A DNA stretch of 54,964 nt from Candidatus Thalassarchaeum betae (lineage in GTDB: Archaea > Thermoplasmatota > Poseidoniia > Poseidoniales > Thalassarchaeaceae). The stretch's first letter is position 1. Every line of letters begins with the position of its first letter. The notes under the pieces are model-generated. The model was not told the DNA's origin, did no database searches, and saw only the letters and a list, made by a program, of their open reading frames with translations. Location of the stretch: positions 1-54,964 of the forward strand of contig PSPG01000011.1 of NCBI GenBank assembly GCA_003193925.1, written 5' to 3'. The position numbers and the translations under genes were made by a program. This document shows positions 1 to 54,964 of this stretch, one piece after another.

Positions 1-2
1 TT

Positions 3-440
3 ATCGGAGTATTTCGCCTCTCCAATAATAAACTTGCATCAGGCCTAGCCACAACTTTCGTCGAATTCTTCAGGAATATGCCTCTAGTTGCCCTGCTCTT
101 CATGAGCGTCATCGTTTTTGGCAAATCGATGCCATTGCTCTCTACTGAACATAATCTGTTCGGGCTGATATTTTACAGCAACAGAGCGGTCTATGTTCCT
201 GCTGTAGTTCTTGAGAATCTTGGAATGCTTATTCTCGGCATAATCATCTATCTCGTAGCGAAGCGTTACACGAAGCATCTCGATGCCGATGGATTTGACG
301 ATTCAAATGAAGGATTTTACCGAAGAATAGGATTCTGGGCTGGTATCGGTTCTGTTCAATCCCTTCGCTTCAGTCTTGGGTTCGATTCTAGAACCATTAG
401 GCCTGTCTGCCTTTTCGATAAGCATCCCCGAGATCGATAA
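3..440 (+). CDS. amino-acid ABC transporter permease, AapQ-like, N-terminal part (5' cut, frameshifted)
   Basis: This is the N-terminal part of an inner-membrane permease of the polar/general L-amino-acid ABC importer family. The open frame runs in from the window edge, and the segment before the first Met (ending FVEFFRN before MPLVALL) matches the usual permease pattern of a TxxxExFRNxPL stretch, so the gene begins upstream. Several hydrophobic segments follow. The frame loses its family character after about position 350 and stops at 440, while the next frame carries the rest of the same protein, so this is one gene broken by a frameshift between roughly 331 and 375. The break may be real or a sequencing error. 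A substrate-binding protein gene (AapJ-like) would be expected just outside the window. The region is AT-richer than the bulk of the window. Confidence 0.75.
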   Translation: MGVFRLSNNKLASGLATTFVEFFRNMPLVALLFMSVIVFGKSMPLLSTEHNLFGLIFYSNRAVYVPAVVLENLGMLILGIIIYLVAKRYTKHLDADGFDDSNEGFYRRIGFWAGIGSVQSLRFSLGFDSRTIRPVCLFDKHPRDR

Positions 441-912
441 ATATCGTGGCTTCGATGACATACGACCTACTGGGGCTTGGATCTATGTCGGGGGCATGGT
501 GATCACTCCTCCATTCTTGACTCTGATGATCGGGCTCACGCTCTACACCAGCGCACTCATTGCTGAGATAGTCCGTGGTAGTATACAAGCACTTGACCGT
601 GGTCAAGTGGAGGCTGCTATCTCTCTCGCCTTGACTCCTTTCCAGCGCCTCCGTTTGGTGATCCTCCCTCAGGCTCTGCGCAGCATGATTCCCTTGATGA
701 CGAATCAATATCTGAACATTTGGAAAAACTCTAGCTTGGCTCTGGTCGTTGGTTACAGTGATTTCTTCTCGATCCTCTGGACCATTGTCAACAAGGAAGG
801 CCAAGGCGTACCTGTGTTCATGATCATTCTGCTGACTTATCAATGTGGGAGTCTGCTCATGTCTGCAATAATGAATTCCTACAACCGTAAGGTTACGAGG
901 GTGAAGATATGA
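376..912 (+). CDS. amino-acid ABC transporter permease, AapQ-like, C-terminal part (frameshifted)
   Basis: This frame holds the C-terminal half of the permease that begins at the window edge. It contains the cytoplasmic EAA loop (EAAISLAL, then a PQALR segment) that contacts the ATPase, followed by the NQYLN and KNSSLA segments typical of AapQ/GlnP/HisM permeases. The listed start is a TTG inside the gene and not a true start; homology-like sequence begins slightly upstream in this frame (from about 350), and an in-frame TAG at 328-330 limits how far back it can go. The stop codon overlaps the next start as ATGA, which shows translational coupling with the second permease. Confidence 0.75.
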   Translation: MGSILEPLGLSAFSISIPEIDKYRGFDDIRPTGAWIYVGGMVITPPFLTLMIGLTLYTSALIAEIVRGSIQALDRGQVEAAISLALTPFQRLRLVILPQALRSMIPLMTNQYLNIWKNSSLALVVGYSDFFSILWTIVNKEGQGVPVFMIILLTYQCGSLLMSAIMNSYNRKVTRVKI

Positions 913-2396
913 TTGAGGCATGGAAAGCGAACCCCGATCTCGCCCGCAGGAGGTTGATTGACAACCTCGTCGGTAAGCCTCCAGCATACCTCGCCGATAG
1001 AGGCGAGAAAGCCTCATTCTTCCTATCGATATTCCTTGGTCTAGCAGCTGGCGTATTGAGTGTGAAAAACATCTTCGACAGATATGGCGGTGGAGAAACA
1101 CCTCTGATTAACCTCCTATTATATTCAACGATGATGTTCATATCGTCTTCGATTCTCGTCATGGTTATCACGTTGGCCGTAACGCGGGGGAGCATCTTCC
1201 TCGGTCGCCCAAATGCCATTACCAGTGTCATCTCAGTTCTGGTTTTACAGAATGTAGTAGAAGCCGTCGGCGGCTTCGTCCTCATCTCTGCTAATTGGGA
1301 TGTCATCTGGGCAAATCGTCAATTGTTGATGTTTGGTCCACATTTGACAAGTCATCCAGAAGAATTATGGCGATTTTGGCTAGTTGCTTTCCTTATTGGT
1401 GGCGCTTATGGTAGCCTAGGTGAATCCCGTCTGAAATTCCTCATTCCTTTCACTCTTTTCGCATTGATATCTCTCCTCATTCTCTACAATCCGAATCATC
1501 GAGGCTACGACTACGAATCCACCATGGTCAAGTTGTCAATGGCATTTGCGGTAACCTACATCTCTTTCCTCATCACTCATAAAAAATTAACAGGTGCTGA
1601 TGAATATTTGATTGTCAGATTCCACCGTTGGCTGACGATTACCGCGGTAATCACATTCTTTGTTGCTCTATTCACACTCGACCCACCTGGTGATGATATC
1701 ACGTTCGCTTCGATGGAAATTACTGGCGTTCCACCCTCTCTATGGGGTGGATTCGTGATGAATGTCCTCGTTGCCACAGCTGGTTGTGTTCTTGGTTTTG
1801 GACTTGGGATCGTCCTCGCTTTTGGTCGGCGAAGCAATTTGGCGGCGTACCGATACCCGAGTACTGCAATCATAGAATTGATACGCTCAGGACCTTTGGT
1901 TGCTTGGTTATTCATCGCATTTATTCTGTTACCCGATGTACTGAATCCAATTTGGGAATCCGATGTTGTTATGAGAATGATTCTGATTATCTCGATCTTT
2001 GGTGGTTGCTATGGCGCAGAGATCATTCGCGGTGGCTTGCAAGCGGTACCATCCGGCCAAATCGAAGCAGCCACCGCTCTTGGTTTGAGCAACATGCAGA
2101 CGAAATTACTCGTCGAATTACCAAATGCAATCAGAACCACTCTACCAACAATTGTCAGTCTTTTCATCGGTCTATGGAAGGACACTACTCTCCTTTATCT
2201 GCTAGGTGTTCATGAAATGTTCAATCTCTCAACCCTAGCGCTCACACAACAGAAGGAATTCCTAGGTTTAACACGCGAAACTCTAGTTTTCGCTGGAATG
2301 GCATTTTGGATTATTGCCTTCTATCTATCACGCATCTCACTCCGAATCGAGTCCGGTTTAGGGCTTGGTCATGAGGGTGGAGGCGAAGCAACATGA
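909..2396 (+). CDS. amino-acid ABC transporter permease, AapM-like
   Basis: This 495-residue integral membrane protein is the second permease of the amino-acid importer. The N-terminal ~270 residues hold several extra hydrophobic segments, and the C-terminal ~210 residues are the standard HisM/GlnP permease domain with the EAA loop [13 protein letters not shown] and the LWKDTTLL segment. This long two-part layout matches AapM of general L-amino-acid transporters rather than a short GlnP. It overlaps the upstream permease and the downstream ATPase by four bases each (ATGA), so the three genes form one operon. Composition is AT-rich (the line at 1561 is about one third G+C), unlike everything after about 2830. 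Substrate range cannot be read from the sequence. Confidence 0.88.
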
Positions 2397-3139
2397 GTGA
2401 AGAAGAAGTGATTATTGATGCAAAAGGCGTAAGGGTTAATTTCGGTGATTTTTGGGCATTGAAAGGAATTGATATCGAAGTGAAGAAAGGTGAGATTATC
2501 GTTATTCTCGGGCCGTCAGGATCTGGTAAGTCCACATTCATTCGTACATTGAATCGTCTCCAGCCACATAGTGGGGGTACTATCGTTATCGATGGGATCA
2601 CAATCGATGAGGAAACCAGTATCGCGGACATGAAGTATGTTCGTTCCGAGATTGGTATGGTATTCCAGCTATTCAATCTCTTTCCGCACTTGACCGTCCT
2701 TGAGAATATTACTCTAGCTCCTATGAAGGCGAAGGGGATGACTCGCGAAGAAGCCGAAAAAATTGCTCATAAGTTGCTTGAGCGCGTAGGGATTCCTGAA
2801 CAACATCACAAGTTCCCGAGTGCACTATCCGGCGGTCAACAGCAGCGCGTAGCAATCGCGCGCGCGCTGGCCATGGACCCGAAGATAATGCTCTTCGACG
2901 AGCCGACCTCCGCCCTCGACCCCGAGATGATCAAGGAGGTTCTCGATGTGATGATTGACCTCGCGAAGCGCGACATCACGATGATCGTCGTGACCCATGA
3001 GATGGGCTTCGCCAAGGAGGTCTGTGACCGAGTCATCCTGTTCGACGAGGGCGAGCTGGTCGAGCAGAACACCCCCGCCGAATTCTTCGATAACCCGCAG
3101 CACAAGCGCACCAAGCTGTTCCTAGAGCAGATCCTCTGA
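2393..3139 (+). CDS. amino-acid ABC transporter ATP-binding protein, AapP-like
   Basis: This 248-residue ATPase drives the amino-acid importer from the cytoplasmic face. Walker A is GPSGSGKST (residues 40-48), the Q-loop is near 92, the signature is LSGGQQQR (145-152), Walker B with the D-loop is [12 protein letters not shown] (about 165-176) and the switch histidine is near 202. Length is normal for the GlnQ/HisP/AapP family. It starts by an ATGA overlap with the AapM-like gene. The oddity is compositional: up to about 2820 the gene is AT-rich like its operon, while from about 2830, within the signature motif codons, it becomes strongly GC-rich like the rest of the window. The reading frame is intact across the switch, so it could be a recombinant gene or a chimeric assembly join. 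Confidence 0.92.
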
Positions 3140-3203
3140 TTTCTCCGGGGCTTCCCTCTGGCTGGGCGCTACCCTATTGAGCCGCCATGGCAGGCCCTGT
3201 GCC

Positions 3204-4088
3204 ATGAGTTGCCTCAGTGAGCTGCCGAACAACGTCGAGCCGACCTACGCCTGCGCCTCGGAATTAATGGGGACGGGGCCGGTTTCTGCGCTGCTGATAA
3301 TCGTCATCGGAATCCCCCTCATCAAAATCGCCAAGAGATACCTCAGGAAGCTGTTCGACAGGACCGACTTCGACGAAGGGCTCGAGAACTTCATGTTCCG
3401 CATCGCCGGAGTCACGATGTGGGCGCTAGTGATACTGACAGCCACGAGCGAGCTGGGCATCAACGTCACTGGGATCGTAGCCGCGCTCGGCATCTTCGGG
3501 CTTGCTGTCGCCTTCGCCGCCCAGGACACGATGGAGAACGTCATCGCTGGCATCTTCATCATTGTCGACAGGCCGTTCCGGGAAGGGGAGCGCATCCTGC
3601 TGCCCAAGAAACTGGGGGGCATCTACAGCAGCTGGGGCGACGTCAAGCAGATCGGCCTGCGGACCACGCACGTGCGTTCCACGGACGGGGTGATGCTGAC
3701 CATCCCGAACAAACTGCTGACCAAGGACCCCGTGGCGAACTTCAGCCATCGCAGCGACATGGCGCTGCGGGTGCGCATACGCATGGGGGTGGCTCCGACA
3801 TGGGCCAACGTCACCAAGGCACAGGAGATAGTCGAGGACATCGCCGCGAACCACCCCGACATCTGCCGTGAGCCGAAACCGCCCGAGGTGGTGCTCCGGG
3901 ATTTCGGACCGCACGAGGTGATTATGGAGATTCGCTACTATGTCGATAACGCGAGGAAGATGCGCCCCTCGAAGTCATTCTTCGTAACCGAGATACTCCG
4001 TCGCTTCGAGGAAGAGAGCGTCTCGCTGTCGCTCCCCGTCTTAGTCAACATGAACAGCGACGTCGATCTCGAGGACCTCGGTTTCTAG
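3204..4088 (+). CDS. mscS: small-conductance mechanosensitive channel, MscS family
   Basis: This 294-residue membrane protein belongs to the MscS family, which opens under membrane tension to release solutes during hypo-osmotic shock. Two N-terminal hydrophobic segments are followed by the pore-lining helix region (GIVAALGIFGLAVAFAAQDT, roughly residues 86-105), then a beta domain and a C-terminal alpha/beta domain rich in charged residues. ATG at 3204 is preferred to an upstream TTG at 3177 because the nine extra residues have no family character. It is a stand-alone gene between the ABC operon and the converging NAD kinase gene. Confidence 0.9.
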   Translation: MSCLSELPNNVEPTYACASELMGTGPVSALLIIVIGIPLIKIAKRYLRKLFDRTDFDEGLENFMFRIAGVTMWALVILTATSELGINVTGIVAALGIFGLAVAFAAQDTMENVIAGIFIIVDRPFREGERILLPKKLGGIYSSWGDVKQIGLRTTHVRSTDGVMLTIPNKLLTKDPVANFSHRSDMALRVRIRMGVAPTWANVTKAQEIVEDIAANHPDICREPKPPEVVLRDFGPHEVIMEIRYYVDNARKMRPSKSFFVTEILRRFEEESVSLSLPVLVNMNSDVDLEDLGF

Positions 4089-4100
4089 GGGGAGTAGTAA

Positions 4101-4991
4101 TCAGGCGCGTATCCAGTGTGCCACCCCATCGTGGATGGTGCTGCGGAAGGTCAGTAGTCGCAATGTCGGCCCGCCAAGGTCGACAGTCACCCTCGCACCT
4201 CTGGTGAAGTGGGTCTCGTCCCAGCCGTCGCTGACGATGTAACCGCGGTGCATGTCGCTGGTCATCACAGTCGGCTCGCTGGTCCAGGCCCAGTACGAGC
4301 CGTCGTCCTCTCGCTCCTCGCGCGGTAGGTCCCTGGATACGAACAGGTACCACCCGTTTACCTCGTTCATCGGGAAGGCGGCCCCTTCGATGTCGACCAC
4401 GTGGCGGAACCAGGCTCCTTGGCCGAGGAAGGTGGAGAACAAGCAACCCGAGGACCTCTGGATGACATCGATCTCGCCGTAGTTGCCGTCGGGCACTCTC
4501 TGTAGCCTGTACCTCGATGGCTGGTACTGGTGGGTGTTGGCGATGATCAGGTCGTTGAGCGCCGGGTCCGAGAGGACCGTCTTGCCGCTGGTGGTGACGA
4601 TCTCGGCCTGCAGCCTAGGCAGGACGTTGACGATGGCCCCGCCGTCCAAGGCCGAGCGAACGTCATCGGCGAAGTGCTTCGGGTCGCTTCCCATGTAGAA
4701 GCCGTACGAGCCATCCTCGTCGTCGTCACGGGGATGGCTGTTGACGCCCATGACAGGGGTGTCCGAGTCTATCGAATGGGCGATCGAGGTGAGGGTGCCG
4801 TCGCCGCCGAGGATGATGACCAGGTCGCGTCCGACGAAGTCCTCCCTGTTGACTGTCTCGCGCGCCTTGTACGAGATGCTGGTGCCCCTGGCGCTGACCA
4901 GTTCATCGAGTGCGTCGCGCACCGTGGCCAGGGCCTTGTCGTGGACCTCCTCGAAGTTCTTCTTGTAGACCACGAGGACGTCTGGGGGCAT
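4101..4991 (-). CDS. nadK: NAD kinase (ATP-NAD/AcoX family)
   Basis: This 296-residue protein would phosphorylate NAD to NADP. The diagnostic GGDGT motif sits at residues 62-66 (IILGGDGTLTS), and a later NDLIIAN segment fits the conserved NE/D region of the family. ATG at 4991 is chosen over longer in-frame starts because it is preceded by AAGGAG with about nine bases of spacing and because the upstream residues look non-coding; a TATATG element lies near 5033-5038. The C-terminal third (after about 190) is more divergent than in bacterial NadK. It converges on mscS with a 12-base gap and diverges from the lipoprotein gene. Confidence 0.85.
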   Translation of the reverse strand: MPPDVLVVYKKNFEEVHDKALATVRDALDELVSARGTSISYKARETVNREDFVGRDLVIILGGDGTLTSIAHSIDSDTPVMGVNSHPRDDDEDGSYGFYMGSDPKHFADDVRSALDGGAIVNVLPRLQAEIVTTSGKTVLSDPALNDLIIANTHQYQPSRYRLQRVPDGNYGEIDVIQRSSGCLFSTFLGQGAWFRHVVDIEGAAFPMNEVNGWYLFVSRDLPREEREDDGSYWAWTSEPTVMTSDMHRGYIVSDGWDETHFTRGARVTVDLGGPTLRLLTFRSTIHDGVAHWIRA

Positions 4992-5118
4992 TGCGGCACG
5001 CTCCTTCGCAGACTTCCCTCTGTGGATGTCCCATATAGGCGCGACGCACGGTGGAACGACCTGATTCAACTGACCGCTGTCGCATAGACTCATCACCCCC
5101 GCGCGCTCGCGGGAGGGC

Positions 5119-6186
5119 ATGAGAAGCGCGATATTGGCTGCACTGCTCGTCCTCGCTCCGCTCTCAACAGGCTGCCTCGTGGTCCCCATCGATCCTTGCC
5201 CTGAGGGAGACTGCTTCCCCTTGGGCTCGGCCGCGCTGTCTGAGCTTCTGTCGGGCCCAGACGCCTTCGACGTGCTTTCCTACGCCGAGGACTTCGAGCG
5301 GCTGAGGGTCGAGACCTCGACTGTCTATGAAAACCAGGGCCAGAGCGGAGAGATCCACTGGAGCGTGGCCAAGGACGACGATGCCCAACTGCGGTCTATC
5401 GCGATGAGGCTGACGATTGGGACCTCTACCATCGACACCGAGGTCATCGAGGGACAGCGGGCCACCAATGTCAGGATCGGCGACGACTGGTACGAGGGCC
5501 GCGACGCGATACCGCAGTACACGGACCCGTTCGAGGAGATAGCCAAACTCGCTTCGGAGCAGCCTAACGGCCTGTGGCCGCCGTTCGGCTTCGATACGGC
5601 CTCGATCGCAGACCTAGACTGGACCATCACCGGCGATCCCCTCTCCCTCCAGCAGATCGCCTCCGCCTCCAACGCGACCCACACCATCATCATCGAGCTG
5701 ATGGGCGCGCCCCCGATGATCACCGGCATCGAGACCTACTCCGGGGATGACCAGCAGTTCACCCTCAGGGTCACGACGGGGGATGCGGTGAGCCTAGCGC
5801 TGCAGGAAGGTCTGCCGCGCACCCCCATCGAGTTCAGCCTCGAGGCAGCTCCCCTCCAAGACGGCGACCTCACCGTCTGGGCAGGTGGAGTGCCCGAGGG
5901 TCTGACCGCGGAGGTCGACCCGGCCGAGTTGGAGTTCCACGGATTGTCGGGTACGGGGGAGGATGCGACTTCGGTCGCTTCGATGGCCTTCGATGTCGAG
6001 TACTCCAACGTCACACTGAACGACGGCACTTGGTGGGAGTTCTCGTGGTCCGACTACGTGGTGGACGGCTACGTCTCAGGAGGAGATTTCTACCAGATTC
6101 GCACTAACGCCACCGGGGAGTTGAACGTCGCGATATACGACCTCTGGGCGGAAGCGTGGACCGGCGGCCCGCTGCAGGGCTCCTGA
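5119..6186 (+). CDS. putative lipoprotein of unknown function
   Basis: This 355-residue protein begins with a lipoprotein-type signal peptide: positively charged start, a hydrophobic stretch, then LSTGC with the candidate lipidated cysteine at residue 19. The mature part is acidic and lacks further membrane segments, so it is probably anchored outside the cytoplasmic membrane. The pattern of short beta-rich stretches (for example TIGTSTIDTEV, then NVRIGDDWYEG) loosely recalls LppX/LolA-like or other ligand-carrying lipoproteins, but no family is recognised with confidence. It sits 52 bases upstream of an ABC exporter gene that appears to have its own promoter, so a shared function is possible but not shown. 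Confidence 0.7.
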   Translation: MRSAILAALLVLAPLSTGCLVVPIDPCPEGDCFPLGSAALSELLSGPDAFDVLSYAEDFERLRVETSTVYENQGQSGEIHWSVAKDDDAQLRSIAMRLTIGTSTIDTEVIEGQRATNVRIGDDWYEGRDAIPQYTDPFEEIAKLASEQPNGLWPPFGFDTASIADLDWTITGDPLSLQQIASASNATHTIIIELMGAPPMITGIETYSGDDQQFTLRVTTGDAVSLALQEGLPRTPIEFSLEAAPLQDGDLTVWAGGVPEGLTAEVDPAELEFHGLSGTGEDATSVASMAFDVEYSNVTLNDGTWWEFSWSDYVVDGYVSGGDFYQIRTNATGELNVAIYDLWAEAWTGGPLQGS

Positions 6187-6208
6187 AGCCGCGGCATCCG
6201 ATGAGTAT

Positions 6209-6230
6209 CTTGAAGCACCTGTTCTTCAAG
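6209..6230 (+). promoter_or_regulatory. TATA-like element within a 7-bp inverted repeat upstream of the ABC exporter
   Basis: CTTGAAG (6209-6215) and CTTCAAG (6224-6230) form a perfect inverted repeat around an 8-base spacer. The first arm contains TTGAAG about 27 bases before the ATG at 6239, the spacing expected for a TATA-like box of a leaderless transcript. The second arm would lie across the initiation region, so the repeat could be an operator or a coincidence. Confidence 0.4.
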
Positions 6231-6238
6231 GCGCCGGC

Positions 6239-8008
6239 ATGGCAGGGAGCAGCCATCCGCTGATGCGGCTTCTCTCGCAACTGAGGCACCACAGGAGCAC
6301 CGTTCTGCTTGCATCAATCTGCTCGGTCGTGAACAAGGTCTGGGACCTCGCCCCCCCTGTCCTCATCGGCATGGCCATCGATGTGGTGGCCGCTCAGGAG
6401 GATTCCTTCCTAGCTCAGTTCGGCTACCCCGACGTCTACGACCAGCTCTACATCCTCACCGGTATCACTGTCGTGATATGGGTCTTGGAATCGATCTTCC
6501 AGTACATCTACGCAGTGCTGTGGCGCAATTTGGCCCAGACCGCCCAGCACGAGCTTCGGATGTCGGCCTACACCCACATCCAGGACCTCGAGATGCAGTG
6601 GTACTCCGAGCAGTCCACAGGCAGCCTGATGGCGATATTGAACGACGATGTCAACCAACTCGAGCGCTTCCTAGACCAGGGCGCGACAGACCTTCTGCAC
6701 GTCGCCACCACAATCATCGTCGTCGGCGCGATAATGATCTCCGTAGCCCCCGAGGTGGCGCTGCTCGCGATTATGCCCGTGCCTATCATCGTCGCGGGCT
6801 CGTTCATCTACCAGCGCAGGATAGGCGCGCGCTACACCAAGGTACGCGGCAAGGTAGCAGATCTCAGCGCCCTGCTGAACAACAATCTGCACGGGATCAT
6901 GACGATCAAGTCGTTCACCGCTGAGGAGCGCGAAGTCGATCGGGTTAGTGACGCCTCGGTGTCCTACAGAGAGGCCAACCGCGATGCCATCCGCCTCTCG
7001 GCGTCCTTCGTGCCGATCATCAGGATGGCAATCCTCTTCGCCTTCACCGCCAATATGCTGGTGGGCGGCTGGTTCGCGCTCGATGGCCGAATCAGCCTCG
7101 GGGCCTATTCGGTCATCGTCTTCATCACCCAGCGGCTGCTGTGGCCGCTGACCAGGCTGGGCGAGACCTTCGATTTGTACCAGCGCGCGATGGCCTCGAC
7201 CACGCGCGTGCTCGACCTGCTCGACACTGAGATCGGGATAGTCGAGGGCGATACGGAACTCGATGTCGTGCGCGGTGAGATCCGCTTCAGCGAAGTCGGC
7301 TTCTCCTATCCCAACAGGGAGGTAGTGCTCCGGGGAGTCGACTTCGCAATACCCGCGGGCAGGACGGTCGGACTGGTCGGCTCGACGGGCTCGGGCAAGA
7401 CCACGCTCGTTCGCCTGCTGCTGAGATTCCACGACCCCGACACGGGGACCGTCAGCCTCGATGGCCATGACGTCAGAGAGTTGACTCTGGAATCGCTGCG
7501 CGGCTCCATCGCGCTGGTGAGCCAGACTACGACGCTATTCCCGGGCTCGGTGCGCGAGAACGTGCGCTACGGCGACCCACAGGCCAGTGACGAGGCGGTC
7601 GTCGAGGCTGCCCGGATCGCCGAGGCCCTCGGCTTCATAGAGGAGCTGCCCGACGGCTGGGAGACCGACATAGGCGAGGGCGGTCACAGGCTCTCCGGTG
7701 GCCAGCGCCAGAGGATCGCCATAGCCCGAGCGGTGCTGAAGGATGCGCCGGTGCTGGTGCTGGATGAAGCCACCAGCAACGTCGACAACGAGACCGAGGC
7801 GGCGCTCAAGCGCTCGATCGATAGGATCTCGGAGGGGCGCACCACGCTCATCATCGCGCACCGCCTGTCGACGGTGCGCAACGCGGACGTGATAGCCGTG
7901 ATTGGTGAAGGCCGCATCAGCGAGACCGGGACTCACGAGGAGCTGCTGGAGAGCAGCGGACTCTATTCGCGGCTCTGGGCCGTGCAGACCGGCGAGGTGA
8001 CGGCATGA
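6239..8008 (+). CDS. ABC exporter, fused permease and ATPase (MdlB/MsbA type)
   Basis: This 589-residue half-transporter has an N-terminal membrane domain with about six helices (to about residue 310) and a C-terminal ATPase domain. The ATPase shows Walker A GSTGSGKTT, signature LSGGQRQRIA, Walker B VLVLDEATSNVD and the switch motif IAHRLST, all intact, so a homodimer would be functional. Such proteins export lipids, peptides or drugs, and the cargo cannot be read here. The start at 6239 is supported by a TATA-like element 27 bases upstream. The upstream lipoprotein and the downstream small membrane proteins are possible but unproven partners. Confidence 0.92.
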   Translation: MAGSSHPLMRLLSQLRHHRSTVLLASICSVVNKVWDLAPPVLIGMAIDVVAAQEDSFLAQFGYPDVYDQLYILTGITVVIWVLESIFQYIYAVLWRNLAQTAQHELRMSAYTHIQDLEMQWYSEQSTGSLMAILNDDVNQLERFLDQGATDLLHVATTIIVVGAIMISVAPEVALLAIMPVPIIVAGSFIYQRRIGARYTKVRGKVADLSALLNNNLHGIMTIKSFTAEEREVDRVSDASVSYREANRDAIRLSASFVPIIRMAILFAFTANMLVGGWFALDGRISLGAYSVIVFITQRLLWPLTRLGETFDLYQRAMASTTRVLDLLDTEIGIVEGDTELDVVRGEIRFSEVGFSYPNREVVLRGVDFAIPAGRTVGLVGSTGSGKTTLVRLLLRFHDPDTGTVSLDGHDVRELTLESLRGSIALVSQTTTLFPGSVRENVRYGDPQASDEAVVEAARIAEALGFIEELPDGWETDIGEGGHRLSGGQRQRIAIARAVLKDAPVLVLDEATSNVDNETEAALKRSIDRISEGRTTLIIAHRLSTVRNADVIAVIGEGRISETGTHEELLESSGLYSRLWAVQTGEVTA

Positions 8009-8033
8009 CGGACGAGATGAGCGCGTCGATCCT

Positions 8034-8055
8034 CGGGGGCCGGTCAGTACCCCCG
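8034..8055 (+). terminator. possible hairpin after the ABC exporter gene
   Basis: CGGGGG (8034-8039) pairs with CCCCCG (8050-8055) around a ten-base loop, 26 bases after the exporter stop codon. There is no long T-run, so this could be a weak terminator or simply GC-rich spacer. Confidence 0.25.
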
Positions 8056-8061
8056 GGGACA

Positions 8062-8069
8062 GGTTAATT
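8062..8069 (+). promoter_or_regulatory. TATA-like element GGTTAATT
   Basis: GGTTAATT lies about 28 bases before the ATG at 8094. The identical octamer precedes the second DUF2061 gene (12651-12658), and GGTTAACG precedes lipA on the other strand, which supports a real archaeal promoter element with leaderless or near-leaderless transcription. Confidence 0.5.
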
Positions 8070-8093
8070 CCCTACGCCCTTCTCGTAGTGCCG

Positions 8094-8438
8094 ATGGCGC
8101 GTGCAGACTCGCTCGTATGGTTCCTAGCCGGATTCACCCAGCTCTTCGTCGGCTCCTCACTGGCGGCCGACCCAACCTTGGCCACTCTCGGCATAATCCT
8201 CGAGTTGACGGGGGGCGGCTCCGTGCTACTCGGGCTCTACATGCTGTTATTCCTCGCGAGGTACCACAAGGAGTTCGAATCTTCCTACAGCAAGCTGGAG
8301 AAGACCACGATGGTGAGGAACGATCAAGGCATCCCCCATCGCGTTGACTCTGGCTCGAAGACGGTGAAGGCCGTGTGGTACGTCATTCCAGTATTACTGA
8401 CCTTCTTCGCGGCAGTGGGCTGGCTGGCGAACCAGTAG
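8094..8438 (+). CDS. small membrane protein of unknown function
   Basis: This 114-residue protein has hydrophobic segments near residues 5-22, 28-55 and 92-112, with a charged cytoplasmic-type loop between (YHKEFESSYSKLEKT). No family is recognised. ATG at 8094 is preferred to GTG at 8088 because a GGTTAATT element sits at the right distance for a leaderless message. The next small membrane protein follows after only eight bases, so the two are probably one transcript. Confidence 0.6.
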   Translation: MARADSLVWFLAGFTQLFVGSSLAADPTLATLGIILELTGGGSVLLGLYMLLFLARYHKEFESSYSKLEKTTMVRNDQGIPHRVDSGSKTVKAVWYVIPVLLTFFAAVGWLANQ

Positions 8439-8446
8439 GTGTTCGC

Positions 8447-8716
8447 ATGGCAAAGGCCAAACCCGGCCTCGACGAGATGGTCGACCGGGTGATTGACAAC
8501 CCGGCATACGACATGTTCGGGGGCTACCACTTGTTCCTGCGCAGGGTGACCATACCGATCATCCTGATTCTGATAGCCCTGATGGTGTACACCTACCTCT
8601 CCGGGTACCTCTCCGACGACCTCACTCTGATACTGACCGCTCTGGTGACTGGCCTGTCGGTAGGGCCGATTCTCGGCTTGGAGCGGTTTTTCGGAGAGCG
8701 AAGGCTCAGGAGTTGA
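8447..8716 (+). CDS. small membrane protein of unknown function
   Basis: This 89-residue protein has a charged N-terminus and two hydrophobic segments (about residues 34-53 and 58-77), ending in a basic tail. The start at 8447 is chosen because a longer reading frame would overlap the previous gene and adds unlikely sequence. It follows the preceding small membrane protein by eight bases. No family or function is recognised. Confidence 0.6.
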   Translation: MAKAKPGLDEMVDRVIDNPAYDMFGGYHLFLRRVTIPIILILIALMVYTYLSGYLSDDLTLILTALVTGLSVGPILGLERFFGERRLRS

Positions 8717-8754
8717 CCCTCTCACCGGCTTTATTACTCAGCGCCGCCGAATGG

Positions 8755-8773
8755 GTAAAAGGGAGGGCCTCCC
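8755..8773 (+). promoter_or_regulatory. possible TATA-like element and short palindrome upstream of the YqiJ-like gene
   Basis: GTAAAA lies at 8755-8760, about 28 bases before the ATG at 8786. It is followed directly by GGGAGG-G-CCTCCC (8761-8773), a 13-base palindrome with a one-base centre that could be a repressor site. A second AT-rich stretch (TTTATTA, about 8730) is an alternative TATA element with a longer leader. Confidence 0.3.
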
Positions 8774-8785
8774 CTTGTCAACACG

Positions 8786-9388
8786 ATGGGCCTGCTCGAC
8801 TCGTTGGACATTTTCGAATTGCTGGGCTTCGGAGAAGCCACCGGACTGGAGCTGCTGTTCGCGGCATCGGCCTTGGTCGGAGGCATACTCTTCCTGCTCT
8901 GGTTCGCTCTGATGATGATCGGAGGATTCGCTGCCGACATCTTCGAGGGACTGCTCGGGATGGATGGCGTAGGCGACCTCGGTGCCGACGCTTCGTTCAA
9001 GGCGCTGACCTTCCAGGGGCTGATGGCCTTCCTGATGTTCTTCGGCCTCGCCGGTCTGTACACCCTCGAGTCGACGGAGACCCAGACTCTGGCAATCGCC
9101 GTCGGAGGTTTAGCCGGCTTCGGCTCGATGTACGGGACTGGAAAGCTGTTTCATCTCTTCATCGGGCTGCAGTCCGATGGCACCGTCGAGATATCGGAGG
9201 CCGTCGGGGCTACCGGCACCGTGTACCTGCGGATACCTCAAGACGGGGCCGGACAGGTGCAGGTCAACTTCGGCGGCAGCATGAGGACGATGAAAGCCAG
9301 ATCGCACGACGGCGCCGAGATCGGCAACGGCGAGCTCGTCGAAGTCCACGACACCGTGGGCCAGATTCTCGTCGTCAAAAGAAAGTGA
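8786..9388 (+). CDS. YqiJ/NfeD-like membrane protein with C-terminal OB-fold
   Basis: This 200-residue protein has three or four N-terminal membrane segments (to about residue 125) and a soluble C-terminal domain (about 130-200) rich in beta-strand patterns, ending VEVHDTVGQILVVKRK. This layout, together with the flotillin gene that follows, matches the YqiJ (DUF1449) partner of YqiK-type flotillins. Family members are thought to act with flotillin at membrane microdomains. It lies 86 bases upstream of the flotillin gene in the same direction. Confidence 0.72.
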   Translation: MGLLDSLDIFELLGFGEATGLELLFAASALVGGILFLLWFALMMIGGFAADIFEGLLGMDGVGDLGADASFKALTFQGLMAFLMFFGLAGLYTLESTETQTLAIAVGGLAGFGSMYGTGKLFHLFIGLQSDGTVEISEAVGATGTVYLRIPQDGAGQVQVNFGGSMRTMKARSHDGAEIGNGELVEVHDTVGQILVVKRK

Positions 9389-9474
9389 GAATCCCCTCTG
9401 GAATTGATTTTCCACGGTACGCGGGGAAGCCTTCATGACCCCACACGCCCTCATAGGGCTAGAGGCGATGCTGG

Positions 9475-10878
9475 ATGGCTGAAGCTGGAGCACTTCTGAC
9501 GACGATGATATTTGCGACTGTACTGGTACTTGTGGCGGTGGTGATATTCTTCGCGCAACGGTACAGGAGATGCCCGCCTGACAAGGTGATGGTCATCTAC
9601 GGACGGACCCAAGCGGGTCGTCCATCGAAGACGATGCACGGCGGTGCGGCGCTGGTCTGGCCACTGATACAGGACTACGCGTTCCTGCCTCTGACGCCGA
9701 TTACCATCAACATCGACCTGAGACGCGCTCTGTCTCTCCAGAACATCAGGATCAACGTCCCCAGCACCTTCACCATCGGCATCAGCATCGAGGACAACAT
9801 CATGCAGAACGCCGCACAGAGGCTGCTCGGCCTGAAGATGATGGACATCGAGAAGATGGCGGAGGAGATCATCCTCGGCCAGCTCCGTCTGACCGTCGCC
9901 TCAATGACCATCGAGCAGATCAACCAAGACCGCGACAATTTCCTTGAGCGCATCAACCACAACGTGGAGAAGGAGCTCGAGAAGGTCGGCCTGAAACTCA
10001 TCAACGTGAACATCGTCGACATCACTGACGACTCCGACTACATCGAGAGCATCGGCAAGAAGGCGGCTGCTACCGCAGTCGAGAATGCCCGAGTCGATGT
10101 CGCCAACGCCGAGCGCGACGGTGCTATCGGTGCCGCAGAGGCGAACAGGACACGGGAGATCCAAGTTGCGCAGAACGTGGCCGAGGCCGCCAAGGGCTCG
10201 AAGGCCGCGGAGGCCGACAGGCGTGTCTACGTCGAGGGCCAGGAGGCGATCGCAGTCTCCGGCGAGAACATAGCACAGGCCGAGATCGCCAACGTCAACG
10301 CAGACCTCGCCGAGGCCGAGGCTGCTGCCAAGCAGAGGTCCGAAGTCGCTGATGCCGTCGCTGAGGCCGCAATCCAGCGCGCCCGCTACGTCGAAGAGGA
10401 GGAGCGCCTGAAGGCGAGCGACATCGTCCGAGAGAACATCCAGAAGCAGCAGATCGTGATCGCTGCCGACGCTGAGGCAGAGAGACAGCGCCGCGTCGCC
10501 GGTGGTGAGGCGGATGCCATTCTATTGGTCTACGAGGCCGAGGCCAAGGGTATCCAGAAGGTGCTCGACGCGAAGGCGAAGGGGTACGAGAACCTCGTCA
10601 ACAGCACAGCTGGCGACCCCAAGGCCGCCGCGACGCTGCTCATGGTCGAGAAGATCGAGAGCATGGTCGCAGCACAGGTCGAGGCGATCCGCAACCTCAA
10701 GATCGACAAGATCACGGTGTGGGACGGCGGTAACAACGCTGACGGCTCCTCGGCCACCAGCAACTTCGTGAGCAGCCTCGTGCAGAGCCTGCCGCCGATT
10801 CACGACGTAGCGAAGATGGCCGGAGTGGAACTGCCGGACTACCTAGGATCGATGTCAGACGATTCTGACAGCGAGTGA
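9475..10878 (+). CDS. flotillin-family protein, YqiK-like (SPFH domain)
   Basis: This 467-residue protein starts with one hydrophobic anchor (about residues 7-28), followed by an SPFH/band-7 domain (to about 190) and a long Ala/Glu-rich coiled coil (about 195-390) with repeated EAEAxA-type patterns typical of flotillins. The C-terminal part resembles the flotillin oligomerisation region. Flotillins scaffold membrane microdomains and influence membrane fluidity and protease or transporter assembly. The YqiJ-like gene upstream makes this the archaeal counterpart of the yqiJ-yqiK pair. Confidence 0.88.
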   Translation: MAEAGALLTTMIFATVLVLVAVVIFFAQRYRRCPPDKVMVIYGRTQAGRPSKTMHGGAALVWPLIQDYAFLPLTPITINIDLRRALSLQNIRINVPSTFTIGISIEDNIMQNAAQRLLGLKMMDIEKMAEEIILGQLRLTVASMTIEQINQDRDNFLERINHNVEKELEKVGLKLINVNIVDITDDSDYIESIGKKAAATAVENARVDVANAERDGAIGAAEANRTREIQVAQNVAEAAKGSKAAEADRRVYVEGQEAIAVSGENIAQAEIANVNADLAEAEAAAKQRSEVADAVAEAAIQRARYVEEEERLKASDIVRENIQKQQIVIAADAEAERQRRVAGGEADAILLVYEAEAKGIQKVLDAKAKGYENLVNSTAGDPKAAATLLMVEKIESMVAAQVEAIRNLKIDKITVWDGGNNADGSSATSNFVSSLVQSLPPIHDVAKMAGVELPDYLGSMSDDSDSE

Positions 10879-10934
10879 GCGACTGTCCCGCAGGGTACAG
10901 TCACGCTCATGAGGCGGCCCCCGATGGGACTTGC

Positions 10935-12170
10935 ATGGGGCGCGAGGACGTCGTCGTACTCGGCGGGGCTCGCACGCCGTTCTGCGAGTGGCTGGGCGGC
11001 AAGCGCGGAGACGGCGAGGCCGGGGGCCGCCTGGCTTCGGTTGCGGCCGAGGACCTCGGCTCGATAGCCATCAGTGCCGCGCTCGAGAGGACCGGGACCG
11101 ACCCATCCTCGGTCGACCACGTGGTGATGGGTCACGCGCTCCAGACCTCCAGTCAGGCGATCTTCGGAGCACGACATGCCGGCCTCAAAGCCGGGATTCC
11201 CCAAGAGGTCCCTATGCTGACGCTGAACAGGTTGTGCGGCAGCGGCGCCCAGTCGATAATCTCCGGAGCCCAAATGATCATGCTCGGCGAGGCCGAGGTC
11301 GTCGTGTCGGGCGGGATGGAGAACCTATCCCAAGCTCCCCATGTCCTGCGCGGCATGCGCGACTCCCACAAGCTAGGCAGGCCGCCACAGGAGGGCTACG
11401 AGCTGCCCAAGGACATGGAGGACTACCTGTTCACCAACCTCATCGACGGCATCTGCGGCTCGTTCATGGCCCAGACCTGCGACGAGCTGTGCCACCGCGT
11501 CGGCGTCGTGCGAGAGCAGGCCGACGAATTCGCCGCGCTGAGCCACCAGAGGACCGAGCGAAGCATCGATTCAGGACTCTTCGAGAACGAGATAGTGGCA
11601 GTCGAGACTCCCGGGGGCATGGTCACCGCCGCCGACGAAGATCACTTCGTGCGCGCAACCACCGAGGAATCGCTGTCGGGCCTGCGCCCGCACTTCGGCC
11701 CCGACTCCTTGGTGACTGCCGGCAACGCCTCGGGCGTGGTCGACGGCGCGGCTGCCGTGGTCATCAAGTCGGCCAGCAGAGCCGCTGCCGACGGTGACGA
11801 GCCGCTGGCCAGAATCGTCGATTGGGGGATCGTCGGGCTCGATCCGGCCATCATGGCCTACGGCCCGGTGCCCAGCAGCCGACTCGCGCTCGATAGGGCT
11901 GGGCTCTCGGTCAGCGACATCGACAGGTGGGAGATCAACGAGGCCTTCGCCGGCCAAGCCGTGGCCTGCATACAGGAACTCGGCATCGATGTCGATATGG
12001 TCAACGTCAACGGCGGAGCCGTCGGACTCGGACATCCGCTGGCAGCGACTGGCACGAGGCTCGTCCTGACGCTGGCCCACGAACTCAGGCGCAGTGGCGG
12101 CAGGTACGGCGTCGCCACAGCGTGCATCGGCGGCGGTCAGGGAATCGCGCTCATAATCGAGTCGATTTGA
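10935..12170 (+). CDS. thiolase family protein (acetyl-CoA acetyltransferase)
   Basis: This 411-residue thiolase carries the full set of catalytic motifs: nucleophile cysteine 101 in NRLCGSGAQS, the NEAFAGQAVA segment, the HPLAATGTR histidine motif and the second cysteine in ACIGGGQG. It would cleave 3-ketoacyl-CoA or condense two acetyl-CoA. ATG at 10935 is used because the preceding in-frame GTG at 10875 overlaps the flotillin stop and adds residues not seen in thiolases. A T-rich stretch just after the stop (about 12173-12178) may end transcription. No HMG-CoA synthase or DUF35 partner lies next to it, which argues for beta-oxidation or general acyl-CoA use, but this is inference. Confidence 0.92.
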   Translation: MGREDVVVLGGARTPFCEWLGGKRGDGEAGGRLASVAAEDLGSIAISAALERTGTDPSSVDHVVMGHALQTSSQAIFGARHAGLKAGIPQEVPMLTLNRLCGSGAQSIISGAQMIMLGEAEVVVSGGMENLSQAPHVLRGMRDSHKLGRPPQEGYELPKDMEDYLFTNLIDGICGSFMAQTCDELCHRVGVVREQADEFAALSHQRTERSIDSGLFENEIVAVETPGGMVTAADEDHFVRATTEESLSGLRPHFGPDSLVTAGNASGVVDGAAAVVIKSASRAAADGDEPLARIVDWGIVGLDPAIMAYGPVPSSRLALDRAGLSVSDIDRWEINEAFAGQAVACIQELGIDVDMVNVNGGAVGLGHPLAATGTRLVLTLAHELRRSGGRYGVATACIGGGQGIALIIESI

Positions 12171-12239
12171 TCGTTTTTCCGTAGGTTACGCCGTAGGAGG
12201 AGTTATCCTGCAGACCGCCTTGCAGAGCACAGTGATAAC

Positions 12240-12530
12240 ATGACCGAACACACCATCACCAAGCACATCGAAGGAACGGGACACGCAAACAGGAAACGCA
12301 GTCTGGTGAAGACCTGTTCATGGAGAATCCTCGCGTCGACGGACACCGTCATAATCGCCAGAGTCCTCACCGGAAGCTGGACGATAGGTCTCAGCATAGC
12401 CAGCATCGAGATAGTTACCAAGATGATACTGTACTACCTGCACGAGCGCGGTTGGAGCTCGTTGGATTGGGGCCTAGAGGACGTCGATGTAGATGTAACT
12501 GCCCTGGCAGACCCTCGCCCCGTTCATTGA
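12240..12530 (+). CDS. DUF2061 membrane protein
   Basis: This 96-residue protein fits DUF2061: a basic KRSLVKTCSWRI start to the domain, two hydrophobic helices, then the YYLHERGW motif. The role of the family is unknown, although bacterial members often lie near sulfate-assimilation genes. A paralogue follows at 12688. A GC-rich hairpin with a T-rich tail begins three bases after the stop codon. Confidence 0.75.
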   Translation: MTEHTITKHIEGTGHANRKRSLVKTCSWRILASTDTVIIARVLTGSWTIGLSIASIEIVTKMILYYLHERGWSSLDWGLEDVDVDVTALADPRPVH

Positions 12531-12533
12531 GAT

Positions 12534-12553
12534 GCGCCCCGAGGGCGCTTCTT
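12534..12553 (+). terminator. hairpin terminator after the first DUF2061 gene
   Basis: GCGCCC (12534-12539) pairs with GGGCGC (12543-12548) around CGA and is followed by TTCTT. It starts three bases after the stop codon of the first DUF2061 gene, as a factor-independent terminator would. Confidence 0.45.
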
Positions 12554-12650
12554 GATGGAGCCCACTGGACGGGGGTACTGATTCGGAAGAAACTCCCTCT
12601 GCAGTTTGTGCGTGAGTGAAGGGCCATTAGCCTAGGCAGTCGACCGTATA

Positions 12651-12658
12651 GGTTAATT
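12651..12658 (+). promoter_or_regulatory. TATA-like element GGTTAATT
   Basis: This repeats exactly the octamer found at 8062-8069 and lies about 33 bases before the ATG at 12688. It gives the second DUF2061 gene its own promoter after the hairpin at 12534-12553. Confidence 0.45.
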
Positions 12659-12687
12659 GAGATGCGAACGCCGTCCCGTCCGTCAGC

Positions 12688-12984
12688 ATGGGGGAGACTC
12701 GCTCTAGGAGCTTTTTGAAGGCGGTCAGCTGGAGAGTCATCGCAACCCTGACCGGCACAGGGCTCGTGCTGCTTTTCACAGGCGATACCGGCTTGGCCGA
12801 AAAGTTCCTGGTAGCAGACATCTTGCTCAAGTTGCTGTTCTACTATATGCATGAGAGAGGTTGGGCTATGGTCACATGGGGCAAGATCGTAGGCTCTAGC
12901 CCCGAACCACGTAGGCAGTCCGTGTCGACCGGTGCGCCAAGTGCGCCGAGGGGCGTTTGGGCTCAGCGAGCTCGCAGTCCGTGA
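12688..12984 (+). CDS. DUF2061 membrane protein, second copy
   Basis: This 98-residue paralogue of the gene at 12240 has the same layout: RSFLKAVSWRV, two hydrophobic helices, then YYMHERGW. The last ~25 residues are not conserved between the two copies. It has its own GGTTAATT promoter element and converges on the molybdopterin oxidoreductase gene with a 37-base gap. Confidence 0.72.
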   Translation: MGETRSRSFLKAVSWRVIATLTGTGLVLLFTGDTGLAEKFLVADILLKLLFYYMHERGWAMVTWGKIVGSSPEPRRQSVSTGAPSAPRGVWAQRARSP

Positions 12985-13021
12985 CCTTCCGACTGGCACA
13001 CAGGCGCCGACTGGTGAATCT

Positions 13022-15751
13022 TCACTCCGGCATGAACCAGTGTTCCTTCCTAGGGGGCAGCGGCCGCTTCATCCACAGCGGGCGACGCTCGCCCCTCGGG
13101 TGGGTCTCGCGCTGCTTGGCCATCTCGTTCCAGCGCTTGTAGTACTCGAATGACTTGTTGGTGTCCACTTCGACATCTCCGTACCTCTCATCGGGACCGG
13201 GACGGCTCAGTCGAACCTTCTGCAGCCAGCAGTGGGCACCGCTGATCGGGTCCGGCTGCACTGCGTGCGTGATGTTCTGATGGACCCCGCCGTCCCTCCA
13301 CCAAATTCTGTTCGTGTCGGGGTCGTCCGACTTCCATGGCCGGACTCCCGAAACGGTCCTCATGCGCATCCTGCCATCACCGAGGTCCTCGATGGCGACC
13401 TCGTTGGTCAGGAAGCGGTTGCCACGGTCCTGGCTGCGCCTCCAGCGCCCGATGTGGTGCGAGCAGCCCACCACTCCGGGCTTGATGCCCTCAGTGACCC
13501 AGACCTTGTCGACGAACCAGCCGATCTCGGTCTCGATCTTGAGAAGGTCGCCTTCGGCCACGCCGAGCTTGGCGGCGTCCTTCGGGTGGATCCATATCGG
13601 ATTGCGATGGCCGATCTCGGCCAGCCACTTGGAGTTGGCAGAGCGCGAGTGGATGTGCTGGGGCAGGCGAAAGTTGGGGAGCAGGCAGTACTCGTCCTCG
13701 CCCGACAGGTTCGACGGGTGGACGTGGCTGCGGATGCGGTAGTGAGGGATGGCATGCTCGGGATAGCCGAACTCGACCATGGTCTGCGAGTATAGCTCCT
13801 GCTTGCCGCTCGGTGTCGGCCAGCCCTCGTCCTCGTGCTTGGAGTAGGTAGCGGGCTCGATGAGGAAGGCGCCGTGCTTGCGCATGTAGCCGAGCGCGTC
13901 TAGGCCCTCTTTGGCAGCTGTCTCGGGCAGGCCTGGAACGCGCTCGAAGGTGTACCGGTAGTACTCGTCGATGGTTATCTTCTCGCCTTCGCGGTATGGG
14001 CTTTCGAAGTGCTCGCGGATGCCCATCGTGCCGTCGTCGATGCGCCACGACAGCTCGTTCCAGAACTCGTCCTCCTCCCAGACCTCGCCGGGATTGACTT
14101 CGTGCGTGAACTCGACCTCGCGTCCCTCGCGGCGAGCGTACTCGCGGAGCACCGGCTGGCGGAACGCCACCCACTTGCCTGCAGAGGTCGCGTAGGAGTT
14201 GATGTCATGGCGCTCGGAGGCGTGCCCCATCGGCAGCACGTAATCGGCGAAGAAGGCGGTCTCGTTCCAAGTCGGCGTCAGAGCGATATGGCAGCCGACC
14301 GCCTCCTCGTTCTCCAGCATCTCGATCCACGAGAAGCCGTCGGGGTAGGTCCACACCGGGTTGAAGACGCGCGTGAAGTAGACGTCCATGGTGCCACGGC
14401 CGTCTTTGACGAGATGTGGCAGGATGGGGCTCATCTCGTAGTGCGAGAGGGTGTACTCGGGCGGGTAGTGCAATTCGTTCCAGCCGTCTGGGTCGGGTGG
14501 ATTGTCGAACAGTTCGGGCTTGAACTTGGACCACGAGTCCGGTGCGGTGCCGCCCTCGGTGCCCACACTGCCTGTCAGCACATTCAGTAGGTGCAGGGTG
14601 CGGGCGGCCTGCCAGCCGCCCAGATTGCCTATCGCAGCAGCGCGCCAGACGTGGGTACACAGGCGGCTGCCTGCGTTGATGACCGCCTCGCCGGCCTCGA
14701 TGACCTGTTCGACCGGTATTCGGCACTCCTCGGCGGCGAACTCGGGCGTGTACTCGGCATACTCCTGGAGCAGCAGCTCGATGAAGCGCTCGAAGGTACG
14801 CGGCTCGTCAGGATGCGCTGCATCGAGCCACATCTCCCAGTTGACCCAATTCTGCATGAACTTGCGGTCGTAGAGGCCGCGCTCGAGTATCATCTTCGCC
14901 CAGGCGAGGAAGAGCGCAGGCTCGGAGCCCGGCCATGTAGGCAGCCAGTGGTCGGCCATGGCCGCAGTGTTGGACAGGCGTGGGTCGATGACGATGAGCT
15001 TGGCACCATCCATCATCCCCTCGAGGATCCGCTGCGCGTGCGGATTGAAGTAGTGCCCAGTCTCAAGGTGCGAGGAGGTCAGCAGGATGACCTTCGCGTT
15101 GGCGTGGTCGGGCGAGGGGCGGTCGTGCTTGTGCCACAGCCCGTACCCGAGCCGCGCGCCGGCGGAGCAGATGTTCGTGTGGCTGTTGTGCCCGTCGACG
15201 CCCCATGCCTTCAGAATCCGGTTCGTGTAGCCCTCGTGACCCGGTCTGCCCACGTGGTAGACGACCCTGTCCTTGGCCCCTGTCTTCAGCGAGGCGCGGA
15301 TCTTCGCTGATATCTCGTCGAGCGCCTCGTCCCACGAGATGCGCTCCCAGCCCCCGGCGCCGCGCCGGCCGATGCGGCGCATCGGATGCATGATGCGCTC
15401 GGTGTCCTGGATCTGGTTGATCGTCGCCGGGCCCTTGGCGCAGGTGCGACCACGGCTTCCGGGGTGCTGCGGGTTGCCCTCGAACTTGGTGACCTGGCCG
15501 GACTCCTTGTCGACGTAGGCCAGCATCCCGCACGCCGACTCGCAGTTGAAGCAGGTCGTCGGCACCAGCGAGTAACGACGCTCGACGCGTTTCGGCCACT
15601 CATTGGCGTCGAGCTCGACGTGGTCGTGCCAGTCATCGGGAGAGGGGAACTTACGCAGTGCAGCGCCACTCTCCTGGGAGTGCTCGCGATCGAGGTTCGG
15701 GATGATGCGCAGTTTCTGCGCCAGCTCCTCGACGAGACTGTCCGCCATCAT
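13022..15751 (-). CDS. molybdopterin oxidoreductase catalytic subunit (DMSO reductase superfamily)
   Basis: This 909-residue protein is a large subunit of the complex iron-sulfur molybdoenzyme family. An N-terminal [4Fe-4S] site is formed by Cys67, Cys70, Cys74 and Cys104 (CFNCESAC, later RTCAKG). The molybdopterin domain follows, and Cys195 in HTNICSAGAR is at the position expected for the metal ligand, pointing to the PsrA/PhsA/Nap-like cysteine-ligated branch. The C-terminal ~150 residues form the cofactor-capping domain. There is no twin-arginine signal; residues 1-60 are a hydrophilic extension, so it is predicted to be cytoplasmic. It lies six bases after the fused ferredoxin/NrfD gene, which would carry electrons to or from the quinone pool. 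The substrate cannot be named from sequence; sulfur compounds, formate and arsenic species are all seen in relatives. Two adjacent Met codons (15751, 15748) could start it. Confidence 0.85.
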   Translation of the reverse strand: MMADSLVEELAQKLRIIPNLDREHSQESGAALRKFPSPDDWHDHVELDANEWPKRVERRYSLVPTTCFNCESACGMLAYVDKESGQVTKFEGNPQHPGSRGRTCAKGPATINQIQDTERIMHPMRRIGRRGAGGWERISWDEALDEISAKIRASLKTGAKDRVVYHVGRPGHEGYTNRILKAWGVDGHNSHTNICSAGARLGYGLWHKHDRPSPDHANAKVILLTSSHLETGHYFNPHAQRILEGMMDGAKLIVIDPRLSNTAAMADHWLPTWPGSEPALFLAWAKMILERGLYDRKFMQNWVNWEMWLDAAHPDEPRTFERFIELLLQEYAEYTPEFAAEECRIPVEQVIEAGEAVINAGSRLCTHVWRAAAIGNLGGWQAARTLHLLNVLTGSVGTEGGTAPDSWSKFKPELFDNPPDPDGWNELHYPPEYTLSHYEMSPILPHLVKDGRGTMDVYFTRVFNPVWTYPDGFSWIEMLENEEAVGCHIALTPTWNETAFFADYVLPMGHASERHDINSYATSAGKWVAFRQPVLREYARREGREVEFTHEVNPGEVWEEDEFWNELSWRIDDGTMGIREHFESPYREGEKITIDEYYRYTFERVPGLPETAAKEGLDALGYMRKHGAFLIEPATYSKHEDEGWPTPSGKQELYSQTMVEFGYPEHAIPHYRIRSHVHPSNLSGEDEYCLLPNFRLPQHIHSRSANSKWLAEIGHRNPIWIHPKDAAKLGVAEGDLLKIETEIGWFVDKVWVTEGIKPGVVGCSHHIGRWRRSQDRGNRFLTNEVAIEDLGDGRMRMRTVSGVRPWKSDDPDTNRIWWRDGGVHQNITHAVQPDPISGAHCWLQKVRLSRPGPDERYGDVEVDTNKSFEYYKRWNEMAKQRETHPRGERRPLWMKRPLPPRKEHWFMPE

Positions 15752-15757
15752 CTCACC

Positions 15758-17170
15758 TCAATGCAGGGTCTCCATCTGCGGCTCCATCACCACTCGCTTG
15801 CCGTGCAGCCACGCCGCGGCGAGCAGCACGAGCCCGGCGACGACCGCAATCGGCTCGCGAAGCACCATCGGAATGAACACCGCCGCACCGACCACCATCG
15901 TCTCGATGAGGAACTTGAGCGGCAGCATCCCGTCCTCGGACCACGACCTGCCCTTGGCCTGCTGGAACAACCACGCGGTGTAGACGCCGGTGAGGGCTGC
16001 GAGCGGAATTCCGGCATAGGCGAGGTAAGTCAGGAGCGACCGGTCGAGCCCCATGTACAGCACAGCGGCGCTGGCCGCCAGAACCGCTCCGAATCCAGCG
16101 AGGACGTAGGCGCCCTTGACCAGCCAAGAGTCCCAATTGGGGCGCAACAGGACGTAGAGGAAGCGCTCGGGCCTGTCTAGGTCGACGACCAGCAGAATCC
16201 CGGTGACCGTTAGGAAGCCGAGTCCGATACCAAGCGTAGACCACCACAACTCGTCAGTCATCTCGACTTGGCCTGAGAGCATAGCCAGCATGGCGACGAT
16301 GTAGGTCCCGGATGCGATGGCCTTGGTCCAGATGTAGGCAGAGACCTCCCAGCCCCACAGAATCCCCTTCGATGGCTGGTCATAGGATCGCTTGGCGCGA
16401 CCAGCCTCGTCGTCCAACTTGGCCATCACATCGCGGATGATGGCTTTGTCACGAGGGGCTGCGGCGCGGGCCTTCTTCTCCAGTGCCAACTGCACGATCA
16501 TCGAATTGGTGTCAGCAGCACCCGCCCTCTCCTCGGCGTACTTGGCGAAGTGCCCGACCCCCGCCGCCTGGTCCGTCCAGAGGTACGCCCCATCACGCTC
16601 GGTGGCGTGCGGGTCGAGCATCTCCTCGCTGGCCTCGATGTAGAACACGTTGGGCTTGGCGCCTGACTCGGGCTTGCGCACGGTGGTTACGTGGTCGCGA
16701 ACGTAGCCCGAGATCGATGAGTTCGGATCATCCAGGTCTCCTGAGATGATAGCCTCGGTCGGGCAGACGATTACGCAGGAGGGCTCGTAGGACTCCTCGA
16801 TGCGGTGTGCGCAGTAGTTGCACTTGGCTGCAGTGCCTTTGTTCGGGTCGATGTACAGGGCGTCGTAGGGACAGGCCTGCATGCATGACTTGCAGCCTAT
16901 GCAGCGCTCGTCATCGAAGTCGACGATGCCGTCCTCGCGAGTGAAGAGAGCGGTCGTCGGGCAGATCGTCGTGCATGGCGCGTCTTCGCAGTGGTTGCAG
17001 CGGTGGACGCTGAACTCGCGGGTGACGTCTGGATACTCCCCCTTCTCGATGTACTTGACATGGGTGCGGTTGACGCCGATCGGGATGTCGTGCTCGGACT
17101 TGCAGGCGATCGTGCAGGCATGGCAGCCGATGCACTTTCGATTGTCTATCACGAAGCCGTAGTTCACCAT
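15758..17170 (-). CDS. fused NrfC-type ferredoxin and NrfD-type membrane subunit
   Basis: This 470-residue protein joins two subunits usually encoded separately. Residues 1-140 hold sixteen cysteines in four [4Fe-4S] patterns (Cys13/16/19/23, 58/61/66/70, 90/93/96/100, 117/120/132/136), as in NrfC/PsrB. A hydrophilic linker of about 120 residues follows, then about six membrane helices (about 270-460) resembling a short NrfD/PsrC quinone-interacting anchor. No Tat signal precedes the ferredoxin part, so the clusters probably face the cytoplasm. It is the first gene of a two-gene operon with the Mo catalytic subunit. A 9-bp-arm palindrome lies two bases before the start codon. Confidence 0.85.
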   Translation of the reverse strand: MVNYGFVIDNRKCIGCHACTIACKSEHDIPIGVNRTHVKYIEKGEYPDVTREFSVHRCNHCEDAPCTTICPTTALFTREDGIVDFDDERCIGCKSCMQACPYDALYIDPNKGTAAKCNYCAHRIEESYEPSCVIVCPTEAIISGDLDDPNSSISGYVRDHVTTVRKPESGAKPNVFYIEASEEMLDPHATERDGAYLWTDQAAGVGHFAKYAEERAGAADTNSMIVQLALEKKARAAAPRDKAIIRDVMAKLDDEAGRAKRSYDQPSKGILWGWEVSAYIWTKAIASGTYIVAMLAMLSGQVEMTDELWWSTLGIGLGFLTVTGILLVVDLDRPERFLYVLLRPNWDSWLVKGAYVLAGFGAVLAASAAVLYMGLDRSLLTYLAYAGIPLAALTGVYTAWLFQQAKGRSWSEDGMLPLKFLIETMVVGAAVFIPMVLREPIAVVAGLVLLAAAWLHGKRVVMEPQMETLH

Positions 17171-17172
17171 GG

Positions 17173-17207
17173 TCCGCCCTCTATGAGGGCGGACAGCCTA
17201 ACTAGGC
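17173..17207 (-). promoter_or_regulatory. two palindromes directly upstream of the ferredoxin/NrfD gene
   Basis: TCCGCCCTC (17173-17181) and GAGGGCGGA (17185-17193) form a perfect inverted repeat with 9-base arms and a TAT centre, ending two bases from the start codon at 17170. A second one, GCCTA-AC-TAGGC, follows at 17196-17207. They lie between the traB stop and this start. They may be an operator, or an mRNA hairpin masking the start region; the lack of a T-run makes a simple traB terminator less likely. Confidence 0.45.
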
Positions 17208-17227
17208 AATTGAGCCTTCGCTAGGAC

Positions 17228-18415
17228 TCAGAGGAAGTTGATCCATGCGATTCCAGCGGCTGCAATCCAGGTTCCGGCCACCGACCCTAGGTTGCCCAAG
17301 GCAGTAACCAGCAGGACTTTGCCGACCCGGTTCTTCCAGAACAGCGAGAATTCATCCAGGGCTAGGAAGTCCCGTGCGTCCTTGCCGGTAGGTGCATCAA
17401 TCTTGAGTTGAGTGTATCCTGCGAACCAGCCAGCAGCGACGAATGGGTTTAGTGAGGTGAGAGGCGATGCCAGGGCTCCGACTATCACTGAAAGCGGGTG
17501 CCCGCGAGCTATGATGACACCCAGTCCCGTCAGCCCGGCATTGACGGCGATCCAGATTTCGAACGTCTCCCTGAGGTCGTTAAGTTCCCCGTTGTAAGCG
17601 AGCCACGCCACCACAGACAAGAGGAGGATCGGGATGGCTGCGACGAGCAGCTTGGGCCAGATTGGCTTTGACGGTTCCTCGTTGAGCTCGGCCAGCCTTG
17701 AGGTAGTCTCCATCGCAGGCTCTGCGAGTTGCTGCACGACCCCGCTCAGATGGCCTGCCCCGACAACAGCGAGCACCCTACCCTTGCCGCGTATCTGCTG
17801 CAGCCTGCCAGCTAGGAAAGCGTCCCTCTCATCGATGAGCACCGAGCCGGCACCCGGTGCCACCTCGCGGGCCTCTTCCATCAGGTTGCTCAGCATGTCC
17901 GAGTCCTCGAGCAGCTCCTCCACGCTGGCTTCGTCCTCGTCCTCCTCCTGCCAGAGGAAGGCATCCATGACTCGGAACTTCTCCCTGAGCCCCATTTTGG
18001 ACCAGGCCCTGCGCAGCGTGACGATGACGTCCCTGTCGATCAGCTCAACGGGGATGCCCGCCTCCTCTGCCGCCTCGATCGCTGCCAGCAGCTCAGCGCC
18101 CGGTTTCTCGCCGGTGGCGACCCCCATCCGGCGCTGCTCGGCGGCCAGCGCCGACTGCAGGAGGATCATGTGGGACTTGCCCTCGTTGATTATCTCGAGC
18201 AGGTCCTCGTTCTCCAGGGACTCAGGCTCGACCAGAGAGGCCCTCCTCGACTCGCACAGCTCCACTGCCAACAGATCTGGCCCCCACTCCTCTATCTGCT
18301 GGCGGACCAGGGCGACAGAGGCGCTGCTGATGTGAGCGGTGCCGACGAGTCTCAGGTTCTCATCGATGTCGACTACGTTCTTCGTTTGGCCGTCCGCCTG
18401 CCACTCTGGATCCAT
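17228..18415 (-). CDS. TraB/PrgY family protein
   Basis: This 395-residue protein has an N-terminal TraB domain (about residues 15-235) with the GTAHIS motif at 25-30, the VELCESR segment and a conserved GAGH turn (VVGAGHLSGV). About four hydrophobic helices follow (about 255-395), the layout of archaeal TraB/PrgY proteins. Bacterial PrgY limits pheromone activity and the fold is protease-like; the archaeal role is unknown. The start codon directly follows the stop of folP with no gap, so they are cotranscribed. Residues 140-180 are very acidic. Confidence 0.85.
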   Translation of the reverse strand: MDPEWQADGQTKNVVDIDENLRLVGTAHISSASVALVRQQIEEWGPDLLAVELCESRRASLVEPESLENEDLLEIINEGKSHMILLQSALAAEQRRMGVATGEKPGAELLAAIEAAEEAGIPVELIDRDVIVTLRRAWSKMGLREKFRVMDAFLWQEEDEDEASVEELLEDSDMLSNLMEEAREVAPGAGSVLIDERDAFLAGRLQQIRGKGRVLAVVGAGHLSGVVQQLAEPAMETTSRLAELNEEPSKPIWPKLLVAAIPILLLSVVAWLAYNGELNDLRETFEIWIAVNAGLTGLGVIIARGHPLSVIVGALASPLTSLNPFVAAGWFAGYTQLKIDAPTGKDARDFLALDEFSLFWKNRVGKVLLVTALGNLGSVAGTWIAAAGIAWINFL

Positions 18416-19255
18416 TCACCCACCTTCCAATGCGGACATCGCAGCGAACAGGTCGGCGTGCTCGGCGACGTCGTGGACCCTGATGATGTCCACGCCCCGA
18501 CCGACCGCCTTGGCAGCCACCCCGAGCGTGCCAGCCAGCCTCTCCCGGGTGTCTTCCCTACCGAGCAGGTGGTGAAACATGGTCTTGCGGCTGACCCCCC
18601 ACATCAGGGCCATCCGATGGTCGGGGACGACTTCGCGTCCGGCGGCGAGCAGCGCCAGATTGTGCTCGAGGCTCTTGCCGAATCCGATGCCCGGGTCAGC
18701 GATCACCATTTCTGGCTCGACACCCATATCGAACAGGCTCCGGGAGGCATTGCCCAGGACCCTCCTGACCTCGGCGACGACATCACCGTAGCCAGGGTCG
18801 TCCTGCATGCTCTCCGGCAGGCCCTGCATGTGCATGATGCAGACCGGGCAACCGTGCTCCGAGACGACATCGACCATCTCTGGATCAGATAGCGCTGAGA
18901 CGTCGTTCACCATGTCGGCACCAGCATCCAGAGCGGCCCTAGCTACACCCGCTCTGCGCGTGTCGATCGAGATGCAGGCGCTTGGGAGGGCGTTCCGTAT
19001 GGCCTCGACGACAGGAATCGCCCTGCGGACCTCCTCGGAGGGGTCGACGGGGGCGGCTCCTGGACGGGTCGACTCGCCCCCAACGTCGATCAACTCAGCC
19101 CCGTTGCGGACCATGTCCGAGGCCCTTCTGACGGCCTCTTCGAGCGAGGCGACCCTCGAATCGGCGTGAAATGAGTCCGGAGTGAGGTTCAGAACCCCCA
19201 TAATCCGTGGGATTCCACCGTTCCGGCGATTTAGTATAGGTCGCCAGTCGGCCAT
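18416..19255 (-). CDS. folP: dihydropteroate synthase
   Basis: This 279-residue enzyme would join a pterin pyrophosphate to p-aminobenzoate in folate synthesis. It shows the family motifs NLTPDSF, DVGGESTRPGA, SIDTRR, VNDVSAL, DPGIGFGK and GVSRK in order, all intact. ATG at 19255 gives the usual length; the longer open frame upstream runs into the promoter region of the divergent gene. Folate synthesis through DHPS is patchy in archaea, so its presence with a FolB-like protein and a pteridine-reductase-like SDR elsewhere in the window suggests a real tetrahydrofolate pathway. Confidence 0.92.
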   Translation of the reverse strand: MADWRPILNRRNGGIPRIMGVLNLTPDSFHADSRVASLEEAVRRASDMVRNGAELIDVGGESTRPGAAPVDPSEEVRRAIPVVEAIRNALPSACISIDTRRAGVARAALDAGADMVNDVSALSDPEMVDVVSEHGCPVCIMHMQGLPESMQDDPGYGDVVAEVRRVLGNASRSLFDMGVEPEMVIADPGIGFGKSLEHNLALLAAGREVVPDHRMALMWGVSRKTMFHHLLGREDTRERLAGTLGVAAKAVGRGVDIIRVHDVAEHADLFAAMSALEGG

Positions 19256-19310
19256 CTTGTTGCTCCCATCCGTCGCATGCTTTATGATGTGACGGAGAGG
19301 CAATCCATTG

Positions 19311-19979
19311 ATGGTTCTAGGGGGGGGCAGGCTCGATGATGGGGCACCCGCTGCTGAACCCGCTGCTGAGGCAGCGGAGATCGACGATGCCCCGACGGCG
19401 TACAATCTGGAGCTGATGGAGTCAATCATCCAGCGCCTCCAGCCCAACGACAGGCATCAGATTCGCGACATGATTTCAGAGAGAGCCCGCATGTCAGGCG
19501 CCTTAGGGATGGCCTGCGTGCTGTTCTGGTGGGTCTCGGTTCAAATGGGCGGCGACTCTTTGGGCGATGCTGACATCCCTGCCTCCCTAATAGGAAAATT
19601 CGACTTCCACCAATTGAGCCTGCTCGTACCGGCTCTGGTCGTGGTCGCCACCATCATGACATCCATAGGCAGGGAGAAAGGACAGGCTTCCACTTCCAAC
19701 GTCGGAGGAATCCTGGCTATACTCGCTCTGTTCTACATCCTCGAGCCCATAGGGATGATGACGCTCACCGGAAATGTCGATGCACAGACTGTGGCAGTCG
19801 CTTCAGGCAGACTAGCCACAATCGCCGTGTTGATCCACCTCGCGACGAAGATGATGATCGACTCGCTGCTGCTCGAGTGGGTGAGGACCACGATGATGAA
19901 CATGGATATCGACTTATTCCCCAAGCAGCAGGACTCCGGAGAGGAGAGTCATGCTGATGAGGCACCGCCCCTCGCGTGA
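19311..19979 (+). CDS. membrane protein of unknown function
   Basis: This 222-residue protein has an Ala/acid-rich N-terminus (about 1-30), a soluble helical stretch (about 30-60) and about four hydrophobic helices (about 62-190), ending in an acidic tail. No family is recognised. ATG at 19311 is preferred to TTG at 19308; a CTTTAT element lies near 19279, about 32 bases upstream. The aTrm56 gene overlaps its end, so the two are cotranscribed, which says little about function. Confidence 0.6.
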   Translation: MVLGGGRLDDGAPAAEPAAEAAEIDDAPTAYNLELMESIIQRLQPNDRHQIRDMISERARMSGALGMACVLFWWVSVQMGGDSLGDADIPASLIGKFDFHQLSLLVPALVVVATIMTSIGREKGQASTSNVGGILAILALFYILEPIGMMTLTGNVDAQTVAVASGRLATIAVLIHLATKMMIDSLLLEWVRTTMMNMDIDLFPKQQDSGEESHADEAPPLA

Positions 19980-20532
19980 GTGCGTGACCGAGGTCGAACC
20001 GCCCAGGCTCTCCGTACTCAGGCTGGGCCACAGGCGCGAGCGCGACAAGCGCATCACATCGCACCTCGGGCTCACTGCCCGCGCCTTCGGCGCGGACGAA
20101 GTGATTCTGGCCGGCGAGGAGGACCCCTCGGCGCTGGAGACCTGGAACTCCGTCGCCGAGAGGTTCGGAGGCGAGTTCGAGTGCCGTTTCGAGGCCAAGC
20201 CGATGAGCTGGCTGCGACGTTTCTCGAAGAGCGGTACCATCGTCCACCTCACGATGTACGGCGAGCCATGGAACGAGGCCATCGCCGGGATTCCCACCGA
20301 CAGCCCGACGGTGGTCGTGGTGGGCGGGACGAAGGTCCCGGGAGAGCTGTTCCGCATGGCGGACCACAACGTGGCGGTAGGCAACCAGCCGCATTCCGAA
20401 GTCGCCGCGCTCGCAGTGTTCCTGGAGTCCTGGCTCGGGCCGGTCGACGACTCCAGCAGGTTCACTGGAGGGCAGATAGAGGTCGTCCCGAGCGAGCGGG
20501 GCAAGAGGGTCTTGAACCGGGAAGAGGATTGA
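19951..20532 (+). CDS. tRNA (cytidine-56-2'-O)-methyltransferase, aTrm56
   Basis: This 193-residue SPOUT-class enzyme methylates the ribose of C56 in the T-loop of archaeal tRNAs. The N-terminal signature LRLGHRRERDKRITSHL followed by ARAFGADEV is highly characteristic of aTrm56, and VVVVGGTKVPGEL with NVAVGNQPHSEVAALAVFL matches the SPOUT knot. ATG at 19951 is preceded by a strong GAGGAG and overlaps the previous gene by 29 bases; GTG at 19984, just after that gene's stop, is an alternative giving a length closer to other family members. Confidence 0.9.
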   Translation: MLMRHRPSRECVTEVEPPRLSVLRLGHRRERDKRITSHLGLTARAFGADEVILAGEEDPSALETWNSVAERFGGEFECRFEAKPMSWLRRFSKSGTIVHLTMYGEPWNEAIAGIPTDSPTVVVVGGTKVPGELFRMADHNVAVGNQPHSEVAALAVFLESWLGPVDDSSRFTGGQIEVVPSERGKRVLNREED

Positions 20533-20604
20533 ACGACCGCCGGTGAATCGAATTCGCTCATTTCACTCTCAAGGATTAAGAGGGGCACTCCAGCAGGATT
20601 GCCG

Positions 20605-21948
20605 ATGTCGGGCGCGTCACCGACCCGGGGCTTTGTCCCCGGCGCTGGCGTACCGGGTGCGCAGAACGTTCCCTCCTTCGCTGATGCAGCCGACCTCCTT
20701 CTGGACTCGACCGAGCGCCAGCAGGCGAGCGGCGCACCGGGCCTTCTGTTGCTGGCGGACGGCACGAGGTACGAGGGCAGGCTGTTCGGTTCAGAGGGGA
20801 TCTCTCAAGGCGAGTTGGTCTTCACCACGGGTATGTGCGGCTACCAAGAGAGCCTGACTGACCCGTCCTTCGCAGGACAGGTTCTGAGTTTCACCTGGCC
20901 GTTGTTGGGGAACTACGGCATCCTTCCCGGCATCTCAGAGTCCGCGGGCGTCCATCCCCGCGGAGTAATCTGCAGGGAGATGATCAAGACCCCGGACCAC
21001 CGAGATTCAGTGGGAAGCGTGCACGACTTTCTCGCCGCCCACGGCGTGCCTGGAATCGAGGGCATAGACACCCGCGCGCTCACGCGCAGGGTGCGCGAGC
21101 ACGGCACCGTACTCTGCGTCTTCGGGCCCAAGGAGCGCTCGGGCGAGATGAAGGAGATTCTCTCAGGCATGATGCCACCCGACGCCGACGACCTAGTGGC
21201 CTCGGTGACTTGCGAGGAGGCAGTGCTGCTCAACCCGGGTGCCCAAGATGGCGAGGGCGACCCACTGCCCCGGCTCGCCGCCATCGACTGCGGCATCAAG
21301 TACAACATCATGCGCGAGCTGTGCCGGCGCTTCGAGGTGGTCTGGTGCCCGGCTTCGCTCGACTTCGACTCCATCGTCTCCGAGTGGCATCCCGATGCCT
21401 TGTTCGCATCCAACGGGCCGGGCGACCCGGCCCACTCGGGCGATGCCGCCTGCGCGCGGGACTCACTGGCAGCCGCAGTGCGCGCGGATATGCCGGTGAT
21501 GGGCATCTGTCTCGGCCACCAGCTGATGGGACTGGCGGCAGGCCTGCGCACCTACAAACTGCGATACGGCCACAGGGGCGCGAACCAACCGGTCGTCGAC
21601 CTGCGGAGCGGCAGGGTGCTCATCACCAGCCAGAACCACGGCTACGCCGTGGAGGATCCCGACAAGGGCATGCTGGCCCCCCATCCGAGCGGGGCGCGCT
21701 CCGAGATCGGCGAGAACGTCCTCGAAGCGGACTTCGAGGTGCGCCACATCAACGCCAACGACCGCACCGTCGAGGGGCTCGACCTCGTCGGCAAGCCCGC
21801 CTTCACTATCCAGTTCCACCCCGAGGCCTGCCCCGGCCCACATGATGCATCACCGCTCTTCGACAGATTCTCCGAGATGGTCGCCGAGCACCTCGTGGGC
21901 GAGCAGAGGGCGCTGGTCCGGGGGGTGAGCACTGATGCCCCGCCGTGA
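20605..21948 (+). CDS. carA: carbamoyl-phosphate synthase small subunit
   Basis: This 447-residue glutamine amidotransferase supplies ammonia to CarB for carbamoyl phosphate, the precursor of pyrimidines and arginine. The N-terminal CarA domain includes LLLLADGTRYEGRLFG and GMCGYQESLTDPS. The class I amidotransferase domain shows SNGPGDP, the nucleophile cysteine in GICLGHQLMGLA and the FHPEACPGP histidine-glutamate pair. About 50 extra residues precede the conserved start, low in complexity and Pro/Gly/Ala-rich. ATG at 20605 is used instead of TTG at 20599; GGATTAAG near 20572 is a plausible promoter element. It overlaps carB by 14 bases. Confidence 0.95.
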   Translation: MSGASPTRGFVPGAGVPGAQNVPSFADAADLLLDSTERQQASGAPGLLLLADGTRYEGRLFGSEGISQGELVFTTGMCGYQESLTDPSFAGQVLSFTWPLLGNYGILPGISESAGVHPRGVICREMIKTPDHRDSVGSVHDFLAAHGVPGIEGIDTRALTRRVREHGTVLCVFGPKERSGEMKEILSGMMPPDADDLVASVTCEEAVLLNPGAQDGEGDPLPRLAAIDCGIKYNIMRELCRRFEVVWCPASLDFDSIVSEWHPDALFASNGPGDPAHSGDAACARDSLAAAVRADMPVMGICLGHQLMGLAAGLRTYKLRYGHRGANQPVVDLRSGRVLITSQNHGYAVEDPDKGMLAPHPSGARSEIGENVLEADFEVRHINANDRTVEGLDLVGKPAFTIQFHPEACPGPHDASPLFDRFSEMVAEHLVGEQRALVRGVSTDAPP

Positions 21949-24900
21949 CGACATCAAGAAGGTGGTAATCCTGGGCAGCGGTCCGATACGCATCGGCCAG
22001 GCTGCCGAGTTCGACTTCTCCGGCTCGCAGGCCTGCAGGGCGCTGCGCGCCGACGGCTACGAGATAGTCCTAGTCAACTCCAACCCGGCGACCATACAGA
22101 ACGACCCGGAGATGGCAGATCACATCTACATCGAGCCGCTCTTGCCAGAATTCGTCAAGCGCATCATGGAGATCGAGAAGCCCGACGCCCTGCTAGCTGG
22201 GATGGGCGGGCAGACGGCGCTTAACATCGCCTCGGCTCTCGCCCGCGACGGCTCGCTGGACGAGTTGGGCGTCGAGCTCATCGGATGCAACCTCGCCGCG
22301 ATCGACGAGGCGGAGGACCGCGACCTGTTCAAGAAGGTCTGCGAGGAGATTGGCCTGCCGGTCTGTAAGGCCAAGGCGTGCGACTCGATCGAGCAGGTTC
22401 TCGCCTCCGCCGACGAGCTGGGCGGCTTCCCGCTGCTGATACGCCCTGCCTTCACCCTAGGCGGCTTGGGCGGCGGGACGGCTTACAACACCGGCGAGTT
22501 GGTCGAGATAGCGAGTCAGGGCATACTGCACTCAGCGATTGGGCAGGTGCTAATCGAGGAGAGCATACTGGGATGGCAGGAGCACGAGTACGAGGTCATA
22601 CGCGACGGCGCTGACAACGTCATCATCGTGTGCACCATGGAGAACCTCGACCCGATGGGGGTCCACACCGGCGAGTCGGTGGTGGTCGCACCCCAGCAGA
22701 CTCTCTCGGATCAGGACCACCAGATGCTGCGTGACGCGGCTCTCAAGCTCATCAGGAGGCTGAACATCAGGGGTGGATGCAACGTCCAGTTCGGAGTGCA
22801 GCAGTCCACAGGCGAGTACCGCGTCATCGAGGTCAACCCCCGGGTCTCGCGCTCATCCGCTCTCGCCTCCAAGGCCACTGGCTACCCGATCGCTCGCATT
22901 GCCGCGCTCATCGCAGTCGGCTACACTCTCGACGAGCTGCCCAACCCGATCACCGGCGAGGGCACCACCGCAGCCTTCGAGCCGACCCTAGACTACTGCG
23001 TGGTCAAGATGCCGCGCTGGCCCTTCGACAAGTTCCGCACCGCCGACCGCACCATCGGGACCTCGATGAAGTCGACAGGCGAGGTGATGGCGATAGGGCG
23101 CTGCTTCGAGGAGGCCTTCCTCAAGGCGTGGGCGAGCTTGGAGTACGGCCAGCCGCACCCGAGGCCGCTGACGATGGCCGACGCCTCGGGGGGCGAGTCG
23201 ATGGACGAGCGGGCCTTCGAACCACTCCCCGAGGCCCTTCTAGAGGATTGGCTGAGGGTGCCCACCGACAGGCGCATGGGCGCGCTGTTCGAGGCCTTCC
23301 GGCGCGGCTACTCGGTCGAGGACGTGCGCGACATGTCGGGTGGCATCACCAGGTGGTTCCTGCACCGCTTCGAGAACATGGCCGCCATCGAGACGGAGAT
23401 CCGCGCGGCTGGCGAGATCGGTCTGCCTCCCGCTGAGGTGCCCGAGGCTGAGATGAGGCTTTGGAAGGGCGCGGGATTCACCGACCTGCACATCGCTGAT
23501 GCGCTGGCCGGATTCCCGGCGAGCGGGCCCAAGCAGCTCCCGGTAGGAGCCGACGAGTTCGCGGTCACCGCCAGGCGCCACGAGCTCGGGATCCACCCGG
23601 TCTTCCGCATGGTCGACTCGTGCGCCGCTGAGTTCGCCGCGGTCACCCCCTACTACTACGCGACCTACGAGGGGGGCTCGGCGCCGAGCGGAATAGACTA
23701 CGTGCCCGACATCAACGAGTCGCTCAAGCAGAGGATAGTGGTCATCGGCTCGGGCCCCATCAGGATAGGCCAGGGAATCGAGTTCGACTACGGCTGCGTC
23801 CATGCGGTGGGCGCGATTCGCGATATGGGTCACGAGGCCATCATCATCAACAACAACCCGGAGACGGTATCGACCGACTTCGACACCAGCGACAGACTGT
23901 ACTTCGACCCACTGACTCTCGAGTCCGTGTCCGAGGTGCTGCTCAGGGAGAAGGCGCACGGGATACTGCTGCAATTCGGCGGCCAGACCGCGATCAACCT
24001 CGCTCTGCCTCTAGCGGACAACCTAACCTACCTCTCCTCGCTCGGGCTCCACCTGATCATGGAGGGGACCTCGCCGGACGCCGTCGACGAGGCGAGCGAC
24101 CGAGAGCGCTTCGTGGCCTTCGCCGCGCGCAACGGCCTTAGGATGCCACGCGGTTCGACTGCCACCACCCCAGACGAGGTCAGGCACGCGGCGCACGAGA
24201 TCGGCTACCCGGTGCTGATCCGACCGTCCTACGTGCTCGGGGGAAGGGGCATGGAGATTCTGTCCAACAACAAGCAGCTGGAGGCCTACATGGAGGAGGC
24301 CTACCTCGCCCCGGACCGGCCTCTGCTCATCGACGAGTACCTCGGAAACGCCACCGAACTCGACGTCGATGCGGTGTGCGACGGCGATAGCGTGCTCATC
24401 GGCGCGATAATGGAGCACTTGGAGGAGGCAGGGATCCACTCAGGGGACTCAACCTGCTTCATCCCGCCGCAGAACGTCCCCGCGCACGTGCTCGCCGAGG
24501 TCGAGGACTGGACGAGGCGAATCGGCATCGAACTTGGCATCAAGGGCTGCTTCAACATCCAGTACGCGATCCGCGACGAGGTCCTGCATGTCTTGGAGGT
24601 CAACCCGAGGGGCTCGCGCACTTTCCCCTTCGTGGCCAAGGCCACCGGCGTTCCTCTGGCTAGGATAGCGGCTAGGCTCGCTCTGGGCGAGAAGCTCAGC
24701 GAGCTCAACGTGCCCGAGCCGCAGACCGAGGCCGTCTGCGTCAAGGCCCCGGTGTTCCCATTCATCAAGCTGCGAGGCCTCGACCCGGCGCCTGGGCCCG
24801 AGATGAAGTCCACGGGCGAGGTGATGGGCTCGCACGCCAGACCCGCGGCGGCCTACCTGAAAGCAAGGCTCGCCACCGAGCTGCCAGTACCAACCGAGGG

Positions 24901-25300
24901 CGGCGTCTACATCACTGTCAAGGACGCCGACAAGCTCGCCATCATCGACGAGGCTCGCAGGCTGCAGGACATGGGATTCACACTGTATGCCACCCGCGGC
25001 ACCGCCCACGTGCTGCGCGACGTCGGCGGGCTGGACGTCCAGACCTGCTACAGGATAGCCGAGCGTCGCACGCCCGACGCGCTGGACCTGATGCGCCAGG
25101 GCAAGATTCACCTCGTCATCAACACGCCGCGCTTGACGGGAGGGGCGGTGCTCGACGGGAACATGATGCGCAGGCTCGCCGTCGAACTCAACATCCCCTT
25201 CGTAACCACCATGGCAGGAGCTCACATGGAGGTCGAGGCCATCGATGAGGCGATGAAGGGGATGCCCGAGCCGAGACGATTGGAAATCGGCTCGCTGTAG
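21935..25300 (+). CDS. carB: carbamoyl-phosphate synthase large subunit
   Basis: This 1121-residue enzyme makes carbamoyl phosphate from bicarbonate, ammonia and two ATP. The two homologous halves are visible: each starts with an SGPIRIGQ motif (near residue 15 and again near 606) and has its own ATP-grasp domain with an EVNPR motif. The C-terminal ~150 residues are the MGS-like allosteric domain (ending near the TTMAGAHMEVEAI segment). It is slightly longer than E. coli CarB. It overlaps carA and converges on lysS, where an inverted repeat spans both gene ends. Confidence 0.96.
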   Translation: MPRRDDIKKVVILGSGPIRIGQAAEFDFSGSQACRALRADGYEIVLVNSNPATIQNDPEMADHIYIEPLLPEFVKRIMEIEKPDALLAGMGGQTALNIASALARDGSLDELGVELIGCNLAAIDEAEDRDLFKKVCEEIGLPVCKAKACDSIEQVLASADELGGFPLLIRPAFTLGGLGGGTAYNTGELVEIASQGILHSAIGQVLIEESILGWQEHEYEVIRDGADNVIIVCTMENLDPMGVHTGESVVVAPQQTLSDQDHQMLRDAALKLIRRLNIRGGCNVQFGVQQSTGEYRVIEVNPRVSRSSALASKATGYPIARIAALIAVGYTLDELPNPITGEGTTAAFEPTLDYCVVKMPRWPFDKFRTADRTIGTSMKSTGEVMAIGRCFEEAFLKAWASLEYGQPHPRPLTMADASGGESMDERAFEPLPEALLEDWLRVPTDRRMGALFEAFRRGYSVEDVRDMSGGITRWFLHRFENMAAIETEIRAAGEIGLPPAEVPEAEMRLWKGAGFTDLHIADALAGFPASGPKQLPVGADEFAVTARRHELGIHPVFRMVDSCAAEFAAVTPYYYATYEGGSAPSGIDYVPDINESLKQRIVVIGSGPIRIGQGIEFDYGCVHAVGAIRDMGHEAIIINNNPETVSTDFDTSDRLYFDPLTLESVSEVLLREKAHGILLQFGGQTAINLALPLADNLTYLSSLGLHLIMEGTSPDAVDEASDRERFVAFAARNGLRMPRGSTATTPDEVRHAAHEIGYPVLIRPSYVLGGRGMEILSNNKQLEAYMEEAYLAPDRPLLIDEYLGNATELDVDAVCDGDSVLIGAIMEHLEEAGIHSGDSTCFIPPQNVPAHVLAEVEDWTRRIGIELGIKGCFNIQYAIRDEVLHVLEVNPRGSRTFPFVAKATGVPLARIAARLALGEKLSELNVPEPQTEAVCVKAPVFPFIKLRGLDPAPGPEMKSTGEVMGSHARPAAAYLKARLATELPVPTEGGVYITVKDADKLAIIDEARRLQDMGFTLYATRGTAHVLRDVGGLDVQTCYRIAERRTPDALDLMRQGKIHLVINTPRLTGGAVLDGNMMRRLAVELNIPFVTTMAGAHMEVEAIDEAMKGMPEPRRLEIGSL

Positions 25301-25328
25301 TGAAACAGTCCCTACCCTATGTTTCACT
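25299..25328. terminator. inverted repeat spanning the convergent carB and lysS ends
   Basis: AGTGAAAC (25299-25306) and GTTTCACT (25321-25328) form a perfect 8-base-arm repeat around 14 bases. It includes the last bases of the carB stop and of lysS coding sequence (lysS stop at 25317-25319), so one structure could end transcription or protect 3' ends for both genes. Confidence 0.5.
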
Positions 25329-26894
25329 GATTAGGGATAGGAGATCTTCCCTCTCCATCTCAGACATTAGTGAGGAAGCCTTGGGGCCGTGGTGCTTGCC
25401 GAGTATGACCCAGTATAGCGCGACGTATGCGTCTCGTCCACCGATTCCTACCTCAGCAGTGGTAGCTCGGATACAGTCCCGTATGGCCGCGTCAGTCCAC
25501 TCACAGTCAGAGAGCGCTCCGCTCAGTGCGGACAGGAACTCTCTGTGCTCGTCAGTCAGGTTCGTCCCCGCCTCGTCACTGATGCCGGACTGCACTTCGA
25601 TCCTAGCTGCATCAGGGAAGTGCGGGCCATCGACCCAGTTGCGCATACGGCGCATGCGACCGGTCAGCGCATCGCTGGGATCTCCGTCAAGGTGTCCCGA
25701 CCTGCGCAGGGAGGCCCAGACGTCATCATCGCTCGACTTAATCTGGGCGAGCATGGCGAGATGACGGAAGGAGACACCGGCAATCGAGGAGGATGGGTCT
25801 GAGCCCCGCTTGATCTGACTGAGTCTGAGCGCGGCGAGTTGGGTGTCTTGGGCCACCTGCTGGCGACGCGTCATCTCCTCGTCCGAGCCGCTCGGGGGAT
25901 TGGCTACCAGACGCTCGTACTCGTCGGCGGTCTGGAACAACGCCGGCCCGGTGTCGAAGTCGATGTGGCGGCCCACCTTGCTACGAGCGATGACGTAACG
26001 CATGATCTCGGGAGGCACCAGTCCCAGAGCGTCCAACGGGCCGACCGTGACTCCAGCGGAACTCGACATCGGCCCCATGCCCTTGAGCTGGATCCACTCA
26101 TAGACCATCTTATGCGGCGGCTGGCCGCCTAGCATCTCGCAGATCGGTATGCCGGTGTCGTAGCTGCCGCCGGCAGCACCGTGGTCCTTGCCAGCGGGCT
26201 CGCAGGTGATGCCGTGGATGCCCCAGCGGGCGGCCCAGTCGATCCTCCAGGGCAGCTTGCCCTGCCCCGTCCTGATGTCGGATGCGCCCTCGACGCCGTG
26301 CCTGTCGACCCAGTGCACGTGAGGGTGCTCGTATCCTGTCACCCTGACTCCGTCGAGGCTGCCGTCGGAGCCGAGCGGGTTGTACGGGAACCAGTCTTCC
26401 GGGACCTCCCGGCCCGAGACCTCCTCGATCACCTCGCTTATCTCGCCCCTCTGCCCGATGGCGGAGTGGGTCTTGTCGGCAAACGCGCCGCTCTCGTAGG
26501 TCTCGTGGTTCATGACGACCTCCGGCTCGACGCCGATCTCCCTGAGCGCCTCGAGGAAAGGGCCGAGGAAGTGCTCGGCGTAGCTGCCGCCATCCGGGTC
26601 GGGCTCGCCATCTGGGCCCGGTGCGGGGATGTAGGCGAGCGGGCAGCCGATGTACTGCTCGTAATTGGGGGCGAGGAAGTCGTAGATACGACGCAGGGGG
26701 TCCATCGAGTCGACGATGAAGATGTGGCGTGAGTCCATCCCCGCGTCGAGACAAGCCCTGTGAATCATCTCTGCAGTGAGGATCTCGCGCAGGTGGCCGA
26801 CGTGGAACTCTCCCGAGGGGGTGATGCCTGAGGCGATGACTTGGGAGTCGCCGCGCTGTTGCAGCGTCTGCGCGGTGTGGTCCGCCCAGTGCAT
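25317..26894 (-). CDS. lysS: lysyl-tRNA synthetase, class I
   Basis: This 525-residue enzyme is the archaeal-type class I LysRS, which charges tRNA-Lys. The HIGH-like motif is HVGH (in GEFHVGHLRE, about residues 30-33), followed by a Rossmann core and a helical C-terminal anticodon-binding part. The KMSKS-like loop reads GPMSSSAG where family members usually have lysine before the Met and after the last Ser, an unusual local change. It is the last gene of a minus-strand set with dut and the GfcR-like gene, nine bases after the latter. Confidence 0.93.
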   Translation of the reverse strand: MHWADHTAQTLQQRGDSQVIASGITPSGEFHVGHLREILTAEMIHRACLDAGMDSRHIFIVDSMDPLRRIYDFLAPNYEQYIGCPLAYIPAPGPDGEPDPDGGSYAEHFLGPFLEALREIGVEPEVVMNHETYESGAFADKTHSAIGQRGEISEVIEEVSGREVPEDWFPYNPLGSDGSLDGVRVTGYEHPHVHWVDRHGVEGASDIRTGQGKLPWRIDWAARWGIHGITCEPAGKDHGAAGGSYDTGIPICEMLGGQPPHKMVYEWIQLKGMGPMSSSAGVTVGPLDALGLVPPEIMRYVIARSKVGRHIDFDTGPALFQTADEYERLVANPPSGSDEEMTRRQQVAQDTQLAALRLSQIKRGSDPSSSIAGVSFRHLAMLAQIKSSDDDVWASLRRSGHLDGDPSDALTGRMRRMRNWVDGPHFPDAARIEVQSGISDEAGTNLTDEHREFLSALSGALSDCEWTDAAIRDCIRATTAEVGIGGRDAYVALYWVILGKHHGPKASSLMSEMEREDLLSLISET

Positions 26895-26903
26895 GCAACT
26901 CCC

Positions 26904-27485
26904 TCAGACCGTTACCACTCTGACCAATCCACGGAGGGGCACGCCCTCGAGCTCGTTGTTGTGCGTCTTGTTAGCGAGCACTAGGCAGAGTTTGACGTCA
27001 GCTCCCGCTGACCTGAGGTTCCTGATGGTCTTCCTCATCGTGTCACCGGATGACACGACGTCGTCGATCACGACGACGCGCTTGCCGCCGACACCGGCGA
27101 AGACCCCTGAGAGGTGGCCTCCCTCCTCCTCGCTGATGCTCCTGCTGATAGACAGGTCGAGGTCCATCTGTCCTGCTATAGCCTGTGCGAAGGGGATTCC
27201 GTTGAGGCTGATGCCGACGATGGCGTCGACTTCGTCATCGATCTCCTCATCGATGATGTCTGCGAAGATGTATGCCACAGCCTCGATCCTAGCCGCCTTG
27301 ACCGCAATCGACCTCCAGCCGACTTGGATGTCGGAGGGGCGGTCCTCGGAGGAGACCCCGCTCGAGGACAGCCACTGGATCGTGGTCTGGGACAGCGACA
27401 GCTCGTCCGCTATCTGTTGGGTGTTCAGGCCCTTGTTGCGGTATTCCTCAACCTTGGTCCGAAGCTCATCAACGCTCAGTGGCAT
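26904..27485 (-). CDS. HTH-phosphoribosyltransferase regulator, GfcR-like
   Basis: This 193-residue protein fuses an N-terminal helix-turn-helix (about residues 1-45, containing GLNTQQIADELSLSQTTIQW) to a type I phosphoribosyltransferase domain with the PRPP-binding motif VVVIDDVVSSGDT. The fusion matches archaeal PyrE-like/GfcR proteins; in haloarchaea GfcR controls sugar-catabolism genes. It is therefore more likely a regulator sensing a nucleotide or PRPP-like ligand than a biosynthetic orotate enzyme. ATG at 27485 begins exactly at the HTH domain; longer frames run into the dut gene end. Confidence 0.85.
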   Translation of the reverse strand: MPLSVDELRTKVEEYRNKGLNTQQIADELSLSQTTIQWLSSSGVSSEDRPSDIQVGWRSIAVKAARIEAVAYIFADIIDEEIDDEVDAIVGISLNGIPFAQAIAGQMDLDLSISRSISEEEGGHLSGVFAGVGGKRVVVIDDVVSSGDTMRKTIRNLRSAGADVKLCLVLANKTHNNELEGVPLRGLVRVVTV

Positions 27486-27558
27486 CAATTCGCCCCGCCG
27501 CTCGCTCTCTATGAATCCACCGGGGGTGGAATGGGGGAAAAACGCGACTTTAGGGCCG

Positions 27559-28008
27559 CTAGAAGCGGCCGGTGCTGCCGAACCCGCCCTCTCCACGTTC
27601 GGTCTGGCCCAGATCGTCGAAATCGACAACACGGAAACTGACGTTCGGTATCGGCGAAATCAGTATCTGTGCTATCCTCTCGCCAGCCCTCACAGTGTAC
27701 GAATCACCCTCGCCCAGCCAGGTCATCAGCACGAACAGCTCGCCGCGGTAGTCTGCGTCGATGGTGCCTATGCTGTGCGGCAGGATCAGCCCCTTCGAGC
27801 CCAATGAGGAGCGCGCTCGCACCTGTCCCTCGTAGCCGATCGGAATGGCGACGTGGAGGCCGGTGCGCAGCTTCACGCTCTGGCGGAAGGGCACCTCTAC
27901 CTCCTCGAGGGCGTAGAGGTCCCAGCCGGCGGCGTACTCGCTGCCTCGGGTCGGAAGCTTGGCGTCCGGGTGGGTGCGAGCGACTTTGACCTCGAGTTGC
28001 TCGTCCAT
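27559..28008 (-). CDS. dut: dUTP diphosphatase, trimeric dUTPase
   Basis: This 149-residue enzyme hydrolyses dUTP to dUMP, keeping uracil out of DNA. The five dUTPase motifs are present: AGWDLYA (1), ARSSLGSKGL (2), GTIDADYRGEL (3), ERIAQILI (4) and GEGGFGSTG (5). Length is standard. ATG at 28008 is taken because a longer open frame runs through the promoter of the divergent aIF2 beta gene. The GfcR-like gene follows after 73 bases. Confidence 0.94.
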   Translation of the reverse strand: MDEQLEVKVARTHPDAKLPTRGSEYAAGWDLYALEEVEVPFRQSVKLRTGLHVAIPIGYEGQVRARSSLGSKGLILPHSIGTIDADYRGELFVLMTWLGEGDSYTVRAGERIAQILISPIPNVSFRVVDFDDLGQTERGEGGFGSTGRF

Positions 28009-28098
28009 GGTTTGCCTGCGCCGTTCCGGTCTTTGACCGTTCGCAAGCGCCCATCGGCGCCCGGTGGGGTGAAAAGGAGGCCATGATTCGGCAGGCCG
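28009..28098. promoter_or_regulatory. divergent promoter region between dut and the aIF2 beta gene
   Basis: On the plus strand GTGAAAAGG near 28069-28077 is about 27 bases before the aIF2 beta ATG. On the minus strand TCAAAG near 28030-28035 is a similar distance before dut. CGGTC-TTT-GACCG (28027-28039) is a short palindrome overlapping the dut-side element and may be an operator. Confidence 0.35.
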
Positions 28099-28509
28099 AT
28101 GGCTGACTACGAATACGACGCCCTGCTCGACCGCGCACGCGAGCGCATTCCCAAGGACATCAGCGAACGCTCGCGCTGGACCATGCCCGAGCCTGACATC
28201 CTCATCCAGGGAAGCCAGACCATCCTGCGCAACTTCGCCGACATCGTCAACGCGATGGACCGCGATGCCAACCACGTCTACCAGTTCCTGCTCAACGAAC
28301 TCGGGACCTCAGGCACCCGGGAGCAGGTCCGTGTGATGTTCAAGGGAAGGGTCCCGCCGATGAGGATCAAGGAGAAGTTGGTCGCCTACGTCAAGGCGTT
28401 CATCCTGTGCGACCAGTGCCGAGCGCCCGATACCCGCTTCATCAAGGAGGGGCGCACGACCCTGCTCAAGTGCCAGGCTTGCGGTGCGACTCGCCCGGTC
28501 CGCCTCTGA
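28099..28509 (+). CDS. translation initiation factor aIF2 subunit beta
   Basis: This 136-residue protein is the beta subunit of the archaeal initiation factor that brings Met-tRNAi to the ribosome. The alpha/beta domain is followed by the C-terminal zinc ribbon with CDQC (about 108-111) and CQAC (about 128-131). Length is usual. Its stop codon abuts the stop of the convergent quinone-oxidoreductase gene as TGATCA. A TATA-like GTGAAAAGG lies about 27 bases upstream. Confidence 0.93.
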   Translation: MADYEYDALLDRARERIPKDISERSRWTMPEPDILIQGSQTILRNFADIVNAMDRDANHVYQFLLNELGTSGTREQVRVMFKGRVPPMRIKEKLVAYVKAFILCDQCRAPDTRFIKEGRTTLLKCQACGATRPVRL

Positions 28510-29532
28510 TCACTGGGGCGAGAAGTCCAGCAGCACCTTGCCGCGGTTCTTTCGGTCGTGGATGTGCATCTGCGCCTCAGCGACCTGCTCGAAGCGCCAT
28601 ACCGAGTCGATGACCGGGTCGATGTCTCCCCTGAGCAGCATGCCAGACAGATCCTCCAGATGGCCGCTGAACACCGACTCGTCGTCCAGCAGCCCCATGT
28701 GGACCCCGAACACCGCCTTGTTGGAACTCATCATCTTGAGCGGGTCGAAACTCGGTGTCGAGAGCCACATCCTGAGTGCCGTCAGCCTCGAGCGCTTGTC
28801 GCCTTTCACTGCGGAGGAGGCGCCGAAGACGTACAGCTTGCCGCCTCGGCGCAGCGCCTTGTAGGAGCGCATCACGTGGCTGCCGCCGACCGGGTCTATG
28901 GCGTGATGCACTCCCTTGCCCCCCGTCATGCTCTTGCAGACCTCGACGAAGTCCTCGGCCTCGCGGTCGACGAAGCGCATGCCGAGAGACTCGACGAACT
29001 CGCGCTTCGGAGCCGACGCGGTGCCCACGATTAGCGAGGTGCCATAGGCCTTGCATATCTGAGCCACCGCGGTGCCAACGCCGCCGGCCGCGTGGTGGAC
29101 GAGGACCGTCTCGCCCCCCGACAGGTTACCCAGGTGGACCAGCATGTGGTAGGCCGTGCCATAGGTGACCGGGATTGCCGCTGCTTGGTCGAAGGACATT
29201 GAGTCCGGCAGTGGGATCACCCTGCTGCCGTCCAGCACGACCTGCTCGGAGTAGCCCCCGAAGCCGGTCATGGCGAGCACGCGGTCGCCGGGGCTGAGTC
29301 CCTCGACCCCCTCGCCCACGTCCATGATCTTCCCCGCGGCCTCGTAGCCGGGTGTGAACGGGTAGTCCGGGTTCGAGCCGTACAGCCCCTGACGCATCAT
29401 CAGGTCTGCGAAGTTGATTCCGGCCCTGTGTACTCGGACCCTGACTTGGCCCGGGCCGGCCACCGGGTCGCTTTCCTCCACTATGCGGATCGAGTCGACC
29501 CCACCGACCCCCGGGTAGACCACCTTGCGCAC
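28510..29532 (-). CDS. zinc-free alcohol dehydrogenase/quinone oxidoreductase (MDR family)
   Basis: This 340-residue medium-chain reductase has the N-terminal GroES-like domain (GINFADLMMRQGLYG) and the NADPH-binding domain with VLVHHAAGGVGTAVAQI (about residues 144-160). It lacks the catalytic zinc cysteines, as in Qor/synaptic VAT-1-like enzymes. The start is GTG at 29532, directly before the stop of the small ferredoxin gene upstream, so both are cotranscribed with the pterin dehydratase. Substrate is unknown. Confidence 0.87.
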   Translation of the reverse strand: MRKVVYPGVGGVDSIRIVEESDPVAGPGQVRVRVHRAGINFADLMMRQGLYGSNPDYPFTPGYEAAGKIMDVGEGVEGLSPGDRVLAMTGFGGYSEQVVLDGSRVIPLPDSMSFDQAAAIPVTYGTAYHMLVHLGNLSGGETVLVHHAAGGVGTAVAQICKAYGTSLIVGTASAPKREFVESLGMRFVDREAEDFVEVCKSMTGGKGVHHAIDPVGGSHVMRSYKALRRGGKLYVFGASSAVKGDKRSRLTALRMWLSTPSFDPLKMMSSNKAVFGVHMGLLDDESVFSGHLEDLSGMLLRGDIDPVIDSVWRFEQVAEAQMHIHDRKNRGKVLLDFSPQ

Positions 29533-29847
29533 TCAATCACCCATCAGGTAGTCGACGGCGACCTCGCCGCCCTTGAGATGCTCTAGAACCGCCCTCAGGC
29601 CCTTGTCGTCGTCCGGGAGGGTGTACCAGGTGCCCTCCGGGTAGACAACGCAGGAGGGCCCCCTCTCGCAATGGTCCAGACATCCGGACTTGTTGACGCG
29701 GACATCCTCCAGGCCCTCGGCACGAGCAGCACGCTTGAGCCGAGTGAGGATGTCGAGCGAATTCTTCGCAGCACAGCAGCCGCGCGAACTCTCAGGCGGG
29801 CGCTCGTTGGTGCAGACGAAGACGTGCATCCTGAATTGATTGGTCAT
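29533..29847 (-). CDS. thioredoxin-like [2Fe-2S] ferredoxin
   Basis: This 104-residue protein begins FRMHVFVCTNERP and has cysteines in CTNERP, GCCAAK and later SGCLDHCERGP, the pattern of thioredoxin-fold [2Fe-2S] ferredoxins related to the NuoE C-terminal domain. It is a soluble electron carrier. The start at 29847 allows six residues before the conserved MHVF; ATG at 29829 is an alternative. It lies between the pterin dehydratase gene (eight bases upstream) and the MDR reductase gene (directly adjoining). Confidence 0.87.
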   Translation of the reverse strand: MTNQFRMHVFVCTNERPPESSRGCCAAKNSLDILTRLKRAARAEGLEDVRVNKSGCLDHCERGPSCVVYPEGTWYTLPDDDKGLRAVLEHLKGGEVAVDYLMGD

Positions 29848-29855
29848 GGGACCAC

Positions 29856-30182
29856 CTAGATCCTGTCGAACTTCGCCGCTAGGACGAAATCGGACTCGGT
29901 CAGGCCGTCTATCTTGTGGGTCCATATCGTCGCCTTCACGCGCCCCCAGCCCAACTCGAAGTCGGCGTGGTGGTTCTCAGCCTCGCAGATGGCTCCGGCC
30001 GCGTTGGTGAACCCGAGCGCGGAGGCGAAGTCCGGGAAGGACCAGGTCCGCTCGAGATGGTGCCCGTCAACGACCCTCCAATCGCCATCGAGATGTGGAA
30101 TCAGCTCAGCCTGCTCAGTTGTGGTGAGCGGCGGCACCCCGCCCTCGCAAGGCACGCACCGCTTGGCTGCGAACTCGGACAT
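29856..30182 (-). CDS. 4a-hydroxytetrahydrobiopterin dehydratase (pterin carbinolamine dehydratase)
   Basis: This 108-residue protein matches the PCD/DCoH family: WSFPDFASALGF, then the active-site segment ENHHADFELGWGRVKATIWTH, with the two histidines and the later His in place. The family dehydrates a pterin carbinolamine in pterin recycling, and some members serve molybdopterin or folate metabolism. No aromatic amino-acid hydroxylase is in the window. Folate genes and a Mo enzyme are, so either context is possible. Confidence 0.9.
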   Translation of the reverse strand: MSEFAAKRCVPCEGGVPPLTTTEQAELIPHLDGDWRVVDGHHLERTWSFPDFASALGFTNAAGAICEAENHHADFELGWGRVKATIWTHKIDGLTESDFVLAAKFDRI

Positions 30183-30185
30183 GGA

Positions 30186-30638
30186 TCAGCCCCACAGGTG
30201 GCTGTCGTCATGCCCGTCAGCGCTTCTCTCGGCCTGCTCGTGCAGGCTCGACCGGCGCCTGATGTCCTCCTTCTCGAAGGTTAGGAGCTCCTTGTCCTCG
30301 ATGTACGGGCGACGCAGGTGGGTGACTAGGCGTAGCTCTACGATCACGTCCCTCGCGATCGAGCGGAAGTCGCCGTCCTCGTCGAGTATCTCGACGGCGT
30401 TCCTCGAAGTCCCTACCAGCACTCCCCTGACCCAGGGCTCGACCTCGGGGGGAAGGGCCCTTGCATCGAGCAGTATCTCGATTATGTCGTCCTTCCTCAA
30501 TCCGGACTTTCGGTCGATGAGCGGTCCGTGGAAGACGTCGTTCAGGTCCGACAGCTTGGGCGAGCCGTACTCCTCGTGGATTCGCCTGGCCCAGCCGGGC
30601 AGGTCGTCGATTCTCTTGCCTCTGCGTTCTCCAGTCAT
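30186..30638 (-). CDS. conserved-looking protein of unknown function
   Basis: This 150-residue soluble, charged protein is not assigned to a family. It has a Trp-containing N-terminus (DDLPGWARRIHEEYG), a central segment with KSGLRKDDIIEILLDARALP and a C-terminal charged helix. ATG at 30638 is chosen because upstream sequence is antisense to the NOG1 gene and its promoter. It ends three bases before the pterin dehydratase start, so it heads that minus-strand operon. Confidence 0.6.
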   Translation of the reverse strand: MTGERRGKRIDDLPGWARRIHEEYGSPKLSDLNDVFHGPLIDRKSGLRKDDIIEILLDARALPPEVEPWVRGVLVGTSRNAVEILDEDGDFRSIARDVIVELRLVTHLRRPYIEDKELLTFEKEDIRRRSSLHEQAERSADGHDDSHLWG

Positions 30639-30753
30639 GTCGCTGCGTGGGAGTCGTGATAGAAAAGGAGTAGGTCGGGCCCAGATCGGGCCTTTGGCCC
30701 GAACTGGTGGCTTGAAGTGGGATGGTCGTGGCCGCAGGGTCCGAGGTGAGCGC

Positions 30754-31785
30754 ATGGCATCGATGGATTGGCGTCGTATTCCGACCGTCCTGTATCCCCA
30801 GGAGATTCTGGACAAGGCGTTCGGCAGGGCGAGCAAGCAGTCTGATCTGGTCGAGGACCCCGACAAGTACCACAGGGTCCGCAAGCAGATGGACAGGATG
30901 GTCCAGTCGGCTGCTGACGTCATCGACACGACCCTGCTGAAGTGGGTCGACCTCTGGCCCAGCCTCAACGCCCTCTCGCAGTTCGACCAAGCGCTCATCG
31001 ACGCTGCGGTCGGCAACGACGAGTACCGCAAGACCCTCGGCACCATCCAATGGGCCGCCGAGCAGGTCCGCAAGATCGCCGGCGAGACCCAGAGGAAAAT
31101 CTTGCGGCTCCGCAACATCGAGGGCTTCCACCAGGCCCGCCGCCACGCCTACGGCAGGTTCTCGTCCATCCTCGACCAGGTCTCGCCGCAGATACTGTGG
31201 CTCGGCGAGGCTCGCGACATCCTGCGCCAACTCCCCTCGCTCGACCCCGACGAGCCATGCATCGTGGTGGCCGGAGCGCCCAACGTCGGCAAGTCGGCCC
31301 TCATCACGGCGCTGTCCAGCGGCGAGCCCGAGGTCGCGATCTATCCGTTCACCACCAAGCAGCTCCATCTGGGGCACTTCGAGCACCGCAGGCGAGTCTA
31401 CCAGATGGTCGACACACCCGGACTGCTCGACCGGCCTAGGGCCGAGCGCAATCGCATCGAGATGCAGGCCATCGCAGCTTTGGAGCACATTGGCGACGCC
31501 CTAGTGTTCCTAGTTGACTCGACCGAGGGCAGCAGCATGAGTCAGAAGGAGCAGGAGCACCTGCTCTCCGAGGTCAGGGAGTTGATGTCCGAGAGGTCGA
31601 TGATAGTAGTCCACAGCAAGAGTGACATCCTCGACGGCGTACCGCTGGGTGCTGAGACCCTCATCAGCGCCGAGACAGGTGAGGGACTCGAGGAACTGCG
31701 CTCGAGGCTCATCGAGACGATAGGCGCAGATGACATATCGGACCCGCTGGTGCTGCCGGAGAACTGGCCGCGAAGGGACGAGTAG
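30754..31785 (+). CDS. NOG1-family GTPase
   Basis: This 343-residue protein has the NOG1 layout: an N-terminal helical domain of about 165 residues, then a G domain with P-loop GAPNVGKS (about 174-181), G3 DTPGLLDRP and a G4-like SKSD (from VVHSKSD) in place of the usual NKxD. NOG1 proteins act in large ribosomal subunit assembly. A TTGAAG element lies about 40 bases before ATG 30754, and a GGTGA follows it four bases before the start. A much longer in-frame extension upstream lies antisense to neighbouring genes and is rejected. Confidence 0.9.
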   Translation: MASMDWRRIPTVLYPQEILDKAFGRASKQSDLVEDPDKYHRVRKQMDRMVQSAADVIDTTLLKWVDLWPSLNALSQFDQALIDAAVGNDEYRKTLGTIQWAAEQVRKIAGETQRKILRLRNIEGFHQARRHAYGRFSSILDQVSPQILWLGEARDILRQLPSLDPDEPCIVVAGAPNVGKSALITALSSGEPEVAIYPFTTKQLHLGHFEHRRRVYQMVDTPGLLDRPRAERNRIEMQAIAALEHIGDALVFLVDSTEGSSMSQKEQEHLLSEVRELMSERSMIVVHSKSDILDGVPLGAETLISAETGEGLEELRSRLIETIGADDISDPLVLPENWPRRDE

Positions 31786-31905
31786 TCACTCGACGTGCCA
31801 ATGATGACCGCACACTGTGCAGTAGAGCCTGTACCCGCCCAATGAGGTGGGAAGCCCCCCGACGTCGATCTGCGTGCCGCAGTTCACGCATCGGTGCACG
31901 CGCAT
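31786..31905 (-). CDS. tiny zinc-ribbon protein
   Basis: This 39-residue open frame has two CxxC pairs (RCVNCG at about residues 5-10 and YCTVCG at about 28-33), the spacing of a small zinc ribbon, and ends HHWHVE. The start at 31905 has a GGAGGTGG Shine-Dalgarno sequence about eight bases upstream. The stop codon directly abuts that of the NOG1 gene. The cysteine pattern, the ribosome site and the exact fit between neighbours make it credible despite its size. Similar mini-ribbons bind nucleic acid or ribosomes, but no function can be given. Confidence 0.6.
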   Translation of the reverse strand: MRVHRCVNCGTQIDVGGLPTSLGGYRLYCTVCGHHWHVE

Positions 31906-31950
31906 GTGGTAGCCACCTCCCTTCGGTTCTTCAACAAAACTGATGCCGAC

Positions 31951-32541
31951 TCAGGCTTCCTTGAAGCGCTGCCAAGCCCGCATGATCCGGTTGTGGGCGA
32001 ACATCTCCCCCGACCCTGCGAACAGCAGGATGGCCACGATCCCGAGCAGGATCTCCGCCGCGGGGTTCAGGCTGACCTCGGGAGTGATGGTCACGAGCTG
32101 CTTGCCGCCGAGGCCGGAGGTGTCGGTGCTCGCTGTGGCGAATCTGTAGTCTCCCGGCTTGAGATTGAACATCATCGAGCCGTCGTCTTCCTCGTCACCG
32201 CCGGCGACGAAGTCGAAATCGTTTGCAGTGCAGGTCGTCAGCCCGTCGGAGTCCGGCTCGCAGCCATCCGGCGGCGGGCTTTCGATGACTCCTATCCAGC
32301 TGCTGTCGGACTTGTCCCACTCGATTGTCAGTTTGATGTCCAGAAGCATGAACGCCGTTGGAGCAGACAGGTCCTCGGTCGCCAGACCCACCGGGCAGTC
32401 CGTGGTGTCGTCGGTGCATGGGACCAGGGGGACGTTCGTGCGACTCTGGTCGAGGGTCGGGCCATACAGGCTGACTATTACCAGCAGGGCGCAGATTACT
32501 CCGACGACCGCCGGGAGGACCGAGAGGATGCGAACCATCAT
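31951..32541 (-). CDS. membrane protein of unknown function with an extracytoplasmic domain
   Basis: This 196-residue protein has one N-terminal hydrophobic helix (about 5-26), an exported-looking acidic domain of about 130 residues with four cysteines, and a second helix near the C-terminus (about 164-180) followed by a basic tail. The topology suggests a domain outside the membrane with both ends inside. ATG at 32541 is chosen because AGGAGG lies about 11 bases upstream; GTG at 32550 is too close to that site. It follows the DUF2116-like gene by 28 bases. Confidence 0.65.
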   Translation of the reverse strand: MMVRILSVLPAVVGVICALLVIVSLYGPTLDQSRTNVPLVPCTDDTTDCPVGLATEDLSAPTAFMLLDIKLTIEWDKSDSSWIGVIESPPPDGCEPDSDGLTTCTANDFDFVAGGDEEDDGSMMFNLKPGDYRFATASTDTSGLGGKQLVTITPEVSLNPAAEILLGIVAILLFAGSGEMFAHNRIMRAWQRFKEA

Positions 32542-32569
32542 GTGAATCACATCCTCCTAGTGTTACGGT

Positions 32570-32887
32570 TCAACCTGATGCCCCCATGAGTTGCAGCATG
32601 ACGAGCAGTATGGCTATTCCAGGGAACAGGTACAGCATCACTGTCAGCCTCTTCCTCGAAGCCTCCCTCTTCTCCTGCTTCTCGGCGCAGGTCGCTTCGG
32701 AGCATATCGCAGGGTCGCTGTCGAGGGGAATCGGGGCCCAGCAGATCACACAGTGCCTGTGCTCCGGAGTCTGGAACTCCCTACGCGCGCGCTTACGACG
32801 CTCGCTCTCTCGGTGTCGCTGAGCGGCGTCTCTGGCCTCCTGAGCGGTCTTCTGGGCCGCCTTGAGTATCTTCTCCTTCCGACTCAT
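32570..32887 (-). CDS. DUF2116-like zinc-ribbon membrane protein
   Basis: This 105-residue protein has a charged Lys/Arg/Ala-rich N-terminal helix (about 1-40), a treble-clef-like zinc ribbon (HRHCVICWAPIPLD, then ICSEATC, about 44-67), and one C-terminal membrane helix (about 84-101). This is the pattern of DUF2116 archaeal proteins. The function is unknown. It follows the UMP kinase gene by eight bases. Confidence 0.72.
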   Translation of the reverse strand: MSRKEKILKAAQKTAQEARDAAQRHRESERRKRARREFQTPEHRHCVICWAPIPLDSDPAICSEATCAEKQEKREASRKRLTVMLYLFPGIAILLVMLQLMGASG

Positions 32888-32895
32888 GCACTCAC

Positions 32896-33594
32896 CTATG
32901 CGACTACTGTGCCGCCGAACTCCCGGCCCTCGATGGCCTCCCGGATCCTCTCTGTGTCACGCCCGTCGAGGATGCACAGTGGCATCCCAGCGCGCCGCGC
33001 CGCGTCCACGCCCACAGGGTCGACGACCTGAGAGGGGCCGGCCCGAGAGTGCTCGGGCGGGCCGACGATTTCCTGCAGCTGGGCGTGAGTGAGCCGGTCG
33101 TGCGCCTCGGCGTCGGGATTCGAGCGTGGGTCGGAGTCGTGCACCTTGGCCACGTTGGTCGCGATGACGCAGCGCTCGGCGCCGGCGGCGACGGCTAGCC
33201 TGATGGCGACGGCGTCGGTGGTGTGGCCCGGCCGGGTGCCGCCCATCACCACGACTTGACGCCCCTCGAGCAGCTCAGCCGCCTCGTTGACGCTGCGTGG
33301 GATGGTGCCGGACACGGGGATGCCGGCGTCAGCTAGGCCCTCGCGCACGATGGCGGCATTGAGACGCGTGGCAGCGATGCCGATCCTGTCGAGCCGGTCC
33401 TCGGAGTCGATAAGGGGTCTTGCAAGCGCGATTCCCTCACGCGCGGCGGCTCCGCCGCCGACCACGAGGCCGAGCCTGTCGCCCACGGCGACACGGTCTC
33501 TGACGATCCCGATTAGACTCTCGAGCCAAGTGTGCCGCTCGTCGAGCTCGGGCCTCAGGAGGCTGCCCCCGAGTGCCACAATCACGGTCGCCAT
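32896..33594 (-). CDS. pyrH: UMP kinase, archaeal type (amino acid kinase fold)
   Basis: This 232-residue kinase would make UDP from UMP. The start VIVALGGSLL, the GGGAAAREGI glycine loop, the GGTRPGHTTDAVA motif and the NVAKVHDSDPRSNPDA region match archaeal UMP kinases. ATG at 33594 places the glycine motif at the expected position; an upstream in-frame Met at 33624 would lie in the promoter, where TTGAAA is found on this strand at 33622-33627. Confidence 0.88.
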   Translation of the reverse strand: MATVIVALGGSLLRPELDERHTWLESLIGIVRDRVAVGDRLGLVVGGGAAAREGIALARPLIDSEDRLDRIGIAATRLNAAIVREGLADAGIPVSGTIPRSVNEAAELLEGRQVVVMGGTRPGHTTDAVAIRLAVAAGAERCVIATNVAKVHDSDPRSNPDAEAHDRLTHAQLQEIVGPPEHSRAGPSQVVDPVGVDAARRAGMPLCILDGRDTERIREAIEGREFGGTVVA

Positions 33595-33621
33595 CGCGGC
33601 ATGGGCGCACATGCCCCCTTT

Positions 33622-33659
33622 CAATGCCTACGGCGTGACCGCGGTGAAGGGTTGAAATG
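33622..33659. promoter_or_regulatory. back-to-back TATA-like elements between pyrH and the aRF1 gene
   Basis: TTTCAA at 33622-33627 reads TTGAAA on the minus strand, about 30 bases before the UMP kinase start. TTGAAAT at 33653-33659 lies about 35 bases before the aRF1 start. The same hexamer on both strands at suitable distances fits a divergent promoter. Confidence 0.45.
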
Positions 33660-33690
33660 CCGCCCCTCCGGCCTTTCGCAGAGGTAAAGC

Positions 33691-34938
33691 ATGTCTGATG
33701 ACTTGGCGCAACAGCAGCGCAGGCTCCGTCTGAAGAAAGCGCTCGGGGAGCTGACGTCCATGCGCGGCATGGGCACTGAGCTCGTCACCGTCGTCGTCCC
33801 GCCTGACAGGATGATACACCTTGTCCGTCAACACCTCTCCCAAGAATCGGGCCAAGCCGTCAACATCAAGTCTAAGTCCACCAGGAAGCACGTTGCCGAC
33901 GCTATCGAGTCCGCGATAGCCACGATCAACCGCTACAAGACCCCCGGGGAGCGCGGAATCGCCATCTTCGTCGGCCATGTCATAGTGGGCAACAACAAGA
34001 GCAGGCTCATCTCCACGGTCATCGACGACCCGCCGGAGCCATTCACCTCCTTCAGGTACAGGTGCGATTCGAGATTCGAGGTCAGCCAACTCGAGGAGAT
34101 GCTGATCGACAGGACCGCATACGGCCTGTTCGTCATCGACCGCTCCGAGTCGGCATACGGGTTGGCCTCGGGCAAGCGCCTGCACTGCCAGGCACACATC
34201 ACCTCGCAGGTCCCCTCCAAGCACGGGCGAGGCGGTCAGTCTGCCCGGCGCTTCGAGCGACTGATCGAGGAGGCGGCTCACACGTTCTTCCAGAAGTCCG
34301 CAGAAAGGGCCTGCGCCTACTGGCTGCCGATGATTGAGGATCTCGAGGGAATCATCGTAGGCGGCCCTGGTGCGACCAAGGACTTCGTGGTCAAGAACGA
34401 CTACTTCCACCACGAGATCAAGAAACTGATCCGCGAGCCGCTGTTCGATGTCGGCTACTCCAACGAGAGCGGGCTGCGCGAGCTGATCCAGCGCGCCGGC
34501 GGCCTGATGGACCAGATCGAGCTCGACACCGAGCGCAGGCTGGTGGACGGCTTCCTGCGCGAGGTGATGCAGCCTCTCCCCAAGGCGACCTACGGCGAGG
34601 CCATGGTGAGGTCTGCGCTCGAGCAGGGTGCGGTGCACACACTGCTGCTCTCCGAGGCTCTGCGCAAGCGCAGGGTCGGCTGGGTTTGCAAGCCTTGCAA
34701 GCACGAGTGGGAGGCGACCCAGACGAGCCGCTCAGAGCTGCCCAACTGCCCCTCCTGCGACTCGGAGGACATCCGGGAGGACCCTGACAGGACGATGGAC
34801 CTGATAGACGAGATGAGCATGCTCGCCGGGCACACCTCCGCCAAGGTCAGCCTGGTATCAATGGACACCGAGGAGGGCGCCACGCTGAACGAGGCTTTCG
34901 GCGGCATCGCCGCCATACTGAGATACGCTTGGAGTTGA
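33691..34938 (+). CDS. prf1: peptide chain release factor aRF1
   Basis: This 415-residue factor recognises stop codons and releases the peptide. The stop-decoding motif NIKS is at residues 58-61 and the catalytic GGQ at 181-183, both canonical for archaeal/eukaryotic RF1. The C-terminal domain includes a zinc ribbon (CKPC and CPSC). Length is normal. The arginyl-tRNA synthetase gene follows after four bases, so the two are cotranscribed. Confidence 0.96.
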   Translation: MSDDLAQQQRRLRLKKALGELTSMRGMGTELVTVVVPPDRMIHLVRQHLSQESGQAVNIKSKSTRKHVADAIESAIATINRYKTPGERGIAIFVGHVIVGNNKSRLISTVIDDPPEPFTSFRYRCDSRFEVSQLEEMLIDRTAYGLFVIDRSESAYGLASGKRLHCQAHITSQVPSKHGRGGQSARRFERLIEEAAHTFFQKSAERACAYWLPMIEDLEGIIVGGPGATKDFVVKNDYFHHEIKKLIREPLFDVGYSNESGLRELIQRAGGLMDQIELDTERRLVDGFLREVMQPLPKATYGEAMVRSALEQGAVHTLLLSEALRKRRVGWVCKPCKHEWEATQTSRSELPNCPSCDSEDIREDPDRTMDLIDEMSMLAGHTSAKVSLVSMDTEEGATLNEAFGGIAAILRYAWS

Positions 34939-34942
34939 GACG

Positions 34943-36682
34943 ATGAGGAAACTTGCGGAGGCGGTGGCCCCGGCTCTGGAGGCAGCGCTCTCCGGCGTTG
35001 GCGTCGGCGGCGAGGCCTGGGCGGACCTGCTCGGCCCTGCCACCGTCGAGCAGCACGGCGACCTCGCTCTGCCGTGCCATCCGCTGGCCGGCGTACTGCG
35101 CCGCTCGCCGAAGGACATCGCCGACGAGGTTGCCTCAGTTCTGGCGCCTTCGCTCTCTGACGTCGCCGAGGTCTCCTCAGTCAGCGGCTTCGTCAACATG
35201 CGGGCCAAGCCCTCGTGGCTCGCTGCCCAGATGATGGGACTGCTGCCCGATGACAGGCTGGGCATAACCGTCGAGCGTACTAGGACCGTCGCAGTGGACT
35301 ACTCGGCCCCCAATGTGGCCAAGGAGATGCACGTGGGGCACCTCCGCTCGACGGTAATCGGCGATGCGATCGTCCGGATGCTGGGGCACAAGGGCCACAT
35401 CGTCTACCGCGAGAACCACGTGGGGGACTGGGGGACTCCGTTCGGCATGCTGATCGAGCACCTGCTCGACCTCAGCGAGGCCAATGCCGCCGCGGAGCTC
35501 AGCGTAGGCGACCTAGACGGTTTCTACAAGCAAGCCCGAGTCAAATTCAACTCCGACGAGACGTTCGTCGCGCGCTCTAGGAACCGCGTGGTGCTGCTGC
35601 AGAGCGGCGACGAGGAGACTCTGAGGCTGTGGCGGATCCTCGTCGACGAGTCGATGCGCTACTTCAACGAGGTCTACGGGATGCTGGGAGTGCTTCTGAC
35701 CGACGGCGATATCATGGGCGAATCGAACTACCACCACCTCCTGCCAGTCGTCGTCGAGCGCCTGCGAGCACAGGGCATGCTCGAGGAGAGCGCGGGCGCG
35801 CAGGTGGTCTATCCCGGAGGCTGGGTGAATCGCGAAGGCGAGCCGATGCCGCTGATAATCGAGAAGGCTGACGGCGCCTACAACTACGCCACCACCGACC
35901 TAGCCTGCATCATCGACCGTGTGGAGAGGCTCGACTGCGACGACCTGCTGTACGTGGTCGGAACGCCCCAGTCCCAGCACTTCAAGATGGTATTCCAAGT
36001 CGCCGAGCAGGCCGGTTTCATGGGCGATGCGCACAACGCGGTGCACGTCAACTTCGGCTCTGTGATGGACTCTGACGGCAAGATACTGAAGAGCCGCGAG
36101 GGAGAGGTCATCAAACTGGTAGATTTGCTGCGCGAAGCCACTTCGAGGGCCGAGCAGGCAATCGCTGAGAAGAATCCAGAGCTGCAGGGCACCGAGCGCG
36201 AAGCCGTGGCTAGGATGATTGGAATCGGCTCCGTCAAGTACGCAGACCTATCCACTGAGAGGAGCAAAGACTACGTCTTCGACTGGGACCGGATGCTGGC
36301 CTTCGAGGGCAACACCTCCCCCTACCTGCAGTACGCCCACGCCAGGATATGCAGCATCTTCCGGCGTTCGGGCATCGAACGCTCGTCGGCCAGAGACGCC
36401 AGCATCACACTCGCTCAACCAGAGGAGGCCCTACTGGCACGACGACTCGTCAACTTCGCCGCCGTCACCGATGACACGCTGGCATCCTACTCCCCCCATA
36501 CCCTGTGCACCTACCTGCACTCGCTGGCCTCGTCCTTCGCATCGTTCTACGAGGTCTGCCCCGTCATCGCGGCAGGAGACGATGCGACCAGAGACAGTCG
36601 TCTGGCGCTGTGTGACCTGACGGCCAGGACCATCTGCACGGGCCTCGAACTGCTTGGCATCGACTCGCCCGAGCGGATGTGA
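34943..36682 (+). CDS. argS: arginyl-tRNA synthetase
   Basis: This 579-residue class I synthetase charges tRNA-Arg. The N-terminal Add-1 domain (about 1-110) is followed by the catalytic core with SAPNVAKEMHVGHLRST (HIGH-like HVGH at 130-133) and a C-terminal DALR anticodon domain with the typical NTSPYLQYAHARI boundary. A true KMSKS is replaced by a DGKILKSREG region, which is common in ArgRS. It follows aRF1 by four bases and its stop meets the next, convergent stop as TGATCA. Confidence 0.95.
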   Translation: MRKLAEAVAPALEAALSGVGVGGEAWADLLGPATVEQHGDLALPCHPLAGVLRRSPKDIADEVASVLAPSLSDVAEVSSVSGFVNMRAKPSWLAAQMMGLLPDDRLGITVERTRTVAVDYSAPNVAKEMHVGHLRSTVIGDAIVRMLGHKGHIVYRENHVGDWGTPFGMLIEHLLDLSEANAAAELSVGDLDGFYKQARVKFNSDETFVARSRNRVVLLQSGDEETLRLWRILVDESMRYFNEVYGMLGVLLTDGDIMGESNYHHLLPVVVERLRAQGMLEESAGAQVVYPGGWVNREGEPMPLIIEKADGAYNYATTDLACIIDRVERLDCDDLLYVVGTPQSQHFKMVFQVAEQAGFMGDAHNAVHVNFGSVMDSDGKILKSREGEVIKLVDLLREATSRAEQAIAEKNPELQGTEREAVARMIGIGSVKYADLSTERSKDYVFDWDRMLAFEGNTSPYLQYAHARICSIFRRSGIERSSARDASITLAQPEEALLARRLVNFAAVTDDTLASYSPHTLCTYLHSLASSFASFYEVCPVIAAGDDATRDSRLALCDLTARTICTGLELLGIDSPERM

Positions 36683-37009
36683 TCAGCCGTTGGACTCTGC
36701 GAGCATCCGGCGCGCAGCGTCCAGACCCCCTCTGACCGAGCCGACTCGCTCGCTTCCGGCGTACAGCGCCCAGTAGGGCAGCACGTCGACCTCGTGAACC
36801 AACCATCTCAACTCGACCCGCAGGGGGAACCCAGTCGGGTCGTCGAGCATCAGGCGCCTGACCTCGGTGCCCTCTACAGCATCCCCCGAATCGGCCAACT
36901 CGTCCTCGACGGTGCCGCACCGCACGCACGTGGTGCGTGAGACTAGGATGAGAACGGAGTCCAGGCCCATGGCGCTGTCCCAGTCCTCTACGGTCACGAT
37001 GTCCTCCAT
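36683..37009 (-). CDS. thioredoxin-like protein
   Basis: This 108-residue protein has a thioredoxin-fold pattern with a CVRC redox motif (Cys28 and Cys31) and a cis-proline in VDVLPYW. The active-site sequence differs from classical CGPC, suggesting a specialised partner. It is divergent from a peroxiredoxin gene 56 bases away, so it could be that enzyme's reductant. It ends directly against the argS stop. Confidence 0.75.
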   Translation of the reverse strand: MEDIVTVEDWDSAMGLDSVLILVSRTTCVRCGTVEDELADSGDAVEGTEVRRLMLDDPTGFPLRVELRWLVHEVDVLPYWALYAGSERVGSVRGGLDAARRMLAESNG

Positions 37010-37065
37010 GTTACCACCTGAGGCCAGAGGGAGATTGTTGAAGGAGGGAACCCCTTGGAGTCCTC

Positions 37066-37530
37066 ATGGTATCCGTAGGGGAGATGGCCCCGGACTTCAC
37101 GCTGACGGCACACGACAAGTCGACTGTGACACTGAGCGAGATGCGGGGCGAGCGAGTCATCCTGGCATTCTACCCCGCCGCTTTCACCGGTGTATGCACC
37201 AAGGAGATGTGCACATTCACCGATGCGATGGCCGGCCTCGATGCCGCTGGCACCTCGGTGCTGGGCATCTCGGTCGACTCGCCTTTCTCCAACGGCGCCT
37301 TCGCCAGCGAGAACGGCATCGGATTCCCGCTGCTATCTGATGTTCACCGTGATGTGGTGAATGCCTACGGAGTCGCGCTCGACGACTTCGTCATCGCAGG
37401 CTACACCGTCGCCCAGCGTTCGGTCTTCGTGGTCGAGGCTGACGGCAGCATCGGTTTCGCCTGGGTAGCAGACAACCCGGGGCAGGAGCCCGACTACGAG
37501 GCCGCATTGGAACACTGTCAGTCGCCGTAG
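37066..37530 (+). CDS. peroxiredoxin (AhpE/BCP-like)
   Basis: This 154-residue peroxidase has the peroxidatic motif PAAFTGVC with Cys44 and a nearby Cys49, four residues on, as in BCP/PrxQ or AhpE-type enzymes. The APDFTL start and the later RSVFVVEADG strand are typical. It reduces hydrogen peroxide and organic peroxides. TTGAAGG near 37037 is at the right distance (about 28 bases) for a leaderless start at 37066. Its 3' end overlaps the convergent M28 peptidase gene by 13 bases. Confidence 0.92.
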   Translation: MVSVGEMAPDFTLTAHDKSTVTLSEMRGERVILAFYPAAFTGVCTKEMCTFTDAMAGLDAAGTSVLGISVDSPFSNGAFASENGIGFPLLSDVHRDVVNAYGVALDDFVIAGYTVAQRSVFVVEADGSIGFAWVADNPGQEPDYEAALEHCQSP

Positions 37531-39125
37531 GCGAGGTACCTGACGAGAGAGCCGTAGATGATACCTGAGACCATCAGGCTCTCCTCGTTGAATCGCTCCA
37601 TCGTGTCGAGGTACGTGTGGTACTCGGTGGAGCCGGAGCCGTAGCAGACAATGGCTCGGCCGTAGTACTTGTCCGGGCCGTCCTCGTCATCGAGGTTGTA
37701 GACGAAGGGAGCGTGGTCGGAATTGTAGGGCATGGCGGTGGAACTGTGCAAGTGGATGCTGATTGGGTACTTGTCCGCTAGTTCGGGATAGGCGCTCGAG
37801 AATACGCTCGCGACACCTCTGATGTGATCGACGTCGGCCTTGTTGTTGCCGAACATCGTCACCCCGGAGTTGCGCTCCGCATCGACGTGGTTCATGTCCA
37901 GGTTGATGTACAGCCTGAGGTTATCCACTAGCATGGTTCGATGCTTGTCGACCCACTCGGTCGAGCCCCACAGCCCCTCCTCCTCACCTCCCCAGGTGCA
38001 GAAGTAGATGGTGTGCTTCGGAGTCCCCAACTGCGACTCCAGAAGTCCGAACTGCCGGGCGATCTCCTGCAGGGTGGCGACTCCCGATGTGTCGTCGACC
38101 GCGCCCTGCCCGTTGTACACCGTATCGTGGTGCGCGCCGAAGATGATGAGAGAGTCCGTCTGCCCCTCGATTATCCCACAGGGCACGTATATGGTCGCAG
38201 TACCCTGGTTGTTGACATCCGTGATGAACTGCAGACGGGCGTCTCCGTTGATGACCTCGTCGACGATGGCCTGACCGACGCTCCTCGAGACCATGATGAA
38301 CCCGAGGTCCTCGGGGATGGGGTCGATGGACGAGATTTCGACCGACTTGAAGTACGGCACGCAATCGTCTGAGACGAGCTCGTCGCAGTTCTGCCTGTCG
38401 TTGATGAGGATGAGTCCCGCGAGGTCGTTGTACGCGCCCCTCTGGAACAGCGCCGTGTTACCCTCGGTCTCCGGCTTCAGCCACACCAGGCCGACCTCGC
38501 TCGCCGCTGAGGCCCAGTCGGCCGACTCGTTGCCGGTTCCTAGGTCGATCACCGTTATATCGTCGACATACTGAATGGAGGAGGAGCCGCTGTAGCCCTG
38601 TATGACGTAGTCCTCTCGGTGCGTGAACTCGACGATGTCGCGGTTGACGTCAGCGATGCTGCAAGGTGTGGGGCCTCCGAAGATGTTCCCGATGCCACCG
38701 GGGGTACACATCGACAGGGCGGGGTCGTTGCCTATGACGAACATCGGCACATCGAAGTCCTCCAAGGTTGCGGGAATGCCCATCGAGGAGAAGTTGAATT
38801 TGATCGCTGCTGCTGCGTTCTCCTCCTCCAGTGTGCCAGAGAGCCTGCCCTCCCACTCGGGATGCCCCACGTCGACCAGCGACTGGGCGTAGATTCTGGC
38901 CTGTTCAGGGTCGAACTCTATCAGTTCATAGTCCGGCTCGCCCCTGATCCAGACCATGATGTCGTCGCCGTAGAGAATGGCTCCGCCCGAGCCTCCCACC
39001 AGTATCAGTGCGGCGACCGCGAGCACCGGCACCGGGAGAGCGCGGGCGCGCTCCACCATGTCGGATACGGACTTCGAAACCCTTCCGCCGCTAGGCGCTT
39101 CCTCGACCAGCTCGACGTCGATCAC
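37518..39125 (-). CDS. membrane-anchored M28 family metallopeptidase
   Basis: This 535-residue protein has one N-terminal membrane helix (about 33-53), then a protease-associated-like insert and an M28 catalytic domain facing outside. The zinc site is visible: GAHHDTVYNGQGAVDDTSG (His and Asp ligands), WGGEEEGLWGS (catalytic Glu), NLDMNHVD and a C-terminal SDHAPFV histidine. Such aminopeptidases digest peptides at the cell surface, consistent with an amino-acid-using heterotroph. The start is GTG at 39125; a Met at residue 24 is a less likely alternative. Confidence 0.88.
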   Translation of the reverse strand: MIDVELVEEAPSGGRVSKSVSDMVERARALPVPVLAVAALILVGGSGGAILYGDDIMVWIRGEPDYELIEFDPEQARIYAQSLVDVGHPEWEGRLSGTLEEENAAAAIKFNFSSMGIPATLEDFDVPMFVIGNDPALSMCTPGGIGNIFGGPTPCSIADVNRDIVEFTHREDYVIQGYSGSSSIQYVDDITVIDLGTGNESADWASAASEVGLVWLKPETEGNTALFQRGAYNDLAGLILINDRQNCDELVSDDCVPYFKSVEISSIDPIPEDLGFIMVSRSVGQAIVDEVINGDARLQFITDVNNQGTATIYVPCGIIEGQTDSLIIFGAHHDTVYNGQGAVDDTSGVATLQEIARQFGLLESQLGTPKHTIYFCTWGGEEEGLWGSTEWVDKHRTMLVDNLRLYINLDMNHVDAERNSGVTMFGNNKADVDHIRGVASVFSSAYPELADKYPISIHLHSSTAMPYNSDHAPFVYNLDDEDGPDKYYGRAIVCYGSGSTEYHTYLDTMERFNEESLMVSGIIYGSLVRYLAYGD

Positions 39126-39198
39126 AGGAAACCCTCAGCAGCGTCGCGCCTTCGCCGGACTATTGAACTCACGCCAAATCAGTATCCGTGTTTCGCGG

Positions 39199-39777
39199 TT
39201 AGCCGCGCCCCACTTCCTCGCCGGTCCAGCGCTTGCCCAACGAGTGGTCGACCCCCATCTGGTCCAGAATCCGGGCGACCACGAAGTCGATTAACTCCTC
39301 AATCGTGTTCGGTGAGTGGTAGAACCCGGGGCTGGCGGGCAGTATGACGACTCCCCATGAGGACATCCTGGCCATCGCCTCGAGGTGGGGGGTCGATACC
39401 GGCGTCTCTCTGGGGACGACGATCACCTTGCGCCTCTCCTTCAGCGCGACTGAGGCGCTGCGTGTGGCGAGGTTGTCGGAGACACCGGCGGCGATCTTGC
39501 TGATTGTGGTGCCGCTGGCGGGGCAGAAGACGTATGCGTCGAAGCGGGCCGAGCCGGAGGCGGCGCGGGCTGCGAGGTTGTCATTGTCCTCGAGGGTGAC
39601 CGAGTCGTGGATAGCCAGTTCCTCGGGGGGGATTCCGCACTCGAGGTCGAGGTTGATCGCGCCCGCGCTGGTGACGATGAGGTTGACCGACCAGCCGGCT
39701 TCGACCAGCTGGTCGACCAGACGGACGCCGTACCGGGCCCCGGAAGCGCCAGTGATGGCCACGACAGCCTCAGGCAT
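39199..39777 (-). CDS. ubiX: flavin prenyltransferase UbiX
   Basis: This 192-residue protein starts VVAITGASGARYG, the FMN-binding signature of UbiX/Pad1, and has CPASGTTISKIAAGVSDNL and the VVPRETPVS segment of the family. It makes prenylated FMN, the cofactor of UbiD decarboxylases. No ubiD gene is in the window. ATG at 39777 is chosen as the first residue before the conserved strand. It is preceded by the class V aminotransferase gene in the same direction. Confidence 0.9.
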   Translation of the reverse strand: MPEAVVAITGASGARYGVRLVDQLVEAGWSVNLIVTSAGAINLDLECGIPPEELAIHDSVTLEDNDNLAARAASGSARFDAYVFCPASGTTISKIAAGVSDNLATRSASVALKERRKVIVVPRETPVSTPHLEAMARMSSWGVVILPASPGFYHSPNTIEELIDFVVARILDQMGVDHSLGKRWTGEEVGRG

Positions 39778-39820
39778 GCTCAGCGCCCCCCCTCTCTCGT
39801 CCTTGAATTGTTGCCTTCGC

Positions 39821-41014
39821 TCATGCGCTGTCTCTGAGAGCGTCCGCGAGGTAGTGGTACTCGTCGATGTGGTTGTACAGATGGGCTGAGACGCGCAGGT
39901 ACCTCCTGCCGTGATGGCTCCAGTTGAACACGGGGACTTGGATTCCGTAGTCATCGAGAAGGGATGTGTGAAGGAGGTCGCCGTCGAACACCGACGTCGC
40001 AACCGGACCTCCCTCCGGCATCAGCACCGTGCCAAGAGCGGCCAGCATCGAGTCGGGGCACGGAGGGGGTGTCCCGAGCGCCTCGGACAGAATCTCCCTC
40101 GCGGCCAGTGCGAGGCTGCGGTTCTGCTCCATGATAGCCGGCCAGCCGCCGTCGACGAGACCGCCGACATACTCGAGGGACTTGGGGATGCACAGCCACG
40201 GGCTCGGATCGCTCGTGCCCTGCCAGTCGAACTCGAGCCTGAAACTCTCCTCGACGCTGCCGGGCACGGAAGCCCCGTGACTGATGGTCAGCGGCCTTAT
40301 GCGCTCCATCCGATCGCTTCGGACATGCAGGAAGGCCGATCCCTTGGGCGTGCAGATCCACTTGTGCAGGTTACCGGTGCAGTAGGCCGGTTGCAGTCGA
40401 CCGAGGTCCAGTGGCACGATTCCCGGACCGTGGGCCGCGTCCAGCAGGACGTCGACGCCTCTCGACTGCAACTCCTCAACGAGCCGCTCGAATGGCATCC
40501 GCAGCCCGGTCGGACTGGTCACCGTGTCAATCATGGCTAGGCGGGTGCGCTCGGTGACGTGGCTCAGGACCGCCTCGACCACCTCGTCATCACTCTCCAC
40601 CGGGAATGGTATCGGAACGACCACGGTCTTTGCGCCGGCGCGCCCAGTGACGAAGTCGACAGCGTTCCAGCAGGCTTGGTACGAGTGGTCGGGAACCAGT
40701 ATCTCGTCGCCCCCGGAAAACTCCAGCGAGCGGAGGACGGTGTTCACGCCCCCGGTGGTGTTGGTTACGAAGGCCATGCCGGCGGGATCAGCGTTCAGGA
40801 AGCGGGACAGCACCTCTAGGGAGTTAGCCCAGAGCTCCTTCGAGACATCATCGAGGAACCTGACCGGGTCTGCCTCCATCTGGGCACGCAGGTCGCCTTG
40901 TAACTCGAGGACCGCTGTAGGTGTGGCTCCAAAGGAGCCATGGTTGAGGAACACCGTGTCCGGGTCGAGCGCCCAGTGGGGGGCCAGGTCACTCTTGCGG
41001 GGCAATGCGCTCAT
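39821..41014 (-). CDS. class V aminotransferase (isopenicillin-N epimerase-like)
   Basis: This 397-residue PLP enzyme has FLNHGSFGATPTAV at the N-terminus, the PLP-phosphate contact TNTTGGVNTVLRS, the aspartate in VDVLLDAAHGPG and the Schiff-base lysine in TGNLHKWICTPKG. It is closest in pattern to the CefD/isopenicillin-N epimerase-like group of class V enzymes, whose substrates are diverse (sulfur transfer, racemisation). The start at 41014 overlaps the lipB stop as ATGA, so it rides on the lipoate/2-oxoacid operon. A sulfur-donor role for lipoate would be attractive but is not shown, and no active-site cysteine is evident. Confidence 0.85.
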   Translation of the reverse strand: MSALPRKSDLAPHWALDPDTVFLNHGSFGATPTAVLELQGDLRAQMEADPVRFLDDVSKELWANSLEVLSRFLNADPAGMAFVTNTTGGVNTVLRSLEFSGGDEILVPDHSYQACWNAVDFVTGRAGAKTVVVPIPFPVESDDEVVEAVLSHVTERTRLAMIDTVTSPTGLRMPFERLVEELQSRGVDVLLDAAHGPGIVPLDLGRLQPAYCTGNLHKWICTPKGSAFLHVRSDRMERIRPLTISHGASVPGSVEESFRLEFDWQGTSDPSPWLCIPKSLEYVGGLVDGGWPAIMEQNRSLALAAREILSEALGTPPPCPDSMLAALGTVLMPEGGPVATSVFDGDLLHTSLLDDYGIQVPVFNWSHHGRRYLRVSAHLYNHIDEYHYLADALRDSA

Positions 41015-41685
41015 GCGACTACCTCGGCAGTCCACGGCTCAGGCCGCGTGGGTACTCTGCCGAGTATGTCCTCGCAGTTCACTAGCAGAGCCTCTTCGAT
41101 GCGGGCCATGTCGATGGGCCTGCCTTCGAGATCGTGGGTGTAGCCGAGCTGGGCGAGGCTGGTGTGGACGCCCGGCCTCATGCCGCAGCCCTCGAGGTCC
41201 TCTACCCGGGTGCCAGGGGTCTGGATGTTGATCGACATGCCGTGGCGGCTGACCCAGTGCAGGAACGAGAGCCCGATCGAGCAGATCTTGTGGCCGTCGA
41301 CCCAAGTGCCTTGCATCGACGGGTCCGTGTAGGCCTCGATGCCGCAGTCGGCGAACGCCTTGATTGCCCAGTCCTCCAGCCTGCCGATGATGGCCCGGAC
41401 GCTCTGCTCCCCCAGCTCCCACTTCACTATCGGGTAGGCGACCAGTTGCCCGGGTCCGTGCCAGGTGATGCCTCCACCCCTGTCCGTGCGTACAGTCGGG
41501 TAGCCGTCGACCACAACGCCGTCTCTGACCGCTTTGGGCCCGATTGTGACGACTTCGGGGTGCTCGACGAGAATCAGCGTGTCAGGAATCTCGTCAGCGA
41601 TCCTCTGCCGTTGCATCTCCTTCATCACCTCCGCCATTTCATGATGCTCCACGATGCCTGCCTGGAGGATTCTGATCTCCCTCAT
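41011..41685 (-). CDS. lipB: octanoyl-ACP:protein octanoyltransferase
   Basis: This 224-residue enzyme transfers octanoyl groups to lipoyl domains before LipA adds sulfur. The signatures are DRGGGITWHGPGQLVAYPI and KICSIGL, with the catalytic cysteine expected in the GCGMRPGVHTSL segment. It lies nine bases after the E3 gene and ends in the ATGA overlap with the aminotransferase gene. With lipA at the head of the same gene string, the complex has a full de novo lipoylation route. Confidence 0.93.
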   Translation of the reverse strand: MREIRILQAGIVEHHEMAEVMKEMQRQRIADEIPDTLILVEHPEVVTIGPKAVRDGVVVDGYPTVRTDRGGGITWHGPGQLVAYPIVKWELGEQSVRAIIGRLEDWAIKAFADCGIEAYTDPSMQGTWVDGHKICSIGLSFLHWVSRHGMSINIQTPGTRVEDLEGCGMRPGVHTSLAQLGYTHDLEGRPIDMARIEEALLVNCEDILGRVPTRPEPWTAEVVA

Positions 41686-41694
41686 CTGCTCACC

Positions 41695-43131
41695 TCAGGT
41701 CAAGTGAATCGCGTGCCCCAGCGTCTTCAGCACGCTCTCGTGGAAGGCCTCGGCCATCGTCGGGTGCGCGTGCACGGTGCCTGCGACGTCCTCGAGTAGC
41801 GCGCCCATCTCGAGCGCCAATACGAACTCGCCGTGTAGTTCGGCGACGTGGCTACCCACGGCTTGGATGCCGAGAACGACGTGGTCGGACTCGCGCGCGG
41901 TCACGCGGATGAAGCCCCCGGTCTTCTCCGCCTCTATGGTCAGCGCGCGGCCGCTGGCGGCCAGAGGGAACTTACCGACGACGATTTGCTCGCCGCGCTC
42001 TGCCGCCTCGTCTGGCGAGAGCCCCACCGAGACGATCTCAGGTTCTGTGAAGATGATGGCTGGGATTGCTACCTTGTCGAACTCGCGCTCGAGGCCGGCG
42101 ATGATCTCGGCGACCATCTCGCCTTGCGCGCTAGCCTTGTGGGCTAGCAAGGGCTCTCCTACCACGTCACCGATGGCATAGACGCCGGGAGACGAGGTCC
42201 GACATTGTCTGTCGATTCTGATGAAGCGACCGGAGACATCCATCCTGACGCCCATGTTCTCCAGCCCCCAGCCCTTGGTGTTAGGCCTGCGTCCAACGGT
42301 CACCAGCACCTTGTCGACCTTGATCGAGTGCTCCTCGCCGCCCTTCTCGAAGTTGAGTTGCACCTTCCTCGCAGCTCCCTTGCCTTTGACCTCAGCACCT
42401 CGCGCCAGCGCGTTAGTGTGGACTGTGACCCCGTGCCTCTTGAGCCAGATCTCCAACGGCCTGCGCAGCTCCTTGTCGACGATGGTGAGAATGCTGTCGA
42501 GACCCTCGACCACCGTCACCTCGGTTCCGAGCTTGGCAAGAGCGCATCCGAGTTCGAGTCCGATGTAGCCGCCACCCACTATAGCCGCGCTCTTGGGCAG
42601 CCTGTCGAGCTCCAGAGCGCCGGTCGAAGAGAGGATGAACTCCTCGTCGCACGGCATGAAGGGGAGATCGATGTGGCTCGAGCCTGTGGCGATGATGACG
42701 TTCTCCGCCTCAATCTCCATTGGGCCATCGGTGGTGTCGACCACGCAGTGCTTGGCGTCCTTGAAAGTGGCCCAGCCTTTGACGAGCTCCGCACCCGCGC
42801 CCTTCAGCAGTCCCTTGACCCCCTTGTTCAGACGCTCGACTATCGAATCCTTCCACGCTACCAACGCAGCCATGTCGACCACAGGCTCGCCAATGACTGA
42901 GAGGCCCATGTGGCCGCCGTCTGAAGCATGCTGCTGCAAGGCCTCGAAACGCTCTGCTGCATGGATAATCGCCTTGCTTGGTATGCAACCGCGAATCAGA
43001 CAGGTTCCTCCTGCTCTGTCGGCCTCGATTATCACAGTGTCCAGACCGAGTTGGCCGGCCCTGATTGCGGCGACATAGCCGCCCGGTCCCGCGCCGACCA
43101 CTAGGACCTGACATTTTCGGGATTCAGTCAT
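41695..43131 (-). CDS. lpdA: dihydrolipoamide dehydrogenase (E3)
   Basis: This 478-residue flavoenzyme re-oxidises dihydrolipoamide with NAD. The FAD motif VVGAGPGGYVAA (about 11-22), the redox disulfide in GGTCLIRGCIPSK (Cys44 and Cys49), the NAD-binding VGGGYIGLELG and the C-terminal AHPTMAEAFHE motif with its catalytic His-Glu pair are all intact. It is the E3 of the adjoining 2-oxoacid dehydrogenase, eight bases after E2. Confidence 0.94.
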   Translation of the reverse strand: MTESRKCQVLVVGAGPGGYVAAIRAGQLGLDTVIIEADRAGGTCLIRGCIPSKAIIHAAERFEALQQHASDGGHMGLSVIGEPVVDMAALVAWKDSIVERLNKGVKGLLKGAGAELVKGWATFKDAKHCVVDTTDGPMEIEAENVIIATGSSHIDLPFMPCDEEFILSSTGALELDRLPKSAAIVGGGYIGLELGCALAKLGTEVTVVEGLDSILTIVDKELRRPLEIWLKRHGVTVHTNALARGAEVKGKGAARKVQLNFEKGGEEHSIKVDKVLVTVGRRPNTKGWGLENMGVRMDVSGRFIRIDRQCRTSSPGVYAIGDVVGEPLLAHKASAQGEMVAEIIAGLEREFDKVAIPAIIFTEPEIVSVGLSPDEAAERGEQIVVGKFPLAASGRALTIEAEKTGGFIRVTARESDHVVLGIQAVGSHVAELHGEFVLALEMGALLEDVAGTVHAHPTMAEAFHESVLKTLGHAIHLT

Positions 43132-43139
43132 CTTTCACC

Positions 43140-44384
43140 TCACATGAAGATCAGCGCGGGGTGCTCCAGCATTCTCTTCAGGTGCTGTATCAGTGCTGCA
43201 CCATTGGCGCCATCCACGACTCGATGGTCGAATGAGCTTGAGAGGTTCATAATCCTGCGGACGACTACTTGGCCGTCTCTGACGACAGGCATCTCGCGTG
43301 CCTTGTGGACGCCGAGGATCGCTACCTCGGGATGGTTGATGATCGGGGTGGCCCCTAGTCCCCCGTCGCGGCCGAGGCTGGTGATGGTGAAGGTCGAGCC
43401 CGTCAGGTCGTCGAGGCTCGCTGTGCCGTCGCGAGCAGCGCCGGTGACTCTCTGCATCTCCCCGGCCACCTGCCAGGCGTCCATCGCCTCGACGTGCTTG
43501 ACGACGGGCACGTACAGGCCACGCTCCGTCTGGGTGGCTATTCCGATGTGGACGGCGCCGTGGCGCATCACCACACCGGCTTGGTCATCATAGCGCGCGT
43601 TGCACTCGGGGTGGTCCGGCATTATCCTCGATAATGCCAGCATGATGAATGGGAGGTATGTCAGCTTTGGTTGGGCAACGTCGCGCGAGGCGTTGAGCAT
43701 CTGCCTCAATGACTCGAGTTCGGTGACATCTGCCTCCTCGAAGTAGGAGAAGTGCGGAATACTCGTCTTGCTGATCGTCATCTGCTCTGCTATCTTCCTT
43801 CGCAGCCCGACGACCTTGACCTCAGTGATGTCGGTCCGCTTGGTGGAGTGAGCCGCCGGATCCGTTCCAGCCACCGAGCCATCCCCAGCGATGAACGCGT
43901 CGAGGTCGGCATGCCGGATCCTTCCCGATGGCCCGGAGCCTATGACTCGAACTAGGTCGACGCCGGCCTCTCTAGCGCGGCGTCGGATGGCCGGGCTCGC
44001 CAGAGCCTTGCCGGAAGGCGCCGCAGGCGCCGGCTCCGGCTGGGGACTAGGTTCGGCCTCCGGCTCCGGAGCAGTCTCGGGCTCGGCCACCGGTTCGGAC
44101 TCCGGCACGGCCGCCGGCTCGGGCTCGGTGGGAGGCCCTGCGTCCTCGGAGTCGAACTCCACTAGGGCGGAGCCGACTGCAATCATGTCACCGACCTCAC
44201 CGCTCAGGGAGCTGACTACGCCTCCGACGGGAGAGGGGATGGTAACCGTCGCCTTGTCGGTCATGACGTCGACTATCGGGTCGTCCTCCTTCACGGCGTC
44301 ACCCACGCTTACGTGCCATTGGACGACTTCGCCCTCGACGACGCCCTCGCCGATGTCCGGCAGTCGGAACACGTGCGCCGCCAT
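43140..44384 (-). CDS. dihydrolipoamide acyltransferase (E2)
   Basis: This 414-residue E2 core has one lipoyl domain with Lys44 in VMTDKATVTIP, a Pro/Glu/Ala-rich flexible linker (about 85-130), a peripheral-subunit-binding domain (SPAIRRRAREAGVDL to about 180) and a catalytic domain ending FDHRVVDGANG with its His and Asp. The single lipoyl domain and linker resemble branched-chain and archaeal E2s. ATG at 44384 is used; a longer frame runs into E1 beta, whose stop at 44387 is two bases upstream. Confidence 0.93.
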   Translation of the reverse strand: MAAHVFRLPDIGEGVVEGEVVQWHVSVGDAVKEDDPIVDVMTDKATVTIPSPVGGVVSSLSGEVGDMIAVGSALVEFDSEDAGPPTEPEPAAVPESEPVAEPETAPEPEAEPSPQPEPAPAAPSGKALASPAIRRRAREAGVDLVRVIGSGPSGRIRHADLDAFIAGDGSVAGTDPAAHSTKRTDITEVKVVGLRRKIAEQMTISKTSIPHFSYFEEADVTELESLRQMLNASRDVAQPKLTYLPFIMLALSRIMPDHPECNARYDDQAGVVMRHGAVHIGIATQTERGLYVPVVKHVEAMDAWQVAGEMQRVTGAARDGTASLDDLTGSTFTITSLGRDGGLGATPIINHPEVAILGVHKAREMPVVRDGQVVVRRIMNLSSSFDHRVVDGANGAALIQHLKRMLEHPALIFM

Positions 44385-44386
44385 TC

Positions 44387-45397
44387 TCAGCCCTCCTGCG
44401 TCCTCTGTATTGCCGCGGCTATGCGAGCAGGTCCCGGCATGTAATCCCATTCTGTGGAGTGCGGGAACGGTGTGTCCCACCCAGTGACCCTCTGGATGGG
44501 GTTCTCAAGGTGGTAGAAGCAGCGTTCTTGGACCGAGGCAGCCATCTCTGCACCGAACCCACTGGTCTTGGGCGCCTCATGAACAATTACACATCTACCC
44601 GTCTTCACGACCGAGTTGACGACCGTGTCCCTATCCCATGGCACGAGGGTCTGCAGGTCAATGAGGTCACACGAGACGCCGCTGTCCCTGATCGCCTGCT
44701 CGCAGACGTGAACCATAGCCCCCCATGCGATTACTGTGCAGGCGCCTCCCTCCATCGCGAGGCGTGCCTCGCCCAGGGGTATCGAGTAGTGCGACTCGGG
44801 CACCTCGGCCTCCGGGTGGCCCTCCCAAGTGAGGACGTTGTGGGGATCGCCGTAGAACGGACCGCGATAGCATCTCTTGGGCTCGAAGAATATGATGGGG
44901 TCGTTGCACTCGATGGCGCTTATGAGGAGTCCCTTGGCGTTGAACGGGGTCGAGCAGTACACCACTTTCAGGCCCGGTGTGTGGGTGAATTGGGACTCTG
45001 GTGACTGTGAGTGGTGATGCCCGCCCCGGATTCCCCCTCCGGCCGGCGTGCGCACTGTGACAGGGGCCCAGTACTGGCCGCCCGAGCGATGCCTGACCTT
45101 GGCCAGCTCATTGACAATCTGGTCGTAGCCCGGGAAGATGTAGTCGGCGAACTGGATCTCGACCACCGGCCTGAGGCCGTTGATTCCCATGCCGAAGGCC
45201 GTCGCCATGATGCCGCCTTCCGAGAGCGGTGAGTCGAACACGCGGTGCGCACCGTGCTTCTCCTGCAGCCCGTCGGTGGTCCTGAATACGCCGCCGAAGT
45301 AGCCAACGTCCTGCCCATAGACGATGACGTCCTCGTCGCGCTCGAGCATGTTGTCGAGCGCGCTGTTGAGGGACTGGATTATGTTCATGTTCGGCAT
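44387..45397 (-). CDS. 2-oxoacid dehydrogenase E1 beta subunit
   Basis: This 336-residue subunit completes the thiamine-diphosphate E1. It shows the branched-chain-type patterns FDSPLSEGGIMATAFGMG, EIQFADYIFPGYDQIVNE and HEAPKTSGFGAEM. ATG at 45397 is chosen because GGGGAG lies five bases before it; GTG at 45403 overlaps the E1 alpha stop and has no such spacing. It is coupled to E1 alpha and E2. Confidence 0.93.
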   Translation of the reverse strand: MPNMNIIQSLNSALDNMLERDEDVIVYGQDVGYFGGVFRTTDGLQEKHGAHRVFDSPLSEGGIMATAFGMGINGLRPVVEIQFADYIFPGYDQIVNELAKVRHRSGGQYWAPVTVRTPAGGGIRGGHHHSQSPESQFTHTPGLKVVYCSTPFNAKGLLISAIECNDPIIFFEPKRCYRGPFYGDPHNVLTWEGHPEAEVPESHYSIPLGEARLAMEGGACTVIAWGAMVHVCEQAIRDSGVSCDLIDLQTLVPWDRDTVVNSVVKTGRCVIVHEAPKTSGFGAEMAASVQERCFYHLENPIQRVTGWDTPFPHSTEWDYMPGPARIAAAIQRTQEG

Positions 45398-45399
45398 GC

Positions 45400-46638
45400 T
45401 CACTCCCCCATGGCCTCGTCACGCTGCTCCTTGAGGTGCCAAGGCATCTCCTCGTAGACCTCGGTGAAGATAGTTTCAACCTCCGGGTGGGGCCCGTTCG
45501 CGAGGTCTCCGAACTTCACCGCCTCCTTGTACGCGTCCATCACCTCGGCGTCGATACGCTTCTCGAGCTCGGTCTGTTGCCCCACGCTCCACTCGCCGAT
45601 TGCGATGAGGTGATCCCTTAGCCTGTCGATGGGGTCGCCGCCCGGCCACTGCGCGTACTCATCGCCCGGGCGATAACGGCTCGGGTCATCGCTGCTGCTG
45701 TGCGCCCCGGCGCGGTAGGTGAGGACCTCGATGTGAGTGGCGCCGGCGCCGGAAGCAGCGCGCTCGCGCGCCCATTGGGTGACCGCATAGAGCGCCAGGA
45801 AGTCGTTGCCATCCACCCTTATCGAGACCAGCCCGTAGGGCAGGCCTCGTGAGGCGAACTCGTCGCCCCCCCTGGCGAAGCTCGCATGAGTGGATATCGC
45901 CCATTGGTTGTTGACGACGTTCAGGATGACGGGAGCATTGTAGACGCTGGCGAAGTTGAGTGCGTAGTGGTAGTCACCCTCTGCGGTGGCGCCGTCACCG
46001 ATCCAAGTGATGGTGACTTCGTCGAGTCCCTTGTACTGGGATGCCATGGCGACTCCGACAGCTTGGCTGAACTGGGTCCCGACGGGACTGGAGACGGAGA
46101 TGAACCGACCTTCCTTGTAGGTATAGTGAACGGGCATCTGCCGACCTTTGACGTTGTCCTCGGCGTTGCTTAGGCAGTGGCAGATCATGCTGACCATGTC
46201 GCGTCCACGGACGAACTGGGCGCCGGGCTGCCTGTAGGTGGGGAATATCCAGTCCTGCGTCTCGAGCGCCATCGTCTGGGCTATCGCGACGCATTCCTCA
46301 CCGAAGGAACGAATGTAGAAGGAGAGCTTGCCCGTCCTCTGCATCTTCATCATACGGTCGTCGAAGATCCTGAGGCGGACCATGTGCTCGAGACCTTGGC
46401 GCAGCTCGTCCGCATTGATCTCGGGGTTCCAGTCTCCTGACGCTTTGTTGTCGTCACCGAGCACCCTGACGAGACCATGTGCGTGTTTGATCGTGTCATC
46501 CGCGCTGCACTTCTTAGGGTCGGGTCTGCCTAAGTCGCCGGGCTTCCAGGGCCACGATTCAAAGGTGGCCTCGTCGCCCGCCCGGAATGGCCCGGTTGGT
46601 ACGTTGAGCGTCTTATCGCTCTTCTTCTTGCGCGCCAT
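45400..46638 (-). CDS. 2-oxoacid dehydrogenase E1 alpha subunit (branched-chain type)
   Basis: This 412-residue subunit binds thiamine diphosphate through the WIGDGATAEGDYHYALN motif (GDG...N) and has GKLSFYIRSFGEE, VKGRQMPVH, ISTHASFARGG and RVDGNDFLALY, a set closer to branched-chain 2-oxoacid dehydrogenases than to pyruvate-specific E1. The HSSSDDPSRYR loop corresponds to the phosphorylation-loop region of the mammalian enzyme, but no kinase is implied. About 60 N-terminal residues are a charged extension. It follows lipA by 22 bases. Confidence 0.93.
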   Translation of the reverse strand: MARKKKSDKTLNVPTGPFRAGDEATFESWPWKPGDLGRPDPKKCSADDTIKHAHGLVRVLGDDNKASGDWNPEINADELRQGLEHMVRLRIFDDRMMKMQRTGKLSFYIRSFGEECVAIAQTMALETQDWIFPTYRQPGAQFVRGRDMVSMICHCLSNAEDNVKGRQMPVHYTYKEGRFISVSSPVGTQFSQAVGVAMASQYKGLDEVTITWIGDGATAEGDYHYALNFASVYNAPVILNVVNNQWAISTHASFARGGDEFASRGLPYGLVSIRVDGNDFLALYAVTQWARERAASGAGATHIEVLTYRAGAHSSSDDPSRYRPGDEYAQWPGGDPIDRLRDHLIAIGEWSVGQQTELEKRIDAEVMDAYKEAVKFGDLANGPHPEVETIFTEVYEEMPWHLKEQRDEAMGE

Positions 46639-46660
46639 GACTACAACACCCTACCTTCGT

Positions 46661-47668
46661 TCAAGATGTTTGGCCCGCGGCCACAACCGGCTCGCCGCCC
46701 TGAGCCTCCTCCCAGAGCAATCCTGCCCTGTAACTGGAACGCACCAGCGGTCCACTGGCTACCGCCTTGAAACCCATCTCGCGAGCCTCGCGATCCCACT
46801 CGGCGAACTGCTTCGGCTCGGGAAACCCCTGTACAGGGAGATGACGGTCTCCGGGTTGCAGATACTGCCCGAGAGTGACCATCTCCACTCCGGACTCACG
46901 CAGCATGCGCATGGCCTCCGTGACCTCCTGATCACTCTCTCCGAGACCGACCATGATGCTGGATTTGATGCGTATGTCGGGGCGGAGCCGCCTCGCTTCC
47001 CTCAGGACCCTCAGAGACTGTTCAAACGAGGCTCTCGGGTCCCGAACCACTTCATCGAGGCGCGGCACGCACTCGACGTTGTGAGCGAAGACTCGCAGCG
47101 GCAGGTCATCCAACAGCATCGCCAGCGCCTCGAGGTTGCCGTCGAGATCGGAGCAGAGGAGCTCTAGCCCGACCTCGGGACTGCGCTGGTTGACAGCGAC
47201 GATGCAGTCGCGATAGTGGCCTGCCCCGCCGTCGGGCAGGTCGTCGCGGTTGACTACGGTGATCACGGCGTGGCTCAGTCCCATTCTCTCGACCGCCTCG
47301 GCCAGTTCGGACGGCTCGTTCGCATCGAGCGGCGGAGGCGTCTTGACCGTGCCAACGGCGCAGAATCTGCAACCGCGCGTGCAGACCTCCCCGGCCACCA
47401 TGAAAGTAGCAGTGCCCCTGCCCCAGCAGTCGTAGACGTTCGGACACCGAGCCTCCTCGCAGACGGTGTGCAGACCGTGCTCGTGGACGTTGGACTTGGT
47501 CTCGTTGTAGCGAATCTGTGCAGCACCTGTGGGAAGGGAGGTCCTGAACCAGTCGGGGAGGCGCTTGCGCATCGCTCTACGACGCCCTTGCCCCGTCCCT
47601 CTGGGTACACCGCCGCAACCGCCGCCGAGAGCGACTTCGGCTCCGACGGTAGGGAGGCGCGTTGCCAT
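46661..47668 (-). CDS. lipA: lipoyl synthase (radical SAM)
   Basis: This 335-residue enzyme inserts the two sulfurs of lipoate. It carries the auxiliary cluster cysteines Cys70/75/81 (CEEARCPNVYDC), the radical SAM motif CTRGCRFC (Cys96/100/103) and the RSSYRAG motif with the serine ligand. The start at 47668 is supported by GGTTAACG on the minus strand at 47693-47700, about 29 bases upstream; ATG at 47572 would remove a low-similarity Gly-rich leader and remains possible. It heads the operon that encodes the whole 2-oxoacid dehydrogenase and LipB. Confidence 0.92.
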   Translation of the reverse strand: MATRLPTVGAEVALGGGCGGVPRGTGQGRRRAMRKRLPDWFRTSLPTGAAQIRYNETKSNVHEHGLHTVCEEARCPNVYDCWGRGTATFMVAGEVCTRGCRFCAVGTVKTPPPLDANEPSELAEAVERMGLSHAVITVVNRDDLPDGGAGHYRDCIVAVNQRSPEVGLELLCSDLDGNLEALAMLLDDLPLRVFAHNVECVPRLDEVVRDPRASFEQSLRVLREARRLRPDIRIKSSIMVGLGESDQEVTEAMRMLRESGVEMVTLGQYLQPGDRHLPVQGFPEPKQFAEWDREAREMGFKAVASGPLVRSSYRAGLLWEEAQGGEPVVAAGQTS

Positions 47669-47692
47669 CGAGTGTGTCGGACGAACCCTCGC

Positions 47693-47717
47693 CGTTAACC
47701 ATTCTCCTACGGAGAAT
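47693..47717 (-). promoter_or_regulatory. lipA promoter with adjoining palindrome
   Basis: On the minus strand GGTTAACG (47693-47700) is a TATA-like box at leaderless distance from the lipA start. Directly upstream of it lies ATTCTCC-TAC-GGAGAAT (47701-47717), a perfect palindrome with 7-base arms. This is where a regulator could block or recruit the archaeal transcription factors. Confidence 0.5.
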
Positions 47718-47742
47718 CCCTTCTCTCGTCTGGATACAACGG

Positions 47743-47748
47743 TAATAT
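47743..47748 (+). promoter_or_regulatory. TATA-like element TAATAT for the SDR gene
   Basis: TAATAT lies about 25 bases before ATG 47771, which favours this start over ATG 47765. With the lipA promoter it makes a divergent control region. Confidence 0.4.
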
Positions 47749-47770
47749 CGGGAGCGGCCCTCGGATGCTC

Positions 47771-48526
47771 ATGGCCCGGGGCACTGTGCTGGTCACAGGC
47801 GGAGCGAAGCGCATCGGCAGGGCGATCTCACTGCGTCTGGCGGCTGACGGCTACTCGGTAGTTGTTCACCACCGCGGTTCCGAGGAAGAGGCTGCCGAGG
47901 TCGTCGAGCGGATCCGCTCTGCGGGCGGCACGGCCGTCGCAGTCCAAGCCGACTTCTCCGACACCGAGGCAGCAGCGTCTCTGGTATCACAGGCCAGCAG
48001 CCTAGGTCCGCTGTGCGGCCTCGTCAACAACGCCTCCCTGTTCGTCCACGACGACATCGACACTATCGACTCCGAGGGCTGGGACGCTCACATGGACGTG
48101 AACGCCAAGTCGCCAGTGCTTCTGATCCGCTCTCTCAACCAGCACATCGGCGAGGATGGCAGGGCCTGCGTGGTCAACGTGCTCGACCAGAAGATCGCCG
48201 AGCCCAATCCGGACCACCTCTCGTACACGGCCTCGCGCTACGCCATGCTCGGCCTGACCGACGCCCTCGCTCGAGGACTCGCTCCCCGCATCAGGGTCAA
48301 CGCTGTGGCACCAGGTCACACCCTACCCAGCGATGACCAGACCGAGTCGGGTTTCGCTCGAGCCCAGTCCGAGTCCCCGCTCGGTTACGGACCAGCCCCC
48401 GATGACATCGCCGAGGCCGTCTCCTACCTGATGGGAGCGGGCGCGGTCACCGGCCAGGTGCTGTTCGTGGACTCGGGTGAGAGGTTCCTCTCCCGCGCTA
48501 GGGACGTGCTGTTCGAGACGGAGTGA
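47771..48526 (+). CDS. short-chain dehydrogenase, pteridine-reductase/FolM-like
   Basis: This 251-residue SDR has the nucleotide motif TGGAKRIGRA (about 9-18), NNAS and the PG motif. At the active site it has an aspartate in NVLDQ where classical SDRs have serine, as in pteridine reductase PTR1 and FolM, and YTASR where YxxxK is expected, so the catalytic lysine is replaced by arginine. The FolB-like gene follows after four bases, supporting a dihydrofolate or dihydropterin reductase role. Activity with arginine is uncertain. ATG at 47765 is an alternative start. Confidence 0.8.
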   Translation: MARGTVLVTGGAKRIGRAISLRLAADGYSVVVHHRGSEEEAAEVVERIRSAGGTAVAVQADFSDTEAAASLVSQASSLGPLCGLVNNASLFVHDDIDTIDSEGWDAHMDVNAKSPVLLIRSLNQHIGEDGRACVVNVLDQKIAEPNPDHLSYTASRYAMLGLTDALARGLAPRIRVNAVAPGHTLPSDDQTESGFARAQSESPLGYGPAPDDIAEAVSYLMGAGAVTGQVLFVDSGERFLSRARDVLFETE

Positions 48527-48530
48527 TTCT

Positions 48531-48935
48531 ATGACCAACCACAGCGAGGCATTGCTGCGGCTGCTCGAGTCCAGAGGCATGGGGGTCTCATCCCTGTTTC
48601 TAGAGAGCGCAGACCGCGAGGTCGACGTGGGGATTCACCCTCATGAGGTGGGCTCGCCACAGCGAATCAGATTCGACATCCACGTGGTGACCGGGGGTGC
48701 CGAGAAGCCCCCGGAAGACTCGATTGACCAGGTCCTAGACTACGAGTATCTGCCCGCCGCATTGGATAGGGTTCTGGCGATGGATCGCCCCGCTCTGCTC
48801 GAGACCCTCGCGACCAGACTGCTCGACGAGGTTCTCGCCCCCTCCGAGGCCGTAGCGGCCTCTGTCAGCATCACCAAGCTGGATGCCCTCGAGGACGGTG
48901 GCAGGCTAGGATGCTCAATGACCCGGTTGAAGTAG
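48531..48935 (+). CDS. dihydroneopterin aldolase-like protein (FolB family)
   Basis: This 134-residue protein resembles FolB: a VDVGIHPHEVGSPQRIRFDIHV core (identity of strand pattern GIxxxExxxxQ), then the VLDYEYLPAALDRVL segment and LLETLATRLLDEVL helix. Length fits the family. FolB makes 6-hydroxymethyl-dihydropterin for folate. It lies four bases after the pteridine-reductase-like SDR and ends two bases before the convergent tRNA gene. Confidence 0.75.
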   Translation: MTNHSEALLRLLESRGMGVSSLFLESADREVDVGIHPHEVGSPQRIRFDIHVVTGGAEKPPEDSIDQVLDYEYLPAALDRVLAMDRPALLETLATRLLDEVLAPSEAVAASVSITKLDALEDGGRLGCSMTRLK

Positions 48936-48937
48936 AG

Positions 48938-49019
48938 TGCAGGGGGCAGGATTCGAACCTGCGAAGGCCTTGCCACCGGAGTTTAAGTCCGGCCCCTTTG
49001 ACCGCTCGGGCACCCCTGC
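48938..49019 (-). tRNA. tRNA-Leu (anticodon UAA)
   Basis: The minus strand folds into a complete tRNA: acceptor stem GCAGGGG (5' end at 49019) with CCCCTGC, an anticodon stem CCGGA/TCCGG with loop CTTAAAC giving anticodon TAA, a long variable arm as in class II tRNAs, and a T-arm with GGTTCGAATCC. The discriminator is A and CCA is not encoded. Long variable arm plus UAA identify tRNA-Leu reading UUA/UUG. Confidence 0.95.
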
Positions 49020-49085
49020 ACCCCCTCAGCAAGGCCATCATCACTTGAACCGAGCGCACGCAGCCCATGGATAATTGACTCGTCT

Positions 49086-49112
49086 CGTGCCCTTAAGGCA
49101 CGAACGCTTTAA
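49086..49112 (+). promoter_or_regulatory. palindrome and TATA-like element upstream of the large surface protein
   Basis: CGTGCC-CTTAA-GGCACG (49086-49102) is a perfect inverted repeat with 6-base arms. TTTAA at 49108-49112 follows, about 27 bases before GTG 49137, the distance for a leaderless message. The palindrome sits just upstream of the TATA-like box, as at lipA. Confidence 0.45.
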
Positions 49113-49136
49113 CACCCCTCTGACGGCGGAGAAATC

Positions 49137-52073
49137 GTGCAGGCGAGCAGCACATCGAACAGGGGGATTGGACGAGCCAGACTTGCAGTCGCCCTTGCCG
49201 TGGTAATCATGGCCCCCGTCTACCTCTCTCTGGCACCTACTCCGGAACTTCGCGCTTCCGAGCCGATGTCCGCCGATGGCGACATCGAAATGAAGCTCTA
49301 CACCCTGTACCTAGCCTCGCAGAATTCGTCTGCCGGGGGCGACGGCCACATCACTACCGAGGTCCCCGAGTCCGGCGGTCAGGACAGCGCCAGTGCCCTG
49401 GACAGCGAAGTCGAGTTCCGTTCCAGCGACATGCTCTCCTCCCTCATCGTCCAAGGAAGGCCCCAGCACGGCAGTAGCTCCGGCTCGTACTACATGCCAC
49501 TGGACCTGTTCCTCAGAGCCACCGGGCCCAGCGGCTCTACTGTGGAGTGGACAATCACCCTCAGGGCCGGTGGCTCCCAGGTCGGGACGACGTCTTGGAG
49601 CACCGAAGCCTGCACTCAGAGCTTCACCAACAGCTGCAGTTTCGACCACGAGCAGTTCGACATAGACATGGGCCAGGACCAGTCGTTCACGCTCTCCAAG
49701 GACGAGAGGCTCGAAATCACCGTCAGTGCCGAGATGTCGGGCTGCGACGGTGGCACTATCCCCGGTGGCTCCAGCTGCGAGGCCGAGGTCGCTTGGAACG
49801 AGATCGACGACGAGAATGACAGGTTCTCCCAGCTCGGGGTCGAGGCCAACGCGATGGCCAACAGCCTAGTCCTGCTGCAGCGCGAAGGCGCCGAACTCGC
49901 CGAGGGCGCCGAGTTAGACTGGTACCCGAACGACATTCTCTCCGAGCGCACCATGCAGTTCTCCTTCGATGTCAAGAGCGCCTTCGGCCGCTACGACATC
50001 GAGTCTACCCGCCTCATCATGCGTGACCCCGGAGGCGTCTACAGGATCGACCACATCATCAACGAGGATGACGAGGACATCGAGGACACCAGCCAAGGCA
50101 TCTTCGGCGAGTACATCTGGACCTACCCGAGCGGCCTGCCTGCCGGCGAGTACTCGGTCGAACTGGAGATCACCGACATCCAAGGCAACAACTTCCTGAT
50201 CGACCACGACCCGGTCGAGATGCACCAGTGGGGTGTCTCAATCAACCACAGGCTAGACCGATTGACAGAGTACGTGGCTCCCGGTGAGACCACCGCCATA
50301 CCGCTGCAGTTGGTCCACAAGGGGGACTCCACCAAGTCGATGGAGGTGGAACTCGAGGTCCTGACCAACCTAGGCAGTTCCTGGCAGATCGAGTTCGACT
50401 CGCCCGGCGGCTACACGCTCAACGCCGGCGGCGACATCCTCAACCCCATCCTGACTCTGACCGCGCCCGACGACCTGACCGGCACCCCGGATAGTATCGA
50501 GATCAGAGCGGTCGCCGAGGCCGAGGTCGATAGCGTCCTCCAAGTGGTGGACCAGGACATCCTGCAGCTCGATCTCGAGAAGATAGACGTCTACCAACCA
50601 CCCGAGGTCTCGCTGTGGAACGAGGAGCACGACGTCCAGATAGCTAACTCCACCCGGCCCGGCGACTTCGATCAAGACGTCCCGAGATATGTCGAATACA
50701 ACCAGTTCACCCCCTTCCTGCTTGAGATTTTCAACACCGGCTTCGACGCTGACACATTCAGGATAGACGTCCTCCGAAGGGCCAAGTCGATCATCCAGAT
50801 CTACGACAACGACACCGGTGAGAGGATCCTCGAGGACGAGGGCGATGGGACCTTCCACACTGCTATCCTCGAGCGCCATTCGACCCAGATCCTGCTGCTC
50901 AATGTCAAACCGTCCTCCGACCGCGACGACCCCGACATAGGGGAGATCGAGATCGAGGTCATCAGCAACGGCAACTCCTCGCTCAGGGCCAACGTCAACT
51001 TCACGATACAGAGGACGTACGGGATCCACGCCGAGGTCTCGCACGACTGCGACGGCTCGCCGCTCGGTCACATGCGGGTGTCGCTGTGCTCGCCCGGCTC
51101 GGGCAGCGCGGTCGTCGACTTGAGAGTCAGGATAACCAACAGCATGAGCGGCGGCGAGTCCGCCAGCTGGTGGAGGATACAGAACCCCGCTTCGCTCCAG
51201 GAGAACATTGATCGAGACGCGGCATACGGACAGTGGCAGTTCATCATTCTCGACGAGTCCGGTGACGCGGTACCCAGAGTTTCCCTCGGTCCCGGGGACT
51301 TCACAGAGGTCTTCGTCACGGTGACTCTGACGAGCCAAGTCGTCGCCGGTAATCACACCGTCTACCTGCGCATCATTGATGATACCACCGACGACGATGC
51401 GCGGTACTTCGACCTGCCAATGGTGTTCGAGGTCGAAGCCGATGAGCCCAATCTCGAGATAGTACAGGTCTCGCCTAACAGGAAGTTGGTGCCCGGCGAG
51501 TCCTACTCGATTCAACTCAAGGTCAAGAACCAGGGCAACGGGCCTCTGACCGTGCTGCTCGATGCCGAGGTCGAGCAAGTCGGCTGGAGCGTCGACATCG
51601 ACGGCCCTTCAGGCTCGCGACTTATCGAGTTAGAGGCGTTCGAGGAGGCTACCTTCAACCTCGATGTCAGCGTTCCCGGATCAGCCAACAACGGCGACCA
51701 GATCCCGGTCGTCGTCACCGCCACTCCCTTCGACACCGAGCAGAGCTGGCCCGACGAGTACACCGCGACGACAACGGTCACGATGACCGTGGGAATCTCA
51801 TCGCTGATTGACATCCTGATCAATGAGATCACCCATCCGCGCCTCTCGACCATGGTGATTGCCGTGGTCGGCATCCTGCTCCTATTCGCCGGAATCCAGA
51901 GCAAGATGAACCGCCGTCGCTGGGCCACCCACCTCGCTTTTCTTGAGGCACTGGGAGGCGATGACGACGAAGGCGAAGGCGCCAGTGAGGACTCGGACCT
52001 GCCTGCTCCGGTGACCGCAGTCGAGGAAGAGGAGTCGGACGATTACGAGGACGACGAAATCGAACTAGTCTGA
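49137..52073 (+). CDS. large exported protein with C-terminal membrane anchor (CARDB-like repeats)
   Basis: This 978-residue protein has an N-terminal signal/anchor helix (about 14-33), a very long extracellular part made of beta-sandwich-like repeats with phrases such as FLLEIFNTGFDADTF and IQLKVKNQGNGPLTVLLD typical of CARDB/APHP-type domains, many N-x-S/T sequons, and a C-terminal membrane helix (about 905-920) followed by a short basic then strongly acidic cytoplasmic tail. The start is GTG at 49137, supported by the TTTAA element upstream. It is probably a cell-surface protein; binding partner unknown. The gene that follows encodes another exported giant in the same direction. Confidence 0.8.
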   Translation: MQASSTSNRGIGRARLAVALAVVIMAPVYLSLAPTPELRASEPMSADGDIEMKLYTLYLASQNSSAGGDGHITTEVPESGGQDSASALDSEVEFRSSDMLSSLIVQGRPQHGSSSGSYYMPLDLFLRATGPSGSTVEWTITLRAGGSQVGTTSWSTEACTQSFTNSCSFDHEQFDIDMGQDQSFTLSKDERLEITVSAEMSGCDGGTIPGGSSCEAEVAWNEIDDENDRFSQLGVEANAMANSLVLLQREGAELAEGAELDWYPNDILSERTMQFSFDVKSAFGRYDIESTRLIMRDPGGVYRIDHIINEDDEDIEDTSQGIFGEYIWTYPSGLPAGEYSVELEITDIQGNNFLIDHDPVEMHQWGVSINHRLDRLTEYVAPGETTAIPLQLVHKGDSTKSMEVELEVLTNLGSSWQIEFDSPGGYTLNAGGDILNPILTLTAPDDLTGTPDSIEIRAVAEAEVDSVLQVVDQDILQLDLEKIDVYQPPEVSLWNEEHDVQIANSTRPGDFDQDVPRYVEYNQFTPFLLEIFNTGFDADTFRIDVLRRAKSIIQIYDNDTGERILEDEGDGTFHTAILERHSTQILLLNVKPSSDRDDPDIGEIEIEVISNGNSSLRANVNFTIQRTYGIHAEVSHDCDGSPLGHMRVSLCSPGSGSAVVDLRVRITNSMSGGESASWWRIQNPASLQENIDRDAAYGQWQFIILDESGDAVPRVSLGPGDFTEVFVTVTLTSQVVAGNHTVYLRIIDDTTDDDARYFDLPMVFEVEADEPNLEIVQVSPNRKLVPGESYSIQLKVKNQGNGPLTVLLDAEVEQVGWSVDIDGPSGSRLIELEAFEEATFNLDVSVPGSANNGDQIPVVVTATPFDTEQSWPDEYTATTTVTMTVGISSLIDILINEITHPRLSTMVIAVVGILLLFAGIQSKMNRRRWATHLAFLEALGGDDDEGEGASEDSDLPAPVTAVEEEESDDYEDDEIELV

Positions 52074-52112
52074 GGCTAGGCGAATCAGTGTCCGAACGGC
52101 GCTCCATTCTTC

Positions 52113-52150
52113 TTAAGACCCGTACTTTCCGCCGTAGGCGGCAGAAGGTG
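52113..52150 (+). promoter_or_regulatory. promoter and ribosome-binding site of the giant surface protein
   Basis: TTAA at 52113-52116 sits in TTCTTAAG, a possible TATA-like box. CCGCC-GTA-GGCGG (52129-52141) is a short palindrome downstream of it. GAAGGTG (52144-52150) ends five bases before ATG 52156 and acts as a Shine-Dalgarno sequence, so this gene seems to have a short leader. Confidence 0.4.
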
Positions 52151-52155
52151 CACGA

Positions 52156-54964
52156 ATGCAGGCCGTTTCTGCTGTGGATGTATACTCGCCCTTGTCTCGC
52201 AAGAGGCGTTCTGCCGTCGCCTTCAGCGCCATGCTCCTGCTGGCATCCTATGCCGCCTTCGAGTTCGGGATGTGGGAGGCTCTGGCCACCACCGATGCGG
52301 ACGGCGACGGTCTGACCTACGGCTTGGAGTTCTACATCAACACCCAGCCCCAGGACTGGGACTCTGACGACGACGGCCTGCCAGACGGATGGGAGTGGCA
52401 GTACGGTCTCAACCCCCTTTCCGCTTCGGGCGACAACGGCTCCACCGGCGACCCCGACGGAGATGCCTTCACCAATCTCAACGAGTATCAGTACTCCATC
52501 CCGTCAGGATGGGACTCACCCTCGACTCCCTCTGTGCTCGACAACGGCGTCTGGTGGAACGGCACCGTGCCTACCAGGAACTGGGACGAGGAGAGCGCCA
52601 TGCAGATCATCCAGGGCGCTGGCTCCGACGGCGCTGACGAGGATCCGATGGGCAATATCTGCAACGACCAGTTTGACAACGACCATGACGGTCTGGTCGA
52701 CACCTTCGACCCCGACGGCGACGGTGACGCCGACTGCTCGAGCGATGACGACGACGGCGACGGCGCCATCGACGAGGACCCAGACGGTTGGGACACCGAC
52801 GGCGACGGCATGCCCGATGGATGGGAGGTGGCCAACGGCCTCGACCCGACTTCCAACTCCAACATGGACGGCGCCAACGGCGACCCCGACGGCGACGGCC
52901 TCCCCAACCTCTGGGAGTACGTCAACCCGACATGGGGCACCCGGAACGGCTCGACCAACCCGCCTACCCAGTACTTCAGGCCGGGACCGTTCAACATGAC
53001 GGCCACCGAGTCGCCGTGCAACCCGATCCTCGGACTCGGTCCCGGCGGCTGCGTGATATTCACCGCCGAGGTCGACGGCATTACCCGGACCGACCCGAAC
53101 AACAACGACACTGACGGGGACGGTCTGAACGACTCCTACGAGGCCTTCATCCTGCTCACCGACCCGACCGCGGTCGACACCGACGGCGACGGCATCTGGG
53201 ACGGTGTCGAGGTCAACGGCGCGTACGGCGACCCGCCGCTACCCACAGATCCCAGGAACAACAACACCGATGGCGACCAGTTCGACGACGGTGAGGAGGA
53301 TGTGAACGGCAACGGCGTGGTCGATCCGGGAGAGACCGATCCGACGAGGATAGAGGATTCGGGCGATATCGACAACGACGGCCTCGACAACTGGGAGGAG
53401 AACATGACCTGCACCCTGTGGAACGTCACGGATACCGATGGAGGAGGGGTCAATGACGGAGACGAGCTGTCGTTCGCCCATTCCACTGATCCCTGCCTCT
53501 CTGTGGTGGAGATCGAGAAGCAGATAATCTCGTGGGACTCTGCCAACTCCATACTCGCTCTCAACTCGACGAGCGGATTGAATCCCAATCCGATCGACTG
53601 GAGGCAGCATGGCGCACCGATGGGGTACTATGTCTCGACAAACGGCAGTCGGACCCCATTCATGTACGAGTCTATTCAATTCGATACTCTGCGCAGTGTG
53701 GACGTTGCCAAACCGAATGATGCCTCAACCGTGGTCTTCCTCAATTTCTCGTGGTGCTGGAACGCTACCGCCGGGGCATTCAACGAGCCGCACTGCGACG
53801 ATGACTATCCGGATACCGATGGCGACGGTCTGGCCGACTGGGAGGAGTTTTTGAGCACCTGGGGGTACCTGTCTCTGCCGAACATGTCCGACACCGACGG
53901 CGACGGTGTCGACGACCTGAATGAGATACTCAACCAGACAGATCCCAGCATCCCCTGTGACAATAATCTGGACAGTGACGGCGACGGCCTGAACAACTAC
54001 TTCGAGAACACCACCGGATGCCCCCTGAATTTCGGCATGGGGGGCAACGGGACTCTAGATACGTACTACACCATGTGGAACGTCACCGACACCGACAACG
54101 GAGGGGTGGGTGACGGGCAGGAGTATGTCGACGGGACCAACCCGCAGAACAACTCCGCGGATGACCTCAACCCGTTGGACACCGATGGCGACGGCATCCC
54201 CGACACCATCGAGCAGCAGATTGGCACCGACTGGAGGGACCCCGACACCGATGGCGGAGGGGTTCCCGACGGACAGGAGTGCCCACCTGAGTACTGGGAC
54301 ATCGGATGCGTGGATGCAGACGGCAATCCGTGGGACCCGACCGACGACATAGACGACAATATGCTGTACTTCATCGCCGTGAACACATCGTCCGGCGTCG
54401 ACCCGGCCCAGAGGCATTACTGGAGATGGCACACCTACGACAGCTACACCGGGGTGTCATGGGGCGTCAATATCACCTTGGTCGGCTATACCCAGATGTT
54501 CCCTGAGTGGTCGACCACACAGGGTGTCGCAGACTCGTTCTTCTGGAGTGGCTCCGAGGTCCTCGGGTGGACGATCGGTTACAAGTCGGACGGTATCATG
54601 GGGCCCGGAGAGGAGTTGATAGCCCCCTACAATGCGGTCAATTTCACCAGTTGGCTGGACAGCGGGGCCGGGTTGAATTTCTCCAACTTCACTCGTGACA
54701 TCCTGATCGACCAGTCCGCCATCGACACCCTCTATGTCACCGCTCCTCAAGTCATCTTCGGACCTCAGATCACCGACAACTCCACAGCCTTCTCAGGCAG
54801 CAGTTACGCCTACGACCTGCCCGCTGACTTCCTGTTCAGGAGCAGTTCGTATGTCGACGCCGTCACCCAGACGGTGATCAACGAGTCAGGTGCGTTCTCC
54901 GCTTGGGACAAGGTATTGGCGTTACAGGATTACCTGATCAACGGCAACAGCAGCACCAAGTTCA
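52156..54964 (+). CDS. giant exported protein with thrombospondin-type-3 Ca repeats and start of a transglutaminase-like region (3' cut)
   Basis: The open frame starts at ATG 52156 (an in-frame TAG at 52135 excludes longer starts) and runs out of the window after 936 codons. A signal/anchor helix (about 18-36) is followed by about fifteen Asp-rich repeats of the DTDGDGxxDxxE type between residues ~45 and ~730, including DTDGGGVPDGQE variants; these bind calcium in thrombospondin type 3-like domains. After about residue 735 a non-repeat domain begins, and the last residues (FSAWDKVLALQDYL) look like the N-terminal edge of a transglutaminase-like domain, whose catalytic part would lie beyond the window. 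Many N-x-S/T sequons are present. It follows the CARDB-like protein by 82 bases and may form a surface structure with it. Confidence 0.85.
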   Translation, partial: MQAVSAVDVYSPLSRKRRSAVAFSAMLLLASYAAFEFGMWEALATTDADGDGLTYGLEFYINTQPQDWDSDDDGLPDGWEWQYGLNPLSASGDNGSTGDPDGDAFTNLNEYQYSIPSGWDSPSTPSVLDNGVWWNGTVPTRNWDEESAMQIIQGAGSDGADEDPMGNICNDQFDNDHDGLVDTFDPDGDGDADCSSDDDDGDGAIDEDPDGWDTDGDGMPDGWEVANGLDPTSNSNMDGANGDPDGDGLPNLWEYVNPTWGTRNGSTNPPTQYFRPGPFNMTATESPCNPILGLGPGGCVIFTAEVDGITRTDPNNNDTDGDGLNDSYEAFILLTDPTAVDTDGDGIWDGVEVNGAYGDPPLPTDPRNNNTDGDQFDDGEEDVNGNGVVDPGETDPTRIEDSGDIDNDGLDNWEENMTCTLWNVTDTDGGGVNDGDELSFAHSTDPCLSVVEIEKQIISWDSANSILALNSTSGLNPNPIDWRQHGAPMGYYVSTNGSRTPFMYESIQFDTLRSVDVAKPNDASTVVFLNFSWCWNATAGAFNEPHCDDDYPDTDGDGLADWEEFLSTWGYLSLPNMSDTDGDGVDDLNEILNQTDPSIPCDNNLDSDGDGLNNYFENTTGCPLNFGMGGNGTLDTYYTMWNVTDTDNGGVGDGQEYVDGTNPQNNSADDLNPLDTDGDGIPDTIEQQIGTDWRDPDTDGGGVPDGQECPPEYWDIGCVDADGNPWDPTDDIDDNMLYFIAVNTSSGVDPAQRHYWRWHTYDSYTGVSWGVNITLVGYTQMFPEWSTTQGVADSFFWSGSEVLGWTIGYKSDGIMGPGEELIAPYNAVNFTSWLDSGAGLNFSNFTRDILIDQSAIDTLYVTAPQVIFGPQITDNSTAFSGSSYAYDLPADFLFRSSSYVDAVTQTVINESGAFSAWDKVLALQDYLINGNSSTKF

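Follow-up and report, generated by a model that had tools for sequence, protein, structure and literature searches.

Base composition within one ATPase gene

How does a single intact gene come to be AT-rich over its first part and GC-rich over the rest? The question arises near the start of the DNA analyzed here, a stretch of 54,964 nucleotides (the window) that makes up the whole of contig C8 of genome G000, a MAG of 1.48 Mb and 92% completeness. The genome belongs to genus g1 (genus labels g1 to g11 are anonymous), and is most closely related to archaea of the order Poseidoniales (Marine Group II). The gene in question, at 2393-3139, encodes an ABC ATPase and is intact, with 248 codons. A preliminary description had placed an abrupt and lasting switch in base composition on the codons of its LSGGQQQR signature, and had offered two explanations: homologous recombination had replaced the upstream transporter at this conserved block, or an assembler had joined two genomes there.

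The G+C content was 46.7% upstream of the gene, 44.1% over codons 1-143, 59.7% over the remaining part of the gene and 62.3% over the next 3 kb. A 500-base profile showed a step at 2500-3000, with G+C near 0.45 before it and 0.60 after it, and no later return to low values. GC3 within the gene was 41% for codons 5-84, 49% for codons 85-145, 85% for codons 146-219, and 90% for codons 220-248, a rise from about 45% to 85-90%. The best single breakpoint fell after codon 154 (window position 2854; breakpoint range 2839-2854). Its log-likelihood ratio was 27.3, while 500 permutations gave no more than 10.0 (p=0.002, the lowest value that this number of permutations allows), and the position of the step coincided with the signature. 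The composition step within the ATPase gene is real, and its location, abruptness and persistence were as first described.

We considered whether the step could arise with no foreign DNA involved, simply from the codons or amino acids that the conserved ABC signature/Walker B region uses. The coincidence with LSGGQQQR would fit this, as would the smaller rise seen in some g9 genomes, which reaches up to +22 GC3 points. However, the GC3 step (codons 146-219 minus codons 5-145) was +40.5 points here, compared to a mean of +2.7 in 59 relatives (s.d. 7.7, maximum +22.4), with composition even along the gene in most relatives; the step is therefore not normal for the LSGGQ region. In the three carriers of the allele described below, it ranged from +29 to +41. 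Furthermore, it is the third positions that differ, and from one segment of the gene to another the nearest relatives switch genus. Codon bias of this region was ruled out as the cause by the comparison with the 59 relatives, and an explanation without foreign DNA is scarcely credible.

The same allele in two other assemblies

A family-wide DNA search returned two further contigs with this operon allele, G198:C47, from a MAG filed under g7, and G043:C7, from a MAG filed under g4. DNA identity to the window was 93-94% for G198:C47 (over 1-3052) and 97% for G043:C7 (over 2645-3052). The GC-rich tract had a GC3 of 85% in the window, 85% in G198:C47 and 81% in G043, and in G198:C47 it lies with AT-rich DNA on both sides. 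Since the step is common to G198:C47 and G043, the step at about 2840 came with the incoming operon, and since AT-rich DNA flanks the tract in G198:C47, it represents an older scar that the operon brought along. A join made by a single assembler at 2820-2850 cannot explain a step that is found in two other assemblies at 93-98% DNA identity; that half of the preliminary proposal is effectively excluded. A host junction at 2820-2850 was also rejected, because the GC-rich tract is common to G198:C47 and G043.

The ATPase gene is made up of three segments, not two (2393-2827, 2828-3046, and 3049-3139). As interpreted here, the features of the window are:

1..912, + strand: 3' part of an AapQ-like permease gene, foreign cassette (ORFs 3-440 and 376-912; BPD_transp_1)
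348..404, + strand: complex frame-shifting indel in AapQ (57 bases compared to 41 in G198:C47)
909..2396, + strand: AapM-like permease gene, foreign cassette (BPD_transp_1 at residues 296-474)
2393..2827, + strand: ATPase codons 1-145, AT-rich foreign segment (GC3 41-49%)
2828..3046, + strand: ATPase codons 146 to ~218, cassette-borne GC-rich scar tract (GC3 85%)
3046..3049, + strand: junction between cassette and host (179 informative sites)
3049..3139, + strand: ATPase 3' end, native to genus g1 (89.7% DNA identity to G005)
3177..4088, + strand: gene for an MscS-type mechanosensitive channel, native flank (Pfam MS_channel)
4101..5189, - strand: NAD kinase-like gene, native flank (named from its protein sequence, not from a database hit)

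A comparison of the ATPase segments by best match, as had been suggested, showed that the nearest relatives change genus along the gene. The first segment was 94.6-95.4% identical in DNA to G198:C47, with the next best match (G043 aside) at 79%. The second was 98% identical among the window, G198:C47 and G043, and about 85% or less identical to all others, while the top seven matches of the third were six g1 genomes and one g7 genome. AapM shared 94% amino acid identity with G198:C47 and at most 59% with any other relative. Between the window and G198:C47, dN/dS was 0.22 for AapM and 0.10 for the ATPase, and this purifying selection indicates that the allele works or worked recently.

The window and G198:C47 carry a near-identical cluster (94% DNA identity over 3 kb) in divergent genomes with unrelated flanks. 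Over 745 bases, the downstream flank of G198:C47 matched that of G050 (genus g11) at 94.8% identity, so that this contig probably comes from a g11 genome and was placed in the wrong bin. Its permeases were only 0.31-0.45 identical to those of G050; as aligned, G198:C47 and G050 have near-identical flank DNA and different transporters. G198 carries its own operon on C20, separate from C47. None of the sampled genomes represents the donor lineage.

The junction with the host genome

To place the switch from cassette to host, G198:C47 was used as the cassette reference and G005 as the g1 host reference, giving 179 informative sites. Up to 3046, 153 of 157 sites were cassette-like (153:4), and from 3049 on, 20 of 22 were host-like (2:20), with p<=2e-4 for the switch. 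The host junction is located approximately 200 bp downstream of the composition step, and base composition does not change at it. Homologous replacement of the upstream transporter, as offered in the preliminary description, is supported; its placement at the conserved block does not hold for this genome, given that the step there is inherited and the host junction lies at 3046-3049. The other carriers have switches of their own, at 3073-3082 in G043 and 3072-3089 in G198:C47 (each p<=2e-4). Both fall within the final 70 bp of the ATPase gene, and the two genomes provide further genus backgrounds for the allele.

Downstream of the junction, the comparison with G005 gave 0.88 for NAD kinase, 0.81 for the lipoprotein and 0.92 for the exporter. 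The nearest relatives of the NAD kinase-like gene were all of genus g1, and the MscS gene (3177-4088) showed 89% amino acid identity to its counterpart at the same place in G005. Past the junction, the remaining ATPase, MscS and NAD kinase are native to genus g1.

A chimera could also arise at this second position, if the AT-rich operon of another population had been joined to a g1 contig within the ATPase gene, so that no cell carries the combination. The window is a contig end, AapQ has a frame-shifting complex indel, and all three allele carriers are cut short in or near the cassette, as seen from the starts of the window and of the G043 contig (the latter within the shared block) and from the length of G198:C47, a contig of 6.2 kb. 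These points favor a chimera. However, the composition step itself was found in two other assemblies, and at the junction the cassette version has exact runs of only 2-15 bases in common with the native one (12 g1 sequences), which is short for a k-mer join; the longest exact shared run in the 3' part of the ATPase gene is at most 23 bases. In addition, the family-wide swap pattern described below holds in long contigs and in a probable single-cell genome. We give the chimera a small chance, and an assembler join at 3046-3049 appears unlikely. A second, native AapM was not found in the G000 assembly (92% complete).

The frameshift in AapQ, which had been said to make a join worth testing, is real: compared to G198:C47, whose AapQ homologue is intact (710 aa), 18 bases are missing and 33 are extra at 348-404, a net change of +16, with BPD_transp_1 present in both. 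As a mark of a join between two genomes it does not serve, since it lies about 2.6 kb from the junction and within the foreign segment. The 33 extra bases gave only short-word matches among the fetched relatives. The frameshift may have been introduced by the assembly, or it may be a recent lesion.

Gene order and the left side of the locus

Throughout the family, the operon codes for a binding protein, two permeases and an ATPase, with the 16S rRNA gene on one side of it and the NAD kinase gene on the other. The conserved order runs from ribosomal proteins, SecY, 16S rRNA, binding protein, AapQ, AapM and ATPase through a variable gene (MscS, thioesterase or none) to NAD kinase, lipoprotein and exporter. 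The slot between ATPase and NAD kinase holds MscS in g1, G043 and G028, and a thioesterase in G032, G050, G070 and G025; it is empty in most others. In the other Poseidoniales family, the operon was absent or only distantly matched, and aapJ has likewise been reported as missing or distant there (PMC9723583). On this ground, the family of the window is probably Ca. Thalassarchaeaceae.

Because the contig of the window starts within the cassette, the left junction and the binding-protein gene are outside the window. The 16S gene of G000 is at the end of contig C9, and a search for the binding protein of this genome did not find it, as expected if it falls in the gap between C9 and C8. The 16S gene on C9 is cut by the contig end, its first part being about 26 bases short (792 aligned bases, compared to 818 in most relatives). 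The contigs of many relatives break at the 16S rRNA gene beside the operon, approximately 5 kb upstream of the ATPase, and of 148 genomes only 45 gave any 16S match. On G032:C25, an archaeal 16S rRNA match aligned to the G000 16S at only 66-73% identity, over short stretches; this is possibly a foreign contig or an unusual 16S gene.

Exchange of the operon between genera

For the genes of the locus, we counted how often the nearest relative belonged to the same genus. This share was 0.92-1.00 for the ribosomal proteins and SecY (SecY, 28/30), 0.76 for the binding protein (32/42), 0.65-0.66 for the permeases (AapQ, 33/51; AapM, 45/68), 0.77-0.85 for the parts of the ATPase (54/70 to 65/77), 1.00 for both NAD kinase (71/71) and the lipoprotein (67/67), and 0.96 for the exporter. 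The permease tallies mix partial genes, and the clean comparison is a paired test on one AapM domain. Here, AapM was foreign and NAD kinase native in 12 of 61 genomes, and the reverse was seen in none of the 61 (exact sign test, ~5e-4), with NAD kinase matching its own genus in 61/61 genomes.

The AapM tree contained several deep classes cutting across genera, and near-identical pairs were found across genomes (G057b/G202 and G159/G187, with AapM or AapQ at 0.96-0.98). G085 (152 kb contig), G058 (282 kb contig) and G159, which is probably a single-cell genome, each have a native SecY, a foreign binding protein and permeases, and a native NAD kinase, all on a single contig. G085 and G058 have kept native 16S genes, which places the left junction between 16S and the binding protein, or within the binding protein. 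Alternative versions of one function occupy the same locus across the family, with the neighbors unchanged and, in G000, with one copy replaced in place. The exchanges seen are between genera, not between strains of one species (>96% ANI). At the level of sequence, the comparisons demonstrate replacement in place and right-hand junctions within the ATPase gene, and the pattern is best read as an amino-acid transporter cassette that is overwritten repeatedly between Poseidoniales genera, via homologous recombination.

The trees had suggested that the g9 clade contains independent recombinants; triplet tests with g4 and g1 parents were mostly not significant (1 of 8 at p=0.005), and we do not propose such recombinants. 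In G156:C1 (g4), SecY, L18 and L30 were nearest to g1 (SecY, 0.93 compared to 0.85 within g4) and the 16S rRNA was 98.1% identical to that of G005 (g1), with the operon and NAD kinase mostly g4-like. In this genome, the 16S side itself may have been replaced, or the contig may have been joined at 16S.

Proposed origin of the cassette

We consider it very probable that the first 3.05 kb of the window are a foreign allele of an AAP/PAAT-type amino-acid operon, which overwrote the native one via homologous recombination at a locus exchanged across genera. Homology for the right crossover would be provided by the conserved ATPase gene, and for the left crossover by the 16S rRNA end or the upstream part of the operon. 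Two rounds would be the simplest account of a three-part ATPase gene: recombination in a GC-rich host would first have placed a crossover near codon 146, and onward transfer would then have moved it to codons 218-231. We infer that the GC-rich tract records this earlier stay in a GC-rich host; its best matches outside the carriers are only 84-85%. The effect would be a new binding protein and new permeases, with one operon copy and with the host's ATPase end and downstream genes kept. The ATPase 3' end could even be a reusable docking site for a binding protein/permease set that travels between marine archaeal genera. Every transfer would displace the junction in that gene, and nested segments of differing base composition would record an AT-rich source, a GC-rich intermediate and the present host, an extension that we hold to be evenly balanced.

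The neighborhood of RNA genes is a common integration site, and this position, together with the foreign composition, could suggest that a mobile element (integrase, transposon, virus or plasmid) delivered the entire operon to its place beside 16S rRNA, with no homologous recombination. However, the same genes were replaced at the same place and not added, and the junctions are within the homologous ATPase gene. By inspection, no integrase or transposase was recognized among the gene clusters around the locus. The AapM peptides had no match in the 2.9 million viral contigs of IMG/VR, and viral carriage was rejected on this ground. Arrival on a mobile element is very improbable, and replacement by homologous recombination is the reading we keep.

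Should overwriting of the operon across genera be routine, a single step could alter the substrate range, and phylogeny would not predict it. This region, 16S-linked contigs included, can also mislead gene trees and binning that rely on it. With the junctions mapped, the process is testable in long-read data.

Relation to known systems

No paper on this transporter locus was found in a literature search of incomplete coverage. The proteorhodopsin "overwrite" of Ca. Poseidoniales (Rinke et al. 2019; PMC6461757) concerns the same order and is also a single-copy gene replaced in place by a horizontally acquired version, possibly via homologous recombination. That case involves one gene, with junctions unmapped in the text consulted, whereas here a four-gene operon has junctions in the ATPase and brings an older junction with it. 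Replacement flexible genomic islands (Lopez-Perez et al. 2014; PMC4033161), which include a SAR11 island beside the rRNA operon, similarly have alternative cluster versions at one locus and homologous recombination in conserved flanks. However, those are surface-structure clusters, typically at >96% ANI, whose versions have little or no common sequence, while the present case is an uptake operon with homologous versions (AapM ~55-65% across classes) and exchange that crosses genera. The locus is a further member of such replacement systems, set apart by its intergeneric scale, its uptake-operon cargo and its junctions in a cargo gene.

As in a PAAT/AAP-type importer, SBP_bac_3, BPD_transp_1 permeases and an ABC ATPase were found in one operon (Pfam, above cut-offs), the SBP_bac_3 binding protein being seen in G198:C47; in G000 it would fall in the gap before the window. 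The AAP (general L-amino acid)/PAAT transporters described for Poseidoniales (PMC9723583) share SBP_bac_3, BPD_transp_1/HEQRo permeases and a GlnQ-like ATPase. The operon studied here differs in that no NCBIfam equivalog cut-off was reached, so that no specific substrate is assigned (best ATPase match, GlnQ, 300.7 bits compared to a cut-off of 379; best binding protein match, TIGR01096, 91.4 compared to 256), and in that its permeases have long extra N-terminal regions.
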